From Gammaproteobacteria bacterium (GTDB lineage: Bacteria; Pseudomonadota; Gammaproteobacteria; Enterobacterales; Kangiellaceae): DNA of 64,000 bases. A program made the position numbers and the translations under genes. The stretch spans positions 1-64,000 of the forward strand of contig JABXHY010000052.1 in NCBI GenBank assembly GCA_013373375.1. Direction: 5' to 3'. This document shows positions 1 to 64,000 of the stretch, in pieces. How positions within the stretch are numbered: position 1 is the first letter of the stretch; each line of letters begins with the position of its first letter. The notes under the pieces were generated by a model, which worked only from the letters and a program-made list of their open reading frames with translations, was not told the DNA's origin and ran no database searches.

Positions 1-145
1 ATAATGGGATCTTATGCTATTGAGCGATCTATACAGCATTATCAGAAAATATGATTTTTGCTCTAGCCATTGTGTTCAAAGGGCTGTAGGCTATGCGGTA
101 TGAAAAGTGAGCGGTTTATTTGCGCTCAAAGGAATATAATATACT
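1..145. other. Left edge: end of a preceding attC or attI, no gene
   Basis: No coding region is supported here. The segment must hold the recombination site whose R' box is GTTAAGT at 146. No RYYYAAC-type R'' box is visible in these bases, so it is either an attI site, a diverged attC, or an attC starting left of the window. A short hairpin pairs TGAGCG (108-113) with CGCTCA (123-128). A TATAAT (135-140) lies just before the R' box but lacks a convincing -35. Confidence 0.4.
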
Positions 146-160
146 GTTAAGTTTCTAAAT

Positions 161-619
161 ATGAAAAAGCTATTGTTATTTCCAATTATGTTTCTTCCTG
201 AAGTCGCCCTCTCATTCGATGAGTTGGCTGCGATTAATGAGCAAAAAATGGCTCAATCAGATATACGAAACTACGAGTTACTGAAGCAGAAAAAATATGA
301 ACTTCTGGAGTTCGAAATTCAGGACGAACTTCAGCGAACTGCGATGATTGCTTTGGATACAGCAAAAAAAGGGAAGACATCCTTAGAGAAAGCTTACGCT
401 ATTGAAACTCTAATGGACTTGAAGGCAATATTTAAAGAATATCCCTTAAATAAGCAACACCCTGCATTTGAATCAATGAAAGTCATTCTAAACTCAATTC
501 CTCCGCTTAAAGTCGTCCTTGAGAAGAATGATGGTACTATCGACAAAAATAAACTGAAAGAACTTAACAATAAATTGCAAAATATACAGGCAAAAGACAC
601 GCCTGAAATTTTGAATTAA
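161..619 (+). CDS. Small exported protein, cassette 1
   Basis: Predicted 152-residue protein of unknown function. The N-terminus has a lysine pair, a hydrophobic stretch to about residue 18 and a likely signal-peptidase site near Leu-Ser-Phe, so export to the periplasm is likely. The rest is charged and probably helical, rich in Lys, Glu and Leu. The start codon lies 8 bases after the R' box at 146-152, with no evident ribosome binding site, as is common for first genes of cassettes. The last 58 bases, including the stop, are part of the attC site at 562-628, so the C-terminal residues are encoded by the recombination hairpin. I do not recognise a family. Confidence 0.7.
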   Translation: MKKLLLFPIMFLPEVALSFDELAAINEQKMAQSDIRNYELLKQKKYELLEFEIQDELQRTAMIALDTAKKGKTSLEKAYAIETLMDLKAIFKEYPLNKQHPAFESMKVILNSIPPLKVVLEKNDGTIDKNKLKELNNKLQNIQAKDTPEILN

Positions 620-628
620 ACGTTATGG
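562..628 (+). other. attC site closing cassette 1
   Basis: R'' box ACTTAAC (562-568) is the reverse complement of GTTAAGT at 146. The arms CAAAAT/ATTTTG (578-583 and 608-613) and CAGGC/GCCTG (587-591 and 601-605) form an imperfect hairpin with a bulge between them. The R' box GTTATGG (622-628) opens the next cassette; strand exchange would fall after G622. The total of 67 bases is within the usual attC size range. Confidence 0.8.
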
Positions 629-1116
629 CAAAGAAACAAATGAAAATTGGTGACTTAAATTACATGGAAGGTAACAAAGCGGTTGCTCAAGCGTTGTTAC
701 TATACTATCACCTAGCTAGAGAAGGTTGTTTCTCTGGAGATGAAACGGTTTATATAGATCCAGAAACTTTCGATGGTTTTAGATATTTAGACGTAGTAGT
801 TGAAGATAATTATAATCCTGAAATCAACGAAAAATTTCTTAGAGAAGCTGCAATTATATTTATACTCTGTGACTTGAATGATGAAATAACAGAGCATGAT
901 GATTCATTCCATTATGCTGAGATCACTAAGAAAGCTATTGCAAAACACAAAGAAGGTCTGATGACGGCAGTTTCAGAAATAGATGTCATCTTTAGTTTAT
1001 TGGATAGTGACGAGGCTAATTTCGATTTCTCGAAATATAATGAAGTCTTGAGGGAAATATATGACAAATATATTTTTGGTTTTTTTAAGCAACTTGCAAA
1101 CGCGAAGCAGCCATAA
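625..1116 (+). CDS. Small acidic cytoplasmic protein, cassette 2
   Basis: Predicted 163-residue acidic protein without a signal peptide or membrane segment and with no family I recognise. The start codon lies inside the R' core of the preceding attC (the ATG of GTTATGG), so the recombination event itself supplies the context of translation initiation. No ribosome binding site is visible upstream; an alternative in-frame ATG is at 640. The stop codon falls in the R'' box of the following attC at 1111-1117. The gene therefore fills its cassette almost exactly, typical of integron cassettes. Function unknown. Confidence 0.75.
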   Translation: MAKKQMKIGDLNYMEGNKAVAQALLLYYHLAREGCFSGDETVYIDPETFDGFRYLDVVVEDNYNPEINEKFLREAAIIFILCDLNDEITEHDDSFHYAEITKKAIAKHKEGLMTAVSEIDVIFSLLDSDEANFDFSKYNEVLREIYDKYIFGFFKQLANAKQP

Positions 1117-1185
1117 CAAAACGTTGTTTCAGATTATTAACAGTCGCTTCACTCCTGTTGAAATCTGAAAAACTAGGTGTTAACC
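1111..1185 (+). other. attC site closing cassette 2
   Basis: R'' box CCATAAC (1111-1117) is the exact reverse complement of GTTATGG at 622. A long imperfect hairpin follows: TTTCAGATT and AACAG on the left arm pair with CTGTT and AATCTGAAA-like sequence on the right arm (about 1127-1143 and 1155-1170), with an 11-base loop and mismatches. The R' box GTTAACC (1179-1185) opens the next cassette. It deviates from GTTRRRY at one position. The 75-base length is normal. Confidence 0.85.
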
Positions 1186-1857
1186 TTACTTCCCTCTTTT
1201 CAGGTTCTGCAAATAATCTATAAGCTCATGGATATGAGTAGATGGATTATCAGTGTGATTTTTAAGAGATTGCTTTAGTGCTCTCTCTGCGTTGTTTTTG
1301 GCAAATTCGATATTAGGTAGTAAATCGGAAAATACTTTTTCTCTGCCCTTTGTATACTTGGGATAAAACTGTTCAAGCTCTTTTATAACGGTATTCGCTA
1401 TACTGAGTGTTCCAGTTGCCGCATAAGGTTTAGTAGTAAAACTGAAGTGAAGTAATAACCAGTATTCAAAACATGGAACAGAGGTGGCGGCATAAAAAAT
1501 ATTCTTGTGCTTTTTACTAGAGATTCTACTTATAGCTTGCTCATAAGTGTCATGGGAATCTCTATCAAATACACAATATACTCGATCATAGGGGTCTCCT
1601 TTCTTTTCTTCGGCTTCCCAAAGTTCTTTGGCTCTATTGAACACGCTTATTGGACTCGACCCGCATGATCCATCTATTTCCACGTTTGCGGTATTCAATC
1701 TATAGCACTGGATAGCTTCATTAAAATAATTAGGTTCCGTTTTCTCTCCTTCGCAAACTATAAGTACTTTTTCATAGGGGGCTCGCTTAGCGGCTCGTCT
1801 TTCGAGAACAGATGCTTTTTTAGCTTTACGCTTATGGAATAAATCTTCAGACCCCAT
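1186..1857 (-). CDS. rloB: RloB family protein (TOPRIM-like), partner of RloA
   Basis: A 223-residue protein resembling the RloB family. Family marks seen: the KVLIVCEGEKTEPNYF stretch near the N-terminus with its acidic Glu, the CVFDRDSH acidic motif about 75 residues later, and a conserved FEYWLLLHF stretch. These resemble a TOPRIM nuclease-like fold with acidic metal-binding residues. The start chosen is the ATG at 1857, which overlaps the end of rloA by 11 bases and begins MGSEDLFHKRK; the longer frame to 1932 runs in a hydrophobic shadow of rloA. The stop codon abuts the R' box at 1179-1185. The pair is transcribed against the direction of the cassette array. RloB proteins occur with AAA ATPases in restriction and abortive-infection loci (for example the AbiL-like arrangement), so an anti-phage effector role is likely but unproven. 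Confidence 0.8.
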   Translation of the reverse strand: MGSEDLFHKRKAKKASVLERRAAKRAPYEKVLIVCEGEKTEPNYFNEAIQCYRLNTANVEIDGSCGSSPISVFNRAKELWEAEEKKGDPYDRVYCVFDRDSHDTYEQAISRISSKKHKNIFYAATSVPCFEYWLLLHFSFTTKPYAATGTLSIANTVIKELEQFYPKYTKGREKVFSDLLPNIEFAKNNAERALKQSLKNHTDNPSTHIHELIDYLQNLKRGK

Positions 1858-3136
1858 TTTTATTGGCTTCCAGATCGAAAGTTCTGACAAAAGGAAGAGC
1901 GCCATACCTACCAGACAAATACCCAAGACCAATATTTTCTCTGTCTTTTCTTGGGCTAAAGTCGGTTAACGGGTATAACGATGTTGCTTGTTGATCATCT
2001 TTCTCGCAGAACCAAATTTGATCTCTTCTGAAATTATCCTGGCTTAAAATCCATGTTTCGTGTGTGGTAAAAATTAGTTGCGCATTTTTGGGGTTTGTTT
2101 TACTGCTATGAAAAAGGCTTACTAAGTACTGAACCATCTTTGGGTGGAGATTGTCATGAAGTTCATCAATTACTAAAACGTAGCCATTTTTAAGTACATC
2201 TAACCATGGTCCTGCAAACGAAAAAAACTTTTGTGTGCCGTCAGATTCCTCCTCGAAATCTAATGGAATCAAGCTACCACTTTCAGTTTTGTGGATTGTT
2301 TTGATGTCAATAAGCTCTTTGCCTTTCATCTCCTTAATCAGTTTTTCTCTTACGGAAGCTGGGAAGTCATCGGGCAAGGTATCTGGGTCGAACTTTTCTT
2401 TATCAATTCTAATGTCATGAATATCAAAGTCAGCAGCTCTTAAAAATTCTAAAACTTGAGCTCTAGTATTTTCTTTATCGCAAAGTGAAGCGGTAAATCC
2501 AGGCCCCCAACCTCCAACATTGGCCGGTCTTAGCACTTCTTTAAACCAGTTAAAGACAGGCTTGAGCTGATCGCTATTCAATTGAATTGCAGTAGAAAGA
2601 AAGAGAGCATTTTTTCTAGTTGCAGCTTGCCATACCGATTTCTGCCCTAATAGATAATCACTAAATTTGTATTCCGAAACGTTTTTATTTTTATTGAAAG
2701 CTCTCGAGTACCACCTCTGTGGTCGACCTTTGGGGTACGCAATAAGCCACTCCTCAGTAATTTGTGCTTTGTTTGCACAAAAACCAAACTGGTATCTGAT
2801 CCCTTCACTAATAAAGACAATCTCAAACTCAGTAGGCTCAGAGGCCCAAGTTTCACTAAATAGAAAAGGTGTTACCGGAATATCATCCCCTTCTTGCTGA
2901 GAAGACGCAGAATTTCGAACGATTGATTCCATATCCATCATTGCTCGAATAATGTTCGATTTTCCGGCAGCATTTGCCCCATAAATTGCAGCAGAGCGTA
3001 ATAGAGCAATGCTTCCAGGTGTCTCCGGTAAAAAGCTATTCGTATTCTCCAGCTCGTTACCTTTGGCTTTAACCATACTAAAAGACTGCCTTTCCTTAAT
3101 GGATCGGTAGTTTTTGACTGTAAACTCAATAAGCAT
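1847..3136 (-). CDS. rloA: AAA ATPase RloA-like (AAA15/21, ABC/OLD-type), defence partner
   Basis: A 429-residue SMC/ABC-like ATPase. The N-terminus MLIEFTVKNYRSIKE is typical of AAA15/AAA21 proteins. The Walker A is GANAAGKS (residues 53-60). An ESDGTQK signature-like motif lies near residue 296, followed by Walker B LVIDELHDNLHP and a later FTTHE H-loop. Length is normal for RloA. Translation is coupled to rloB through an 11-base overlap. AAAGGGG lies 4 bases before the ATG and a perfect -35 TTGACA lies upstream (see 3146-3176). In known two-gene systems the ATPase senses infection or nucleic acid and controls the nuclease-like partner; here that is inference from family and arrangement. 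The pair is the whole content of one large cassette of about 2.1 kb. Confidence 0.85.
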   Translation of the reverse strand: MLIEFTVKNYRSIKERQSFSMVKAKGNELENTNSFLPETPGSIALLRSAAIYGANAAGKSNIIRAMMDMESIVRNSASSQQEGDDIPVTPFLFSETWASEPTEFEIVFISEGIRYQFGFCANKAQITEEWLIAYPKGRPQRWYSRAFNKNKNVSEYKFSDYLLGQKSVWQAATRKNALFLSTAIQLNSDQLKPVFNWFKEVLRPANVGGWGPGFTASLCDKENTRAQVLEFLRAADFDIHDIRIDKEKFDPDTLPDDFPASVREKLIKEMKGKELIDIKTIHKTESGSLIPLDFEEESDGTQKFFSFAGPWLDVLKNGYVLVIDELHDNLHPKMVQYLVSLFHSSKTNPKNAQLIFTTHETWILSQDNFRRDQIWFCEKDDQQATSLYPLTDFSPRKDRENIGLGYLSGRYGALPFVRTFDLEANKNGV

Positions 3137-3145
3137 TAAAACCCC

Positions 3146-3176
3146 TTTAGGGTGTAGATATGGAAAATATTGTCAA
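3146..3176 (-). promoter_or_regulatory. Candidate promoter of rloAB inside the cassette
   Basis: On the minus strand a perfect TTGACA (3176 down to 3171) lies about 35 bases upstream of the rloA start, followed after about 17 bases by a poor -10 (ACCCTA-like). A strong ribosome binding site AAAGGGG stands just before the ATG. Reverse-oriented cassette genes cannot use the integron promoter, so an internal promoter is expected. The -10 is weak, so confidence is limited. Confidence 0.4.
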
Positions 3177-3254
3177 TAATAGGCCTAAAACAACCAGCTG
3201 TCATGGATTTAATGCGATATATGGGATAATTGTGGCAAAAAACTCCTCATAAAA

Positions 3255-3327
3255 GGTTAACAAGGCGCTGCAGTCGGACAAATTTTACGCTAAGCTCCAA
3301 ATTTGCCGCTGTTTTTGTGCGTTATAT
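3255..3327 (+). other. attC site closing the rloAB cassette
   Basis: R'' box GGTTAAC (3255-3261) is the exact reverse complement of GTTAACC at 1179, 2.1 kb away. The inner arms pair CAG, CGG and CAAATTT (about 3272-3289) with AAATTTG, CCG and CTG (about 3300-3312), leaving single extrahelical bases as in typical attC bottom-strand folds. The R' box GTTATAT (3321-3327) opens the last cassette. Confidence 0.85.
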
Positions 3328-3378
3328 AATTGATACTTTTGCTATAAGCTTAATTAATCAGTTTACGTAAATTTTTTC

Positions 3379-3810
3379 ATGCATTTAAAAAAATATCTCT
3401 CATTTAAATTTGGAAATCATACGGACTCTCTTCCAAGTATTCTTTACATGCTAAAAGCGTCCTTTTTTGCTCCCTCCTTTAGGAGATTTTGGCAAAACTG
3501 GAATCCATTATGGAGTTACTTCCTTACGTATTATCTATATAAACCTTTGAGTAAAATTTTTTCAAAAAGCTTATCAATCATTTTAACATTTACCATAAGT
3601 GGGTTTTTACATGATTGTGTGGCTATGCTTTTAATACATAAACCTTCTTATAAAATGACTTTTCTTTTCTTTCTTTTTTCAGTTTTGGTTTTAATTGAAA
3701 AGGCACTGAACTTCAATGTTTCAACTATTCCTAAATATTTTAGACCAGTTTACCATTCAGCTCTTATTACGCTGTGTGCTCTTCTAGTATTTGCAGGTAA
3801 AATTATATAA
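3379..3810 (+). CDS. Short MBOAT-like integral membrane protein, cassette 4
   Basis: A 143-residue basic membrane protein. The segment with FRRFWQNWNPLWSYFLTYYLYKPL followed by a hydrophobic helix ending GFLHDC resembles the active-site portion of membrane-bound O-acyltransferases (MBOAT), including the His of the LHD motif. Three or four hydrophobic segments are visible. At 143 residues it is much shorter than full MBOAT enzymes of about 400-500, so it is either a minimal family relative or a fragment. The start is 52 bases after the R' box; an in-frame ATG context is weak. The stop codon lies inside the R'' box ATATAAC. The MBOAT link is by motif resemblance only; acyltransferase activity is not established. 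Confidence 0.6.
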   Translation: MHLKKYLSFKFGNHTDSLPSILYMLKASFFAPSFRRFWQNWNPLWSYFLTYYLYKPLSKIFSKSLSIILTFTISGFLHDCVAMLLIHKPSYKMTFLFFLFSVLVLIEKALNFNVSTIPKYFRPVYHSALITLCALLVFAGKII

Positions 3811-3987
3811 CAAAGTTTTCAAACTGGCAGTATTCGCGAAAAATCCTATTCATTAGACCTATCTAGTATTAACTTATAAAAAAATCAACGCTGTTCGTAT
3901 GCGGCTCAAAAATTTAGCCGAAAATAGTTAGCAATAAAATATATACATGAATATTTTATGTCACGACTTAAAGTTAAATTGTTAGGT
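3805..3987 (+). other. Terminal, atypical attC site (extent uncertain)
   Basis: R'' box ATATAAC (3805-3811), followed by AAAG as in the other sites, is the exact reverse complement of GTTATAT at 3321. The matching R' end is unclear: GTTAGGT at 3981-3987 fits GTTRRRY but makes a 183-base site, longer than usual; GTTAGCA at 3927-3933 would make 129 bases but fits the consensus less well. A hairpin CGGCT/AGCCG sits at 3902-3920. The site may be degenerate, as the last site of an array often is. Confidence 0.5.
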
Positions 3988-3999
3988 TTTTAATTACCT

Positions 4000-5292
4000 T
4001 TAAGACGGATCGCCTTCTAACCACTCGATAATTTTTTCAATCCCCAATACACAGTTGCCACCATATTGAATCGCGAAATGCTCGTCGAGCTCTTGATCGA
4101 GTGGAACTTGTTCTGCCGCCATAAGTGCTTTCGCGCCATCGAAATCCACAAAAGCAATTCGTGTGGTAAGTTCTGTATTTGGGCGTCCAAAAGATTCACC
4201 CGGTAACATAGCCACACCCGTTTCTTCGAGTATACGTTCGCATAAATCTGCACTATTCGAGATACCTCTCTCTGCTAATGAATTTCGAAACGGCTCAAAA
4301 TTTGGGAAAATATAAAAGGCACCATCGGGCATGGCAATATCGAATCCTGCGGTTTGCATTCTAGTAATGATAGCGGTTGCAAGTGCTTTTAGAATTCGAC
4401 GGCTATTCGTTAAGTAGCGTTCGATTTCTAACCCACCCATAAAAGCTCTTACCGCCGCGTATTGAATTGGGGCAGAAGTGGAAGTGTAAGTTTCGCTGGC
4501 GACGGTTGCCATGGCTTTCATCAACCATTCCAGATTGCTCGGAAAGGCAAAGGTTCCTAAACGCCAACCACCAGCACCACACCATTTACTTAGACCTGAG
4601 CTGATGATTGTACCTTCAGGATAGAACTCAGCTATCGATTTATGATTGCCATCGTAATCCAGCTCGCCATAAATTTCGTCGGATAGAACAAGCACTTTGT
4701 ATTTTTTTAGTTTTCGCGCAAGCGCTTTCAAATCTTTTTCTTGATAACTGTATCCGTGTGGATTTGCTGGATAATTTAGAATAAGTAATCGTGGTTTATC
4801 GGGATCTTTTTCACATAACCTTTCGATACTGTCTGGTGTGACTTGCCATTTATATTTTTCTTCTGTGGGTAACCAATGAATGTGTCGTCCAATAATGTGA
4901 GCCTGCGGTGCGTAAGACACCCAGCTCGGTGTCGGTATGACTAAGTCCCCGTAATAAACGAGCTGTAAGATGAACATAAGTTCTTTTGATCCCGGGCCAA
5001 TTAATATGTGGTCCGGTGATGTCGCAATACCTTGTCGGTGGTGGTATTGAGCAACTGCACTTCGTAATGCACGCAAACCCGATACAGGAAGATAGTCTTT
5101 TTGATGAGCATTAACCTTTAACTCGTCTTCTACCACTTGTGGCACAGGAAAAGGACTTTGGCCCAGTCCAAGCTTTATAACTTGCTTACCTTGACGGATT
5201 AATTCGTTGCTTCGCTCATTTATGGCGAGAGTTGCCGACAGTGGAAGGCCTCGAACGTTTAAATTTAAATGAACGCCTGGCTGTTTTTTCAT
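4000..5292 (-). CDS. PLP-dependent class I/II aminotransferase
   Basis: A 430-residue fold-type I aminotransferase acting in the cytoplasm. Seen: the N-terminal KLGLGQSPFPVP substrate loop, LNYPANPHG (the NPxxP/G asparagine region), LVLSDEIYGELDY with the PLP-binding Asp and Tyr, and SGLSKWCGAGGWRLG with the PLP-lysine. Length is normal for the family. Substrate is not deducible; the C-terminal part with EETGVAMLPGESFG is the usual small domain. Both ATG and context support the start at 5292. It lies immediately beyond the last integron site and runs toward it, so it probably marks the chromosomal flank of the array rather than a cassette: no ACCTAAC box follows it. Confidence 0.88.
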   Translation of the reverse strand: MKKQPGVHLNLNVRGLPLSATLAINERSNELIRQGKQVIKLGLGQSPFPVPQVVEDELKVNAHQKDYLPVSGLRALRSAVAQYHHRQGIATSPDHILIGPGSKELMFILQLVYYGDLVIPTPSWVSYAPQAHIIGRHIHWLPTEEKYKWQVTPDSIERLCEKDPDKPRLLILNYPANPHGYSYQEKDLKALARKLKKYKVLVLSDEIYGELDYDGNHKSIAEFYPEGTIISSGLSKWCGAGGWRLGTFAFPSNLEWLMKAMATVASETYTSTSAPIQYAAVRAFMGGLEIERYLTNSRRILKALATAIITRMQTAGFDIAMPDGAFYIFPNFEPFRNSLAERGISNSADLCERILEETGVAMLPGESFGRPNTELTTRIAFVDFDGAKALMAAEQVPLDQELDEHFAIQYGGNCVLGIEKIIEWLEGDPS

Positions 5293-5424
5293 GAAATATT
5301 GTTCCTTTTATTGTCATATTCATGAGACGCAACGGTCACACTATCTCATTAAGCTAATGCTTGTTATTCAGACCTTTACTTTACAACAAGCACCATTAAT
5401 GCGCACAATAAAATTGGAGGTAGT

Positions 5425-6687
5425 ATGAAAGCGATCATAGGTCTCATTTTAATTACTCTGTTAGGTAGCATAGAAGTTGATGCTAGTAAGAATCAAGTTA
5501 ACGCAAAAATTAGTCATCAGCAAAAATTCAAAACATACCTAAATGAACTTGGTCCGCGTCCGTTTTATTTACTTAATGATATGGATGATGGTGATTTAAA
5601 GTCAGCACTGCAGCGATGTGAAAACCGTTATTTTTATAAGAAAACCGATTTTTCCATTGGGCATCGTGGCGCACCTTTGCAATTTCCCGAGCATACTGAA
5701 GAGTCTTATCGGGCCGCCGCAAAAATGGGCGCAGGAGTGATTGAGTGTGATGTTACTTTTACCAAAGACCGAGAATTAGTTTGTCGACATTCACAATGCG
5801 ATTTACACACAACAACTAATATTTTGGCAATTCCAGAACTTGCCGCGAAATGTTCGGATCCTTTTGTTCCTGCAAATCCTCTCACTGGAACCAAAGCTTC
5901 TGCAAAATGTTGTACTAGCGATATTACTTTAACAGAGTTTAAGCAGTTGTGCGGAAAGATGGATACCAGTAATCCTGATGCTGAAAATGTTGCCGATTAT
6001 TTAAAAGGAACGGCGAGTTTTCGTACCGATTTGTATTCACACTGCGGAACAGTATTGTCACATAAAGAAAGCATATCGCTATTTAATTCCTTAGGGGTAA
6101 AAATGACGCCTGAACTAAAAGCTCCGCAAGTCGATATGCCATTTGAAGGTGAGTACTCGCAACAAGATTACGCTCAGCAAATGATTAATGAATACAAACA
6201 ACTGCGTGTGAATCCAAAACGTGTATTTGCTCAATCGTTTAATTTAGACGACGTTAAATATTGGGTTGATAATGAGCCTCGGTTTGGTCGTCAAGCGGTG
6301 TATCTGGACGATAGAGTGTATAACCAAACGGGCTTCACTCCTTCATTAGCAGACATGATGAGCTTAAAGCAGCAAGGCGTTGAAATTGTTGCTCCACCTA
6401 TGTGGGCATTAATAACTCTGGATGAACACAACAATATTGTGCCATCCAATTATGCAAAACTGGCGAAAAAAGCTGGGCTGGACATAATTACCTGGACGCT
6501 TGAGCGTGATGGGCCATTGGGAACTGGCGGTGGTTGGTATCATCAGTCAGTGTCGAATGTTATTAATAATGATGGCGATACCTTTAATGTGTTGCACGTG
6601 TTGGCGCAGGACGTTGGTGTTTTAGGTGTGTTTTCTGATTGGCCAGCAACCACCAGTTACTACGCAAATTGTATGAATCTTAAATAG
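5425..6687 (+). CDS. Exported glycerophosphodiester phosphodiesterase-like protein
   Basis: A 420-residue protein with a signal peptide (hydrophobic to about residue 15, then VDAS) and a GDPD TIM-barrel. Catalytic-type residues seen are His80-Arg81-Gly in GHRGAP, Glu89 in the PEHTEES stretch, Glu107 and Asp109 in VIECDV, and His122. Homologous enzymes hydrolyse glycerophosphodiesters to glycerol-3-phosphate and an alcohol in the periplasm. A Cys-rich insertion between the N-terminal motifs and the barrel core (Cys at about 120, 125, 142, 162, 163, 177 and 210) is notable and suggests disulfides. GGAGG lies before the ATG. Not linked to a glp gene here. Substrate is unknown. Confidence 0.85.
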
Positions 6688-6984
6688 ATATCCGCTTACT
6701 AGGTTAAGACTTTCTCACCGAAAGAAACGATTCAAAAGACCACCGAAAGATAGTAGCTGTCGAAGGAATGACCGCTGCTATTTTCATTTCTATTTGCTTC
6801 AAGTAAACCTTACCACTCGAGTTGATTGATTAAAGCAGTAAATCAAAGCTCCTCGCGAAAGCTTTTTTATAATTCATTATATTAAATCAGTCTCTTAAAA
6901 CTTGCTGATCCAACAGTCATCTCAGTGGGTAGATGTGTATTTCTCGATTTGTGATTTTCATCCGTAATCTCGTGTGACTGACTT

Positions 6985-7821
6985 GTGTTTTTGTTGAGTC
7001 AATCTTTAATTAGAGATGAACACTACTCTGGAGTCCTTGTCGTGCAGTTATTTGATGATCCTCAGTTAACGTCCACTGAACAACTTTTATTGAAACATCC
7101 TGTGTTTCAGTCTTTTGATTCGATAGAGCATATTAAGTTACTGATGCAACGGCAGGCATTTCTGGTCTGGACCGATATGGTACTGATTAAAGCTCTGGAC
7201 AACGCAGTGATGAATCATGATGTCCTATGGTATCCGTCCAAATTTACTTTTCCAGCACAGTTCATTAACCGTACTATGATGGAGTTTGAGTCAAATGAAT
7301 CATTTGGTGGATGTTCGCAGCTGGAGTGGTATTTGGAAGCCATGCGTGAAGTTGGCGCGGAAACCTGTGAGATAGAATGTTTACTGGAATATGTGAGAGA
7401 TTTTAAAAATTATCATGTGATTACCGATGAACTGGATTTAACTTTAAAGCAATATTTACACTGGCAATTGAACTTAGTGAATTCTGGCGAAGCGCATAAA
7501 ATTGCCGCCTTATTAATTTTATTTCGTTTGCGCATTCAGCCGAAAATATATTCTGAACTTTTAATTAATACACGAAGACGATTTCGTAATCTAGCGCCGA
7601 GTTTTTATACTTTTTTAATCGAGCAAACTAATGAATTAAAAGAAGATAATGAAGTTCTGGCGTTAGCAACCCTCGGAACGCTTTGCAATAATAACCAAAG
7701 CAAAGTGAATGAATGTATCCATGTCGCAAGAAAGGCTTTGGAAATGCAATATATGTTTTGGGACGGGATTTATTATCAGGTTATTGAACATCCAAGTTTT
7801 GTGCAGGCGAAGGTCAGTTAA
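6985..7821 (+). CDS. DUF3050-like protein (heme-oxygenase-like fold)
   Basis: A 278-residue protein resembling DUF3050. The first half matches the family pattern: LLLKHPVFQSFDSIEHIKLLMQ, then VWTDMVLIKALDN, then LWYP, then a FESNESFGGCSQLEWYLEAMREVGAET stretch. Members with this fold may be metal- or heme-associated, but where many relatives have a His before VW this protein has MQRQAF, so a metal site may be altered; this is from memory of the family and should be checked by alignment. The start codon is GTG with no clear ribosome binding site; other starts are possible. Followed by an inverted repeat and convergent uvrA. Role unknown. Confidence 0.65.
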   Translation: MFLLSQSLIRDEHYSGVLVVQLFDDPQLTSTEQLLLKHPVFQSFDSIEHIKLLMQRQAFLVWTDMVLIKALDNAVMNHDVLWYPSKFTFPAQFINRTMMEFESNESFGGCSQLEWYLEAMREVGAETCEIECLLEYVRDFKNYHVITDELDLTLKQYLHWQLNLVNSGEAHKIAALLILFRLRIQPKIYSELLINTRRRFRNLAPSFYTFLIEQTNELKEDNEVLALATLGTLCNNNQSKVNECIHVARKALEMQYMFWDGIYYQVIEHPSFVQAKVS

Positions 7822-7856
7822 CTTTGACAGCCAAAAGAGCGTTTAGCTGTCAAAGT
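7821..7856. terminator. Hairpin between convergent genes (terminator candidate)
   Basis: A perfect 11-base inverted repeat, ACTTTGACAGC (7821-7831) and GCTGTCAAAGT (7846-7856), sits between the DUF3050-like gene and uvrA. It lacks a clean T-run, so it may serve as a bidirectional terminator or an mRNA end. Confidence 0.45.
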
Positions 7857-7871
7857 AGGTTAATTGTTATG

Positions 7872-10706
7872 TTACTTTTTCTTAGCGGTCAACAAAGGTT
7901 TTAAAAAATGACCGGTATGAGACGCTTTATTTTTTGCAACTTGTTCTGGTGTTCCGGTCGCAATAATTTGTCCGCCTTTATTACCGCCCTCTGGGCCGAG
8001 ATCAACCAACCAATCTGCGGTTTTAATCACATCTAAATTATGCTCGATGACCACGACCGTATTTCCATGATCTCTGAGTCTATGCAATACCGCCAATAAC
8101 TGATTAACGTCGTGGAAATGTAATCCTGTAGTGGGCTCATCAAGAATGTAAAGTGTTTGCCCGGTATCACGCTTACTTAATTCCCGTGATAATTTAACCC
8201 GCTGAGCTTCACCACCTGAAAGAGTAGTCGCAGCCTGACCCAGTCGAATATAACTTAAGCCAACGTCCATCAGGGTTTGAAGTTTTCTGGCGATTGCGGG
8301 CACAGCATCAAAAAATTCACGAGCATCTTCAACCGTGAGTTCAAGTACTTCATGAATATTTTTACCTTTGTATTGCACTTCTAGAGTCTCACGATTGTAA
8401 CGTTTACCGTGGCAAACATCACAAGGTACGTAAACATCGGGTAAGAAATGCATTTCAACTTTTATAACGCCGTCACCCTGACAGGCTTCGCAGCGACCGC
8501 CTTTCACATTAAAACTAAAGCGTCCTGGTTTGTAACCGCGTGACCTTGCTTCTTGAGTACCCGAAAATAATTCTCGAATTGGTGTGAAAATACCAGTGTA
8601 AGTTGCGGGGTTTGAGCGAGGTGTTCGACCTATTGGGCTTTGATCAATATCAACTACCTTATCAAAGTGTTCGATACCTTCATGGTGTGAATGGGCTGAA
8701 GGTGAAATCGATTCTGCGCCATTTAAAAGCCGAGCCGCGATAGGATAAAGTGTGTCGTTGATAAGCGTTGATTTTCCGCTTCCCGATACACCGGTTACAC
8801 AGGTAAACAGTCCAACAGGAATCTCAAGATCAACTTGTTTTAAATTATTGCCGGTTGCGCCAAATAATTTAAAGGTTTTTTCTGTATCAAATTCATGACG
8901 TTTTTTCGGTATGGAAATTTCTTTTTTACCTGACAGGTACTGACCCGTTAACGACTTCTTCGCTTTACAAATATCTTTAAGAGTTCCTTCTGCGATGATT
9001 TCGCCGCCATGAACACCTGCACCGGGACCGATATCAACCACGTGGTCGGCAGTTTTTATTGCATCTTCATCGTGCTCAACAACAATAACGGTATTACCTA
9101 AATCACGAAGGTGAGTAAGCGTTTTTAATAATCGATCGTTATCGCGCTGGTGCAATCCAATGGAGGGTTCGTCAAGAACATACATTACACCCACTAGCCC
9201 TGCGCCAATTTGACTGGCCAAACGAATTCGCTGGGCTTCACCACCGGATAAAGTATCTGCGGAACGTTCGAGGGTTAAATATTCCAGTCCAACGTTGACT
9301 AAAAAGCCAAGGCGCGCCTGAATTTCTTTTAAAATTTTATCGGCAATTTTCCCTTTTGCACCTTTAAGTTTCAATTGATTGAAATATTCAAAACTTTCGC
9401 CAATTGCCATTTGTGTAATGGACGGTAAATTATTTTTCTTAATTAACACGTGACGCGCATCAGTACGTAGCCGAGTGCCTTCACAACTTGGGCAGGCTTG
9501 ATGTGTCATATATTTTGACAGTTCTTCTCTTACTGCCGTTGATTCGGTTTCGTGATAACGGCGTTCCATGTTTGGAATGACACCTTCAAATGGGTGGTTA
9601 CGAACATAAATGTCGCCGCGATCATTCATGTAACTGAATTCAATTGAAGTACGTCCACTGCCGTACAAAATGGCTTTTTGAATTTTTTTCGGCAACGACT
9701 CAAATGGCGCTTCAATATCAAACTCGTAATGGTCAGCCAAAGATTTGAGCATTTGATAATAATAAACGCTGCGTCTGTCCCAACCGCGTATCGCACCGCC
9801 CGCTAACGATAACTCTGAGTTGTGAATGACACGATCCGGATCAAAAAAGTTATCGACGCCCAAACCATCACATTCAGGACAAGCGCCGGCAGGGTTATTA
9901 AACGAAAAAAGTCTGGGCTCTAGTTCAGTTAAACTGTGTCCACATTGTGGACAGGCAAATTTTGCCGAGAATAAAAAGTCTTCCTGTTCGCCATCCATAA
10001 AATGAATTTGTGCCAGTCCATCAGACAGCTCGAGAGCTGTTTCGAATGACTCTGCAATTCGTTGCTGTAAATCCGCCCGGACTTTAAATCGATCAACTAC
10101 CACTTCAATGGTATGTTTTTTGTGCAAGTCGAGAGTTGGAGGTTCGCTCAGATCGTAAATTTTTCCATTGATTCGAGCGCGAACAAAACCATTTGCCTGT
10201 AACTGTTGAAATAATTGTACGTGCTCACCTTTGCGGTTTCTGACCACTGGCGCCATCAGCATTAACTTAGTGCCTTCAGGCTGAGCAAGAACCAGATCTA
10301 CCATTTGAGAAACTGTTTGTGCTTCTAATGCAATGTCGTGATCGGGACAAAAGGGAGTGCCAACTCGGGCAAACAGCAGTCTTAAATAATCATAAATTTC
10401 AGTAATGGTTCCAACCGTTGAACGCGGATTATGTGAGGTTGATTTTTGTTCAATTGAAATGGCAGGCGATAAACCTTCGATATGGTCGACGTCTGGTTTT
10501 TCCATTAATGATAAAAATTGTCGAGCGTAAGCAGACAAAGATTCGACATATCGCCTTTGACCTTCCGCATATAAGGTATCGAACGCTAAAGATGACTTAC
10601 CGGAGCCGGATAACCCGGTTATCACAATTAATTTATCGCGCGGTAACTCTAGATTGATATTTTTCAGATTATGGGTGCGTGCACCACGTACTTCTATTGT
10701 ATCCAT
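7872..10706 (-). CDS. uvrA: Excinuclease ABC subunit A
   Basis: UvrA, the damage-sensing ATPase of nucleotide excision repair, which loads UvrB onto lesions. It has two ABC modules: Walker [10 protein letters not shown] near residue 31 and GVSGSGKST in the second half, [12 protein letters not shown] and [12 protein letters not shown] signatures, and Walker [11 protein letters not shown] and [10 protein letters not shown]. Zinc-binding Cys pairs (CPQCGH, CPECDG, CEACQG, CDVCHG) are seen. The start chosen is the ATG at 10706 ([14 protein letters not shown]), giving 944 residues, near the E. coli 940; an in-frame TTG lies at 10733. It is divergent from the YajR-like gene and ssb, an order common in gammaproteobacteria. 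Confidence 0.97.
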
Positions 10707-10744
10707 CGTGTATAATGACCGCCTTTTTGCCAAATGTTCATTTC

Positions 10745-10764
10745 GCTAACCAAATCGAGTTAGC
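10745..10764. promoter_or_regulatory. Inverted repeat in the uvrA/MFS divergent region
   Basis: GCTAAC and GTTAGC form a perfect 6-base inverted repeat separated by 8 bases between the divergent uvrA and MFS genes. The layout suits a dimeric regulator site. It does not match the CTGT-N8-ACAG LexA consensus. Function is inferred. Confidence 0.3.
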
Positions 10765-10830
10765 ATAATTTGAATCTAAAATGGTTTATACGAATGTCGC
10801 GAAAAACCGAATCAAGCCAGCGATCATAAT

Positions 10831-12246
10831 ATGGAAAAGACACAACAATCCAGTTCAATGAATCAAATCGAGAAGCGCGCTGCTCTAACTTTGAGTTCAG
10901 TATTCGCCACAAGAATGCTCGGTTTATTTATGATTTTGCCGGTGTTCGCCGTATTAGGTGAATCATTAAGTGGTGCCACCCCATTTTTAATCGGGCTTGC
11001 CATTGGTGCTTATGGACTTTCTCAGGCCGTTTTGCAGATCCCCTTCGGCCGATTGTCCGACAAGTTAGGTCGAAAGCCGATTATTCTGATGGGCTTGTCT
11101 TTATTTGTGGTTGGTTCGGTAGTGGCGGCTTTGTCGGAATCGATTTATGGAGTCATTCTAGGACGTATTCTGCAAGGGTGTGGAGCCATTGCCAGTGCTG
11201 TAATGGCGTTGGCGGCAGACTTATCGCGAGATGAACACCGCAGTAAGGTGATGGCGTCGATTGGCATGAGTATTGGTCTTGCTTTCACTCTGGCAATGTT
11301 TGCCGGGCCTTTTATTGCTGAGCATTTTGGGCTGTCAGGGATCTTCTGGGTTACTGCTGGACTTGCCTTGTTAGCAGCGCTCGTGGTGGTGACTTTAGTT
11401 CCTACACCAACGCACAGCTACGCTCAGCGAGATGTTGTCGCTGCGAAAGGCCAATTTAAAGATATTATCTGGCACCCACAATTGTGGCGTCTTAACCTTG
11501 GGATTTTTGCTCTTCACTTCTTATTAACTGCTTTTTTCGTGGCTTTTCCGCATAAATTAACGGCACTTGGTTTATCCATGAGCAGCAGCGGCTGGATTTA
11601 TCTGGCGGTGATGTTAATTGCGGTAGTGATTATGGTGCCTCTCATTATTACTGCTGAGAAAGGTTGGCGACATCGAGGCGTAATGGTGAGCGTTATGTGC
11701 ACCATTGCATTATTAGAGTTATTAATTGGTTTCCAGCAATGGTCGCTATGGGTACTGATTTTTTTGATGGGTATTTTTTTCGCGGGCTTTAATGTAATGG
11801 AAGCTTTATTTCCTTCGTTAATTTCGCGAATTGCACCTGCGTCAAGAAAAGGGGCTGCTCTAGGGGTTTATTCTACCTCGCAATTTTTAGGTGCCAGTTT
11901 GGGAGGTCCAATTGCTGGTTGGCTGGCGCAAACTTATGGTTTATCAACTACCTACGTTGCCGGTGGTGCCGTTGCACTCATTTGGGCGGTGGCTGGGCTC
12001 GGATTAAAATCGCCGCCAAGATTGACCTCATACACCCTTACAGTTCATCATATAGAAAATAAAGACCGACTGGCGACTTTAATGGATGATATTCATGCTA
12101 TTGAAGGAGTGGCAGAAGCGGTAGCGCTACCGGAAGCGGGCGCAGTGTATTTAAAAGTAGATAAGCAGCAATTCGATGAAGCAGCTTTGTTGCGCTTGAA
12201 ACAGTCTGTGAATCCGGCTGACTCGCCGAATCAAGTGACAGAGTAA
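10831..12246 (+). CDS. MFS transporter with C-terminal YAM-like domain (YajR-like)
   Basis: A 471-residue major facilitator superfamily transporter with about 12 membrane segments and the motif-A-like GRLSDKLGRKPII loop between helices 2 and 3 (residues about 68-82). After the last helix a soluble tail of about 80 residues, starting at HHIENKDRL and with VYLKVDKQQFD, resembles the C-terminal YAM domain of E. coli YajR. It probably exports a small molecule by proton antiport; the substrate is unknown. The gene is co-directional with ssb, 47 bases downstream, and divergent from uvrA. Confidence 0.8.
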   Translation: MEKTQQSSSMNQIEKRAALTLSSVFATRMLGLFMILPVFAVLGESLSGATPFLIGLAIGAYGLSQAVLQIPFGRLSDKLGRKPIILMGLSLFVVGSVVAALSESIYGVILGRILQGCGAIASAVMALAADLSRDEHRSKVMASIGMSIGLAFTLAMFAGPFIAEHFGLSGIFWVTAGLALLAALVVVTLVPTPTHSYAQRDVVAAKGQFKDIIWHPQLWRLNLGIFALHFLLTAFFVAFPHKLTALGLSMSSSGWIYLAVMLIAVVIMVPLIITAEKGWRHRGVMVSVMCTIALLELLIGFQQWSLWVLIFLMGIFFAGFNVMEALFPSLISRIAPASRKGAALGVYSTSQFLGASLGGPIAGWLAQTYGLSTTYVAGGAVALIWAVAGLGLKSPPRLTSYTLTVHHIENKDRLATLMDDIHAIEGVAEAVALPEAGAVYLKVDKQQFDEAALLRLKQSVNPADSPNQVTE

Positions 12247-12293
12247 TTGCGTTAACAAAAAAGCGGCGAGAGACCGTATAGGAGTTTGAAGTT

Positions 12294-12824
12294 ATGGCCA
12301 GTAGAGGCATCAATAAAGTAATTTTGGTTGGTAATTTAGGGAACGATCCAGAAATTCGGTACACCGCAAATGGTGGTGCAATTGCTAATCTATCGGTGGC
12401 TACCTCTGAGCAGTGGAAAGATCGTAATTCAGGCGAAATGCGTGAGAAAACAGAGTGGCATCGAGTGGTTATTTTTGGCAAGTTGGCGGAAATTGCCGGT
12501 GAATATTTAAGAAAAGGCTCTCAAGTTTACCTTGAAGGAAAGCTGCAAACTCGAAAGTGGCAAGATCAACAAGGCCAGGACAAGTACACCACAGAAGTAG
12601 TTGTGGATATTAATGGTGTCATGCAAATGCTTGGTGGTGGAGCTGGAGGTCGCTCTGGTGGCGATTCTAACTATGGGCAAAATCAAGGTCAGCAGCCTTA
12701 CGGACAGCCACACCAGCAGAACTATCAGCAGCAACAGGCGAAGCAAAATCAACCACAGCAGGGTGGTGGAGCGCCTTCTGATGCAGGCTTTAGCGATAGT
12801 TTTGACGACGATATCCCTTTCTAG
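12294..12824 (+). CDS. ssb: Single-stranded DNA-binding protein
   Basis: A 176-residue SSB. The N-terminal OB fold has [18 protein letters not shown], a W-and-H stretch (TEWHRVV) and [14 protein letters not shown] Gly/Gln-rich disordered linker covers about residues 115-165, and the acidic tip DDDIPF, which binds partner repair proteins, ends the protein. It coats single-stranded DNA as a tetramer in replication, repair and recombination. A ribosome binding site AGGAG lies about 9 bases before the ATG. A strong terminator follows. Confidence 0.97.
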
Positions 12825-12863
12825 TTAAAACTGCGTTCTAAACGATTAGTAATATCAGACGAT

Positions 12864-12890
12864 AAGCCCCTTTTTGAAGGGGCTTTTTTT
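12864..12890 (+). terminator. Rho-independent terminator after ssb
   Basis: The stem AAGCCCCTT/AAGGGGCTT with a short loop is followed by a run of T, 40 bases after the ssb stop. Confidence 0.9.
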
Positions 12891-12984
12891 ATTGCTAAGC
12901 AAACATGTCAGAGCAGTAAATCAGCGGCTCTGTGATACATAAATTATCGTAATTAATAATTCGATTTATGTGTTTTAAGGTTAT

Positions 12985-13365
12985 ATGAAGTCCAAAGTCA
13001 GCATTGATCATGATAAGCAAACAATGGAAATCCAGCTCACTGGGCGAGTGACAATGCAGCCAGCCTTGACGTTACTGGAGCAATTAGTTGCTGAACAAAG
13101 CTCGGGTGAAAATTATAAGCGTTTGTACATTTTCAAAGATGTTGAGTTTGAAATCTCGGTCCCTGACTTTGAAATTGTTTTAACACGTGCGAGGGAGTTG
13201 CTAGCAAAGCCAGGTGTCGCAAAACACCGGGTCGCTTTTGTATCGTCTGATCCTTTTGTTAACCACTTTTTGAGTATTTATCGAACACTTGGTGAGTCTT
13301 ATTCCTTCCAGGAAGCGGAAGTTTTCGAGGAAGTTGATCCTGCGAGGCAGTGGCTGGAAGAATAA
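12985..13365 (+). CDS. STAS-like small protein
   Basis: A 126-residue cytoplasmic protein with an alternating beta/alpha pattern and a two-stranded start (KVSIDHDKQTMEIQLTGRV), resembling STAS / SpoIIAA-like folds; no phosphoacceptor serine is obvious. AAGG lies 5 bases before the ATG. The CsrD-like gene starts 103 bases downstream on the same strand, so the two may be co-transcribed. The function is not known and the STAS assignment is by fold-like pattern only. Confidence 0.55.
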   Translation: MKSKVSIDHDKQTMEIQLTGRVTMQPALTLLEQLVAEQSSGENYKRLYIFKDVEFEISVPDFEIVLTRARELLAKPGVAKHRVAFVSSDPFVNHFLSIYRTLGESYSFQEAEVFEEVDPARQWLEE

Positions 13366-13468
13366 GGTCTGAAACAGTAAGGCCTGAAACAGACCTTGTA
13401 TCGTATGGACACGAAAACCATAGAATCGACTATCATTTAAATAGGGCTCTTGGCGAAGGAATGAAGCA

Positions 13469-15364
13469 TTGAAGGTATTGTTGGGTCGTTGCTTTTTGTT
13501 ATGGATTTCCGTAGTTTTAATAACATTGGTAGCGTTAAGTTTTCACATAAATGATTTTCGAGACCAGCTTGCGTCTCACGAACAGCAGTGGCAAAACAAG
13601 CAGCAGTTAACAGTAGCTCGTAAGCTTCCAACCCTATCCTTCGCAAGCGTTGCTGAAAAGCGCGATGCTGTTGTTCAGTTGTCACTAATTTCTGGCGTGT
13701 CTGCGGTTGGGTTAATGAGTGACGATGAAATAATGGAATCCATAGGAGAGTTGGGCACTCCTGAGTCACTCGACTATAGAATTCCTGTCTCAATTGATGG
13801 TGAAGCGGGCTCAATGTTAGTTTTTCAGTTCGCTGATGCGCCTAACTTACCGACATCATTTAAAATGTCGTGGGAAGTCTTGATAGTAGTTGGTGCGGTG
13901 TTTTTAGGAGCCATTGGAACCATATACTTATTAGTGCCGATTTTGCATTTGGAAGAAAAAGCGGAATCGATTTTGACTGGAGACTTTGATCCTGAACATT
14001 TCTCGCCATCGGATGTAAATCCTTTAACATCAGAACTGGCAATCAACTTGTTGCTAAATGAGCATCATCATAGTCGACATCAACAGACGGAACTTTCAAA
14101 TAGATTAAGACAACATTCTTTTGTCGATAAATTATCCGGTTTAGGAAATCGAGAATATTTTGATGCAGAGCTTGAAGTCCATCTTTCCGACGAACAGATT
14201 TTGCATGGTGCAGTGGCTATTTTTTCTTTCGAGCCTTTAATTGAATTACAGCACGATAACAAAGAGCAGTTCGATGACACCATTCGTCAGATTGGTCGAT
14301 TGTTTCAGTCGTTATCAAGTGAAGCAGAACTTAACTGGGTAGCGCGTCGCGATAACGTAGACTTTGCTTGGTTAACCATCGAAAATTCACCGGAAAAATT
14401 AGTTCGTCAATGCAATAAGATGATCAAAGATATGCAGCGAACGATATTTGACTCCTTAGAGTACAAACATCACTTTGTCGATGTTGGAATTACTGTTTTT
14501 AAAAGTGGTGATGATCCCTATGAAGTGATGGCCAGTGCCGATATGGCTTTACGACACGCTCAGGTAGTCGGCGACAATAATGTTCATTTGTATCGTTCAG
14601 ACGAGTTACCCAAAGATATTATAAAAGGGAGCGTGAGGTGGCGAACGTTTTTACAGGAAAAGTTAGCCAAGAGAGACATATTACTGTTTTATCAGCCACA
14701 GTATGACGTGTCCGACTCATCTGTAATAGGGTATGAAACTCTTTCTCGGTTGGTTGATAAAGACAAAGTTATCGCAGCAGCGATTTTTTTACCGATGGCG
14801 AGCCGAGTGGGGCTAGCCGTCGAGTTTGATCGCTTGATAATTGATAAAGTGTTCAAAGAATTTATTTATGGTAAGCACTTAGAAGATAAAGACTTATCCA
14901 TTAATTTGTTTCCGGACAGTATTCGAAATAATGGTTTTATTAGTTGGTTACTTAAACAATTGTCGGTGCGACATGATATTAAAGAAAAAGTGGTTTTTGA
15001 AATTCCAGAGTATGCGTTGATTCATAATGATGACGAGCTAATTAGTGGAATAAACGCTCTTAGTGATGCTGGTATTCGTTGGTGTGTGGAGAGTGTTGGT
15101 AATCCAAAAGCGAATTTGTCCTATTTACGTGAGCATGAAGTTTCACGCATAAAGGTAAGTCGAACAATTGTTCGTAATATAGAGTCGAGTGATGAAAAGC
15201 AGCTGTTTTTTAAAACTTTGGTTAACTCAGCTAACCAGCTCGGTGTAGATGTTTGGGCTGAAGGCGTTGAATCTGAAAGCGAATGGAAAGTTTTAGAAAG
15301 CTTAGGAGCTCAAGGAGCCCAAGGTTATTGGTTTGGCCAACCTGTACAAATAGAAGAGTTGTAA
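13469..15364 (+). CDS. CsrD-like membrane protein with degenerate GGDEF and EAL domains
   Basis: A 631-residue inner-membrane protein. Two membrane segments (about residues 8-25 and 138-157) flank a periplasmic sensor region, followed by a GGDEF-like domain and an EAL-like domain. The GGDEF position reads RRDNVDF and the EAL position YETL, so neither cyclase nor phosphodiesterase activity is expected. Length, layout and decay of both motifs match CsrD/MshH, which in E. coli promotes decay of the CsrB/C regulatory RNAs. Start codon is TTG at 13469 with AAGGA 8 bases before it; the ATG at 13461 runs into a stop at once. The CsrD role is inferred from architecture. Confidence 0.75.
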   Translation: MKVLLGRCFLLWISVVLITLVALSFHINDFRDQLASHEQQWQNKQQLTVARKLPTLSFASVAEKRDAVVQLSLISGVSAVGLMSDDEIMESIGELGTPESLDYRIPVSIDGEAGSMLVFQFADAPNLPTSFKMSWEVLIVVGAVFLGAIGTIYLLVPILHLEEKAESILTGDFDPEHFSPSDVNPLTSELAINLLLNEHHHSRHQQTELSNRLRQHSFVDKLSGLGNREYFDAELEVHLSDEQILHGAVAIFSFEPLIELQHDNKEQFDDTIRQIGRLFQSLSSEAELNWVARRDNVDFAWLTIENSPEKLVRQCNKMIKDMQRTIFDSLEYKHHFVDVGITVFKSGDDPYEVMASADMALRHAQVVGDNNVHLYRSDELPKDIIKGSVRWRTFLQEKLAKRDILLFYQPQYDVSDSSVIGYETLSRLVDKDKVIAAAIFLPMASRVGLAVEFDRLIIDKVFKEFIYGKHLEDKDLSINLFPDSIRNNGFISWLLKQLSVRHDIKEKVVFEIPEYALIHNDDELISGINALSDAGIRWCVESVGNPKANLSYLREHEVSRIKVSRTIVRNIESSDEKQLFFKTLVNSANQLGVDVWAEGVESESEWKVLESLGAQGAQGYWFGQPVQIEEL

Positions 15365-15477
15365 ACTTCTTTGAGTTTTAACAAACAATCCATTCGAGCT
15401 GTTAAAAAAGTAATGAGTGACATTGCTGATTTTCTGTTTAGATGTTATTACATAGCTTTTCACATTAATTATGCACA

Positions 15478-15507
15478 ATAAAAAAGCCGCATGCAGCGGC
15501 TTTTTTA
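15478..15507. terminator. Bidirectional terminator between the CsrD-like gene and the porin
   Basis: The stem AAAAAAGCCGC and GCGGCTTTTTT with a 5-base loop has A and T runs on both sides, so it can end transcription from either side of this convergent pair. Confidence 0.85.
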
Positions 15508-15538
15508 ATGACACGTTGGTTTAATTGGAAGGTATCAA

Positions 15539-16546
15539 TTAAAAGCTTTGATCAATTCCGAAACCATACCAGCTGTATTCATTATTATTCATGTCATCCG
15601 ATACTGTATAGAAAAAATGCACATCGGTTTGTTTACTTAAAGCTATGTTCCAACCCACTGATGACAAATCTCGTTTATCCAGATCGTCGCTTTCTCCAGT
15701 TTGAAACTTCAATGTATGATCGCCAGTCGTATAAGCCGCACTGACAAGATAACCTTCTTCATTATAAGCTTCTAAACCGTTAACTGAATCTGCTGGGTAA
15801 TCGTGGTTGTTGTAGATCGCACCTAATGTCCAGTTACCCCATTTGTACTGAGTTGAGAAACGTTTAGTTTTACTTCCTTCTGCACTTACGTCTTTATCCT
15901 GTGCGTAGGCAAAAAACCAATGGTCACTGGACCACTCAACTGCAATTGAGTTGGCGTCCGTTGATTCTCTGTCACCAACTACAACATCAGGCGTTGCAGG
16001 GTCATTGTCATCGTCACCTAAAATATCGTCGCCATCTAAAGTTCCATCGATGCTCATATTGGCGTATTTAATTTTCAAACCGCCAAACATTTCTGGCGTT
16101 GAGTATTGAAAAATATTGTCGGCGCGTACTTCACCTTTAAATAGCAAGTCGATATCACCTTCAAGCTGGTTGAATTGATCAACTCGACCTTGCGCAACAC
16201 GTAACGGAGTGTCTTTGCGGCCCATCAATACTTCACCAAATCCACCAGCAAGACCAATGTACTGATCACGAGCTTTGATATTGTCTGAGTCGCTTTTGTC
16301 GCTACTATCAACTTGCCACTCGATTTTGTAGAAAGCAGTGAGGCTATCACTCAACTTACCTTTGCCGCGAAAGCCAAAGTGAGAGAAGTTACTTTTGACT
16401 TCTTTACCTTCCAATTCTGCATCGTCCGTATTTTGCATAGTTAAGCGTATTTTGCCGTAAGGCGTTACGCTGAGATCTGCCGCTGTTGCCGATCCAAATA
16501 TGCTCGCCGCTACAACTAATGCGGCTGTCTTCTGATTCATGTTCAT
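15539..16546 (-). CDS. Outer-membrane porin (Gram-negative porin family)
   Basis: A 335-residue porin. A signal peptide (hydrophobic core with AALVVAASIFGSATA) is followed by the mature start ADLSVTPYGKIRL. Alternating beta-strand pattern, GFRGKGKLSDSL and YIGLAGGFGEVLMGRKDTP are typical of trimeric porins of the Porin_4 class, and the last residue is Phe in a GIDQSF ending as expected for BamA insertion. An acidic loop (DDDILGDDDNDPATPD) is unusual. Divergent from pstC, and a Pho-box-like pair faces it, so it may act as a phosphate-starvation porin, which is inferred. Start at 16546 or the internal ATG at 16540. Confidence 0.85.
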   Translation of the reverse strand: MNMNQKTAALVVAASIFGSATAADLSVTPYGKIRLTMQNTDDAELEGKEVKSNFSHFGFRGKGKLSDSLTAFYKIEWQVDSSDKSDSDNIKARDQYIGLAGGFGEVLMGRKDTPLRVAQGRVDQFNQLEGDIDLLFKGEVRADNIFQYSTPEMFGGLKIKYANMSIDGTLDGDDILGDDDNDPATPDVVVGDRESTDANSIAVEWSSDHWFFAYAQDKDVSAEGSKTKRFSTQYKWGNWTLGAIYNNHDYPADSVNGLEAYNEEGYLVSAAYTTGDHTLKFQTGESDDLDKRDLSSVGWNIALSKQTDVHFFYTVSDDMNNNEYSWYGFGIDQSF

Positions 16547-16756
16547 AGGTTTAACCAGTTCTCCAAGTGTTTATCCAATGCGCATATACGCGCGACGAGA
16601 GTATTTGTGGCGCGTAGACTACCAATATGACCCGTCGGTTGCAAAAAAGGTCTCTATTATTGGTTATTTTTATAAAAAAAAGTACAAAAAATGGAATTTC
16701 GACCAAATTTCTAATGAAACTCCAAGCCTAGAGACATTACTTTGAGCAGGGGTAAT

Positions 16757-16774
16757 ATGTCATTAATGTGACAG
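16757..16774 (-). promoter_or_regulatory. Candidate Pho box facing the porin
   Basis: Read on the minus strand, CTGTCAC, four bases, then ATGACAT: two direct 7-base repeats at the 11-base spacing of the CTGTCAT consensus (second repeat 5 of 7). It is about 210 bases from the porin start, and no good -10 at the usual 10-base distance is seen, so it is weaker than the other boxes. Confidence 0.4.
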
Positions 16775-16888
16775 TTGAAATTGCAGCATCACTTTAAGCG
16801 ACAAGGTTATAATTTAATCAAATTTATAAACCCCAATAAAATCAGATGGTTATGCTTTGATTTTATATGAGAATGGAATTGTGACAGT

Positions 16889-16922
16889 TTGTAATAATTC
16901 TGTCATCTTTCGGCGATACAAT
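16889..16922 (+). promoter_or_regulatory. Pho box and -10 of the pst operon
   Basis: TTGTAAT (16889-16895), a four-base AATT spacer and CTGTCAT (16900-16906) form direct repeats in which PhoB replaces the -35. Exactly 10 bases later comes the -10 TACAAT (16917-16922), the classic PhoB-activated spacing. Confidence 0.75.
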
Positions 16923-16955
16923 GTCGCGCAATGTAAGAAAAGCTAGCGAACCTTA

Positions 16956-19229
16956 ATGAACGACCTTAATAACGACTATGATTCAGTCAAAGATCGCGTA
17001 AGAGCACTGCTTGATAAGCAGTCAGATGGTGGTCATCATCGCTTCCGCCGCATCAAAGACTCTATCGCAAAGCACTCCATCGCCTTTGGTGGCGTATCAG
17101 TGATCATCGCTGTGGTGATGATTTTCTTTTACTTACTGTATGTCGTTTTCCCAATCTTTAAAAGTGCTGAAATAGCGCAGCTAACTCAGTACGACTCTAA
17201 AGTTGAAGAGTCTGTTATGTGGGGAATGGAAGAATACGGAGAAATTGGTTATCGAGTAACGAAAGACGGTTTCATGCGTTATTTTAATGCCGAAACAGGG
17301 GACGTTATCGACTACTACCAATTTGCATTAGAAGAAAATGAACGCGTCACCAGTGCGCTTTACGCAAATAAAGACGACAACCTTATTGCGATTGGGTTAG
17401 ATTCCGGTCGAGTTCTATTGGTGAAGCAAACTTTCAGTATCACTTACCCTGATGATCAGCGAAAAATTACTCCTGGGATCAGTTATCCCTACGGAGAAGA
17501 GTCATTAGACTTAGGCGCAAACTCAATTAAACATGTTGCTGCAGCAAAAAATGATGACACTGTGAGTGTTGTTGCCGCGGATGTAAATGGAGAGCTTTAT
17601 TTTGTTCGATATGAACTTCAAGAGTCTTTTCTCTCAGAAGAAATATCACTAGAAAAAGTATCGGAACAAGTGATCAGTAATGATACGAACATCAAATATC
17701 TTCTACATGATCCGACTGCGCATTGGGTTTATACAGTTTCAGATAAAGGTGAGTTGGTTTCTTACTATTTTGAAGATGGAGAGTTAAGCGCTAACGAACG
17801 ATTAGCGTTAGTAGATAACAAAACGGAAGTCACCGATGTAAAGTTTTTGCTGGGCGGCATATCTTTAATGGTAGGAGACTCTAAAGGCGTTATCACTCAG
17901 TGGTTTCCGGTTCGCGATGAAACTAATACATATCGACTCAACAAAATTCGTACTTTTGAATTTGGCGAATCTGCAATTAAAACCATAACACCTGAATTGC
18001 GCCGCAAGGGATTTTTAGTACTCAACGAAGATAATGAGTTGGGAATATTTTTTACAACATCACATCGGACAGTACTCACCGAGTCGTTGAGTAACTTAGA
18101 CTCAGACTCGAATATTGCAATTAATCCACGAGCCAATCGGGTATTAATTTCCGGCAAAGGGAAAGCTCAATTATTTGAACTTGAAAATGAACATCCGGAT
18201 GTTTCTTGGTCTGCGCTTTGGGGCGAAGTTTGGTACGAGAGTTATCCAGAACCCGATTATACCTATCAGTCTTCTGCATCTAATACTGACTTCGAAGCTA
18301 AATTTTCGTTAGTACCATTGAGTTTTGGAACGTTAAAAGCAGCATTTTACGCCATGTTATTCGCGATGCCTTTGGCAATATGCGGTGCAATATTTACGGC
18401 TTATTTTATGGCGCCTCAAATGCGTTCCGCAGTAAAGCCTGCTGTTGAAATAATGGAAGCTTTACCAACTGTTATTTTGGGTTTTCTAGCTGGGCTGTGG
18501 CTGGCGCCAGTAATGGAAGAAAATCTTCCCGGCATATTTATGTTATTAATTTTAATGCCACTGTTTATTATTGCCTTTGGTCTTGCTTGGCATTTCATGC
18601 CGACAAATATTACCTCAAAGATTCCAGATGGCTGGCAGGCGGCTCTATTAATTCCGGTCGTTATTTTTATCGCATGGTTGTGTTTTACAATCAGTTATCC
18701 GGTCGAAAAAGTCTTGTTTGATGGTGATATGAGAATTTGGCTCGGTGATATGGGTATTACATACGATCAACGAAATGCCATGGTTGTAGGTATTGCGATG
18801 GGTTTTGCGGTTATACCAACAATTTTCTCTATTGCTGAAGATGCGATATTTAGTGTACCCAAACATCTGTCAAATGGTTCGTTAGCACTTGGAGCGAGTC
18901 CTTGGCAGACTTTGGTGCGTGTGGTATTGCCAACAGCAAGTCCAGGTATATTTTCTGCAGTAATGATTGGTTTGGGTCGAGCAGTTGGTGAGACCATGAT
19001 TGTTCTAATGGCAACGGGTAATACGCCTATTATGGAAGCTAATATTTTTGAAGGTATGAGAACACTGTCGGCCAATATAGCCGTTGAAATGCCTGAGTCA
19101 GAAGTTGGTTCGACTCACTATCGAGTTTTATTCTTAGCTGGATTTGTGCTTTTTGTGTTTACCTTCCTGTTTAATACATTGGCAGAAAACGTTCGCCATC
19201 GACTGCGTCGTAAATACGGCTCACTGTAA
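16956..19229 (+). CDS. pstC: Phosphate ABC transporter permease PstC (extended)
   Basis: Inner-membrane permease of the high-affinity phosphate transporter. At 757 residues it is far longer than E. coli PstC (319): a first membrane helix near residues 46-70 is followed by a periplasmic insertion of about 370 residues with beta-propeller-like repeats, then the transport helices from about residue 440. The ABC coupling loop LALGASPWQTLVRVVLP and GRAVGETM are seen near the C-terminus. This large form is known in several gammaproteobacteria. It is the first gene of the pst operon, preceded by a Pho box, and is 21 bases upstream of pstA. Confidence 0.93.
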   Translation: MNDLNNDYDSVKDRVRALLDKQSDGGHHRFRRIKDSIAKHSIAFGGVSVIIAVVMIFFYLLYVVFPIFKSAEIAQLTQYDSKVEESVMWGMEEYGEIGYRVTKDGFMRYFNAETGDVIDYYQFALEENERVTSALYANKDDNLIAIGLDSGRVLLVKQTFSITYPDDQRKITPGISYPYGEESLDLGANSIKHVAAAKNDDTVSVVAADVNGELYFVRYELQESFLSEEISLEKVSEQVISNDTNIKYLLHDPTAHWVYTVSDKGELVSYYFEDGELSANERLALVDNKTEVTDVKFLLGGISLMVGDSKGVITQWFPVRDETNTYRLNKIRTFEFGESAIKTITPELRRKGFLVLNEDNELGIFFTTSHRTVLTESLSNLDSDSNIAINPRANRVLISGKGKAQLFELENEHPDVSWSALWGEVWYESYPEPDYTYQSSASNTDFEAKFSLVPLSFGTLKAAFYAMLFAMPLAICGAIFTAYFMAPQMRSAVKPAVEIMEALPTVILGFLAGLWLAPVMEENLPGIFMLLILMPLFIIAFGLAWHFMPTNITSKIPDGWQAALLIPVVIFIAWLCFTISYPVEKVLFDGDMRIWLGDMGITYDQRNAMVVGIAMGFAVIPTIFSIAEDAIFSVPKHLSNGSLALGASPWQTLVRVVLPTASPGIFSAVMIGLGRAVGETMIVLMATGNTPIMEANIFEGMRTLSANIAVEMPESEVGSTHYRVLFLAGFVLFVFTFLFNTLAENVRHRLRRKYGSL

Positions 19230-19250
19230 AGTTTAGTTTAGGTTTTAAAG

Positions 19251-20879
19251 ATGAAAGATAAGTTTTTTAAATCAGGTGAGCATTGGGTTTGGTTTAACGC
19301 TGGTGCTATCGCAATATCATTAGTGATGGTAGTTGGATTAATTCTGCTAATTGCTGTTCGTGGACTTAGTCACTTTTGGCCAGCTGATGTAGTTGTATTT
19401 GAAACTCAAGGTGTTGATGGACAGACTCAATTTGCGATGGGTGAAATTTACGGCGAAGAAGTGCCTAAAGGTCAAGATCCAGAAGTCGCAAAGCAAATTT
19501 TACTTAAAACTGGTAATCGTGATTTATACGGTTTGGACTTTCGCTGGTTGAAAATAAAAGAAATAGTTGCGCAGACGAGGCGAGATGATGTCATGGTATT
19601 GGAGCGCCGCGAGTGGGGAAATTTTTACGGCTTTTTAAAATCGGTAAATGTTGACGGGTCTGAATTCGCAAACAGTGATAGTGCAGAAGCGAATCAACAA
19701 CTTGAGCTATTAATTGACAGAGCAAATGAACTTCACGAGCAAGTAAAAGAAATTGAAAAAGATGACATTGGCTCCATAAATTACGATATTGAGCAACTTC
19801 GTCTTGAGCGTCGAAGATTGCAACTGGAAGATGCTGATACGCCCGAAGCGATTGCAGAAATTCGAGAGCAAGAAACCAAACTTAATGCTGAGTTTGAAGT
19901 TCTTCAGGCCAAGATGAATGAACTTTATCGTGATGCAAAGCGTGACTCGGTTGTGATGGAAAGCATTGACGGTAAAACGGTTACCATTAACGGAATGGAT
20001 ATCGTGATGGCATTCCAGCCTAATCAGATGGGACTGTTTTCAAAAATTGGTCACTACTTCAAAAAAGCTGCTGAGTTTATTTGGGATGAACCTCGAGAAG
20101 CCAACACTGAAGGCGGCGTATTTCCCGCAATTTTCGGTACTGTCATGATGGTTATTCTCATGTCGATTATGGTGACACCGTTTGGTGTTGTTGCCGCTGT
20201 TTATTTGCACGAGTACGCAAAGCAAGGTTTTGTTACTCGACTTATTCGAATCGCGGTGAATAATTTGGCGGGTGTCCCTTCAATTGTTTATGGTGTATTT
20301 GGTTTAGGCTTTTTTGTTTATTTCCTTGGTGGCAGTATTGATGAATTATTTTATCCTGAAGCAAAACCAGCACCGACGTTTGGAACGTCAGGACTGCTAT
20401 GGGCATCAATTACTCTGGCGTTATTAACCTTGCCTGTTGTTATCGTTTCAACTGAAGAAGGATTGTCTCGTATTCCAAAATCAATTCGCGAAGGCAGTTT
20501 GGCATTGGGCGCAACAAAAATAGAAACTTTATGGCGCACGGTGTTGCCAATGGCATCACCAGCAATGATGACAGGACTAATTCTAGCGATTGCTCGAGCC
20601 GCAGGTGAAGTTGCACCGTTAATGTTGGTTGGTGTTGTTAAGTTAGCGCCCACACTTCCTGTGGACGGAAACTTTCCATTTGTTCACTTAGAAAGAAAAT
20701 TCATGCACTTGGGTTTCCACATTTATGATGTGGGCTTCCAGAGTCCAAATGTAGAAGCTGCTCGGCCATTAGTCTATGCCACAGCATTCTTGTTAGTGTT
20801 AGTAATCATATTGCTTAACATTACTGCTATAAAAATTCGTAACCGTCTTCGAGAGAAGTACAAGTCATTAGAACACTAG
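19251..20879 (+). CDS. pstA: Phosphate ABC transporter permease PstA (extended)
   Basis: The second inner-membrane permease of the Pst transporter, 542 residues against about 300 in E. coli. After the first helix (residues about 16-37) there is an extra periplasmic region to about residue 280 that includes a long charged coiled-coil stretch (about 140-225, rich in Glu, Arg and Leu). The permease core has the SLALGATKIETLWRTVLPMASP coupling loop and ARAAGEVAPLM. Extended PstA pairs with extended PstC. Together they import phosphate delivered by PstS. The spacing to pstC and pstB fits one operon. Confidence 0.93.
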   Translation: MKDKFFKSGEHWVWFNAGAIAISLVMVVGLILLIAVRGLSHFWPADVVVFETQGVDGQTQFAMGEIYGEEVPKGQDPEVAKQILLKTGNRDLYGLDFRWLKIKEIVAQTRRDDVMVLERREWGNFYGFLKSVNVDGSEFANSDSAEANQQLELLIDRANELHEQVKEIEKDDIGSINYDIEQLRLERRRLQLEDADTPEAIAEIREQETKLNAEFEVLQAKMNELYRDAKRDSVVMESIDGKTVTINGMDIVMAFQPNQMGLFSKIGHYFKKAAEFIWDEPREANTEGGVFPAIFGTVMMVILMSIMVTPFGVVAAVYLHEYAKQGFVTRLIRIAVNNLAGVPSIVYGVFGLGFFVYFLGGSIDELFYPEAKPAPTFGTSGLLWASITLALLTLPVVIVSTEEGLSRIPKSIREGSLALGATKIETLWRTVLPMASPAMMTGLILAIARAAGEVAPLMLVGVVKLAPTLPVDGNFPFVHLERKFMHLGFHIYDVGFQSPNVEAARPLVYATAFLLVLVIILLNITAIKIRNRLREKYKSLEH

Positions 20880-20919
20880 TTGTTTTTAGAAAACTGGTGA
20901 AGTTAGATTAGGTGAAAAT

Positions 20920-21750
20920 ATGACAGCTGAAGCACAACTCGATTTGAGTCAAGAAACATCGAATGATGGTTTAAATTTGGCCGCATTGAAAGACGAAAAA
21001 ATTTGTCTTGAAGTTGAAGATTTAAATCTGTTTTATGGTGAGAAACAGGCTCTTCATAATATTAATTTGCAAATACCAGAAAAAAAGGTCACAGCATTTA
21101 TCGGACCAAGCGGTTGTGGTAAGTCAACTTTATTGCGTTGCTTTAACCGAATGAATGATCTTGTCGATATTGCGCGTGTTGAAGGTGCGATAAAGTTAAA
21201 TGGTAGCAATATTTATGAAAAAGATGTCAACGTTGCCGACTTAAGACGTAATGTTGGAATGGTATTTCAAAAGCCAAATCCATTTCCAAAATCGATTTAT
21301 GAAAATGTCGCTTACGGATTGCGTTTGCAAGGCATTAATAAAAGAAGTGTGTTAGATGAAGTGGTTGAGTGGGCTCTCAAAGGCGCAGCCTTGTGGGACG
21401 AAGTAAAAGACCGGTTAGATGATAATGCACTAGGAATGTCGGGTGGGCAGCAGCAAAGGTTAGTTATAGCTCGCTCAATTGCGGTTCAACCAGAAGTGCT
21501 TTTGCTTGATGAGCCAGCATCAGCACTTGATCCAATTTCAACATTGAAAATTGAAGAATTAATTCATGATTTAAAAGATCAATACACAATAGTTATTGTC
21601 ACTCATAACATGCAACAGGCAGCACGAGTTTCAGACTATACGGCCTTTATGTACATGGGTGATATGGTTGAGTTTGATACAACCGATACAATTTTTACTA
21701 ACCCAAGTAAGAAGAAAACTGAAGATTATATAACCGGACGTTACGGTTAA
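20920..21750 (+). CDS. pstB: Phosphate ABC transporter ATPase PstB
   Basis: The 276-residue ATPase of the Pst transporter. Walker A is GPSGCGKST (about residue 67), the Q-loop FQKPNPFP, the signature [14 protein letters not shown], Walker [14 protein letters not shown] and the H-loop THNM. It hydrolyses ATP to drive phosphate import through PstCA. The first 30 residues before the ABC fold are an extra acidic tail seen in related long forms. It is 40 bases after pstA and 86 bases before phoU. Confidence 0.96.
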
Positions 21751-21836
21751 TTTGAAATATTTCAGTTAATTTAACAGAAAATGACAAGCAACTGGGAAAG
21801 TGTCATAAGAGTGAAACATAAAATAGGTATACGACT

Positions 21837-22568
21837 ATGATGGAAAAAGGGCAATTTACCAAACACATTTCGCAAAAATTCAATGACGAATTAGAAAACG
21901 TCCGTCAAAGAGTTTTAACTATGGGTGGAATGGTAGAAGAGCAAATCGAGCAATCGATGGAAGCTTTATCGTCACTTGATCCTGAATTAGCAGAAGAGAT
22001 CATTGAGCGTGACGAAAAAGTCAATGCCTATGAAGTTTCAATCGATGAGGAGTGCACTCGCATTTTGGCGAAACGCCAACCTGCAGCAGGAGACCTTCGC
22101 CTGGTTGTAGCAATTATTAAGACCATTACCGATTTAGAACGAATTGGTGATGAGGCTGAAAAAATTGCACGAATGGCCAATCATATTGCGATTTCGATGG
22201 AAAATGTTATGCCATCAAAAAAACAATTTGGTGCTGTCGTTCATCTTGGTAATCATGTGAAAACAATGTTGCACGAAGCTCTTGATGCGTTTGCTCGACT
22301 CGATGTAGATGCGGCGTTAAAGGTCGCACAGAAAGAGAAAACAGCTGACAAAGAATACAACGCAATTACCCGTCAACTCATTACTTATATGATGGAAGAT
22401 CCGCGAAGTATTTCTGCTGCCATGGACGTTATGTGGTCAGCTCGAGCGTTAGAAAGAATCGGAGATCATGCCCGCAATATTTGTGAGTATGTGATCTATT
22501 TAGTGGAAGGAAAAGACGTGCGACATGTGAGCCTTGCTGAAATGGAGCAACTCACACAAGGCAAATAA
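21837..22568 (+). CDS. phoU: Phosphate signalling regulator PhoU
   Basis: A 243-residue all-helical protein with two PhoU domains; each carries the DEKVN/E(K)xYN-type metal-binding acidic motif: ERDEKVNAYE near residue 60 and ADKEYNAI in the second half, plus ERIGDEAE and ERIGDHARNI. PhoU represses PhoR when Pst reports enough phosphate. The start is either the first ATG at 21837 or the adjacent one at 21840. It stands between pstB and phoB, a normal order that places signalling next to its sensor kinase. Confidence 0.95.
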   Translation: MMEKGQFTKHISQKFNDELENVRQRVLTMGGMVEEQIEQSMEALSSLDPELAEEIIERDEKVNAYEVSIDEECTRILAKRQPAAGDLRLVVAIIKTITDLERIGDEAEKIARMANHIAISMENVMPSKKQFGAVVHLGNHVKTMLHEALDAFARLDVDAALKVAQKEKTADKEYNAITRQLITYMMEDPRSISAAMDVMWSARALERIGDHARNICEYVIYLVEGKDVRHVSLAEMEQLTQGK

Positions 22569-22611
22569 TTTCCTGCCACTTCGCATTTAGACGGAGAAAA
22601 TAGGTTAGGTT

Positions 22612-23307
22612 ATGAGTGCAACTATAATGGTCGTCGAAGACGAACGCGATATTCGTGAAATGTTAGTTTTTTCACTGGAGCAGGCGGGTTACTCAACTTT
22701 ACAAGCTGGGACTGCTGAAAAGGCATTGTCTTTACTACAGGAAGAAGCCATTCCTGATTTAATGCTGATTGATTGGATGTTGCCAGGCGCTTCTGGAATT
22801 GAAATGACACGTAAGGTAAAAAAGAATACGCTGTTTAAAGAAGTTCCAGTCATAATGCTTACCGCTCGTGGAGAAGAAGACGATCGCATAAAGGGATTAG
22901 ATGCGGGTGCTGACGATTACGTTATCAAACCTTTTTCTCCTCGAGAACTAATGGCGAGAATTCGCGCGGTACTGCGTCGAGCTGATCCTAATGTGTCACA
23001 GGAACAAGTCATTGAGACAGGGCGTCTTAAATTGGACATGGCGAGTCATCGAGTGTCGATTGACGGCCATACGGTGAAAATGGGACCAACCGAATACAAA
23101 TTACTGCAATTTTTTCTTGAGCATCAAGAGCGTGTTTTTACCAGAGGACAATTACTTGATTCGGTATGGGGACATCAAGTGATCGTTGAAGAACGTACAG
23201 TTGATGTTCATATTCGACGCTTGAGAAAAGCATTAGCGCCTTATAGTATTGAAAATTATGTACAGACAGTGAGAGGCGCTGGCTATCGTTTTTCTCATCG
23301 TAACTAA
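22612..23307 (+). CDS. phoB: Response regulator PhoB
   Basis: A 231-residue OmpR-type response regulator. The receiver has VVEDERDIRE acidic residues, the phospho-acceptor Asp in LIDWMLPG (about residue 54), the Thr/Ser in MLTARGEEDD and the Lys in VIKPFSPREL. The C-terminal winged helix (from about residue 130, with MGPTEYKLLQFFLEHQERVFTRGQLLDSVWG) binds Pho boxes. It activates pst and related genes on phosphate starvation. Located before phoR with 39 bases between. Confidence 0.96.
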   Translation: MSATIMVVEDERDIREMLVFSLEQAGYSTLQAGTAEKALSLLQEEAIPDLMLIDWMLPGASGIEMTRKVKKNTLFKEVPVIMLTARGEEDDRIKGLDAGADDYVIKPFSPRELMARIRAVLRRADPNVSQEQVIETGRLKLDMASHRVSIDGHTVKMGPTEYKLLQFFLEHQERVFTRGQLLDSVWGHQVIVEERTVDVHIRRLRKALAPYSIENYVQTVRGAGYRFSHRN

Positions 23308-23346
23308 TGACTCCAATGTATCCAAGCATTACCGGAGTGACGATCA

Positions 23347-24633
23347 ATGAGTAGTTTTCGATATTGGGGCGTCGAGATTTGGTTTGTCTCGGTAGTTACC
23401 GCAATTGGATTGCTGATTGGTCTTTTCACTGGTTATACAGGTGAAATATTATTTTGTATCGTCACAGCTTACCTGGCTTGGCACATTCGTCAAATTTATC
23501 GGTTGAAGTACTGGTTAACCGAATCTCGTGACTTATATCCTCCTGAGTCGGAAGGAATTTGGAGTGATATTTTTCACAGCATTTATTTACTGCAACGGCG
23601 TAATCGAAAATCTAAAAAGCGCTTAGCCAAAATTCTAAATGAATTTAGAGCATCTACAGCAGCTTTGCCTGATGGTGCAATAGTCTTAGGGGAGATGGGC
23701 GAAATTAATTGGTTTAATCGCTCAGCTGAAGCTTTATTAGGATTGAACTCAAAGAAAGATGTCGGCCAACGAATTATTAACTTAATTCGAAATCCCAAGT
23801 TTGTTCATTATGTTGAACAAGGCAACTATCAACTGCCAGTTGAAATTCCGTCGCCGATTGATGACGACATCAAACTCGCTTTTCGAATTACCGCATACAA
23901 TAAAAATCAAAGACTATTAATTGTAAGAAACGTTACTCGCCTTTATCAGTTAGAGAAAATAAGACAAGATTTTGTTGCCAATGTATCTCACGAATTGAGA
24001 ACGCCCTTAACGGTTGTGAATGGCTATGTTGAAATCCTCGCCGACAGCAAAGAGCAGTTACCTGATTTTTTCCATCGACCAGTTGATCAAATGGGACAAC
24101 AAATTCTTCGTATGCGTTCTCTAGTTGATGACTTGCTAACGTTATCGAAACTTGAAAGTGGTGATGAACCCGTTAGAGAAGTGAATGTAAAACCCCATAT
24201 TTTGTTAAAACGAATCGTGGAAGAAGCGAAGGTGTTAAGTGAAGGTCGGCACACCATTATTTTTAATGAAGATTCTACCGAATCGATTAGAGGAAATGAG
24301 AAAGAACTGCACAGTGCATTTTCGAATTTGGTGTTCAATGCCGTTAGGTACACACCAAGCAAAGGAACGATAAAAGTTGGCTGGGAGCAAACTGCGAAAG
24401 GCATGAAAATGTATGTGGAGGATAACGGTCACGGAATTGAGCAAATGCATATTCCGAGATTGACTGAACGTTTTTATCGTGTCGACGATGGCCGAGACAG
24501 AGCCATAGGCGGGACTGGTCTTGGACTGGCTATCGTAAAGCACATATTAGAAAGACACGGCTCGCAATTGGAAATAGACAGTGAAGTGGGCAAAGGTAGT
24601 ACGTTTTATTGTTACTTTTCGAGTGTCAAATAA
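23347..24633 (+). CDS. phoR: Phosphate sensor histidine kinase PhoR
   Basis: A 428-residue inner-membrane kinase with two N-terminal hydrophobic segments (about 8-45), a charged linker, a PAS domain (about 95-200), the H-box VANVSHELRTPLT with the phosphorylated His near residue 217, and ATP-binding N (NLVFNAVRYTP), G1 (EDNGHGIE) and G2 (GGTGLGLAI) boxes. It phosphorylates PhoB when phosphate is scarce and is restrained by PhoU and Pst. It lacks a large periplasmic sensor, as PhoR of other gammaproteobacteria does. Confidence 0.95.
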   Translation: MSSFRYWGVEIWFVSVVTAIGLLIGLFTGYTGEILFCIVTAYLAWHIRQIYRLKYWLTESRDLYPPESEGIWSDIFHSIYLLQRRNRKSKKRLAKILNEFRASTAALPDGAIVLGEMGEINWFNRSAEALLGLNSKKDVGQRIINLIRNPKFVHYVEQGNYQLPVEIPSPIDDDIKLAFRITAYNKNQRLLIVRNVTRLYQLEKIRQDFVANVSHELRTPLTVVNGYVEILADSKEQLPDFFHRPVDQMGQQILRMRSLVDDLLTLSKLESGDEPVREVNVKPHILLKRIVEEAKVLSEGRHTIIFNEDSTESIRGNEKELHSAFSNLVFNAVRYTPSKGTIKVGWEQTAKGMKMYVEDNGHGIEQMHIPRLTERFYRVDDGRDRAIGGTGLGLAIVKHILERHGSQLEIDSEVGKGSTFYCYFSSVK

Positions 24634-24644
24634 ACACTATAAAA

Positions 24645-24651
24645 CTGTCAT
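24645..24651 (+). promoter_or_regulatory. Additional CTGTCAT half-site upstream of pstS
   Basis: A perfect CTGTCAT 7-mer after phoR, without a second repeat at 11 bases. A lone PhoB half-site or chance; the complete box for pstS is at 24723. Confidence 0.3.
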
Positions 24652-24722
24652 AGTCCAAATTTCGTAATAAAAACATCTCTCCTAAGTTATTGAAAAAAAT
24701 AAAGAATAATTAAATTACAAAA

Positions 24723-24756
24723 CTGTCATAAAAACGAAATATTCAGCCTCTACTAT
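24723..24756 (+). promoter_or_regulatory. Pho box and -10 of pstS
   Basis: CTGTCAT (24723-24729), a four-base A spacer and ACGAAAT (24734-24740, poor repeat) are followed after 10 bases by a -10 TACTAT (24751-24756). The geometry equals that before pstC. It gives pstS its own PhoB-driven promoter, separate from the upstream operon. Confidence 0.6.
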
Positions 24757-24807
24757 GAGCACATTCCATATTTTGGGATTCACTATAGAATTATTTGGGA
24801 GTGTACG

Positions 24808-25770
24808 ATGAAACTTTTAAAATCTTTGGCCGTAGCGGCTTCAATGACAGCGACATTAGTTGCGTCAAACGCAATGGCAAGCAAAGTTGATGAGAACTTA
24901 AAAACTTACGAAAAAACAAGCGGTGTTTCAGGTAATTTATCTTCAGTAGGTTCTGATACTCTTGCTAACCTAATGACGCTTTGGGCAGAAGAGTTTAAAC
25001 GCCTCTACCCGAACGTTAATATTCAAATTCAAGCGGCTGGATCATCTACTGCTCCTCCGGCATTAACGCAAGGTACTTCTAACTTCGGCCCTATGAGTCG
25101 AAAAATGAAAGATAAAGAGCTTGCAGCATTTGAGAAGAAACATGGTTACAAGCCATTAGAAATCCCTGTCGCAATTGATGCGCTTGCGGTTTACGTAAAT
25201 AAAGATAACCCAATTAAAGGACTTTCAATTCCTCAAGTTGATGCAATCTTTTCTTCTACTCGCAAATGTAAATTCGAGTCAGATATTACATCATGGGATC
25301 AATTGAATGTTGATGGTTTAGGCGACATTCAACTTTTCGGTCGTAACTCAGTATCGGGAACTTACGGTTACTTCAAAGGTAAAGGCCTGTGTAAAGGTGA
25401 TTTCAAAAACAGTGTAAATGAGCAACCTGGATCGGCAGCTGTTGTACAGGCAATTAGTCAATCTAAAAATGGTATTGGTTACTCAGGCATTGGTTACGTT
25501 ACTTCTGGAATTCGTCTTGTTCCTTTAGCGAAAAAAGAAGGTGACGACTTCATCGAAGCGACTAGTGACAACGTTCTTAATGGTACTTACCCGTTAAGCC
25601 GCTTTTTGTACGTTTACATTAACAAAAACCCTAACAAACCATTGTCACCACTAGAGCGTGAGTTCATCAAAATGGTTGTATCTAAGAAAGGGCAAGAAGT
25701 AGTTGTTAAAGACGGATACGTACCACTACCCGCTAAAACTGCAGAAAAAGTATTAAAAATGATCAAATAG
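24808..25770 (+). CDS. pstS: Phosphate-binding periplasmic protein PstS
   Basis: A 320-residue substrate-binding protein with a signal peptide (hydrophobic core to AMAS, about residue 25). The mature part has [12 protein letters not shown] and FGPMSRKM phosphate-binding Ser/Arg-type loops, and a [12 protein letters not shown] stretch. It captures phosphate in the periplasm and delivers it to PstCA. Unlike E. coli, where pstS is first, here it is last and has its own Pho box, 174 bases after phoR. GGGAG lies before the ATG and a strong terminator follows. Confidence 0.94.
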
Positions 25771-25811
25771 ATCGAACGGCATTAATGCCGAAAAGTAAGG
25801 ATACTTCTGAA

Positions 25812-25836
25812 TAGCCCGCTTCTTGCGGGCTTTTTT
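25812..25836 (+). terminator. Rho-independent terminator after pstS
   Basis: The stem AGCCCGC/GCGGGCT with a 5-base loop is followed by six T, about 40 bases after the pstS stop. Confidence 0.9.
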
Positions 25837-25891
25837 GTAATATATCGACTATTTGGGACTATAGTGTCGAATTACTATAAAGGAGTGCGTG

Positions 25892-26110
25892 ATGTTAATC
25901 GCGATTGTATCGATTGTATTATTATTTGTTGGGGTAGGGTCAGTCTTCTTTAATAAGGCTATTCCCGGTATCAAGGGTGTCGAAAATCATGGACGAACCA
26001 TCGCTGGTAGGTTACTCGGGGTAGGTTTGCTGTTTATTTTTTATCGACTTTCTTCCACAGGCTTTGGTATTTTTTGTCGAAGTTTTCTGCGGTGTTATGA
26101 AAACACTTAA
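25892..26110 (+). CDS. Small membrane protein (uncertain)
   Basis: A 72-residue reading frame starting at an ATG 7 bases after AAGGAG. The first 20 residues are a hydrophobic helix; a second weakly hydrophobic stretch (LLGVGLLFIFY) follows near residue 45. Its last part reads like frame-shifted or random sequence (CRSFLRCYENT) and its 3' end overlaps the opposite small frame at 26034-26216 by 77 bases. It could be a real single-pass peptide whose 3' end was truncated. No family recognised. Confidence 0.45.
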   Translation: MLIAIVSIVLLFVGVGSVFFNKAIPGIKGVENHGRTIAGRLLGVGLLFIFYRLSSTGFGIFCRSFLRCYENT

Positions 26111-26216
26111 AGGTACCTTCTGCCCGTTTTATTTTTTTTACTAATTCTCGCTGCGTATTTTTACTGTTCTCTAAATGATATTGGTGAATAAAAATATTTA
26201 GCTGTAGGTTGTTCAC
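26034..26216 (-). CDS. Small Lys-rich protein (uncertain)
   Basis: A 60-residue frame with GTG start and a good GAGGGAG ribosome binding site 8 bases before it. It is rich in Lys and Asn, has no membrane segment and ends overlapping the 3' end of the opposing 25892-26110 frame. At most one or both may be real. No family recognised. Confidence 0.35.
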   Translation of the reverse strand: MNNLQLNIFIHQYHLENSKNTQRELVKKIKRAEGTFKCFHNTAENFDKKYQSLWKKVDKK

Positions 26217-26399
26217 TTTAATTACTCCCTCGATTAAATATTTAACTTTCAGACTGAACAAGTCTATCCACTATTAATGGATAATTGTGCAATTATTAGG
26301 CCGTTCAATTCAGACAAATTAAACGCGAATTAAAGGTATTGTGCGCCAAATTAAGGCAGATGAAGAAAGTGAACTCTAGATTGCACTGTTTTGACAAAT

Positions 26400-27029
26400 T
26401 CAGTCGATTTTAGATTCATCAGAGGCAAGAAGTATCGAGCGAATTTTTTCTGATACTGTCGACAAGTTTTCTTTTAAGGTTACTCCTGAGCGTTTTCTTG
26501 GCTTAAAGCTATGATCGCCATCGGTTACCCAGTGCAAATGTATGTTTTGCGGAAGCTTATAGTTCTTTATTTCGTCGGGAACACCAAAGGGATCTCGTTC
26601 TCCTTGAAAAATATGTATGGGCTTATGTGTCGAATACAAATGTTCTGTTCGTAAACTTTCGGGCTTTTTAGGGGGATGAAAAGGATAACCTAAGGCAACC
26701 ACGCCAGTAACGCTGGGCAAATGTGACAGCATAGATGCAACTCTTCCTCCCATTGACTTGCCGCCTATCCAAAGGCAAGACACATCCAGCGATTCGATCA
26801 CTTCAGTATAATAAGAGAGCAATAAAGGCATTTTGTCTGGTGGTCGACGCTTGCCGGTCTCAAGCATTTTTTCCATGTAAGGAAAGTTAAAACGAAGTAC
26901 ATCGATAGTTTGATTCGAGACATTGGCTTTTATTGCGCTTAAAAACTCTGAATGTGCACTTTCACCAGCACCATGAGCGAGCAGAAGTGTGCATTTTTTA
27001 CCTAGATCTTGTAAGTCAAATAACGACAT
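26400..27029 (-). CDS. Alpha/beta hydrolase (dienelactone-hydrolase/KANL3-Tex30-like)
   Basis: A 209-residue cytoplasmic alpha/beta hydrolase. The catalytic triad candidates are Ser in GGKSMGGR (about residue 93), Asp in GERDPFG (about 150) and His in DGDHSFKPRK (about 177). The N-terminal LLAHGAGE oxyanion loop and the PFHPPKKPE insertion resemble the KANL3/Tex30-type group found in many bacteria. The natural substrate is not known. It stands alone, convergent with the frames following pstS. Confidence 0.75.
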   Translation of the reverse strand: MSLFDLQDLGKKCTLLLAHGAGESAHSEFLSAIKANVSNQTIDVLRFNFPYMEKMLETGKRRPPDKMPLLLSYYTEVIESLDVSCLWIGGKSMGGRVASMLSHLPSVTGVVALGYPFHPPKKPESLRTEHLYSTHKPIHIFQGERDPFGVPDEIKNYKLPQNIHLHWVTDGDHSFKPRKRSGVTLKENLSTVSEKIRSILLASDESKID

Positions 27030-27191
27030 AATAGCGCCTATTAGTATCTCGCAAAGTAATAAAAAACGAATTTCTATCCTGTTATCCGCATTTTTTCACC
27101 GACCATCGCTGATAAATGGATTTTTTTGTGCCAGAATGGATAAGATATGCTGGTACAAATGGAATTTCGTATAAGTATATAACAGGGTAGG

Positions 27192-27425
27192 ATGAGTAAC
27201 ATGAGGTCTTTGTTAATGGCAAAAACACCAGACACATTCTTTTCAGAAATGAATGGTGAACGATGCTACGTCGGACCAGAACGTCGGGTCGATCGTCGTC
27301 GTACGAATAACAACCGAAGATTGGAATCACTTTTGAATGATTTTGGGCTCGATCGTCGTATTGCGCGCGAAAGAAGAAAAAGAAGTACTTCTTGGTTGAT
27401 CATGCCAAACGCGGCAAATTCGTAG
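27192..27425 (+). CDS. Small Arg-rich protein
   Basis: A 77-residue protein with the motif GPERRVDRRRTNNNRR and a later DRRIARERRKR. Arg-rich GPERR-type tracts occur in many gammaproteobacterial regulatory proteins and may bind RNA or nucleotide, but no function is established here. In-frame ATGs at 27192 and 27201 are both possible. Followed by a non-coding 108-base gap. Confidence 0.55.
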   Translation: MSNMRSLLMAKTPDTFFSEMNGERCYVGPERRVDRRRTNNNRRLESLLNDFGLDRRIARERRKRSTSWLIMPNAANS

Positions 27426-27533
27426 TTTAAATCAGCCGCTCTAATTTTGAGCGGACCTTAATTCTCATAAAGCGAATACATTTCGACCTGTGTACCTTTC
27501 TCTCCGTTTTTATCATCTTACTTTTTTCATCAA

Positions 27534-28433
27534 ATGAACATCAATTTCCCCTCACCATTGCAAACCATTCTATTACCCAAAGAATTAGCGATTGGAAGTT
27601 TGATGGTAAAGAGAGATGACCTTCTTCACTCGGAAATTTCTGGTAACAAGGCTCGTAAGTTATTAGACATTATTAAGTTACCCGAGGCAGAGTTACCTGA
27701 GAGAATTGTTACCATGGGTGGTAATCGATCGAATTACTTGCATGCTCTTGCTTATCTTTGTTGTAAAAGAAACATTCCATTAAAAGCCATTATTCGGGGA
27801 CATGAACCTACCGAATACCATAAGACTCTCAGTGATCTAGTGCGTTGGCGCTGTGAAATCGAGTTTGTCGATAAACTTAAATTTAGAGATCTTAGGGACA
27901 ACTCTAATGCGATGAAGGACTTGTTATCACAAGATAATGTTCTTTGGCTTCCTGAGGGTGGTTCCACTTTATCTGCTATAAATGCTCTGGCCAGCGGTGT
28001 GCATGAAATAGGTGCGGTTGTCGAAAATGAACCTGATTATATTTTCGTGCCCGTAGGAACCGGCGCAACTTTTCTCGGAATAGTAAAAGGCGTTATTGAT
28101 TTAAAGTGGCAAACCAAGGTTGTGGGAGTAGTCGCGATAAAAGATGCGAGTTATCTGCGAAACTGGATTGATGATTGGGCCAACACACTAGTAATCGATT
28201 GGGAATCACACGGTCAATTAGAACATTCATTTGCCGAAGCTGGTTTCGGAAAAATAAATCCTTCTCTACTAGAGCGACAATTAAAGTATGAGCACTTGCT
28301 TTCCTGTTTACTAGAGCCTGTCTATACGACGAAAACTATGGATGCATTAATGGCTTTTGCTGAGAGGGGGCTACTAAAGAACTCTGATGTTGTAGTGTGG
28401 CATACGGGGGGATTACAAGGTAGAGTCAATTAA
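27534..28433 (+). CDS. PLP-dependent ACC deaminase / D-cysteine desulfhydrase family protein
   Basis: A 299-residue fold-type II PLP enzyme of the family that includes 1-aminocyclopropane-1-carboxylate deaminase and D-cysteine desulfhydrase. Seen: VKRDDLLH, the PLP-lysine in SGNKARKL (about residue 39), MGGNRSNYLHALA (usual GGxQSNHxR) and VGTGATFLGIVKG near the phosphate site. Substrate choice cannot be told; the Asn-Tyr in place of the typical Asn-His in the serine loop is a difference to note. A second short gene-free gap follows before the propeller protein. Confidence 0.8.
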   Translation: MNINFPSPLQTILLPKELAIGSLMVKRDDLLHSEISGNKARKLLDIIKLPEAELPERIVTMGGNRSNYLHALAYLCCKRNIPLKAIIRGHEPTEYHKTLSDLVRWRCEIEFVDKLKFRDLRDNSNAMKDLLSQDNVLWLPEGGSTLSAINALASGVHEIGAVVENEPDYIFVPVGTGATFLGIVKGVIDLKWQTKVVGVVAIKDASYLRNWIDDWANTLVIDWESHGQLEHSFAEAGFGKINPSLLERQLKYEHLLSCLLEPVYTTKTMDALMAFAERGLLKNSDVVVWHTGGLQGRVN

Positions 28434-28529
28434 TGTTTTTTATAGTTAAAACACAATGAATTGGCGGTTTTGTTGTATATTGCTTACACTTAATTTTTGC
28501 GAACGATAAAAATTAAAATAGTCGATCAA

Positions 28530-31500
28530 ATGCGAAATAAAAACTCTCTGCAATCTTCTTATTGCCTTAGCTCCAAGGCTCAAAATATTTGCTCCTTATT
28601 TATCCTTTTATCATGTTTATTTATGGCAACTACCGCAGATAGTTATGACTTCCGGTTTGAGAAGCAAGTTATAGGCGTTGAGTCAGGTCTTCCACAGTCG
28701 ACAGTACGCGCCGTTACTCAAGATGAGCATGGACTGCTCTACTTTGCAACGGATGATGGAGTCTCTCGATATAATGGTGTTTCACATTTCTTGATACATG
28801 AGCAATTGACGGAGGAGCGTAAGCTTTTCAGTTTTTCTGATGTCTGTGCAATAGAAGACGGTGTTGTTGCAACTTCCTTTGATGGTGGTTTTTTGATTTA
28901 CAATCATCAAAAGAACCGTGCAAGAGAAGTTATTTTAGTTGATTTATTAGGAAAAGACTCTGGAAGAAGAGCCGTCGGATGCTCAGTAGATCTGGTGAGT
29001 GGATGGATATGGATAGTAAGTGATAAAAGCGTTTTTGCTATCGATCAAACAAGCATTCAACTTAGTGAAGATGCTCCATCGGTAATTTCCATCTCGACGT
29101 TTAAAGATATTAATCAAGAGAAACTCATCATCAACAAGTCAAGAACGGTAAATAACCGAATTTACTTGGCAACCTCATCAGGAGTATGGCAACACAGTAA
29201 CCAGCAATTCAACGAAATGATTGAATTGCCAAAAGAAATTAGAAATGTCGTTGACATCTCGGTGTCAGAATCATCGCTTTGGGTGGTGACAGATTATCAA
29301 TTGCTTTATTACCAATTACACAATGGCCATTGGACTATCGAAGAAAGTAGTATCGTAAATGAATTCAATAAAATCGCAAAAAATGAAACGCTAAAGGTTA
29401 TTTTTAGAGAAAATGCTGAACGTCTTTGGGTGGGTAGCGAAACAAAAGGATTGTTTTTGCTGGATCTAAAAGAAGGCAATGTTGACTCAGTGCACCGAGA
29501 TAATTCTTTGTTGTCGATACCTGATAATCATATTTCGTCAATTTATAAAACTTCAGATGGCGTTATGTGGTTAGGTACCTGGTTATCGGGCGTCGTACAA
29601 TTAAGATTTCCAACTAGTGGTTTTAATATTAAAACGTCATTTCACACTCAAGAATCGGTGGTTTCATTACCTAGTATTCGCTCGATTTTTAGATCAAGTC
29701 AGGGAGAGTGGCTAATTGGAACAGATGAAGACGGTCTATTAGTCGGAAATACCTTGTACTCAGACTTCCAAATATTTAACCGCTCAACCAGTCCAGCTCT
29801 TCCTTCGGATAGTGTGCGAGTCATTTCACAAGTAGACGAAGAACAATTTTTGTTAGGTACAGAAAGCGGAGCGGGCTATTTTAACCTGGAACAAGGATTT
29901 ACTGCTTTCTCAGGAGTCGATCAACCTATTTCTGAAATTATTATTAATACAGCCAGCAAGAAAAAAATTCCGGCGTTTGTATTAGATACGACAGAACGAT
30001 ATGTTGGTAAGCGGATTCGCGACATACACATCGACAAACAACAGCAACTTTGGATAGGCACTTACGATAAAGGCCTTTTCTTTAAAGGAAAAGACGATAC
30101 TCAATTTCAGCAAGTGAGTTTGCTTGAGCCTGAGTTGACGGATCCCATTACAAGCATTAAGCAGTTTTCGCCTGACCAACTCTGGGTTGCAACCGATAAC
30201 TCTGGTGTATACATTATTTCCAGTAATACAAAAAAAGTAGTTAAACATTTTCACGCAGAAAATCAGGAAAGAACACGTACTCCTGGTAACTCAATTTGGG
30301 CCATTCACAGACAATCTGATTCTCACTTTTGGCTGGGGAGTTATGGCCAAGGTCTCGCTGAATTGAATATTAATTCGGGTGTATTTAAATATTATGATTC
30401 AGAAGTGGGGTTACCCAACAATGTCGTTTATTGCATTATTGACGACGATTTAGGTTATTTATGGATGAGTACCAACAGAGGGTTAGCTCGATTGCATCGC
30501 AAATCGGGACAAATCCATTCTTTTTATAAAACACATGGGTTGACGCATGATGAGTTTAATTCGGGAGCGTGTTTTAAATCACCGCAAGGGAATATTTACT
30601 TTGGTGCGTTACAAGGATTGGTTGAGGTTATTCCTAAAGAAGTGCCGAAAAACTCATTAGAGTTTAAAACTCTTGTTGATGATGTGAAGATTAATGGAAC
30701 AACCATATTAAAAGGAGATAAGGCTTATGAGTTTTCTGGCGCTATTTTTGAAATGGATAAATTAACAGTTGCAGAAAACTATCAACGACTTGAATTTTCT
30801 TTTGCCACAACAGAATTTCGCAATGTTGGCGATAATGAATTCAAATACCGCTTATTGGGTTATGATGAAACATGGCGGCACACGGATTTAAATGTCAATT
30901 CAATCAGTTACAATAATTTGGCGGCAGGAAATTATCGTCTCGAAGTGTTTTCTAAAAACTCAAATGGATTATGGAAAAATAAACCGATTGCTATCGATAT
31001 TTACTTACTGCCTCCATGGTATAAATCTGGGTGGGCCTACATTGCTTATTTATTACTATTTGCCAGTGCACTATTGGCATGTGTAGAGTTATTTAATCGC
31101 TATCGAAAACGAAATAAAGAAATGTTATCGAACCTTCATTATATGGTCGACAAGCGAACTCAGGAGCTCAAGTCAAAAAACAAACAATTAGAAGATTTAA
31201 ACAGAGAGCTTCAGATTGCAAATGGCAAATTACAGAAAGTCAGTTTGACGGACCCAATGACGGGATTAGGTAACCGTAGAATGTTACACCAATTTTTGGA
31301 ACGTGATATTGGATACGTTAATAGAGCATACCTAGGATTGAAACCGGACTTCTCTAATTTAAAAGAAGTTAAACAGCACGACTTAATTTTCTTTCTTATT
31401 GATATCGATAACTTCAAGCAAATAAACGATCAGTTCGGTCATACCGTTGGCGATCGCGTTTTGATTGAGGTGAGTAATGTTTTAAGTGAAATGAGTCGAG

Positions 31501-31934
31501 AAATTGATTTGCTAATTCGTTACGGCGGAGAAGAGTTTTTGTTGGTAATGCGCGATACACCGCGTAATGAAGCCAGTGCGATTGCTCAGCGAATACTAAA
31601 TGCTATGAGTGGGCATATTTTTTCTTTGAACATTAATCAAAACATTCCGATCACATGCTCAATTGGATTTGCACCATATCCTTTCAGCGCATACTTTCCA
31701 TCTCAATTGTTAGCTGAGCAAGTCATTCAAATTGCTGATTTCTGTTTGTATACAGCTAAATCAAGCGGTCGCAATTGCAGTGTAAGTTTGATGGGTGAGT
31801 ATACGGATAAAGTTATTGAGTTGAGTGACATATTAGGGAATACAGATACTTTGGTTGATGACGGAACTTTAACTTTGCTATCAACTCGTAGTCGAGAGCA
31901 AATAGTGTGGCCAGATAAATCGGTAAGTGATTAA
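28530..31934 (+). CDS. Two-component-type beta-propeller sensor with GGDEF domain
   Basis: A 1,134-residue membrane protein beginning, after a signal sequence ending about residue 45 (ADSYDF), with a periplasmic propeller of Reg_prop-type repeats (DEHGLLYFATDDGVSRYN, TSDGVMWLGTWLSGVVQL, LWIGTYDKGLF, LWVATDNSGVY and others). A Y_Y_Y-type domain (near SFATTEF and YRLLGYDETW), one membrane helix (about residues 835-855), a short coiled coil and a GGDEF domain follow. The active site reads RYGGEEF, with an REID inhibitory-site motif 5 residues before it, so it should make c-di-GMP and be feedback-inhibited. A TTG at 28497 is an alternative start; I prefer the ATG at 28530. The ligand is unknown. 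Confidence 0.88.
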   Translation: MRNKNSLQSSYCLSSKAQNICSLFILLSCLFMATTADSYDFRFEKQVIGVESGLPQSTVRAVTQDEHGLLYFATDDGVSRYNGVSHFLIHEQLTEERKLFSFSDVCAIEDGVVATSFDGGFLIYNHQKNRAREVILVDLLGKDSGRRAVGCSVDLVSGWIWIVSDKSVFAIDQTSIQLSEDAPSVISISTFKDINQEKLIINKSRTVNNRIYLATSSGVWQHSNQQFNEMIELPKEIRNVVDISVSESSLWVVTDYQLLYYQLHNGHWTIEESSIVNEFNKIAKNETLKVIFRENAERLWVGSETKGLFLLDLKEGNVDSVHRDNSLLSIPDNHISSIYKTSDGVMWLGTWLSGVVQLRFPTSGFNIKTSFHTQESVVSLPSIRSIFRSSQGEWLIGTDEDGLLVGNTLYSDFQIFNRSTSPALPSDSVRVISQVDEEQFLLGTESGAGYFNLEQGFTAFSGVDQPISEIIINTASKKKIPAFVLDTTERYVGKRIRDIHIDKQQQLWIGTYDKGLFFKGKDDTQFQQVSLLEPELTDPITSIKQFSPDQLWVATDNSGVYIISSNTKKVVKHFHAENQERTRTPGNSIWAIHRQSDSHFWLGSYGQGLAELNINSGVFKYYDSEVGLPNNVVYCIIDDDLGYLWMSTNRGLARLHRKSGQIHSFYKTHGLTHDEFNSGACFKSPQGNIYFGALQGLVEVIPKEVPKNSLEFKTLVDDVKINGTTILKGDKAYEFSGAIFEMDKLTVAENYQRLEFSFATTEFRNVGDNEFKYRLLGYDETWRHTDLNVNSISYNNLAAGNYRLEVFSKNSNGLWKNKPIAIDIYLLPPWYKSGWAYIAYLLLFASALLACVELFNRYRKRNKEMLSNLHYMVDKRTQELKSKNKQLEDLNRELQIANGKLQKVSLTDPMTGLGNRRMLHQFLERDIGYVNRAYLGLKPDFSNLKEVKQHDLIFFLIDIDNFKQINDQFGHTVGDRVLIEVSNVLSEMSREIDLLIRYGGEEFLLVMRDTPRNEASAIAQRILNAMSGHIFSLNINQNIPITCSIGFAPYPFSAYFPSQLLAEQVIQIADFCLYTAKSSGRNCSVSLMGEYTDKVIELSDILGNTDTLVDDGTLTLLSTRSREQIVWPDKSVSD

Positions 31935-31989
31935 TTGAGCTGATAAACTGTGCTGATCTGTTAGGTGAAAAAACAGAAGTCTTCTCACC

Positions 31990-33273
31990 TTATGCCTGAG
32001 TGTTCTGTTTCCAATCTAAATGAAACTTAACACTTTTTATTAAATTGCCTTTGATTTGTAAAATTTCAATTGGATACTCTTCAAGTTTCAAACCTGTGCC
32101 AGGTTGAGGAATCGTTTCCAGATACTCAATAATTAATCCACTTAGAGTTTTTGGCCCATCTGTTGGCAAGTCAATATGCAAGGTGCGATTGAGATCTCGA
32201 ATTGTCACTGTTCCGTCAACCATAAAGCTTCCATCGGCCTGAGGATGGATATCTTTTGATGTGGTAGCGGCATAGTCGGTAGTAAATTCTCCGACTATTT
32301 CTTCTAGAATGTCTTCGATAGTGACTAACCCTTGAATATCACCATATTCGTCGACAACCAAACCAATACGTTGACGCTTACGTTGGAATTTTAATAGTTG
32401 AGTATTGAGTGGTGTGCCTTCTGGAACAAAATAAACTGGCGTCATATATTCGCGAATAGTATCTTTTGTTATATCGGCGATATCTTTACTCATCATATTG
32501 GCAATATGACGCGCGTGAAGCATTCCCTTCACTCTGTCAATACTGTCTTGATAAACCGGAAGACGAGTGTGCTGAGTGTTGCGAAGCTGATTTAAAATAT
32601 CATCAAGATTTTCATCAAGATCGATTCCTGTAATTTCATTTTTTGGAACCATAATATCTTCGACAGTTGCATGCTCAAGATCCAAAATACTCAGTAGCAT
32701 CTTTTGATGGCGTTTCGGAATCATTCCTCCTGCTTCGTTAACGACCGTTCGTAATTCTTCTGTGCTTAGGTGATCATCTTGAGAATCAGCAACTTTTATT
32801 CCAAACAAACGTAACATGCCGTTCGATAAAAAATTAACGAATACCACGAGAGGAGAAAGCAGTTTTAGTAGCGGCGTTAAAATAAAAGAGGCCGGAAACG
32901 CAATTTTTTCTGGATGAATCGCCGCGAGAGTTTTTGGCGTAACTTCAGCAAATAATAAGAACATAACGGTGAGAGGAATAGGTAATACCGCGACGCCGTA
33001 ATCCCCCCATAATCTCATAGCGATAACATTCGCGACTAAAGTCGCAAGGATATTAACCAAATTATTGCCAATTAAGATGACGCCGATAAGTCTATCAGGC
33101 CGAGATAATAACTTGCTGGCAAGATTTGCTGCGCGATGATGACTTTTGGCCAGGTGCTTTAATCGATATCGATTAAGCGACATCATTCCGGTTTCGGAGC
33201 TGGAAAAAAATGCAGAAAGAAACAGCAATCCAAATAGAAGTAGCGTCAGGCTACTCGTTGATAGGTCGTCCAA
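31990..33273 (-). CDS. CNNM/CorC-type transporter-associated membrane protein (HlyC/CorC)
   Basis: A 427-residue protein: DUF21/CNNM membrane domain with about three or four helices in the first 170 residues (starts after SSETGMMSLNRYRL), a CBS-domain pair (about 190-330, IMVPKNEITG and GLVVDEYGDIQGLVTIEDIL) and a CorC/HlyC C-terminal domain. Homologues (YfjD-type in E. coli) are linked to magnesium or cobalt efflux. It is downstream of the CcsA-like gene on the same strand, a conserved pair upstream of ffh. Role inferred from family. Confidence 0.85.
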   Translation of the reverse strand: MDDLSTSSLTLLLFGLLFLSAFFSSSETGMMSLNRYRLKHLAKSHHRAANLASKLLSRPDRLIGVILIGNNLVNILATLVANVIAMRLWGDYGVAVLPIPLTVMFLLFAEVTPKTLAAIHPEKIAFPASFILTPLLKLLSPLVVFVNFLSNGMLRLFGIKVADSQDDHLSTEELRTVVNEAGGMIPKRHQKMLLSILDLEHATVEDIMVPKNEITGIDLDENLDDILNQLRNTQHTRLPVYQDSIDRVKGMLHARHIANMMSKDIADITKDTIREYMTPVYFVPEGTPLNTQLLKFQRKRQRIGLVVDEYGDIQGLVTIEDILEEIVGEFTTDYAATTSKDIHPQADGSFMVDGTVTIRDLNRTLHIDLPTDGPKTLSGLIIEYLETIPQPGTGLKLEEYPIEILQIKGNLIKSVKFHLDWKQNTQA

Positions 33274-33334
33274 ATATGAAGTGTCTCTTTTTGATTAATA
33301 AAGAACGTCAGGTGAAACCGTATTATAAAAAATT

Positions 33335-34138
33335 TCAGGCGAGAATCAACTCAACTACAAGTTTACTGCCAAAGTAACCGATAGCTAGCAGTACGAAGCC
33401 GCCAAGCGTCCATTTTGCCGCTATTGCCCCACGCCAGCCTTTCCATTGGTGCCCAATCAGTAATGTTGCAAAAACTACCCAGGCCATGCTTGATAAGATT
33501 GACTTATGTAGAGGTTGCGATGTCCAGGCATCTTTTAGCCAAAAGACTGCCAATATCATTGCCAGCGTCATTGCAAAAAAGCCAAGGGCAAGTAATTGAA
33601 ACTGGAACCGCTCTAAGCTTTGCAGTGGTGGAAAGTAAGAAGGGACATGGGTTGGATGACTGCGCAACTTGGCGTCTGCAATCAAGACTAACAAGGCTTG
33701 AACGGCTGCAAGCAGCAGAAACCCAGTTCCTGTAATAGCGGCAATGATGTGAGTCAGGCTAACAGGACCTATTTGTAAATGATTTGGCCCACCTGTCGGA
33801 TACATCATCCCGAGCATCGTTGATGTCGCAGCAAATGCACTGATTATGGCGAGGATTAAGGTAATATTTTGCCGAAGTGAATTGACCATCAGTACGAGCA
33901 GTGCAAGCCAGTTGGTCAGGCTCAACATATTAAAGAGTGAAAGACTATGCGGACCGCGACCATCGATGATTAGATACAAATAAAAGGCATGGGCTGCGAT
34001 GGCGGAGAGCGCGAATAGATTCAGGCCACCTTGTTGTCGACCACTGCGCAGCGTTAAAATGCTCGAAAGAAAGGTTATGAAGTATAGGCAAACGGTAAAA
34101 ATGCCACTTATCGTCAGTGGTGAAAGTATTTGATCCAT
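33335..34138 (-). CDS. CcsA/CcmC-type cytochrome c assembly family membrane protein (YpjD-like)
   Basis: A 267-residue integral membrane protein with about seven or eight helices. The family-typical stretches include GPVSLTHIIAA with a conserved His and KSILSSMAWVVFATLLIGHQWKGWRG with two more conserved His positions. Members bind or transfer heme in cytochrome c maturation, but this short YpjD-like type is found beside ffh in many gammaproteobacteria without a proven role. It is divergent from ffh with 115 bases between. Confidence 0.8.
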   Translation of the reverse strand: MDQILSPLTISGIFTVCLYFITFLSSILTLRSGRQQGGLNLFALSAIAAHAFYLYLIIDGRGPHSLSLFNMLSLTNWLALLVLMVNSLRQNITLILAIISAFAATSTMLGMMYPTGGPNHLQIGPVSLTHIIAAITGTGFLLLAAVQALLVLIADAKLRSHPTHVPSYFPPLQSLERFQFQLLALGFFAMTLAMILAVFWLKDAWTSQPLHKSILSSMAWVVFATLLIGHQWKGWRGAIAAKWTLGGFVLLAIGYFGSKLVVELILA

Positions 34139-34253
34139 TGCGTCCTTCAGAGATTCGAATTATTTCGCGCAGTGAAAAGGTATAAGCGCCTTGAATTTCT
34201 GTCTATAATACCGACCTTTATCTGTAATCATCAATAATCAAAGAGAATTTTTC

Positions 34254-35642
34254 ATGTTTGATAACTTAAGTGAACGCCTCAGTCGCACTCTTAAAGCCAT
34301 TAGTGGTAAAGGGCGTATCACAGAAGACAATATCAAAGAAACTCTAAGGGAAGTTAGAATGGCCTTACTTGAGGCCGACGTAGCTTTACCTGTAGTTAAA
34401 GATTTTATTGAAGCGATCAAAAGCCGGGCACTTGGACAAGAGGTGTCTACCAGTTTATCGCCTGGCCAGGCATTTATAAAAATCGTAAACGATGAACTGG
34501 TTAAAGCGATGGGTGCTGCAAATGATGCACTTGATCTGGCTGCTCAACCCCCAGCGGTAATCTTAATGGCTGGTTTACAGGGCGCGGGTAAAACCACCAG
34601 CACCGGTAAGTTAGCGAAATATCTCGCTGAGCGAGAGAAAAAGTCAGTATTAGTAGTGAGTGCCGACGTCTATCGCCCGGCAGCTATAAAACAGCTGGAA
34701 ACAGTCGCCGGACAGGTTGGCGCGGAATTTTTCCCAAGCAGTACAGAGCAAAAACCAATTGATATCGCAAACGCCGCGATACAACATGCGAAAAAGAGTT
34801 TTAAAGATGTGGTAATCGTGGATACAGCGGGTCGACTTGCTGTTGATGATGCCATGATGGAAGAGATTAAGTCGCTTCACAAAGCTATTTCACCAGTCGA
34901 GACGCTCTTTGTTGTAGACAGTATGACCGGACAAGATGCCGCGAATACCGCAAAAGCATTTAATGATGCGTTAGCACTTACCGGTGTTATTCTGACCAAA
35001 GCTGACGGCGACGCGCGAGGTGGTGCGGCACTTTCAATCCGACACATTACTGGGAAACCGATTAAGTTTCTTGGGATGGGGGAAAAACTGGACGCACTTG
35101 AGCCATTTCATCCCGATCGTGTAGCGTCTCGAATTCTCGGAATGGGCGATGTACTGTCGCTGATAGAAGAGGTCGAGCGAAAGGTCGATAAGAAAAAAGC
35201 AGAAAAGTTAGCAAAAAAGGTCATCAAAGGAAAAGGTTTTGATTTAGAAGACTTTCGTGAACAGCTGGTACAAATGAAAAATATGGGTGGCATGGCTGGA
35301 TTAATGGACAAGCTGCCTGGCATGGGACAAATTCCAGAAGCAGCAAAAGCTCAGATGATGAACGATAAGCCTACCATCCAAATGGAAGCGATTATTAACT
35401 CCATGACACAACACGAGCGAGCGCACCCTGACCTTATAAAAGGATCTCGAAAGCGTCGAATTGCAGCTGGCTCTGGAACTCAAATTCAAGATGTTAACCG
35501 CCTTTTAAAACAATTTAAGCAAATGCAGAAAATGATGAAAAAAATGAAAGGCAAAGGCGGCATGATGAAGATGATGAGAGGCATGAAGGGCATGATGCCT
35601 CCTGGCGGTGGTTTCCCTCCTTTTGGCGGCGGAATGCGTTAG
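34254..35642 (+). CDS. ffh: Signal recognition particle protein Ffh
   Basis: A 462-residue GTPase that binds 4.5S RNA and targets nascent membrane proteins to FtsY and SecYEG. N and G domains: the P-loop GLQGAGKTT (about residue 107), VDTAGR, TKADGDARGG. The M domain is methionine-rich with LDKLPGMGQIP and ends in a Met/Lys/Gly-rich tail with many MKGMKGMMPPGG elements. The rpsP-rimM-trmD-rplS genes follow on the same strand. Divergent from the CcsA-like gene. Confidence 0.97.
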   Translation: MFDNLSERLSRTLKAISGKGRITEDNIKETLREVRMALLEADVALPVVKDFIEAIKSRALGQEVSTSLSPGQAFIKIVNDELVKAMGAANDALDLAAQPPAVILMAGLQGAGKTTSTGKLAKYLAEREKKSVLVVSADVYRPAAIKQLETVAGQVGAEFFPSSTEQKPIDIANAAIQHAKKSFKDVVIVDTAGRLAVDDAMMEEIKSLHKAISPVETLFVVDSMTGQDAANTAKAFNDALALTGVILTKADGDARGGAALSIRHITGKPIKFLGMGEKLDALEPFHPDRVASRILGMGDVLSLIEEVERKVDKKKAEKLAKKVIKGKGFDLEDFREQLVQMKNMGGMAGLMDKLPGMGQIPEAAKAQMMNDKPTIQMEAIINSMTQHERAHPDLIKGSRKRRIAAGSGTQIQDVNRLLKQFKQMQKMMKKMKGKGGMMKMMRGMKGMMPPGGGFPPFGGGMR

Positions 35643-35730
35643 TAAATACTTACAAAGGATAAATTAAACGCGATTTTCAAGCAAAAATGTCAGTTGTTCA
35701 AAAATAACCCGCTATTTGCCATGAAAAAGG

Positions 35731-35759
35731 TTTCCAAACGGTCGTTTTGGCGCTAAAAT
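35731..35759 (+). promoter_or_regulatory. Candidate sigma-70 promoter of the rpsP operon
   Basis: TTTCCA (35731-35736), a 17-base spacer and TAAAAT (35754-35759) lie about 90 bases before the rpsP start. The -35 matches 4 of 6. Seen directly; activity inferred. Confidence 0.45.
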
Positions 35760-35849
35760 GCGCGTCCTTTAAATTCAGGGCAATATTAATTTGTCCTTAA
35801 ATAAGACTAATACCGCGAGATGCGGGTAACATTAGAGGATTTCAAACGC

Positions 35850-36098
35850 ATGGTTACCATTCGTTTAGCACGTGGTGGCTCTAAGAAGCGCCCATTTTAT
35901 CATGTTGTAGTTGCAGACCAACGTTGCAAGCGCGACGGTCGTTTTATTGAGCGTATTGGCTTTTTCAACCCTGTTGCAAAAGGTCAAGAAGAGAAGCTTC
36001 GTTTAGATCTAGAGCGAGTTGAGCACTGGACAGGCAAAGGCGCTCAAACTAGCACTCGAGTTGCGCAATTAATCAAAACTGCTCGTAAAGCTGCATAA
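35850..36098 (+). CDS. rpsP: 30S ribosomal protein S16
   Basis: An 82-residue protein with the S16 core: [23 protein letters not shown], the RRDGRFIE-like [17 protein letters not shown] stretch and an Arg/Lys-rich end. It is a small-subunit assembly protein. The ATG at 35850 has GAGG about 11 bases before it. An upstream in-frame ATG at 35820 makes an unsupported 10-residue extension. First gene of the rpsP-rimM-trmD-rplS operon. Confidence 0.95.
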
Positions 36099-36112
36099 TA
36101 GTGGTTTGAGTG

Positions 36113-36643
36113 ATGGCCGAAGAAATTGTCGTTGTTGGCAAAATAACTTCGGCTTTCGGTGTGAAAGGCGGAGTAAAGGTGTTTTCGTACACTAAACCTC
36201 GCTTGAATATCGTAAATTACGACCCTTGGTTTTTAAAAGTTGAGGGTGATTGGCGCGAGTTTAAGGGTGTTAAAGGGCGTCAACAAGGTAAGTCAATTGC
36301 AGTCGAACTGCACGGTGTCGAAGATAGAAATGCAGCTGAAAAGCTGTCAGGCACTTTGATTGGCATTACCAGTGAGCAATTGCCGGAACTGAATGACGAT
36401 GAGTTTTACTGGCGTGATCTTGAGGGGATGTCTGTTATAAACCTTCAGGATGTACCTTTTGGAAAAGTCAGTCATCTGATTGAAACCGGTTCAAACGATG
36501 TTTTGGTTGTTCACGAAACGGCTGCAGAAAGAGAGGAAGGCAAAAAGCGAAAAGAGCGAATGATTCCTTTTACTAAACAAGCCGTTATCGATATAGATAA
36601 AGAAAGTCGTATCATTACCGTAGATTGGGATGCAGACTTTTAA
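36113..36643 (+). CDS. rimM: Ribosome maturation factor RimM
   Basis: A 176-residue 30S assembly factor that binds S19. The N-terminal beta barrel has [20 protein letters not shown] and the C-terminal PRC-barrel has the [13 protein letters not shown] start and the [11 protein letters not shown] end. Start at the ATG at 36113; a GTG lies just before it. It overlaps trmD by 14 bases, a typical translational coupling. Confidence 0.95.
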
Positions 36644-37409
36644 AAGTAAAAACGCAGCACTGAATATCCGCTGCGTTACGTTGTTTCCTCAAATGTTTGA
36701 GGCAATCAGCGAGTACGGAGTAACAAGTCGAGCAATTCGCCAACAATTAGTTGCAATAGAATTGATTGACCCTAGAGAGTTTACGACAGATAAACATCGG
36801 ACCGTGGATGACCGGCCTTATGGCGGCGGACCCGGTATGTTAATGAAGGTTGAACCGTTATCGAAAGCAATTGATGCTGCGAAGCAAACATTCGATAACA
36901 ATCAAAAACCTCATGTGGTTTATCTTTCGCCTCAGGGCAAAACCTTGACGCAAGACTTGGTTAAACAGTTAGCCAGTCAGCAAAATATAGTGTTAGTTGC
37001 TGGGCGATATGAAGGTATAGATGAGCGAATCATCGACGCCCAGATAGATGAAGAAATTTCGGTTGGTGACTTTGTTCTAAGTGGAGGCGAGTTACCAGCC
37101 ATGGTGCTGATTGATGCAATGATTCGAATGCTCCCAGGAGCTTTAGGACATCAAGACTCAGCAGTTGAAGATTCTTTTGCGGACGGTTTGTTAGATTGTC
37201 CGCACTATACGCGGCCCGAAGAGTTAGATGGGCAGCGAGTGCCAGAGGTGCTGCTTAGCGGTGACCATGAAGCCATTCGACGTTGGCGTTTGAAGCAGGC
37301 GTTAGGAAGGACATGGGTAAGACGTCCAGATTTACTTGAAGTTAAACAACTGGACTCTGAGCAAGTAATACTACTGGAAGAATTTAAAGCAGAATTGCAA
37401 GGCAAATAG
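36630..37409 (+). CDS. trmD: tRNA (guanine-37-N1) methyltransferase TrmD
   Basis: A 259-residue SPOUT methyltransferase that makes m1G37 in tRNA to prevent frameshifting. Seen: the [12 protein letters not shown] start, [28 protein letters not shown] and [21 protein letters not shown], which form the AdoMet knot. The first 12 residues are longer than in E. coli; no other start fits. It overlaps rimM by 14 bases and is followed by rplS. Confidence 0.97.
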
Positions 37410-37447
37410 ATTTTTCATTTTTAACATAAGTAAATCAGGAGTGGGCC

Positions 37448-37801
37448 ATGAGTAAGATCATCGCTGAACTGGAAAAAGAGCAAATGAGCAAAGAGATCCC
37501 AGCATTTGGTGCCGGTGATACTGTTGTTGTTCAAGTAAAAGTAAAAGACGGCGACCGTGAGCGTCTTCAGGCATTTGAAGGTGTGGTTATCGCTAAGCGA
37601 AACCGTGGCCTTAATTCATCATTTACAGTTCGAAAAATTTCTTCGGGTGTTGGTGTTGAGCGTGCATTTCAAACATACAGCCGACTGGTTGACAGCATCG
37701 AAGTCAAGCGTCGTGGTGATGTAAATAAAGCTAAACTTTACTATCTACGCGATCGCTCTGGAAAATCAGCTCGAATTAAAGAAAAGCTTGATAGCAAATA
37801 A
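37448..37801 (+). CDS. rplS: 50S ribosomal protein L19
   Basis: A 117-residue large-subunit protein located at the subunit interface. Motifs [45 protein letters not shown] and [15 protein letters not shown] are conserved. AGGAG precedes the ATG. Last gene of the operon and followed by a strong terminator. Confidence 0.97.
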
Positions 37802-37824
37802 TCAATCTTTTAGTTTGATTAGAG

Positions 37825-37847
37825 AAGGCGCCGAAAGGCGCCTTTTT
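37825..37847 (+). terminator. Rho-independent terminator after rplS
   Basis: A hairpin AAGGCGCC/GGCGCCTT with a GAAA loop is followed by T residues, 25 bases after rplS. Confidence 0.9.
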
Positions 37848-37970
37848 GCTTTCTGTTACTCATGTTTTCGCTTTGCCTAAAGATTGTAATGTAAGAAAAG
37901 AATGGTTGACGGCTCTAGAGCACTGTAGGCACTATAAAAGTTATTATGTTGTACTCAGTCTGGAGTCATA

Positions 37971-38444
37971 TTGGACACATTTATAGTCGCCAGCCCAGTA
38001 GGGAAAATCGAATTTGGAATTAGTAATAACCAAATTCATTCAGTGAATTTGTATTCCAGAAAACGGCCGTGTTTACCAGACTCAGAGTTAGAAATGGCCA
38101 TCGAAAATCAGGTAAATGACTACTTTTCAGGTGCTCGAAACTTCTTTAACTTACCTGTGAAGTGGGAGACGACGGATTTTCGAAAAAAAATATGTCAGGC
38201 CCTTAAATATATTCCTTACGGAAAAACAATAACCTATGGAGAGTTGGCAAAACAACTTGCTTCTTCCCCCAGAGCTGTGGGTGGGGCCTGTCGAAATAAC
38301 CCACTCCCGTTACTATTTCCCTGTCATCGTGTTGTTGCTGCCTCTGGTTTAGGTGGCTTCTCCGGAGAAACCTCGGGACATCGTATTGAAGTGAAAAAGT
38401 TTCTATTGAATCTCGAGTGCTCTTCACGCGACAGCGATAATTAG
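37971..38444 (+). CDS. ogt: Methylated-DNA-protein cysteine methyltransferase
   Basis: A 157-residue suicide alkyltransferase that repairs O6-alkylguanine. The active Cys is in PCHRVV (near residue 118), and KICQALKYIPYGKTITYGELAKQLASSPRAVGGACRNNP is the DNA-binding helix-turn-helix. The N-terminal domain is short and Cys-poor. TTG start with GGAG 6 bases before it. Symbol uncertain among ogt/adaB-type genes. 14 bases before xerD. Confidence 0.9.
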   Translation: MDTFIVASPVGKIEFGISNNQIHSVNLYSRKRPCLPDSELEMAIENQVNDYFSGARNFFNLPVKWETTDFRKKICQALKYIPYGKTITYGELAKQLASSPRAVGGACRNNPLPLLFPCHRVVAASGLGGFSGETSGHRIEVKKFLLNLECSSRDSDN

Positions 38445-38458
38445 ACTTAAGGCGAAGT

Positions 38459-39340
38459 ATGAGTTTTATCGAGAGCTTTATCGATTACTTGTGGGTTGAA
38501 CAGGGTTTAAGCGATAACACTCTTTCCAGTTACCGGACCGACCTTAAAAAATTCGATGAATGGTTGAGTGACAATGGTTTTGAGTTGACTGGCATCAAGA
38601 CAAGTAATGTTCAGGACTATTTGTCTTGGCGCTATCAACAGAAGTTATCTGCGCGAAGTACAGCTCGGTTTTTGTCGACCGTCCGGCGATTCTACGGTTA
38701 TTGTGTTGAGCAGTCGCTGGTAACAGAGGATCCGACCCTTAATATTCAGTCGCCAAAATTGGGTAAGTCGCTTCCTCACACTCTCACAGAGAAAGAAGTA
38801 GAGCAATTAATTGCTGCTCCAGATCTTGAGGATGCTATTGGAGTTCGTGATCAGTCAATGCTCGAACTTATGTATTCGAGTGGACTACGCGTGAGTGAGT
38901 TAGTGACCCTTGAAATTAGCCAGGTGAGCATACGCCAAGGTGTCATTCGAATAATAGGCAAAGGGAATAAAGAGCGACTGGTGCCGATGGGAGAGCAAGC
39001 GATTGATTCAATTGAACTTTATGTCAGTGTCTCCAGACCAGAGCTGCTAGGGACAAAACAGTCAAACGTGTTGTTTTTGAGTAAGCGAGGGCAACAGATG
39101 ACTCGGCAGACATTTTGGTACCGAGTTAAGTTTTATGCACAACAATTAGGGATTACTAAACATCTGTCGCCACACACATTACGCCATGCATTTGCAACAC
39201 ATCTGCTAAACCACGGTGCCGACTTGAGAACCTTACAAATGTTATTGGGACATTCTGATTTATCGACCACTCAAATTTATACTCACGTAGCAAAAGAAAG
39301 GCTGAAGCAGCTGCATCAAGAACATCATCCCAGAGGTTGA
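38459..39340 (+). CDS. xerD: Site-specific tyrosine recombinase XerD
   Basis: A 293-residue tyrosine recombinase that works with XerC at dif sites to resolve chromosome dimers. Catalytic residues seen: Arg in SSGLRVSEL, Lys in GKGNKERLVP, HTLRHAFATHL (His-x-x-Arg), HSDLSTTQIYTH (His and the nucleophile Tyr). The N-terminal core-binding SAM-like domain starts SFIESFIDYLW. It is followed by dsbC, as in many gammaproteobacteria. Confidence 0.95.
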   Translation: MSFIESFIDYLWVEQGLSDNTLSSYRTDLKKFDEWLSDNGFELTGIKTSNVQDYLSWRYQQKLSARSTARFLSTVRRFYGYCVEQSLVTEDPTLNIQSPKLGKSLPHTLTEKEVEQLIAAPDLEDAIGVRDQSMLELMYSSGLRVSELVTLEISQVSIRQGVIRIIGKGNKERLVPMGEQAIDSIELYVSVSRPELLGTKQSNVLFLSKRGQQMTRQTFWYRVKFYAQQLGITKHLSPHTLRHAFATHLLNHGADLRTLQMLLGHSDLSTTQIYTHVAKERLKQLHQEHHPRG

Positions 39341-39573
39341 TTCAGGGGAATCGGGCTACATGTTATGTTGTTGACCGCTTATCGGGAGAAAAGACCGTTC
39401 GCGAGATTTTTGTGCACTTTGATAGGTTTTTCTTGGTCTTACGAGTGGTATACTGAAATCAGTCGAGATAGAACTTTTTCATTCGATTGTCGTGGAACAT
39501 TAGATTTGATGTCTTGGTAAACTTTCTTCCTCGCTTTCGAAATTATCATTTTTTGAAATATATAGGATCACTT

Positions 39574-40416
39574 ATGCAATCTCTTTTTAAATGGATCCCG
39601 GCAGCGACTTTTGGGATCTTGTTACTGGGTTGTGACTCAGCGAATACTGCTGATACTGCCACAGAAAAGTCGACAAGCGCCAATTTGAGCGGTGGAAATT
39701 CGGAAACAGTTTCAACGGAAAAGACCGAAGAAGAGTTGGTTGAATCAATTAAAAAGACGATTCAGGAACAACTCGGTAACGTTCCTATCGATCGCGTTCA
39801 AAAAAGTAAGTTACCTAATTTTTACGAAGTCGTCGCTGGTGGACAAATCATTTATATTAGTAAACAGCAAGATTTCTTATTTCCTGGTCCTTTGTTAGCA
39901 ATTGAAGAAGGACAATTGGCAAACTTAACCAAAGAAACTTTGCATAAAATCGATTTGGAAAAAGCGCCCGAGCGAAAGGCATTGATAGATGCTATTAAAG
40001 AGTCTGAAATGGTCGTGTTTAAATCGCCTGAAGAGCGATATGTGGTGAATGTTTTTACTGATGTTGACTGCGCTTATTGTCGCAAATTGCATCAAAATAT
40101 GGACGGGTATCTAGAAAAGGGTATTACTGTTCGTTATCTGGCATTTCCTCGAGCAGGAGTTGGATCCGGTGCTTATAACAAGTTGGTGTCGGTGTGGTGT
40201 TCGGAAAATCCACAGCAAGCTATGGATAACGCAAAATTAAATAATCAGTTTGAATCTATCAGTTGTGAAGAAAATCCGATTGCAGCGCAATATGGGTTAA
40301 CTCGTCAAATGGGATTATCTGGTACGCCTGCAATAATCTTATCTGATGGTGATTTAATTAGTGGATTTTTAGAACCCGATAAACTTGCTGATTATTTAAG
40401 TAAAAAAGACTCATAA
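39574..40416 (+). CDS. dsbC: Thiol:disulfide interchange protein DsbC, predicted lipoprotein
   Basis: A 280-residue disulfide isomerase. The thioredoxin fold carries the active-site Cys pair in FTDVDCAYCRKLH, the DsbC_N dimerisation domain precedes it, and a cis-Pro region GTPAIIL follows. The start chosen is the ATG at 39574, with AGGA 6 bases before it, which begins MQSLFKWIPAATFGILLLGCDSANT: this has a lipobox LLGC, so the protein is likely outer- or inner-membrane anchored, followed by a Ser/Thr/Glu-rich linker. A longer frame from 39487 has no support. It follows xerD, as dsbC does in E. coli. Confidence 0.9.
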   Translation: MQSLFKWIPAATFGILLLGCDSANTADTATEKSTSANLSGGNSETVSTEKTEEELVESIKKTIQEQLGNVPIDRVQKSKLPNFYEVVAGGQIIYISKQQDFLFPGPLLAIEEGQLANLTKETLHKIDLEKAPERKALIDAIKESEMVVFKSPEERYVVNVFTDVDCAYCRKLHQNMDGYLEKGITVRYLAFPRAGVGSGAYNKLVSVWCSENPQQAMDNAKLNNQFESISCEENPIAAQYGLTRQMGLSGTPAIILSDGDLISGFLEPDKLADYLSKKDS

Positions 40417-40485
40417 AAGTGAAGCCAAGTATTTGGCTTTGCTTAAGTTAAAGTTTATTTAATTTTCTAAAATTAAATAATGTGT

Positions 40486-40517
40486 AAAAAGCGGCTCTAT
40501 GAGCCGCTTTTTTTTTT
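40486..40517 (+). terminator. Rho-independent terminator after dsbC
   Basis: The stem AAAAGCGGCTC and GAGCCGCTTTT with a 3-base loop is followed by a run of about ten T. Confidence 0.92.
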
Positions 40518-40578
40518 AGGGTTTTAGTTAGCTAAAATAGTTTTTAACAGACTTTTACTCGGTAACAAAGTTAAGCGT

Positions 40579-40950
40579 TTACTCGCTAAACAGTATTGCC
40601 AATACATCCCTTTTGTCACTCGACAGCAAAGTAAAAGTACGGCATGCAGCCTGTGTTGTCATTAAGTCAATAACAATCCCTTTTCTACTGAGTTTATCTT
40701 CAAGCTCGATAGGTAAAAACTTATGAGTTGTTCCTGTTCCGCATAAGATAACGAAATCATTAAACTCGACTAAAGCAAACCAATGTTGCTCTTGCATCAA
40801 ATTAAAAGAAGCTGGAAGGTCTAAGTCGAGGATGCGAACAGCATTAACCGCGATAGGTAATTTTTCTTCTGACTGATTGACACGAACAGTTTGGTTATCA
40901 ATGGAGTTGACTGATAAAATGTTTGGATTGTTGTCGAGCTCAAGCTTCAT
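40579..40950 (-). CDS. MTH938-like domain protein
   Basis: A 123-residue protein resembling the MTH938/DUF498 family: a middle stretch FVILCGTGTTHKFLP, then a long VIDLMTTQAACRTFTLLSSDKRDVLAILF C-terminus with the typical AACRT motif. Function is not known in bacteria; eukaryotic relatives act in mitochondrial complex I assembly. Alone on its strand, between dsbC and the gene upstream of recJ. Confidence 0.75.
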   Translation of the reverse strand: MKLELDNNPNILSVNSIDNQTVRVNQSEEKLPIAVNAVRILDLDLPASFNLMQEQHWFALVEFNDFVILCGTGTTHKFLPIELEDKLSRKGIVIDLMTTQAACRTFTLLSSDKRDVLAILFSE

Positions 40951-41062
40951 TATTTAATAGTAATTCAGTAAGTTGAAGTATAACGTACAGCGTTATAATC
41001 TTTCTCAGAAGATGATACGATACAATATATATTAGCTTATTGCGAATAAGAGCAGTTGTTTT

Positions 41063-41848
41063 ATGACGACTAACCCTACTATTTTGTACCTGCCTGCGTT
41101 GGAGGATGTACTCAAGTTTGATTCTCCTAATGGGAGTCGGTGGAGAGAATTTCTGTCATCGCTTTCAACAGTTTCTCGGCCAGAAAAATATCAATCAGAA
41201 TTATTATCTTTTTCAGGCAGTCAAAAGAATAAGTTAAGAGAAAGCAAAAATTACTTATGGTGCCCACTTTTGCAGTGTCAACCGGATCAAGGTGGAGTTC
41301 GAGTCGCTCGAGTCGTTGAATCTGATGATGTGCAACAGTATGCCTTAAATATTTTGCAACAGCACTTTAGCTCGGCAAATGTGACATTTATTGAACAAGA
41401 CAAGCGATTAATGATGCAAAGCGAAGAGCCACTACCGCATGATTGGCCTAGCATAACGTCAATTTTAAATCGAAATTTGTTTGAGTTTATTGTTAACGCA
41501 AAAGGTGTCGTTCATTGGCACTCTTTGCTAAATGAAGTTCAAATGTTGATAGCACAAGATGTCAAACTATCTGAGCTAGGAGTTAATTCAATTTGGATTG
41601 AGCCGGTTCATTCTTGGTTAAATGTTGATTCGAAGCAAGAACATGAATCCATCATCATTGATGCAAGAGGAGTCAATCTCTTTTTAACTGGTTCTAACCT
41701 CAAGTTGGAAGACTGGTTGAATGACAGTTTACAAGACAGTTATCAATTTCTTACGGCAAACTCTGATAATGTAATAACTGATGGTCAGCAATATTGGAAA
41801 TGCTCCTTTCTCCAAAGGATAAAATTGAAATTGTTTTTCAAAATTTAA
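41063..41848 (+). CDS. Hypothetical protein upstream of recJ
   Basis: A 261-residue cytoplasmic protein that I do not recognise; it ends in a basic SFLQRIKLKLFFKI tail. It is co-directional with recJ, whose ATG comes 9 bases after its stop. In other gammaproteobacteria the gene before recJ often belongs to a poorly known phosphoglycerate-mutase-like/RpfE-type family, and the pattern of a small regulatory partner may be the same here, but no conserved motif confirms that. Confident as a gene by length, operon spacing and codon use. Confidence 0.6.
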   Translation: MTTNPTILYLPALEDVLKFDSPNGSRWREFLSSLSTVSRPEKYQSELLSFSGSQKNKLRESKNYLWCPLLQCQPDQGGVRVARVVESDDVQQYALNILQQHFSSANVTFIEQDKRLMMQSEEPLPHDWPSITSILNRNLFEFIVNAKGVVHWHSLLNEVQMLIAQDVKLSELGVNSIWIEPVHSWLNVDSKQEHESIIIDARGVNLFLTGSNLKLEDWLNDSLQDSYQFLTANSDNVITDGQQYWKCSFLQRIKLKLFFKI

Positions 41849-41857
41849 GATAATGCT

Positions 41858-43594
41858 ATGTTTTTAAAGTCGATTACACGCCGTAGTGCATTAGATATTC
41901 CAGACTCCTTGTCAGGACTCGATCCTGTTTTGCAACGAATCTATACCGGAAGAAATATAAAGTCCATTGAAGAAGTGGATCTCTCGATGGCCAATTTATT
42001 GGATTTTCATGAACTCAAAAATATCGAGCTAGCAGCTACTACTTTGGCTGACATTATTATGGAACAGCAGAGTGTTGTTATTGTTGGTGATTTTGATGCG
42101 GATGGTGCAACCAGTACGGCATTATTAATGTTGGCATTCAAAGAGTTTGGATTGAGTAATGTTTGTTATGTTGTTCCGAATCGTTTTGATTATGGCTATG
42201 GGTTATCTCCAGAAATTGTTGATGAAGTTGCAAAACTTAATCCAGACTGGATAATCACTGTCGACAATGGTATTTCTAGTTTTGAAGGCGTTCAAAAGGC
42301 GAAAGAGCATGGAATAAAAGTGATGGTCACGGATCATCATTTACCACCCGAAAAGTTACCTGAAGCTGAGGTGATATTAAACCCAAATCAAGACGGTGAT
42401 AATTTTTCGAGTAAATCACTGGCGGGTGTTGGAGTTGCTTTTTATTTGTTGATTGGGTTGCGAGCGGAATTGAGGCGTCGGGATTATTTTAATTCTAGTC
42501 ACATCATAGAGCCCAATTTAGCACAATGGTTAGATCTTGTTGCGCTCGGAACTGTCGCTGATGTAGTGCCTCTGGATCGAAATAACCGAATTATTGTCTC
42601 AGCAGGACTCGAGCGTATACGCAGAGGGCATTGTCGACCTGCTATTAGATTATTATTACAAATTGCCAAACGTAATGCGGCAACGATTCAAGCTTCAGAT
42701 TTGGGCTTTGCGGTTGGGCCGAGATTAAATGCTGCTGGACGTCTAGAAGATATGTCTGTCGGAATCGAAAGTCTGTTAGCGAATACTGAGCAAGAAGCAC
42801 TCCCTCTTGTTACAGAGCTCGATAATCTAAATCATTATCGACGTGAACGAGAGCAAGAGATGCTCGAGCACGCAAACCAGCAAGTAGAACATCAGCTTGC
42901 GGTTTTGCAACATGAGCGACCTAATGCTTTGTGCTTATACAGCGAAGATTGGCATCAGGGAATCGTTGGTCTTGTTGCATCAAGGATAAAAGAAAAGCTT
43001 AACCGACCTGTTATCGCTTTTGCGAAGGAAAACGAAATGACTTTAAAAGGATCTGGTCGGAGTGTGGCTGGCATTCATCTTAGAGATGCATTGGCAAATG
43101 TTGCTCGTTTAGAACCTGAAATCTTGCCTAAATTTGGCGGTCATGCAATGGCGGCTGGCCTTTCGATTAACAAAGCTGACTTTTCGAAGTTTTCTAGTTT
43201 ATTCGAAAACGAAATAAATCGATTAGTAACCGAGCAGTGTATCGACGATACCATCTATACCGATGGAGCGCTTAGTGCCAGTGATTTCAATTTGGAATTC
43301 AGCGAACTTTTGAACCAGGCTGGACCTTGGGGGCAAAATTTTCCAGAACCAATTTTTGACAATCAATTTGAAGTTATTAATCAATCTATCGTTGGTAATA
43401 AACACTTAAAATTTGTATTAGGCATAAAAGAAGAGGGTAAGCATAAATCATTAGATGCGATTTATTTTTTTCCACCTGAAGACTATCTTAATCAACGCTT
43501 CCAGAAAGTTGAAGTGGTGTATAAACTTTCAATTAATGAGTTTCGTGGAGAAAAGAGCTTACAAGCCATTATTGAGCAAATTAAAGAAATATAA
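41858..43594 (+). CDS. recJ: Single-stranded-DNA exonuclease RecJ
   Basis: A 578-residue 5'-3' exonuclease of DHH/DHHA1 type for recombinational and mismatch repair. Manganese-binding motifs: VVGDFDADGATSTALL (motif I with D-x-D), ITVDNGIS, VMVTDHHLP (DHH), and a later GSGRSVAGIHLRDAL and KFGGHAMAAGL. Length is normal for RecJ (E. coli 577). Nine bases after the preceding gene. Confidence 0.96.
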   Translation: MFLKSITRRSALDIPDSLSGLDPVLQRIYTGRNIKSIEEVDLSMANLLDFHELKNIELAATTLADIIMEQQSVVIVGDFDADGATSTALLMLAFKEFGLSNVCYVVPNRFDYGYGLSPEIVDEVAKLNPDWIITVDNGISSFEGVQKAKEHGIKVMVTDHHLPPEKLPEAEVILNPNQDGDNFSSKSLAGVGVAFYLLIGLRAELRRRDYFNSSHIIEPNLAQWLDLVALGTVADVVPLDRNNRIIVSAGLERIRRGHCRPAIRLLLQIAKRNAATIQASDLGFAVGPRLNAAGRLEDMSVGIESLLANTEQEALPLVTELDNLNHYRREREQEMLEHANQQVEHQLAVLQHERPNALCLYSEDWHQGIVGLVASRIKEKLNRPVIAFAKENEMTLKGSGRSVAGIHLRDALANVARLEPEILPKFGGHAMAAGLSINKADFSKFSSLFENEINRLVTEQCIDDTIYTDGALSASDFNLEFSELLNQAGPWGQNFPEPIFDNQFEVINQSIVGNKHLKFVLGIKEEGKHKSLDAIYFFPPEDYLNQRFQKVEVVYKLSINEFRGEKSLQAIIEQIKEI

Positions 43595-43622
43595 AATCAC
43601 GTTAGATTTATCTAATTAAATA

Positions 43623-43654
43623 AATTACCAAGGTTATTTAAAACCTTGGTAATT
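43623..43654 (+). terminator. Hairpin after recJ (terminator candidate)
   Basis: Inverted repeat AATTACCAAGGTT / AACCTTGGTAATT around a 5-6-base loop, 29 bases after recJ. No long T-run; it may act on either strand. Confidence 0.5.
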
Positions 43655-43706
43655 CTTAAAAATAAAACATAGCGCCCAACATATTAATTTTATCGTTTGA
43701 GTTACA

Positions 43707-44081
43707 TTATTTATCTAAACTGCTGAAAAACTGTAGGACTTCTTCTTTTTCCATAGAACGTAATAGTTCAACCTGTCGATGAGTTAATCGAATTACTGAG
43801 CCTTGGTAAGGTGTATTGTGAAAATAATTCCAATCACGCTTGAATGATTCACGTCCAATCATGGAAAGTTGTTTTTGCACATTGCACTCTGAGCGGCTTG
43901 GTTTATTCCCCAGCTTTTCGGCGTATGACTTTAAATAATTTGCGTGCAGTTTTGATGATGGAAACTGCTGGGCTAACTCACAATATTCGGCGACACTATA
44001 ATTGTCGACGGAGTTTTGTTCGGCGTTGATGGAGGCACTACTTAAGCCTAGGGCGATACTCGCGAATACAATAGTTTTCAT
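43707..44081 (-). CDS. Small exported protein
   Basis: A 124-residue protein with a likely signal peptide (MKTIVFASIALGLSSASINA) and two Cys about 36 residues apart that may form a disulfide. It has no known family. Starts at 44081 with a GGAGA-like site upstream. Convergent with recJ. Confidence 0.65.
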   Translation of the reverse strand: MKTIVFASIALGLSSASINAEQNSVDNYSVAEYCELAQQFPSSKLHANYLKSYAEKLGNKPSRSECNVQKQLSMIGRESFKRDWNYFHNTPYQGSVIRLTHRQVELLRSMEKEEVLQFFSSLDK

Positions 44082-44096
44082 GACACTCTCCTTGAG

Positions 44097-44455
44097 TTGT
44101 ACGAAGTGAAACTTGCAGACTGAAAAACCTCACACTGGATTTGAGGTTATCAAGGAGTATGACGCAAATAACTGTGAATTAGTTTGAATCGGTGTAAGCA
44201 ACTGTGAATCAATGTAAGTAACTGCGTATTTTGTTGGAGATTGAAACAATTATTCTGCCAGTCATTACACCGAGATGACTTGCTGAAAATTTTCTGACAT
44301 ATCGTTAATGTTGGAACGAGTGCTTTTTCTAGCGCAAATCGAGATGCGGCAAGGCTAACTTCAAAGAAAAGTTAACTTGAAAGAAAATAAATATGAGTGC
44401 TCAGTGCTGTCACCAAGTTTAAGGTTTAATCAAAGCTGAGCGAGAGTGTGGAGTA
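44097..44455. repeat. 359-base non-coding gap with imperfect short repeats
   Basis: Contains two or three imperfect copies of an A/T-rich unit AACTGTGAATCAATGTAAG (about 44169-44230), related as aactgtgaatta...ggtgtaag and aactgtgaatcaatgtaag. No reading frame, hairpin terminator or RNA gene is supported. Confidence 0.5.
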
Positions 44456-44896
44456 TTATTCTTTTGAATTGCTACTACTTTTGGTTAGCTCTGTGAGCCA
44501 CTCGCCGCAAAAATTTTTGTCACCCTGCCAATCAAGTTTGGTAACCTGGTTCTCGTTTTCTGTGGTCGTAGCTCTAATTACGCAAGTGTCAGGAGTTGAT
44601 TCAATTGGAAGGGATACTCCCAATGAGCTAAACCATCCACGACCGCCTGTCCCTGTACCAATTGAAATACTAGAAGAACCTGAGTCTTGCTCGGTTTTAA
44701 TCCACTCCACATAACGATTGCTCTCTAACACGTATTGTTTAGCAGGTACTCCAAACACCCCGATTAATGTTTCAAGCGAGGTGTTGTTCCATAGAGCTAA
44801 TTGTTGCTGGACTTGAGCTGGACTATAACTGGCGCAGTTAGCCAAAGACACTATGAGAGCGATAGGTATAACTATCCGGTAGAAAGAAATCATCAT
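44456..44896 (-). CDS. Predicted lipoprotein
   Basis: A 146-residue protein with a short signal sequence and a lipobox VSLANC, so lipidated. The mature part starts SYSPAQVQQQL, has a Gly-rich SSISIGTGTGGRGWF loop, ends TKSSSNSKE, and has Cys about 30 residues apart (DTCVIRA, NFCGEW) that may bond. No family recognised. Divergent from prfB. Confidence 0.65.
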   Translation of the reverse strand: MMISFYRIVIPIALIVSLANCASYSPAQVQQQLALWNNTSLETLIGVFGVPAKQYVLESNRYVEWIKTEQDSGSSSISIGTGTGGRGWFSSLGVSLPIESTPDTCVIRATTTENENQVTKLDWQGDKNFCGEWLTELTKSSSNSKE

Positions 44897-44985
44897 TGCT
44901 CAATACTCTTCCACTGTTTAATTGCGGTATGTTTTTGTACAATAGCGGGTTTTTAGCAAATAGCAACCGGTGGGAACCTCCTCAA

Positions 44986-46084
44986 ATGATAGAAGTTGGT
45001 GGTATTAAAGAGAAAATCAAAGATCTAAGTGCCCGCAATGGCGAGCTTAGGGGGTATCTTTGACTTTGAAACTAAGCAGGAGCGTTTAGTTGAAGTTGAG
45101 CGAGAGTTAGAAGATCCTGAAGTTTGGAACCAGCCTGAAAAGGCGCAAGCATTAGGTAAAGAGCGGGCTGGCCTTGAAATAGTGGTCAATACGTTTTTAA
45201 AACTTGGTCAGGGTCTAGAGGATTGCAGTGAGTTATTACAACTCGCAGTTGAAGAGCAAGATGAAGACAGTATTGTTGAAGTTGAAGGTGAGCTTGAGCA
45301 ACTTGATGCAGAGCTCGCTAAGCTAGAATTTCGCCGCATGTTTGCAGGTGCTAACGACGACAGTGATTGCTACCTTGATATCCAGGCTGGATCTGGTGGA
45401 ACTGAAGCTCAGGATTGGGCCAATATGCTGCTTCGAATGTATTTGCGTTGGGGAGAAGCGAAAGGTTTTAAAACAGAGCTAATTGAAGTTTCTGACGGTG
45501 ACGTTGCCGGCATCAAAAGTGCGACGATTCGCTTTGAAGGTGAGTACGCGTATGGATGGTTAAGAACCGAGACAGGTGTTCACCGGTTGGTTCGCAAGTC
45601 ACCTTTTGACTCTGGAAATCGTCGTCACACCTCTTTTGCGTCAGCGTTTGCATACCCGGAAGCCGACGATGACATTGAAATTGATATCAATCCAGCTGAC
45701 TTGAGAATTGACACTTATCGTGCCAGCGGTGCGGGTGGACAACACGTCAACAAAACTGACTCAGCGGTTCGTATTACCCATCTTCCGACCAATACGGTCG
45801 TACAATGTCAAAACGATCGCTCGCAACATAAAAATAAAGATCAGGCGATGAAGCTGTTAAAAGCCAAATTGCATGAACTTGAAATGATGAAACAAAACGA
45901 AGAAAAGCAGGCTTTAGAAGATAATAAGTCTGATATAGGCTGGGGATCTCAAATTAGATCCTATGTTCTCGACGATGCAAGAATTAAAGATTTGCGTACT
46001 GGAGTTGAGAATCGAAATACACAGGCCGTACTTGATGGTGAGCTGGATCCATTTATCGAAGCTAGTTTAAAAGCAGGCTTATAA
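44986..46084 (+). CDS. prfB: Peptide chain release factor 2 (programmed +1 frameshift)
   Basis: RF2 releases peptides at UGA and UAA. Frame one starts at the ATG at 44986 ([13 protein letters not shown]) and stops at TGA 45061-45063; the slip site CTTAGGGGGTATCTTTGAC has the internal AGGGGG Shine-Dalgarno-like stimulator and CTT before TGA. Reading resumes at GAC 45062, giving 365 residues, the same as E. coli. The GGQ motif is in [10 protein letters not shown] and [13 protein letters not shown] is the anticodon-recognition region (SPF tripeptide). An uninterrupted frame from 45029 is only the second part. A conserved autoregulatory switch. lysS follows 25 bases on. Confidence 0.97.
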
Positions 46085-46109
46085 AATTACTTCCTCAGTG
46101 AGAGAAAAA

Positions 46110-47654
46110 ATGACAACACAAGACGAAAATAAATTAATAGCTGAGCGACGCGCAAAGTTAGAAAATATTCGAAATAGCTGTTCATCGAATGGGCATCCTA
46201 ATACCTTTCGACGAGATAGTTATTCTGCTGACTTGCAAAAAGAGTTCGATGGTGTTTCTAAAGAGGAACTTGGGGAACTTGGTAAGTCTGTGAGTGTAGC
46301 TGGCCGAGTAATGGCGAAGCGTGGTCCGTTTTATGTTCTACAAGATATGAAAGGTCAAATTCAAGCCTACTCTGGCAAAGAAGTGCAAAAAGATATTAAA
46401 GCACGATTCGGTGAGCTTGATATCGGAGATATTTTGGGTGTCTCTGGGGTTTTGAGTCGATCAGGTAAAGGTGACCTGTATGTCACTATGGATGATTATC
46501 AATTATTGACGAAATCTTTACGACCATTGCCGGACAAATTTGCTGGTCTTAAAGACCAAGAGCTTAAATATCGTCAACGTTATGTCGATCTTATTACCAG
46601 CGCACAAACACGGAATAATTTCTTAGTTCGCAGTAAAGTTGTCGAAGGTATTCGCAAGTTTCTGTCGGATCGAGATTTCCTCGAAGTTGAAACGCCTATG
46701 CTACAGGTTATTCCTGGTGGTGCTTCAGCAAAACCATTTGTTACTCATCATAATGCAATGGACATAGAAATGTTCTTACGCATAGCGCCAGAGCTTTATT
46801 TAAAACGTCTTGTGGTAGGTGGTTTTGAGCGAGTATTTGAAATTAATCGTAACTTCAGAAATGAAGGTCTTTCAACTCGACATAATCCCGAATTTACTAT
46901 GCTGGAATTTTATCAGGCATACGCTGACTACAATGATTTAATGAACTTAACCGAAGAGATGTTACGCACTCTGGCGCAAGATATCTTGGGTACAACTGTA
47001 ATCAAAAACACGACTAAGGATGAAGAGGGTAACGTCACATCCGAAGTTGAGTATGACTTTGGAAAGCCATTTGACCGACTATCAATGGTGCAGGCAATCT
47101 TGAAATATAATCCTGAGTTCGACGCTAACGTTTTTAACGCTCCAGATGATCACATGGAACAACTCATTGCCTATGCGAAACAAGTCGGTGTGAAGATTCC
47201 TGAAGGAAATGTTTGGGGAGCGGGTAAGTTTATTACTGAAATTTTTGAAGAAACTGCAGAGCATAAATTGATTCAACCTACCTTCATCACTGAATATCCG
47301 TGGGAAGTATCACCATTAGCAAGACGAAATGACGACAACCCATTTGTGACTGACCGATTTGAGTTTTTTGTCGGTGGTCGTGAGTTAGCAAATGGTTTTT
47401 CTGAGCTTAATGATGCTGAAGATCAGGCTGCTCGTTTTCGTAAGCAGGTCGAAGAAAAAGAGTCGGGTGACGATGAAGCTATGCATTACGACGATGACTA
47501 TGTTCGTGCATTAGAATTCGGATTACCTCCCACAGCAGGAGAAGGTATCGGCATTGATCGATTGGTTATGATCTTCACCGATTCTTCAACAATAAAGGAT
47601 GTGATTTTGTTTCCTCATATGCGACCAGAAGGTCAAGTAACGAAAGAGAGTTAA
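46110..47654 (+). CDS. lysS: Lysyl-tRNA synthetase, class II
   Basis: A 514-residue class II synthetase. The N-terminal OB fold carries the anticodon-binding region; catalytic motifs: motif 1 [20 protein letters not shown], motif 2 [15 protein letters not shown], motif 3 [11 protein letters not shown]. Start chosen at the ATG 46110 (MTTQDENK); a GTG at 46098 extends four residues. Immediately follows prfB, an order conserved from E. coli (prfB-lysS). Confidence 0.96.
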
Positions 47655-47659
47655 GCCGT

Positions 47660-48049
47660 ATGAAATTTGTATTAACGGCAAATTTGGTCGTTGCCTTTAT
47701 ATGGGGGCTTATTGTTTATTTGACTTTGCCAACTGCAGAAAATCCTGCTCCTAACTGGTGGATAGATCTGCTTATTTTAGGCGGAATACTGATGTTGGAA
47801 TTAGTGTTTCTGTTTCGAATGAAAGTTTTGTATGGCTTTAGTTTAGTATTGCTTTACACATTAGCTTTACTTATTGGCTTAAAGATAATGCTTTCGATCG
47901 ATCAATTGTTAACACTTTCCGGAATCGGCTTAGCGCTACTGGAAATCTTAGTGGTCGTTTACCTCATTGGAGTTCGAGGTTATTTACGTTCGGAATCGGG
48001 GCGTAAAGCAATGAACTTTGATGATAAACAAAAAGTAGGTTTAAGTTAA
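47660..48049 (+). CDS. Four-helix membrane protein
   Basis: A 129-residue protein with about four hydrophobic helices separated by short loops and a basic tail with GYLRSESGRKAMNFDDKQKVG. No family recognised. Five bases after lysS, so likely co-transcribed with it. A terminator follows. Confidence 0.6.
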   Translation: MKFVLTANLVVAFIWGLIVYLTLPTAENPAPNWWIDLLILGGILMLELVFLFRMKVLYGFSLVLLYTLALLIGLKIMLSIDQLLTLSGIGLALLEILVVVYLIGVRGYLRSESGRKAMNFDDKQKVGLS

Positions 48050-48072
48050 AATATTTTTCTTGGTGAAAAATA

Positions 48073-48097
48073 AAAAGGCGCCAAATGGCGCCTTTTT
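48073..48097. terminator. Bidirectional terminator between lysS operon and dsbA-like gene
   Basis: The stem AAAAAGGCGCC/GGCGCCTTTTT with a four-base loop has A and T runs on both sides. Confidence 0.85.
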
Positions 48098-48122
48098 ATT
48101 TAAAACTTTAACAGCTGCTCGT

Positions 48123-48890
48123 TTAAGATTCGGTTGAACAGGAGTTTGGTTGTTTAAGCATTTCATCAACGGTTGGCATGACTTTATCGTACCCTCCCGC
48201 CATAGATATATCGGTCATGTATTGGTAATTAACCAAAAAGCTCGGAACTCCAGTTACTTTATAACGCATCATTAATTGGTAATTAGATTCCATTGCTGTT
48301 CTCAATGACTCAAAGTCTTTCATAGCAGCCTCAGCATCCTCCCTTGAAACACCAGCTTCTTCGAAAACATCGAAAAAGGTTTCGATTTTCTTCTTTTCGT
48401 GAATTACTGCAAATAAGATTGGTTTTACTTTATCAAGAACGCCAAGCTTTTTAGCTGCATGATGGCTTAATACAAATGGGACATACTCTTCACGTCCGAG
48501 TTCGGTTGGAACCGTGATAAAGTCAACTTTGTCTGCATTATTTTTTTTCCACTCTGCAGCATAAGATTCGACTTTATAACAGTGAGGACATTGGTATGCA
48601 AAAAACTCAATAACCGTTGGTTTTACACAAGAGTCTTTTGGCTCAACTTCTTTGTAAGGTTTGCCATCGGCAGAGGTTTGAGAATGAGCATGGCCTTCGT
48701 GATCATGACCATCTTGATCATGGCCTGATTGCTCTTCACCTGACGCTTGAACCTGAGCTTCGTCTTTTTTGCCAGCAGAAGCGTCTTGTGTCGCTTTTGT
48801 TTGATCCGATTTTGGTTCATTATCAGTGTTAGAACCTGATTCACAAGCAAGTAATACAAGACACACGGAAAGAATTAAAATGAAACGCAC
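48123..48890 (-). CDS. DsbA-like thioredoxin-fold protein, predicted lipoprotein with His-rich linker
   Basis: A 255-residue periplasmic thiol oxidase-like protein. A lipobox VLLAC follows the 16-residue signal, then an acidic linker with about 75 residues of Asp, Lys and His, including a GHDQDGHDHEGHAH stretch. The thioredoxin fold starts near residue 85 with the active site FFAYQCPHCYKVE (CPHC as in DsbA) and a cis-Pro in VTGVPSF. The His-rich tract might bind metal; this is unusual for DsbA and is inference. Different from the DsbC at 39574. Stands alone. Confidence 0.8.
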   Translation of the reverse strand: MRFILILSVCLVLLACESGSNTDNEPKSDQTKATQDASAGKKDEAQVQASGEEQSGHDQDGHDHEGHAHSQTSADGKPYKEVEPKDSCVKPTVIEFFAYQCPHCYKVESYAAEWKKNNADKVDFITVPTELGREEYVPFVLSHHAAKKLGVLDKVKPILFAVIHEKKKIETFFDVFEEAGVSREDAEAAMKDFESLRTAMESNYQLMMRYKVTGVPSFLVNYQYMTDISMAGGYDKVMPTVDEMLKQPNSCSTES

Positions 48891-49008
48891 AACAAAACTC
48901 CCAAAATGAATGATGTGCGGATGTTAACACGAAATTGAACCAATGTTTTAGTGTGTTTGTTCAAGATGCTTTTCGAGTCGTCTCAAACGTTTATTGTTTA
49001 TTTTCGGA

Positions 49009-52000
49009 CTATCGCTCTTTCCAGAATATTACTCGGTCTGATCCACGGTAGCGGCCAAAGCCAACGGTTGCTCTAGGTGAGTCGATAGTATTGTTGCCAT
49101 CCCAGTCAAACTGTAGCCAGGGCTGAGGAGCCAGATTAAATTCAACATCGACTTGTCCGGAATTTCCAAATCCAGGCGGCGAGAACCAAAAGCCTTGGTT
49201 TATTGCTGTTGTTCCATTTGTAATATTGGTCAATGCAGCAGGAGAGGTGACTAATGTTTCTCCAGAGTTCAGATCTCCACTGTATGAGCCTGTGATAAAG
49301 CTAATATCGCTGGCTTGGTAGCTGGTGCAGCTATCGTCTGTGTTGACTTGCCAGTTAGTGCCATTAAAAAACTGGGTTTGCAGAGGCACTTCTAAAGACT
49401 CGAGTTCGGAACCATAAACCGATTGCAAAACCGCTCTGCCTATCCGCTGCTCAACTGCAGATGAGCTGACGGAACCAATTACTGAGTCGCTATCTGCAGC
49501 ATTGAAATTAAGTTGTAACGAAAAGGGCGATAGAAAATCTTCGAACAAGTAACCTATATCGTCCAACTGAAATGGAACTCCTGATGAACTCGATGCAATT
49601 CCTGCAACAAAATCTGGCGCGGTCTCAAGCCCTGCAACTAGTGAGCCTGTCGCGGTTGCGCTTGTATCATTATTAAATGCAGTATAACTGATGCTGCCTG
49701 CTTCCAACTTCGCAAAGCCAGCTTCGTAGTTTTGTGTCACACTGCCTGAACGGTTTCGGGCAGTAATATCAATGGAGACACTGTCGATCTGACTTGCTTT
49801 AGAAATAACCGAGTTGTCGAAACCTGAATAGCTAAACGTATTGCATTGTGCGTCGTAATTATCGGTAAATGTCATTAAAAAATCGGCCGGTATAAATCGT
49901 CCTATACCAGTACGACTCCCTGTAACATTTTCACCACCAGCTAAGAAATTATTAGAAAGCGAAGATAGAGTTAATATTCCAACTTCAGTCCATGACTGTT
50001 GAAAGTTGGCTGTACCTTGTCCGGCGGAACCCACTGCACCAAAAGCGTTAAAATTAATGGCAGCGGTTCCTAGTACTCCATTTGAATTAGTGACAATTTC
50101 TGCAGAAGGTGAAAAGGCTACATTACCGCCTGAATTTGGAATATTGACAATATTTGGGGTAATTGGGTTATCCGCTAAATTGGCTCCGGTGTCAGCTACT
50201 CCATCATTATTCGTATCATCATCAGCTTGCCATTGAACGCTTCGTAAGGTGTGGCTGAAAGTGTCTCCTGCAACAGCTAAAACTGGTGCGCTAGGATCTA
50301 ATGCATTAACAACACTGGTGTCTGAGTATCGAACATCAATATCGTAAGCAAACGGGCGAACGACAAAAGGTAATACAGAACCGATTACCTCATCACCAGT
50401 TGAGGAAACTGGATCGCCAATTCCTACGTCGTCTTTAACCGCAAACGAAAGTGAACCAACATCATTATATTGAACAGAAATAGTTGCAATACCAGAGGCA
50501 AAAGTTACCGTTTGGGGTGTCGAGGAAGCTTCATTCGTTGCAATGGAAGCACCATTGATCTGCATAGATGTTGGACTAGTCGCTGGGCTATTAAGTATGC
50601 TCCAAAAGTTTAAAGGGCGATCACCTGTGTACTCTTCGATGACGCCGCAACTGGTGGTTCCTGGAGTCTGACCGGCAGCTGTGAGCGTAACATTAAACGG
50701 TCGTCCAGCGATTTGTGTGGGAACAGGAGTTGGCGAAGTAACAAATCCAAACGGCCGGAAAGTTAGCAGCCCTTCGCTGTTGTCATCGACTGCCGCTCCA
50801 TCGGTCGCATCAATATTGACGGATTCAGCGACTGTATTTTGCAAATAAAGTACGACGCTACCTGCATCTGCCAGAGTAAATGTGTAAGTTGCACTTCCAT
50901 CACCCAATCCTGAGTTTGTCAGAGTCCCATTGGCAGGGTCTGGGCTCGCGCCTGACTCAGGGGTTGTTGACCAAACGCCGTTTCCAGAATTGACCGTTAA
51001 ATTAATTGTTCCTGTATAAGCGGTTTGCACCGTGCCCAGTGGATCCTCTATTTCAATCTGAATGGGCTCACGAAAACAGTTTATTGCGTTACCATCATGA
51101 GTGATATCGATAAGGTTATTCACGCAGGCTTCCGTTGAAGTAATGGTCACATCATTTATGAAAATAAATTCGTCATTGCTTCGATAACCGTTTTCGATTT
51201 GCAACAGAATACGAGTGGTGGCACTCAAATAAGGTGTGATGTCGTATGATTTAATTCCGGTGAAATCGTTAGCAATACTCTCTAGCAGAGTGTAGCTGGT
51301 TCCGTTGTTAGTAGAGATTAGAACTTCGAAACGATCGCCATTTTCCAATGTGCCTGGAGTTGATATGTCAATGTCGAGAGTTGCGGTTGTAGAGGCTGAT
51401 AAATCCAGAGAACGAGATATTCCGGGGTCATTATTCGGGTTTGACTGGTTATTAAAACTGACCTGACCACCTGAAAAAACAACTTTGCCACTTGATGCGT
51501 TATTGTTGTCATTTGACTCCTGCCAAGGAGAACTCCAGTTGGTCGAGCCCCCATTAAAACTGCCACTCGAGAAATCGTCTTGATAACTCACGTTACAAAT
51601 TCCGATTCCTGAGCATGGGTGAGTTTCCATCATTATTTGGTTAACATTTGCTGCGGTCAGCGTTTGGTCATAAATTCTAACTTCATCAATTAAGCCATTG
51701 AAAAAGCGACCTACGAAGTTTTGATCCTGACCGATTTGAAGCGGTGAATTGTTCAAGCTAAGTGTGCCAGTCACGTTGGTGTTGGCTAACTCAGTTCCAT
51801 TAACGTAAATTTTCTGTTCGCCGCTGCGATACGTTATTGCGATGTGATACCAATTATTGGGAGAGATGGATGCTCCGCTCGTGGTTAGTTCGTTTACTCC
51901 TCCTCCCCACCACCAATTGATTTCTCCAGAGGGCGTAAGGTGAAACTCATAATTAGCATTTTTTGAGACGATTGTTTTTAAGCCCGACCCTGGCAGTGCT

Positions 52001-53535
52001 CGTGGATTAATCCAAGTTGTAATGGTCAGGTTGTTAGCAATATCTAAAAGAGGGTTATCGGCAATTTCCAGATATTGATTGGTGCCATTAAAGTCACCGT
52101 AATAACAGGTACCCGGATCGCCAGCGATGGCTGGCGTTGTATTTAAGTTGAGTGCGCCATTAAATGCGGTTAAGTCTAGATTGTTGACTGTTTGGTCCTG
52201 GACTTCACCGGTTGCTCCAATCCAACCTGCTTCATCCATTCGCCATTCTGCGATTGGTTCTGGAATAGGCGTAGGGCAGACTCGGGCACTACCATCCCAG
52301 TTATTGCCCGCTAATTGGTTGGTGTAAATGCTGCTGACAGAACTTGCTGACAGCGCTGTGTTGAAGACGAGCAGTTCATCAATTAATCCGTTCCACGCTT
52401 GAGTTGAGTCGAACCCGCCTTCAATTGAGTCTTGTTCCTGCCCAACTAATAGCCCGTTATTGGCAATGTCTAAAAAGTTTGCACCGTTAGTGTGAGTAAC
52501 ACATCCCTGAAGCGAACTGTCTATGTAAAGGCAGGTTTGAGAGTTGCCGCGAGTTCTTACCCAGGCTAAATGATGCCAACTGCCATCGTTAAATGTATTG
52601 GAAAGAGTCAGTTGTGTACCAGTATCAAAAGGTGTTTCGCGTAAAGTTGGCCAAAAGGCTGTGGAAGAGTCGAAATAAAAGACAGCTTCGTTAGGCTGGG
52701 CGTCGGTCTGTGCTGCTGACAATAAAGTTTGAGCAGCTGTTTCTGAAGTGTTTACCCAGACAGAAACGGTAAAGTCTCCCAGATTGTCCATTGATGTGGG
52801 ATTCAGTTTGACGTAATCGCTTGTACCAGTAGGAGAAAGATCTGCGGCGTTACACAAGAATCCAGCAATAACATTGGCGTTTACAGAAGTGCCGTCGTAA
52901 CCATTACCTGTCCAATCGATGACTTCTCCTGTATCACCTGACCAGCTAAGTTCGTCCATTCGCCAGTCCGCTATGGGGCCAGAGGGAATTCCGGTTTCCG
53001 TTACCACCACATCATCGACATGCCAATAATCAAAGTTATTGCCGCTTCCTCCGAGCAGCGAAAATCTAATTTGAAATCCAATGTGAAGTGCGTCCGCTGG
53101 AAGGGGATAGACTTGCTGATAAATTTGGCCTGGTGTGCCGTCACCTGCGAAAGCTTCCAGAGTGGTCCATACGCTTGATTGATTCAGGTATTGAACCAGC
53201 AAGTCTTCTGAGGCATCAGGGTTCTCGGAAAAGCTATCATCTCCTCGTCTTATCCAGACGGCAAGTTCGGCTTCAGGAACATTGGTATTGATTACATTGC
53301 TGGTGACGGTTACCGCTCGCTCGGAGAGGTAAAGTGAATTAATGCCCGACGATGCAGTAGCTGTGCTGATATCGGCTTCACCGCTGCCGTTACTGACGGT
53401 CCAATTACCTAATCCACTTTCAAAGTCATCCTGAAATAGGATATCGCCCGGCGCTGCAAACAGGAGCCCGGCAGGAGCAATAAGTAGAAGCAAAGTTAAA
53501 ATACAAGATAAACAAGGATGTCGCACAGAAACCAC
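49009..53535 (-). CDS. MshQ-like LamG-domain surface protein (DUF6701)
   Basis: A 1,508-residue exported protein: signal peptide to about residue 27 (LLLLIAPAGLLFAAP), an N-terminal FDYWHVDDVVV domain, two LamG/concanavalin-type domains (about 190-410 and 430-640, with GLIDELLVFNTALS and GLIDEVRIYDQTLT), a further jelly-roll part, then a long beta-rich DUF6701-like region ending FWKER. This architecture matches MshQ, a putative tip or surface protein of the MSHA pilus cluster. No other msh gene is seen around it. Divided by convergent or tandem genes, it appears to be an orphan. GTG start; an alternative start is a few codons on. Confidence 0.75.
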   Translation of the reverse strand: MVSVRHPCLSCILTLLLLIAPAGLLFAAPGDILFQDDFESGLGNWTVSNGSGEADISTATASSGINSLYLSERAVTVTSNVINTNVPEAELAVWIRRGDDSFSENPDASEDLLVQYLNQSSVWTTLEAFAGDGTPGQIYQQVYPLPADALHIGFQIRFSLLGGSGNNFDYWHVDDVVVTETGIPSGPIADWRMDELSWSGDTGEVIDWTGNGYDGTSVNANVIAGFLCNAADLSPTGTSDYVKLNPTSMDNLGDFTVSVWVNTSETAAQTLLSAAQTDAQPNEAVFYFDSSTAFWPTLRETPFDTGTQLTLSNTFNDGSWHHLAWVRTRGNSQTCLYIDSSLQGCVTHTNGANFLDIANNGLLVGQEQDSIEGGFDSTQAWNGLIDELLVFNTALSASSVSSIYTNQLAGNNWDGSARVCPTPIPEPIAEWRMDEAGWIGATGEVQDQTVNNLDLTAFNGALNLNTTPAIAGDPGTCYYGDFNGTNQYLEIADNPLLDIANNLTITTWINPRALPGSGLKTIVSKNANYEFHLTPSGEINWWWGGGVNELTTSGASISPNNWYHIAITYRSGEQKIYVNGTELANTNVTGTLSLNNSPLQIGQDQNFVGRFFNGLIDEVRIYDQTLTAANVNQIMMETHPCSGIGICNVSYQDDFSSGSFNGGSTNWSSPWQESNDNNNASSGKVVFSGGQVSFNNQSNPNNDPGISRSLDLSASTTATLDIDISTPGTLENGDRFEVLISTNNGTSYTLLESIANDFTGIKSYDITPYLSATTRILLQIENGYRSNDEFIFINDVTITSTEACVNNLIDITHDGNAINCFREPIQIEIEDPLGTVQTAYTGTINLTVNSGNGVWSTTPESGASPDPANGTLTNSGLGDGSATYTFTLADAGSVVLYLQNTVAESVNIDATDGAAVDDNSEGLLTFRPFGFVTSPTPVPTQIAGRPFNVTLTAAGQTPGTTSCGVIEEYTGDRPLNFWSILNSPATSPTSMQINGASIATNEASSTPQTVTFASGIATISVQYNDVGSLSFAVKDDVGIGDPVSSTGDEVIGSVLPFVVRPFAYDIDVRYSDTSVVNALDPSAPVLAVAGDTFSHTLRSVQWQADDDTNNDGVADTGANLADNPITPNIVNIPNSGGNVAFSPSAEIVTNSNGVLGTAAINFNAFGAVGSAGQGTANFQQSWTEVGILTLSSLSNNFLAGGENVTGSRTGIGRFIPADFLMTFTDNYDAQCNTFSYSGFDNSVISKASQIDSVSIDITARNRSGSVTQNYEAGFAKLEAGSISYTAFNNDTSATATGSLVAGLETAPDFVAGIASSSSGVPFQLDDIGYLFEDFLSPFSLQLNFNAADSDSVIGSVSSSAVEQRIGRAVLQSVYGSELESLEVPLQTQFFNGTNWQVNTDDSCTSYQASDISFITGSYSGDLNSGETLVTSPAALTNITNGTTAINQGFWFSPPGFGNSGQVDVEFNLAPQPWLQFDWDGNNTIDSPRATVGFGRYRGSDRVIFWKER

Positions 53536-53641
53536 AAAGTTGCTGAATTATTTAGATAATGTAATCAAAACATCGACTTATTGCCATGAAATCGAAATTT
53601 TTCTCTCAAATTTGAGGCACAAGTGCGTAAAAAACAACCGG

Positions 53642-54478
53642 TTATGTCAGCGCACTACGGGCTTCGTTGAGATCATCAGCTAGTTCATCCACTTCGTGCA
53701 CGTCTACTTCTGGTGACATGCCCAGTTTTGCAAACGCTGGTACAGACTCCCAGGGAACATTCGCCATCGGGTGTTCTGAACCTGCATAGCTCTGTAGGTT
53801 GGCAACCGTGACCAGATCCACGTAATCCGCTGGACCTTCATGATCGCGCTCGAAATTAAGATACCCCATCGGAACCGCTACCAGCTCTGACGGGAAATCC
53901 CACGTTTTCAAAATAGAATGCCCAATTTTCGGATGAAGTCGTTGAATGATTTTATCTAAAACACCTGAATGCTCTAAAATCGCAGGCGTTTCTTCTGCGC
54001 AAGTTAGGATCGGTAGAGTGCCTATTTCATGCACCAGCCCGGCAAGCATAGCTTGGTCAGGCTTCAAATTAGTGTAGTGACGAGCTAGAACCTGACAAAT
54101 TGAAGCGACTTCAATCGAATGTTCCCAGGTTTCTCTCAATTTTGCATCGACCAAATCGTTGGTGGCCTGGAACATTTGCTCCATTGCCAGTCCTGTTGCC
54201 AAGTTTCTGACAAAGGAAATACCCATACGGGTGATGGCGAGTTGTAGATTGTCAACGGCGACCCTGCCTCTCAGTAAAGGGCTGTTAGCAACTTTGATAA
54301 TTCTTGCAGCTAGCGCAGCATCTTTTGCTATTTCATCGGCAATTACCGCAGAGCTGGCATCGGGGTCTTCAACCGCTTCACGGATCCTCAAAGCAACTTC
54401 TGGCAATGTGGGTAAAGTTAACCGATCATTTTTGATGGCATCGAGTAGTTCATTTAAAAAAGTCTGTTCTAAGCTCAT
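53642..54478 (-). CDS. HDOD-domain protein
   Basis: A 278-residue HDOD protein. The family core is seen: LPTLPEVALRIREAVEDPDASSAVIADEIAKDAALAARIIKVANSPLL, then the helical LAITRMGISFVRNLA and HSIEVASICQVLARH stretches; the HD catalytic pair is not intact as in most HDOD domains, so a non-enzymatic signalling role is likely. Start chosen at the ATG at 54478 (MSLEQTF). Upstream is ygfZ on the same strand. Confidence 0.8.
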   Translation of the reverse strand: MSLEQTFLNELLDAIKNDRLTLPTLPEVALRIREAVEDPDASSAVIADEIAKDAALAARIIKVANSPLLRGRVAVDNLQLAITRMGISFVRNLATGLAMEQMFQATNDLVDAKLRETWEHSIEVASICQVLARHYTNLKPDQAMLAGLVHEIGTLPILTCAEETPAILEHSGVLDKIIQRLHPKIGHSILKTWDFPSELVAVPMGYLNFERDHEGPADYVDLVTVANLQSYAGSEHPMANVPWESVPAFAKLGMSPEVDVHEVDELADDLNEARSALT

Positions 54479-54498
54479 AAGCACGCATTTTTTTAAGT

Positions 54499-55458
54499 TT
54501 AATGATCCAACATGCTTAGTATAGAAGTGTTTTCCAGATTACACTGAATTTTTGCCAAATTTTCTATTTTGTCTTTGCAGAAGCCTAAAACCAGGGCTTT
54601 TTCACCAACTTTTGCACATGTGACAACTTCCCCTATTTTTTCATTTTCACCATAAATAGGCTCTCCAGGAAGCGCAGTCTGGCAGGCATCATCTGAAAAT
54701 AAACGAAACAAATGAGACTTAAGTTTTCCCTTATAATGCATCCGGGCAACAACCTCTTGACCGGTGTAACACCCTTTATCAAAGCTAATGCCGCCCATTT
54801 CGTGCAAGTTTAAATTGTGAGGCAAAAATGTTTCTTGTGTTGATTTATGCAATCGTGCTCGTCCCTGCTCGATATCTAGATAGCGCCATAAAACTTCGGA
54901 AAAGATTTTAGTTGATGGGTTTTCTTTTTTCGCTTGCTCTAGAAAAGATTCTGTTTGGCGAGTGGGTGATATTCGAACTGTTCGGTTCTGTGCCCAAGAA
55001 ACAATGAAATCCGAGTCGCTTTGTAATATTTGTCGGCTCAAATTAGCATCTGAATCATTAGATGTTTCTGGTGAGGTTTTTAGCTGGCCAACTATTGAAA
55101 AGTCTTCGCTGTTATCTGTGATGTCACACGGAAAAAAGACACCGAATTTTTTTAAGGTAGTGAGTGTCAATTCCAAGGTCTCTTTCGGTAAGAGTAACCA
55201 GCACTCTGTTGAGGACACTTTTAATAAGTCGAATAGTGCTATGATTCGTCCTTTAGGTGAGCAGAGCGCGCCTATGACTGCTTGATTTTCCTGCAGCTTG
55301 ACTAAATCGCAAGTGAGTTGGCCTTGTAAAAATTTTACCGTGTCCGGCCCTCGTACCTGAATAATGCCGTAGTCACTGAGATCGAATAATACAGGTAGTT
55401 GGTTTTGAACGGCTTCTTGTATCTCAGAAATTCCAAGATCTAAGGCTTTAGTTGTCAT
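54499..55458 (-). CDS. ygfZ: tRNA-modifying folate-binding protein YgfZ
   Basis: A 319-residue aminomethyltransferase-like, folate-dependent protein used in iron-sulfur cluster enzyme maintenance and tRNA modification (MiaB). The signature KGCYTGQEVVARMHYKGK is clear, as is the QGQLTCDLV N-terminal part. Start at the ATG 55458 (MTTKALDLG) with AAGG before it; a TTG-led extension to 55485 is weak. Divergent from sdhE, the usual arrangement in many gammaproteobacteria. Confidence 0.92.
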   Translation of the reverse strand: MTTKALDLGISEIQEAVQNQLPVLFDLSDYGIIQVRGPDTVKFLQGQLTCDLVKLQENQAVIGALCSPKGRIIALFDLLKVSSTECWLLLPKETLELTLTTLKKFGVFFPCDITDNSEDFSIVGQLKTSPETSNDSDANLSRQILQSDSDFIVSWAQNRTVRISPTRQTESFLEQAKKENPSTKIFSEVLWRYLDIEQGRARLHKSTQETFLPHNLNLHEMGGISFDKGCYTGQEVVARMHYKGKLKSHLFRLFSDDACQTALPGEPIYGENEKIGEVVTCAKVGEKALVLGFCKDKIENLAKIQCNLENTSILSMLDH

Positions 55459-55562
55459 AAAATTTGTGGCCTTATTTAAATACAAGCACTTTTAAACAAG
55501 TGCTTGCAGTTGACGGTTGCTTTGTTTAACTTAGCGTTTTTATAAGCTCAAGTATACCTTAG

Positions 55563-55820
55563 ATGACGCAACTATTTGACAGTCGAAAAGTAAGGTTTTT
55601 ATGCCGTCGAGGTCTTTTAGAACTTGATGTTATTCTACGACCATTTTTCGAACAACATTACGAAGAATTAACCGATTCCCAAAAGAGTGTTTTTATTCGA
55701 TTTTTAGATGAGCCGGATCCTGATTTGCTTAATTGGTTGATGTTGCATTACCAGCCAGAAGACAAAGACTACAAAGCACTTGTCGAATTAATTCGTAGTA
55801 AAATGGAAATCCCTTCTTGA
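55563..55820 (+). CDS. sdhE: Succinate dehydrogenase assembly factor SdhE
   Basis: An 85-residue FAD assembly factor that helps covalent attachment of FAD to SdhA. The diagnostic RRGLLELDVIL (RGxxELD) motif is at about residues 16-26, followed by LDEPDPDLLNWL. Divergent from ygfZ and 7 bases upstream of the YgfX-like gene. Confidence 0.92.
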   Translation: MTQLFDSRKVRFLCRRGLLELDVILRPFFEQHYEELTDSQKSVFIRFLDEPDPDLLNWLMLHYQPEDKDYKALVELIRSKMEIPS

Positions 55821-55827
55821 AGGCCAA

Positions 55828-56325
55828 ATGAAATCAACGAGAGAAGTATTTCGCGCGAAAGCCGGCAGGTATTTTGGATTTTATATAGTCTTACTGAGTA
55901 TTGCTCCGATAGGTGTTTGTTGGTTGTTTATTCAACACTCAACGTATGCGTTACTTGCTACTTGTTTTATTCTTCTTAGCTTGGTCGTATACGGAAAATA
56001 TTACACTCGAAAGTATCAAGATATCAGCCTGTTAGTTTCGGGAAGTGAATGGCGAGTCGTTGAGACTGGTTCTGTCGAGACTGGTTCTGTCGACTCTGTC
56101 GATTTAAATAATTTTCTAAATGACTACAGCTCTGCTGGACTTAGTAATATTGTGTCTTTGGATCTTCCTGTGATTCGACTTCCGGGGTGCATTCTTATGA
56201 CTTGTCTTTCGGTAACTAAACAAAAGAAAGTCCTGATTTTTTGGAGTGATACTCTTGGTCAGGAAAAATTTCGTGCCCTAAGTCGGTTGTTAAGTCGAGA
56301 AGAGTTTTTAATCAACCGATCTTAG
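55828..56325 (+). CDS. ygfX: YgfX-like inner-membrane protein
   Basis: A 165-residue membrane protein with two close hydrophobic helices (about 17-55) and a C-terminal cytoplasmic part with LPVIRLPGCILMTC and KVLIFWSDTLGQEKFRALSRLL, a pattern of YgfX/CptA-like proteins. In E. coli ygfX is next to sdhE, as here. A 15-base tandem duplication at 56062-56091 gives a repeated ETGSV in this gene. The symbol rests on synteny and weak motif match. Confidence 0.7.
   Translation: MKSTREVFRAKAGRYFGFYIVLLSIAPIGVCWLFIQHSTYALLATCFILLSLVVYGKYYTRKYQDISLLVSGSEWRVVETGSVETGSVDSVDLNNFLNDYSSAGLSNIVSLDLPVIRLPGCILMTCLSVTKQKKVLIFWSDTLGQEKFRALSRLLSREEFLINRS
56062..56091. repeat. 15-base tandem duplication inside ygfX
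   Basis: GAGACTGGTTCTGTC is present twice in tandem with no gap (56062-56076 and 56077-56091), followed by a related third partial copy. It keeps the frame and adds five residues. Confidence 0.9.
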
Positions 56326-56388
56326 TAATGCATCATAATGTTTAGATCAATGAGTGAGCAGCTTGTAATCAACTTTTTACAAAATTGA

Positions 56389-58005
56389 TTACCCGACAAA
56401 GTCAGCCAACACAATAGAGTCTTCCGCTTCACTGAGTTGCTGTGGGTAATCTAGGTTATAGTGCAATCCTCGGCTCTCTTTTCTTTGTTGCGCGCACTGA
56501 ACCATTAAGTCTGCGACTAGCACCAGGTTTCTCAATTCCAGTAAGTCATTCGTTACTTTAAAGTTTGAGTAATATTCATGAATCTCTTGCTTGAGTAAGT
56601 CGATTCTTCTTTTGGCTCGAGCCAGTCTTTTGTTGCTTCGGACAATACCTACATAGTTCCACATGACCTGTCGAAGTTCGTGCCAATTATGAGTGATGAC
56701 TATTTGTTCGTCGGAGTCGGTAACACGGCTTTCATCCCATGCTGGTATCTCTAAAAAGTCAGGTGCCTCGGCAAGTTTCGATTCAATATTTTCGGCCGCT
56801 GATTTGGCAAAAACTAAACACTCTAATAATGAGTTACTCGCCATCCGGTTTGCACCGTGTAATCCTGTGCTCGCGACTTCACCAATTGCATACAGTCCCG
56901 AAACATCTGTTCTGCTGTTCAGATCAACTTTAACTCCGCCACAAGTGTAGTGGGCCGCTGGAACCACAGGAATAGGTTCGGCTGTTATGTCGATTCCAAG
57001 CTCAAGACATTTTTGATGGATTGTCGGAAAATGATTTCGGACGAATTCCGGTTGCTTGTGGGAAATGTCCAGAAATACACATTCCACCCCGAGCTTTTTA
57101 ATTTGATGATCAATCGCTCTGGCCACAATATCTCGAGGAGCTAGTTCAGCACGTTGGTCATATTCGGGCATAAACCGGGAACCATCAGGTCGCTTTAGTA
57201 CAGCGCCTTCGCCTCTTAAAGCCTCGGAGATTAGAAACGTTCTTGCCTGTGGATGATACAAACAAGTGGGATGAAATTGATTAAACTCCAGATTACTGAC
57301 TCGACATCCGGCACGCCATGCCATCGCAATACCATCACCGGACGCAACGTCGGGATTGCTGGTGTACAAATAGACTTTGCTGGCGCCTCCCGTTGCCAAA
57401 ATGACAAATTTTGCACTAAAGGATTCGACTTGTTGTGTATCCAAATTAAGAGCGTAAGCTCCAATACATCGCTTTGCATGCTCACTATTTGACTCTGTGT
57501 CAGGTGTCGTAATTAAATCAACAGCGTTATATCGTTCGAACAATGTAATGTTACTTCGCTGTTTTACTGCTCCCACTAAAGTTGTCGAGACAGCTCGACC
57601 TGTCGCGTCAGCACTGTGAATAATTCGACGGTGACTGTGTCCTCCTTCGCGAGTGAGATGGTATTCAAAATCTGTTTTGGTACTTTCGTTTTCATTTTTG
57701 CTAAAAGCTACGCCTTGGCTTATGAGCCATTCGATTGCTGCCCTTGAATTTTCAACTGTGTACCTAACAGCTTCAGATTTACATAAACCCGCACCTGCGA
57801 TCAAAGTATCATCCACATGTGAATCAATACTGTCTTTTGAGTCTAAAACAGCAGCAATTCCTCCTTGAGCATAAAATGTAGAACCTTCGGTTAGTTCTGC
57901 TTTTGATAGAACGGCTACTTTTGCAATCTGACTTAAGTGTAGCGCAGCAGATAGCCCTGCAGCTCCCGAGCCGATTATGAGTACGTCAAAACGATGCTGA
58001 GCCAT
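56389..58005 (-). CDS. nadB: L-aspartate oxidase
   Basis: A 538-residue FAD enzyme that converts L-aspartate to iminoaspartate in NAD synthesis. The FAD-binding [11 protein letters not shown] starts at residue 11; [34 protein letters not shown] and [28 protein letters not shown] match fumarate-reductase-family flavoproteins of the NadB type. Divergent from rpoE, a conserved nadB-rpoE neighbourhood in gammaproteobacteria. Confidence 0.95.
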
Positions 58006-58061
58006 CTTGTATCCTTCATTGGCCTGACTCTTGATTTATTGCTTCTTTTTTACCACCTAAC

Positions 58062-58135
58062 AATCAAAAGTCAGAAATTTATCTGAGAAACTTTTGATTA
58101 CGCTTGTGTTTATGCTTCGGTTTTAAATCAAAAGT
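58062..58135. repeat. Three copies of AATCAAAAGT in the nadB/rpoE region
   Basis: AATCAAAAGT at 58062-58071 and 58126-58135, and its inverse ACTTTTGATT at 58090-58099. The first and inverted copies can form a stem. A regulator site or chance in A/T-rich DNA. Confidence 0.45.
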
Positions 58136-58169
58136 CGTCATAATTATAAAAAATTAATGCTAGTAACAC

Positions 58170-58196
58170 GAACTAATCTTTTAATCAGGGGTCATA
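58170..58196 (+). promoter_or_regulatory. Candidate sigma-E promoter of rpoE
   Basis: GAACTA (58170-58175), a 16-base spacer and TCATA (58192-58196) resemble the GAACTT-N16-TCTRA sigma-E consensus and lie 46 bases before rpoE, where autoregulation is expected. The match is partial. Confidence 0.4.
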
Positions 58197-58241
58197 CCAT
58201 GTCGAATAATTACATACACCTGACACTCAGAAGGAGGTTGT

Positions 58242-58811
58242 ATGAGTGCTGGGAATGATATGGCGCTAGTAGAACGAGTGCAGTCAGGCGATAAAAAAGC
58301 GTTTGACTTATTAGTAAAAAAATATCAACACAAGGTATTCAGTTTGATTTCGCGATTGGTGCGAGATCCTGCTGATATTTCTGATGTTGCGCAAGAGGCT
58401 TTCATTAAAGCTTATCGGGCATTACCAAATTTTCGGGGAGACAGTGCGTTTTACACCTGGATGTATCGCATAGCAATAAATACAGCTAAAAATCACTTAG
58501 TAGCTCAAGGGCGCCGTCCACCGGATACTGACGTTGATGCTGTAGATGCAGAGCAGTACAGCAGTGGTGATGCGTTAAGAGACATTGGCAGTCCAGAAAG
58601 AATGATGCTAAAAGATGAGCTAAAGCGGCGGGTATATGAATCAATTGAGCAGTTGCCTGAAGATCTTCGTTCCGCAATTACTTTGCGTGAAATGGAAGGT
58701 ATGAGTTATGAGGAAATTGCTGAAGTACTGGATTGCCCAGTTGGAACAGTACGTTCAAGAATTTTTCGTGCTCGTGAGTCAATTGAGCGGAACATTAGCG
58801 AATTGTTGTAG
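58242..58811 (+). CDS. rpoE: Extracytoplasmic sigma factor RpoE (AlgU)
   Basis: A 189-residue ECF sigma factor for envelope stress. Region 2: DLLVKKYQHKVFSLISRLVRDPADISDVAQEAFIKAYRALPNFRGDSAFYTWMYRIAINTAKN; region 4: LPEDLRSAITLREMEGMSYEEIAEVLDCPVGTVRSRIFRARE. AGGAGG lies 6 bases before the ATG. It is bound by RseA, encoded after a 129-base gap. Divergent from nadB. Confidence 0.96.
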   Translation: MSAGNDMALVERVQSGDKKAFDLLVKKYQHKVFSLISRLVRDPADISDVAQEAFIKAYRALPNFRGDSAFYTWMYRIAINTAKNHLVAQGRRPPDTDVDAVDAEQYSSGDALRDIGSPERMMLKDELKRRVYESIEQLPEDLRSAITLREMEGMSYEEIAEVLDCPVGTVRSRIFRARESIERNISELL

Positions 58812-58940
58812 TCATAGAGACACGAACGGTTACAATTTATTAAGTTGAAAGGCTAAATAATAGGCCGCAGACGAGTAGCTGCCGCAAAATTTGTCGCCGT
58901 ACGAACAAACGATTAAAAGACAACTACGGGGTTGGATTAA

Positions 58941-59606
58941 ATGAAAAGTGATGAACTTAAGCAGACTCTGTCCGAGTGGATGGACGGCGAGCTTGACGAT
59001 ACTCATGATGTTAAAGTCGTAAAAGCGTGCTCCGACTCTGCTGAGTTGAGTAAGTCTTTTGAGTCTTATCATATTATCCGAGCAGCATTAAATAATGAGA
59101 CCAGCTCTCATTGGCATGCCGGCTTTAGCCAAAAGGTTGCAGAAGCACTGGATAATGAACCCACTGTTCTCGCACCTAGACGTCGTAGTCAGCAAGCCGC
59201 TTTTAAAGGTTGGGCAGTGGCGGCTTCAGTTGCACTGGCTGTTGTATTAGGAGCTCAATGGTGGCCGACATCTGGCGTTGCTCCTTCGGGAAATTCTGGG
59301 GAACAGTTTGTCAGTCAGAATAATTCCCAAGTAAAAAATGTCGCAGACAATGACACTATGATTGCTGAGTATCATTTAACCAATGAAGAGCAAGCTCAGT
59401 TGGAGAGAATTGACGCTATTTTTAGTCAATATGCGGATGAGAAACAAACTGCGCAGGGTTCAAAACCTTATGTGAGGTTGGTAAGCGGTGAGCAGGTGAA
59501 AACTTTCAGGATGACACCTCGACAGTTTCGGCAGGTAATGGCAGAGCTTGAAAAGCAGAATCGTGAAGCAGAGCAAAAAGCAAAGCAAGAGCAACTCAAG
59601 CAATAG
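58941..59606 (+). CDS. rseA: Anti-sigma-E factor RseA (MucA)
   Basis: A 221-residue inner-membrane anti-sigma factor. The N-terminal cytoplasmic part (MKSDELKQTLSEWMDGELDDTHD) binds sigma-E; a membrane helix at about residues 90-107 (AVAASVALAVVLGAQWW) is followed by a periplasmic part with a long Gln/Glu/Lys-rich end. Regulated proteolysis releases sigma-E. No rseB follows it: a hairpin with T-run lies directly after and rseC is next. Confidence 0.9.
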   Translation: MKSDELKQTLSEWMDGELDDTHDVKVVKACSDSAELSKSFESYHIIRAALNNETSSHWHAGFSQKVAEALDNEPTVLAPRRRSQQAAFKGWAVAASVALAVVLGAQWWPTSGVAPSGNSGEQFVSQNNSQVKNVADNDTMIAEYHLTNEEQAQLERIDAIFSQYADEKQTAQGSKPYVRLVSGEQVKTFRMTPRQFRQVMAELEKQNREAEQKAKQEQLKQ

Positions 59607-59647
59607 TTGTTAAATGAATACCATTTTTAACTCAGGGATAATGAATA

Positions 59648-59675
59648 AACGGCGATCGAGTGAATCGCCGTTTTT
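59648..59675 (+). terminator. Rho-independent terminator between rseA and rseC
   Basis: The stem AACGGCGAT and ATCGCCGTT with a loop of about 6 bases is followed by TTTT, 40 bases after rseA. It would partly uncouple rseC and degQ from rpoE-rseA. Confidence 0.85.
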
Positions 59676-59836
59676 GTTTTGGACTAACGGAAGGTAGGTG
59701 GGGTAACACACTGGGTGAGAATGTCAGACTCTCAAGTCACACTCAGGTGGTTTATTGTTACTTGTGTTTTTCTCACATGACCCAATTTAAAGCAATACTG
59801 TATTGCAGAATGTATTTGGTTAACTGGAAAGCGGAA

Positions 59837-60343
59837 ATGCAGGCTCAACTTAGTAAAAACCGACATGAGGTTGCGGAAGTGATTTCTCTCGATCACGATT
59901 TTGCTTTGGTTGTGCCGTTGCAACAGGCCGGCTGCGGCAGTTGTCAGGCTCAGACGACATGCGGAACGGGCATTTTGGCTAAAGCGCTTGGAAATAAAAG
60001 GCAGCAAATACGACTTGAGAATTCGATTAACGCAGTTGTGGGAGACAAAGTCGTAGTCGTAGTGCCTGAGCGTGGATTATTAATTGCCTCTTCGTTGATT
60101 TATTTATTTCCTCTAATCACTTTTTTTACGATAGCTCTTATATTCAATGTTTTTGGGTTGTCGGAAAGTTTTCAAGTGATTGGTGGTATCGCAGGTTTAA
60201 TGTCCGGGTTTGCTCTAGCACAAATAATTGCAAAGCTCTTGAATCGTAAATTCTTGTTCAGTATACGCATGGTTGGTTTTGCAAATGAAAACATGACGTT
60301 ACATTTTGAACGACACTTATCTGATAACAAAAGGTCTGTATAG
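59837..60343 (+). CDS. rseC: SoxR-reducing/sigma-E regulatory protein RseC
   Basis: A 168-residue RseC-type membrane protein. The N-terminal part has Cys pair sequence QQAGCGSCQAQTTCGTGIL, and two membrane helices follow at about 75-115. Length and motifs fit RseC (E. coli 159). Start taken at the ATG 59837, MQAQLSKNRHEVAEV; the open frame extends upstream through a terminator to 59660, which is unlikely. Located between rseA and degQ. Confidence 0.85.
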   Translation: MQAQLSKNRHEVAEVISLDHDFALVVPLQQAGCGSCQAQTTCGTGILAKALGNKRQQIRLENSINAVVGDKVVVVVPERGLLIASSLIYLFPLITFFTIALIFNVFGLSESFQVIGGIAGLMSGFALAQIIAKLLNRKFLFSIRMVGFANENMTLHFERHLSDNKRSV

Positions 60344-60391
60344 GTCAATCCATTAAATTTTAAAGCTTGATTTAACACAGGAGAATAAAAA

Positions 60392-61690
60392 GTGCGGGTC
60401 ACTAAACTATTGGGTATTTCTTTTTTATTATTTTTTATTTCCACTGGTTTTGCTCGATTTCCTGACTTTACAGAAACAGTAGAGCGGGTGAAAGATTCTG
60501 TTGTCGTGATAAAAACGGAAGTCGAAAGTCGTGGTCGCACAGCGCCTGGACCTTCTGGCTCAGGTTTTGTTATCGACAAAGATGGTTATGTACTCACCAA
60601 TCGACACGTAATTCATGGAGTTGAATCAATATTTGTTCAGTTAGTAAACAAAAAAGTGTTTAAAGCTGAGTTATTAGGTGAAGATGAAGGCACTGATATC
60701 GCACTTTTAAAAATCGATGCCAAGGGGTTAAAGCCGGTTGCAATTGGCGATGTAAGTAAATTAAAGGTTGGTGCATGGGTTCTGGCATACGGAGCTCCTT
60801 TCGGGCTTGAGCACACAGTAACTGCTGGAATTGTTAGTGCAAAAGGTCGAAGTCTGAGAACTGAGCAGTATGTACCCTTTATTCAAACTGATGCCGCAGT
60901 TAACAGAGGAAATTCTGGTGGTCCGCTATTTAATGAGCGAGGCGAAGTAGTGGGCATCAACTCACAGATTTTCAGTATGACCGGTGGAAATATGGGCTTG
61001 GCATTTGCGATCCCAATGGATCTCGCGATGGAAGTTAGTGACCAGTTGCGTGAATCTGGAGCAGTAAGCCGAGGATTTTTGGGTGTTGGTTATGAAGAAG
61101 TTGACTACGACAAAGCGAAAGCATTTGGTCTAGACGATGTCAAAGGTGCATTGATCAACTCGGTAACGCCAGACTCTCCCGCTGCTGAAGCAGGAATTGA
61201 AGTCGGGGATATCGTGATTAAAGTTGACGGGAAAACAATCGAGTCTGCTGCAGACCTTCCATTTAGCGTCGGACGAGTGAAACCGGGCACTGAAATTGAA
61301 TTGACAGTGCTCCGCAATGGAGGAAAGAAAAAGTCTATCGATGTTACTGTTGGTGAGAGACCTTCATCAGCTGTGGCTTCGGCTCCTGGAAACGGTGGGC
61401 TCGGTGGCACGCGACTAGGATTAGAAGTCGTTGAGTTAACGGAGCAAATGCAAGAACGGGCTAATGTGAGTTACGGCGTATTGGTGCGTAGAGTCGTCCC
61501 TGGGCCTGCTGGTGATGCAGGAATCAGTGAAGGCGATATCCTACAAATGCTTAACCAGCAAAGCATTGCGAATCTAGATGACTACCAAGAAGCTTTAAAT
61601 CAATTACCGGAAAATGGGTCTGTCGCTGTATTGGTTGTTCGTCGAGGCGTACCTAGATTTTTAGTCTTGAAACTTGGCGATCAAGAGTAG
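60392..61690 (+). CDS. degQ: Periplasmic serine protease DegQ/MucD
   Basis: A 432-residue HtrA-type protease with a signal peptide (LLGISFLLFFISTGFA). The trypsin-like triad is His in NRHVIHG, Asp in GTDIALLKI and Ser in RGNSGGPL; two PDZ domains follow (about residues 235-330 and 340-430). It degrades misfolded periplasmic proteins and is typical of the end of rpoE operons (mucD). GTG start with AGGAG about 7 bases before. Confidence 0.93.
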   Translation: MRVTKLLGISFLLFFISTGFARFPDFTETVERVKDSVVVIKTEVESRGRTAPGPSGSGFVIDKDGYVLTNRHVIHGVESIFVQLVNKKVFKAELLGEDEGTDIALLKIDAKGLKPVAIGDVSKLKVGAWVLAYGAPFGLEHTVTAGIVSAKGRSLRTEQYVPFIQTDAAVNRGNSGGPLFNERGEVVGINSQIFSMTGGNMGLAFAIPMDLAMEVSDQLRESGAVSRGFLGVGYEEVDYDKAKAFGLDDVKGALINSVTPDSPAAEAGIEVGDIVIKVDGKTIESAADLPFSVGRVKPGTEIELTVLRNGGKKKSIDVTVGERPSSAVASAPGNGGLGGTRLGLEVVELTEQMQERANVSYGVLVRRVVPGPAGDAGISEGDILQMLNQQSIANLDDYQEALNQLPENGSVAVLVVRRGVPRFLVLKLGDQE

Positions 61691-61853
61691 TTAGTCGAAC
61701 TTAGACTCCTTTCTCGATTTAGTTGGCGGTCTTGATAGGCCGCCACTGCCTTTCTGCAAAGAAATACTGTAAGATCGCGACCTTTGTTTAGACTAACGTA
61801 TTTGAGCCTCCAGTGGGGCGGCTCAACTTTAAATTTCAGGCTAACAAGCATTT

Positions 61854-63656
61854 ATGTCGTACACACAGTTTATTCGTAACTTCTCGATTATCGCGCATAT
61901 TGATCATGGGAAATCGACGCTATCCGATCGTTTAATTCAGTTTTGTGGTGGACTGACTGATCGAGAAATGGCTGAGCAGGTTCTTGACTCCATGGATTTA
62001 GAGAGAGAGCGAGGGATCACCATAAAAGCCCAGAGCGTTACTCTGAACTATGAAGCGAAAGATGGTAATACCTATCAGCTTAATTTTATCGATACTCCAG
62101 GGCACGTTGACTTTTCTTATGAAGTGTCTCGCTCGCTCGCTGCCTGTGAAGGAGCTCTGCTGGTAGTGGATGCGGGGCAAGGAGTTGAAGCCCAGACCGT
62201 TGCCAATTGCTATACCGCAATTGAGCAGGATTTGGAAGTCATCCCAATTTTAAATAAGATCGACTTACCGGCAGCTGATCCTGATAGGGTTGCGCAAGAG
62301 ATTGAGGACATCGTTGGGATTGAAGCTACAGACGCCGTACGTTGTTCTGCGAAAACAGGCATAGGTATTGAAGATGTTCTCGAGACTATTGTCGCAAAAG
62401 TTCCTGCCGCACAAGGCGATGAAAATGCGCCTTTGAAAGCACTGATTGTTGATTCTTGGTTCGATAACTATCTTGGCGTTGTGTCCTTAGTACGTGTAGT
62501 CGAAGGTACTCTCAATGCGGGAGAGAAAATGGTAGTAATGTCGACAGGTAAAGCACATCTGGTCGACCATGTCGGTATTTTTACTCCTAAAAGACACGAC
62601 ACCGGAAGACTGAGAGCGGGCGAAGTTGGTTTTGTTATCGCTGGTATTAAAGACATACAAGGTGCTCCTGTTGGTGACACTCTCACAAATGTTAAAAATC
62701 CCGCAGATGCTCGTTTACCAGGATTTAAGAAAGTTAAACCTCAAGTTTATGCTGGATTATTTCCAGTCTCGTCAGATGATTATGAAAATTTTCGTGATGC
62801 TCTAAGTAAGCTCAGTCTTAATGATGCGTCGTTATTTTTTGAACCGGAAAATTCGACCGCACTAGGTTTTGGTTTTCGTTGTGGCTTCTTGGGCATGCTG
62901 CACATGGAAATCATTCAGGAACGGCTTGAGCGTGAGTACGATCTTGATTTAATCACTACTGCCCCTACGGTTGTGTTTGAGATTGTTAAAAATAATGGTG
63001 AAACCATTTACGTTGATAATCCTTCTAAGTTGCCTGAGCCTGGCGAAATTTCAGAAATGCGAGAACCAATTGTTGAAGCCAATATTCTGGTTCCGCAAGA
63101 TTATCTGGGCAATGTCATTACATTATGTGTCGAAAAACGTGGCGTACAAAAAAATATGCAGTATGCGGGAAATCAAGTAGCGCTGACTTACGAGTTACCT
63201 ATGAATGAAGTGGTGCTCGACTTTTTTGATCGTATTAAATCGGTGAGCCGAGGGTACGCGTCTCTGGATTATAACTTTATTAGATTTCAGCCAGCATCAC
63301 TAGCTCGATTAGATATTATGATAAACGGCGACAAAGTTGATGCGCTTGCTATGATTGTCCACAAAGAGCAAGCTCATTATCGCGGCCGCGAATTGGTTGA
63401 GAAAATGAAAGAGCTTATTCCCAGACAAATGTTTGAAGTGGCAATACAAGCTGGGATTGGTAACCAAATTATTGCTCGTTCAACAGTAAAAGCATTACGT
63501 AAAAATGTTACTGCAAAATGTTACGGTGGCGATGTAAGTCGGAAGAAAAAGTTACTACAAAAGCAAAAAGAAGGTAAAAAGCGAATGAAACAAGTCGGTC
63601 GGGTTGAAATTCCGCAAGATGCGTTTCTAGCAGTGCTTCAAGTTGGAAAAGAATAA
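61854..63656 (+). CDS. lepA: Translation elongation factor 4 (LepA)
   Basis: A 600-residue GTPase that back-translocates or helps ribosome assembly. G motifs AHIDHGKST (residues 15-23), DTPGHVDF, and [10 protein letters not shown]; domains II-V and the C-terminal unique domain LepA_C end with [12 protein letters not shown]. Normal length. Located after degQ, upstream of the lepB-like gene, a conserved order. Confidence 0.97.
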
Positions 63657-63674
63657 AAAGACATCGGAATTTTT

Positions 63675-64000
63675 ATGGACTTAAAAGTTATTTTATCAGT
63701 TGTATTAGTCGCTACCGCAATTGCGAGTTCGCTAGACTTTTTCGTTTGGCGTAAAAGCCGCGTAAGTAAGTTGAACGCGGCGAAGAATAAATCAAGAAAT
63801 ATTGATTTTGAAAAGGCTCAGGAGTTTTTGAAAAAGCCTGAGTGGGTCCAAACTTCAGATACTTTACTCGTCGTCGGTCTTCTGGTTGCTTTAGTTTGGT
63901 ATATGCTGCCTAATTTTGAATTAATTCTTGTTGTCGCTTTGTTTATCAGCTTCGTAATTACCTTAGTTGAAAAACTTTATCTGGAAAAAAAGAAAAAAGC
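63675..64000 (+). CDS. lepB: Partial signal-peptidase-I-like gene (cut by window end)
   Basis: Only the first 326 bases are in view. They encode MDLKVILSVVLVATAIASSLDF, a basic linker (WRKSRVSKLNAAKNKSRN), then a hydrophobic stretch at about 66-98 and a lysine-rich end. Two membrane segments flanking a charged loop fit the N-terminus of LepB, and lepB usually follows lepA, but the catalytic Ser and Lys are beyond the end. Confidence is limited. Confidence 0.6.
   Translation, partial: MDLKVILSVVLVATAIASSLDFFVWRKSRVSKLNAAKNKSRNIDFEKAQEFLKKPEWVQTSDTLLVVGLLVALVWYMLPNFELILVVALFISFVITLVEKLYLEKKKK

What the first reader, a model, noticed from the sequence alone, without database searches (positions are those of the whole stretch)
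58242..61690. Sigma-E locus lacking rseB, with a terminator after rseA
The usual order rpoE-rseA-rseB-rseC-degQ lacks rseB here, and a hairpin with T-run separates rseA and rseC. RseB normally protects RseA from cleavage, so envelope-stress control may differ or rseB may be elsewhere.
Basis: partly seen in the sequence, partly recalled or inferred. Interest (0 to 1): 0.5.

Follow-up and report, generated by a model that had tools for sequence, protein, structure and literature searches.

The report
Sigma-E stress locus without RseB
A marine bacterium and nearly all its examined relatives run the standard envelope-stress switch (sigma-E held by RseA) without the usual second lock, RseB, and the RseA gene is set apart from the genes behind it by what looks like a transcription stop signal; this is a lineage-wide variant of a known system, not a local accident.

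Summary
The window carries rpoE-rseA-rseC-degQ-lepA with no rseB, and a hairpin plus T-run after rseA. RseB matches nowhere in the 4.53 Mb assembly. It is no local deletion: in the GTDB family (40 genomes; window genus Pleionea) 40 of 40 have RseA and one, G005, has RseB, in exactly the 'before' order rpoE-rseA-rseB-rseC-degQ-lepA. In 24 other families of the order 22 of 24 genomes keep RseB. RseP and a DegS-like candidate are present.

Two features go with the loss: a terminator-like hairpin between rseA and rseC in 27 of 38 rseB-less loci (0.2 expected), and a sigma-E-type promoter in an unusually long rpoE-rseA gap in 31 of 38 (0.3 expected), though not in the window, which has only the rpoE promoter.

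Most likely reading: DegS-type control of RseA without the RseB (LPS) lock, with rseA set apart from the genes behind it. rseB-less loci are known (Stenotrophomonas, Xanthomonas), so this is a variant, not a new kind. A conserved periplasmic block in Pleionea RseA leaves room for an unknown partner.

The parts
58170..58195 (+). sigma-E-type promoter motif of rpoE: GAACTA-N15-GTCAT, starting 72 nt before rpoE
   Evidence: at -68 to -73 in 6 of 6 loci of the window genus plus genus g6; 34 of 37 rseB-less family loci have such a motif within up to 450 nt upstream of rpoE against 0.65 expected in dinucleotide shuffles
58242..58811 (+). rpoE (sigma-E)
   Evidence: TIGR02939 317 bits, over cut-off
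58812..58940 (+). 129-nt rpoE-rseA gap; without the internal sigma-E-type promoter motif that 31 of 38 rseB-less loci carry here
58941..59606 (+). rseA (anti-sigma-E, 221 aa)
   Evidence: PF03872 59.3 bits; matches the RseA chain 1or7_C over residues 7-75, E 3e-6
58959..59198 (+). RseA_N sigma-E-binding domain (residues 7-86)
   Evidence: helices 3-14, 20-32, 34-50, 62-71 in the model
59208..59261 (+). predicted membrane-spanning segment (about residues 90-107)
   Evidence: hydrophobic stretch in the sequence; inference
59364..59591 (+). periplasmic block of RseA (residues 142-217), strongly conserved in Pleionea; includes the region that corresponds to the conserved tail block of RseB-bearing relatives
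   Evidence: helix 193-220 predicted with high and 148-170 with moderate confidence
59647..59680 (+). intrinsic-terminator-like hairpin and T-run after rseA
59837..60343 (+). rseC (start 59810 or 59837; the longer GTG start at 59660 lies inside the hairpin)
   Evidence: PF04246 97.9 bits
60392..61690 (+). degQ/mucD-type Do-family protease
   Evidence: TIGR02037 438.5 bits, over cut-off
61854..63656 (+). lepA, flanking gene that fixes synteny
   Evidence: TIGR01393 1004.5 bits
56389..58005 (-). nadB (name by recall), flanking gene on the other side
   Evidence: PF00890 343 bits; a divergent frame of like start stands before rpoE in G005, and nadB does in E. coli K-12

Best explanation
This is a genuine, lineage-wide rseB-less sigma-E control locus. 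RseA holds sigma-E at the inner membrane; a DegS-type protease, activated by misfolded outer-membrane-protein tails, cuts RseA in the periplasm, RseP cuts it in the membrane, and sigma-E is freed. The RseB lock, which in E. coli must be lifted by LPS before DegS can cut, is gone, so one signal should be enough. rpoE is driven by its own sigma-E-type promoter, and transcripts of rseA stop at the hairpin, so rseC-degQ must come from another promoter or from read-through. In most other rseB-less loci of the family rseA has in addition its own sigma-E-type promoter, giving a dedicated negative-feedback unit that could make up for the lost stabilisation of RseA by making more of it when sigma-E rises. 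Shown here: absence of RseB matches, presence of RpoE, RseA, RseP and a DegS-like candidate, promoter motifs and hairpins. Inferred: activity of promoters and terminator, role of the DegS candidate, the single-signal behaviour, the compensating feedback.
For: RseB C domain (PF17188) absent from the own genome and from 39 of 40 family genomes; N domain (PF03888) over cut-off in 1 of 37 family genomes, not the own; RseA in 40 of 40. RseB kept in 22 of 24 genomes of 24 other families of the order. G005 has the same gene order with rseB between rseA and rseC, 15 nt behind rseA, without a hairpin there. RseP over cut-off in 39 of 40. Own DegS candidate: 388 aa, N-terminal hydrophobic stretch, whole-length match to the DegS profile, no second PDZ by the TIGR02037 match. 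Hairpin plus T in the rseA|rseC gap in 27 of 38 loci against 0.2 expected, 0 of 38 (0.5 expected) in the rpoE|rseA gap. Sigma-E-type motif upstream of rpoE in 34 of 37 (0.65 expected) and in the rpoE|rseA gap in 31 of 38 (0.33 expected); in 13 aligned g5 loci this motif and one element just upstream are the best conserved parts of the gap.
Against: The window itself lacks the internal rseA promoter motif, so the autonomous-unit part does not apply to it in full. 11 of 38 loci have no hairpin by this scan, one of them in the window's genus (G004, L030). Without the energy threshold 3 of 30 loci also show a weak hairpin in the rpoE|rseA gap. All promoter and terminator calls are consensus matches without transcripts. 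The DegS profile also matches DegQ-type proteases, and no match in the family reaches its curated cut-off (0 of 40; own candidate 260.6 of 422.95 bits), so the site-1 protease is a candidate only. A protein of the same fold as RseB but unrecognisable sequence could replace it; the one LolA match in the genome covers the whole LolA profile and was not studied further.
Confidence: 0.72

Rival explanations
1. RseB has been replaced by another periplasmic protein that docks on the conserved C-terminal block of RseA, so the two-signal logic is kept with a different lock.
For: In Pleionea the periplasmic part is more alike than the sigma-E-binding part (62.2 against 51.1% mean identity over 5 sequences; best 35-column window 91.4%). 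Many invariant residues lie in 142-217. A remnant of the tail block of RseB-bearing RseA scores 4 bits or more in 3 of 5 Pleionea against 1 of 250 shuffles.
Against: No candidate partner was found or searched for. A more conserved periplasmic part is also seen in 4 of 7 RseB-bearing control genera (g97, g69, g83, g169; equal in g49), so the Pleionea pattern is not unusual. With a profile that leaves the family out, the remnant is not detected in the other RseB-less family loci (0 of 33); but that test is blunt, since only 3 of 11 RseB-bearing genomes of the order score 4 bits or more with it. Identity in g3 and g4 is low.
Confidence: 0.18
2. The absence is an artefact of an incomplete assembly or of a profile that misses a divergent RseB.
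For: The own assembly is 95.8% complete in 96 contigs. Two g3 genomes have weak partial PF03888 matches (6e-4, 9e-4, below cut-off).
Against: 0 of 34 family genomes at least 90% complete have the RseB C domain; the rseA-rseC gap is 25-313 nt in 38 rseB-less loci, too short for RseB; the profile does find RseB in G005 and in 22 of 24 genomes of other families.
Confidence: 0.04
3. The hairpin is not a terminator but a processing or attenuation element, and rpoE-rseA-rseC-degQ is still one operon.
For: No sigma-70-type promoter was found by the scan between hairpin and rseC in the window, nor a sigma-E-type one; 11 of 38 loci show no hairpin; no transcript data.
Against: The position is kept while the sequence changes, 27 of 38; gaps of 25-313 nt separate rseA and rseC in the family, whereas the next gene overlaps or follows within 32 nt in 6 of 14 rseB-less loci of other families.
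Confidence: 0.15

Closest known systems
E. coli rpoE-rseA-rseB-rseC sigma-E module with DegS/RseP
   Same: RpoE, RseA_N domain, RseC, RseP and a DegS-like candidate; nadB and lepA as flanks
   Different: No RseB; a degQ/mucD-type gene follows rseC; terminator-like hairpin after rseA; 129-nt rpoE-rseA gap against 32 nt in K-12
rpoE-rseA-mucD operon of Stenotrophomonas maltophilia, stated identical in order to Xanthomonas campestris (PMC4229105, passages read)
   Same: Sigma-E, RseA and a MucD/DegQ-type protease with no rseB in the named set; sigma-E-type promoter before rpoE
   Different: Described as three genes in one operon without rseC; here rseC is present and a hairpin separates rseA from it
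G005 locus (same GTDB family, L088)
   Same: Gene order rpoE-rseA-rseC-degQ-lepA, long rpoE-rseA gap (168 nt)
   Different: Has rseB (PF03888 and PF17188 over cut-off; NF006990 199.2 bits, below its cut-off of 368) 15 nt behind rseA and no hairpin there
Kangiella koreensis RseP (structure named in review PMC10202637, passage)
   Same: Best PDB match of this genome's RseP is 7w6y_A, 356.7 bits
   Different: Only the protease is solved; that 7W6Y is the Kangiella protein, and that Kangiella belongs to this GTDB family, is recalled

Membership tests
sigma-E/RseA envelope-stress module | RpoE of the sigma-E equivalog family | tested here: met
   TIGR02939 317 bits, cut-off 236.15
sigma-E/RseA envelope-stress module | RseA with sigma-E-binding N domain, one membrane span, periplasmic tail | tested here: met
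   PF03872 over cut-off; 1or7_C match; span and tail from the sequence and model, by inference. The RseA equivalog NF008116 matches only its N part, 49.3 bits of 263
sigma-E/RseA envelope-stress module | Site-1 protease DegS | tested here: inconclusive
   388-aa DegS-like protein with N-terminal hydrophobic stretch; TIGR02038 260.6 bits, below cut-off 422.95; AlgW and DegS among the best PDB matches, a DegP-like chain first
sigma-E/RseA envelope-stress module | Site-2 protease RseP | tested here: met
   TIGR00054 350.7 bits, cut-off 147.55; NF008046 397.8 bits, below its cut-off 477; HEWGH in the sequence
sigma-E/RseA envelope-stress module | RseB as negative regulator of RseA cleavage | tested here: not met
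   PF03888 and PF17188 without match in the genome
sigma-E/RseA envelope-stress module | Autoregulation from a sigma-E promoter before rpoE | tested here: inconclusive
   Motif present and position-conserved; activity not testable
sigma-E/RseA envelope-stress module | RseA cleavage triggered by OMP peptides | not testable with these tools
   needs biochemistry
rseB-less rpoE-rseA-mucD loci (Xanthomonas/Stenotrophomonas) | rpoE and rseA without rseB, with a mucD/degQ-type gene behind | tested here: met
rseB-less rpoE-rseA-mucD loci (Xanthomonas/Stenotrophomonas) | All genes in one operon | tested here: inconclusive
   Terminator-like hairpin between rseA and rseC; no transcript data

The most novel reading that the evidence does not exclude
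In this family the RseB lock was lost and the circuit rebuilt: rseA became an autonomous sigma-E-induced, terminated feedback unit, and in Pleionea the RseA tail (residues 142-217) was taken over by an unknown periplasmic partner that supplies a new second signal.
Probability: 0.15. Interest if true: 0.65.

Novelty: new variant of a known kind. Interest (0 to 1): 0.4.

Why it matters
E. coli needs two signals (OMP peptides and LPS) to cut RseA. A family that kept RseA and RseP, and probably DegS, but lost RseB, with one relative that still has it in the same gene order, is a natural experiment on what RseB adds and how the circuit adjusts to its loss. The closest solved RseP appears to come from the same family (recalled), so the variant can be studied with tools at hand.

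Tried and rejected
RseB elsewhere in the genome: rejected. LolA as a mistaken RseB: one LolA match, over the whole LolA profile. A TapY2-like domain in the RseA tail (18.5 bits): 1 of 35 family RseA match, so chance. Leader peptides before rpoE or rseA (as rseD in E. coli): short frames occur in many loci and recur among close relatives, but none is shared across the family. An Rfam RNA at the hairpin: one match, MicX, 21 bits against a gathering score of 75, E 0.16, taken as chance. Weak PF03888 matches in G013 and G016 (6e-4, 9e-4, below cut-off, profile 99-164) were not counted as RseB. Internal sigma-70-type promoter: the scan of 58000-62000 gave one site, 58809-58836 in the rpoE-rseA gap, against 6.6 in shuffles, so no evidence either way.

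One loss or more: the RpoE tree and the LepA tree put G005 weakly (82/75 and 84/78) on the side of genus g5, in a fork that also takes in G049, a long-branch RseB-bearing genome of another family; taken at face value that means at least two losses. One clade of RseB-less genomes is not rejected (p-AU 0.32; 13 rows of genera g1, g5, g6; g3 and g4 had no LepA in the stretches fetched and are not in that tree).

Retention of the tail block (recalled as the RseB-docking site) in the RseB-less genera: a first profile that included G005 and L007 gave 18 of 38 at 5 bits or more; without those two, 3 of 38 at 4 bits or more, all Pleionea, so only a weak remnant there is claimed. In one search four gap 'promoters' (window, L018, L030, L034) lay in the end of the rpoE reading frame and one upstream slice (L080) was wrong; one search is the corrected count.

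Papers: PMC4229105, PMC10433810, PMC8103513, PMC10202637, PMC3490749, PMC12153292, PMC7406223 and PMC4598750 were seen as found passages only; PMC1820659, PMC3928677 and PMC1312014 are not held. No paper on rseB loss in Kangiella or Pleionea showed in the listings; most subscription papers are not in that library.
Full report
What is there. The stretch 58242-61690 holds rpoE, rseA, rseC and a Do-family protease gene, with nadB on one side and lepA on the other. Between rseA (ends 59606) and rseC (59837, or 59810) there is no room for RseB. After rseA stands a hairpin at 59647-59673 followed by a T-run.

Whose genome. The window is contig C53 of a 4.53 Mb assembly in 96 contigs, 95.8% complete. 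A scan of named genomes with an alignment of Pleionea-type RseA returned four loci: contigs of Pleionea sediminis, P. mediterranea, Pleionea sp. CnH1-48 and one unnamed gammaproteobacterial MAG, whose lengths equal contigs of G001, G002, G009 and G004. G001, G002 and G004 are in the window's GTDB genus, so that genus is Pleionea; NCBI puts it in Pleioneaceae, Oceanospirillales.

RseB is absent, and not only here. Neither half of RseB (PF03888, PF17188) matches the own genome. In the family, RseA is in 40 of 40 genomes and the RseB C domain in 1 of 40, 0 of 34 among those at least 90% complete. The N domain is over cut-off in 1 of 37; two more (G013, G016) have weak partial matches below it. 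The exception, G005 (73% complete), has rpoE-rseA-rseB-rseC-degQ-lepA, that is, the window's locus plus rseB. Among 24 genomes from 24 other families of the order 22 have RseB; the two without are one of 0.3 Mb and one 89% complete. Most simply, RseB was lost inside this family. Whether once or more often is open: RpoE and LepA trees put G005 weakly on the side of genus g5, together with a long-branch genome of another family, and one clade of RseB-less genomes is not rejected.

How common this is. In a sample of 276 genomes of the class, 190 have RseA and 173 RseB; 23 (the window's among them) have RseA without RseB, in 15 families by my count of the tables. Of the 22 others I looked at 14, those with coordinates listed: in 13 of 14 rseA is followed by rseC or the protease gene with no RseB match between; in the fourteenth (L096) neither was found. 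An rpoE-rseA-mucD operon is in print for Stenotrophomonas, with the same order stated for Xanthomonas (PMC4229105, passages). The lack of rseB as such is therefore not new.

What is special in this family. First, the stop after rseA. With one scanner and one energy threshold, 27 of 38 rseB-less loci have a hairpin plus T-run between rseA and rseC, against 0.2 expected in dinucleotide shuffles; the rpoE-rseA gap of the same loci has 0 of 38 (0.5 expected). Without the threshold an earlier scan of 30 loci showed 3 weak hairpins in the rpoE-rseA gap as well. Two family genomes were left out: G005 (has rseB) and G035 (rseA cut by a contig end). Hairpin sequences differ between and within genera, so the feature, not the sequence, is kept. 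G005 has no hairpin behind rseA. Of the 14 rseB-less loci of other families one (L093) has such a hairpin. Second, promoters. A sigma-E-type motif (GAAC[T/A][T/A], 13-17 nt, GTC) stands before rpoE in 34 of 37 loci (0.65 expected) and in the rpoE-rseA gap in 31 of 38 (0.33 expected). In an alignment of 13 g5 loci this motif and an element just upstream are the best conserved parts of an otherwise variable gap. No such motif lies in the gap of the 14 rseB-less loci of other families or of 12 RseB-bearing loci, G005 included; most of those gaps are short, so this control is weak. The rpoE-rseA gap is 129-431 nt in the 38 family loci. The window is one of the 7 of 38 without the gap motif: it shares the shortest gap (129 nt) and has only the motif before rpoE (58170-58195).

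The rest of the cascade. RseP is over cut-off in 39 of 40; the fortieth, G025, is 82% complete. DegS is less certain. The DegS profile has matches in 40 of 40 genomes, none over its curated cut-off, and it also matches DegQ-type proteases. By my count of that table 36 of 40 genomes have, besides a longer one, a match in an open frame of 382-430 codons, about the size of the own candidate. I looked at three: in the own genome the candidate (388 aa, N-terminal hydrophobic stretch) follows another Do-type protease gene (448 aa), which follows a small gene; in G032 and G026 a like protein (387 and 397 aa) follows a like small gene directly. I recall the small gene as yhcB and the E. coli order as yhcB-degQ-degS. 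RseP is a clear member; its best solved relatives are 7w6y and 7w6x.

RseA's tail. In Pleionea the periplasmic part is more alike than the sigma-E-binding part (62.2 against 51.1%), with a 35-residue window at 91.4%; many invariant positions lie at 142-217. AlphaFold gives helix 193-220 with high confidence, helix 148-170 with moderate confidence and a loose linker; overall confidence is low (mean pLDDT 68.1, pTM 0.34). In the RseB-bearing control genera the best window is a tail block of the type RLNxYLVxH...LPYARIVGY at 84.8-100%, and in 4 of 7 the periplasmic part is the better conserved one too; I recall this block as the docking site of RseB/MucB. Pleionea RseA keeps a weak echo of it (LERI..F...PYVRLVSGE; 3 of 5 at 4 bits or more) followed by a further conserved helix; 0 of 33 other rseB-less family loci reach 4 bits, but neither do 8 of 11 RseB-bearing genomes of the order, so the test is blunt. 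Conservation alone therefore does not prove a new partner.

How it most likely works. RseA holds sigma-E; OMP tails switch on the DegS-type protease; it and then RseP cut RseA. The review passages that I saw state that in E. coli RseB blocks the DegS cut and LPS lifts the block, an AND gate (PMC4598750; PMC8103513). Without RseB the gate should be a single-signal one with a higher basal sigma-E level. A sigma-E-fed rseA unit with its own stop is a plausible compensation: more RseA when sigma-E rises, without raising rseC-degQ. That last step is inference. In the window the compensation, if any, would have to come from a shared rpoE-rseA transcript.

Verdict. Observation confirmed; interpretation partly supported. 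A new variant of a known kind, of moderate interest: a clean evolutionary loss with a linked change of operon structure.

Noticed in passing
13 genus-g5 loci (L013, L014, L016, L017, L019, L020, L022, L023, L025-L029), rpoE-rseA gap: An element ACAAACTTTTTTACA starts about 23 nt upstream of the gap promoter's -35 box and is nearly invariant in the 13 aligned loci (one base differs in L028); it looks like a duplicated -35 box or an activator site.
   Followed up: no
rpoE and rseA leaders of genera g3, g4, g5: Distances from the promoter motif to the start codon are roughly 100-300 nt in many loci, without a leader peptide shared across the family; long leaders of unknown role.
   Followed up: partly
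L093 (G111), behind rseA: A rseB-less locus of another family also has a strong hairpin with T-run between rseA and rseC (-21.4 kcal/mol), a possible independent case.
   Followed up: no
L100 (G267), rseA: RseA with a strong tail block of the RseB-bearing type (21 bits) in a genome without a PF03888 match; RseB may be missed or recently lost.
   Followed up: no
window 55563-56325: SdhE gene (PF03937) followed by a YgfX/CptA-like membrane protein (PF07254, 23.0 bits, below cut-off 27.3).
   Followed up: no
L087 1389-3949 and window 60392-61690: The genome has three strong matches (over 250 bits) to the DegS profile: the protease behind rseC, a 448-aa Do-type one and the DegS candidate.
   Followed up: partly
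G013:C1:629053-629256 and G016:C61:27161-27364: Weak partial PF03888 matches (profile 99-164) in 275-290-codon frames of two g3 genomes, similar to second matches in G044 and G047; perhaps a LolA/RseB-like protein of unknown role.
   Followed up: no
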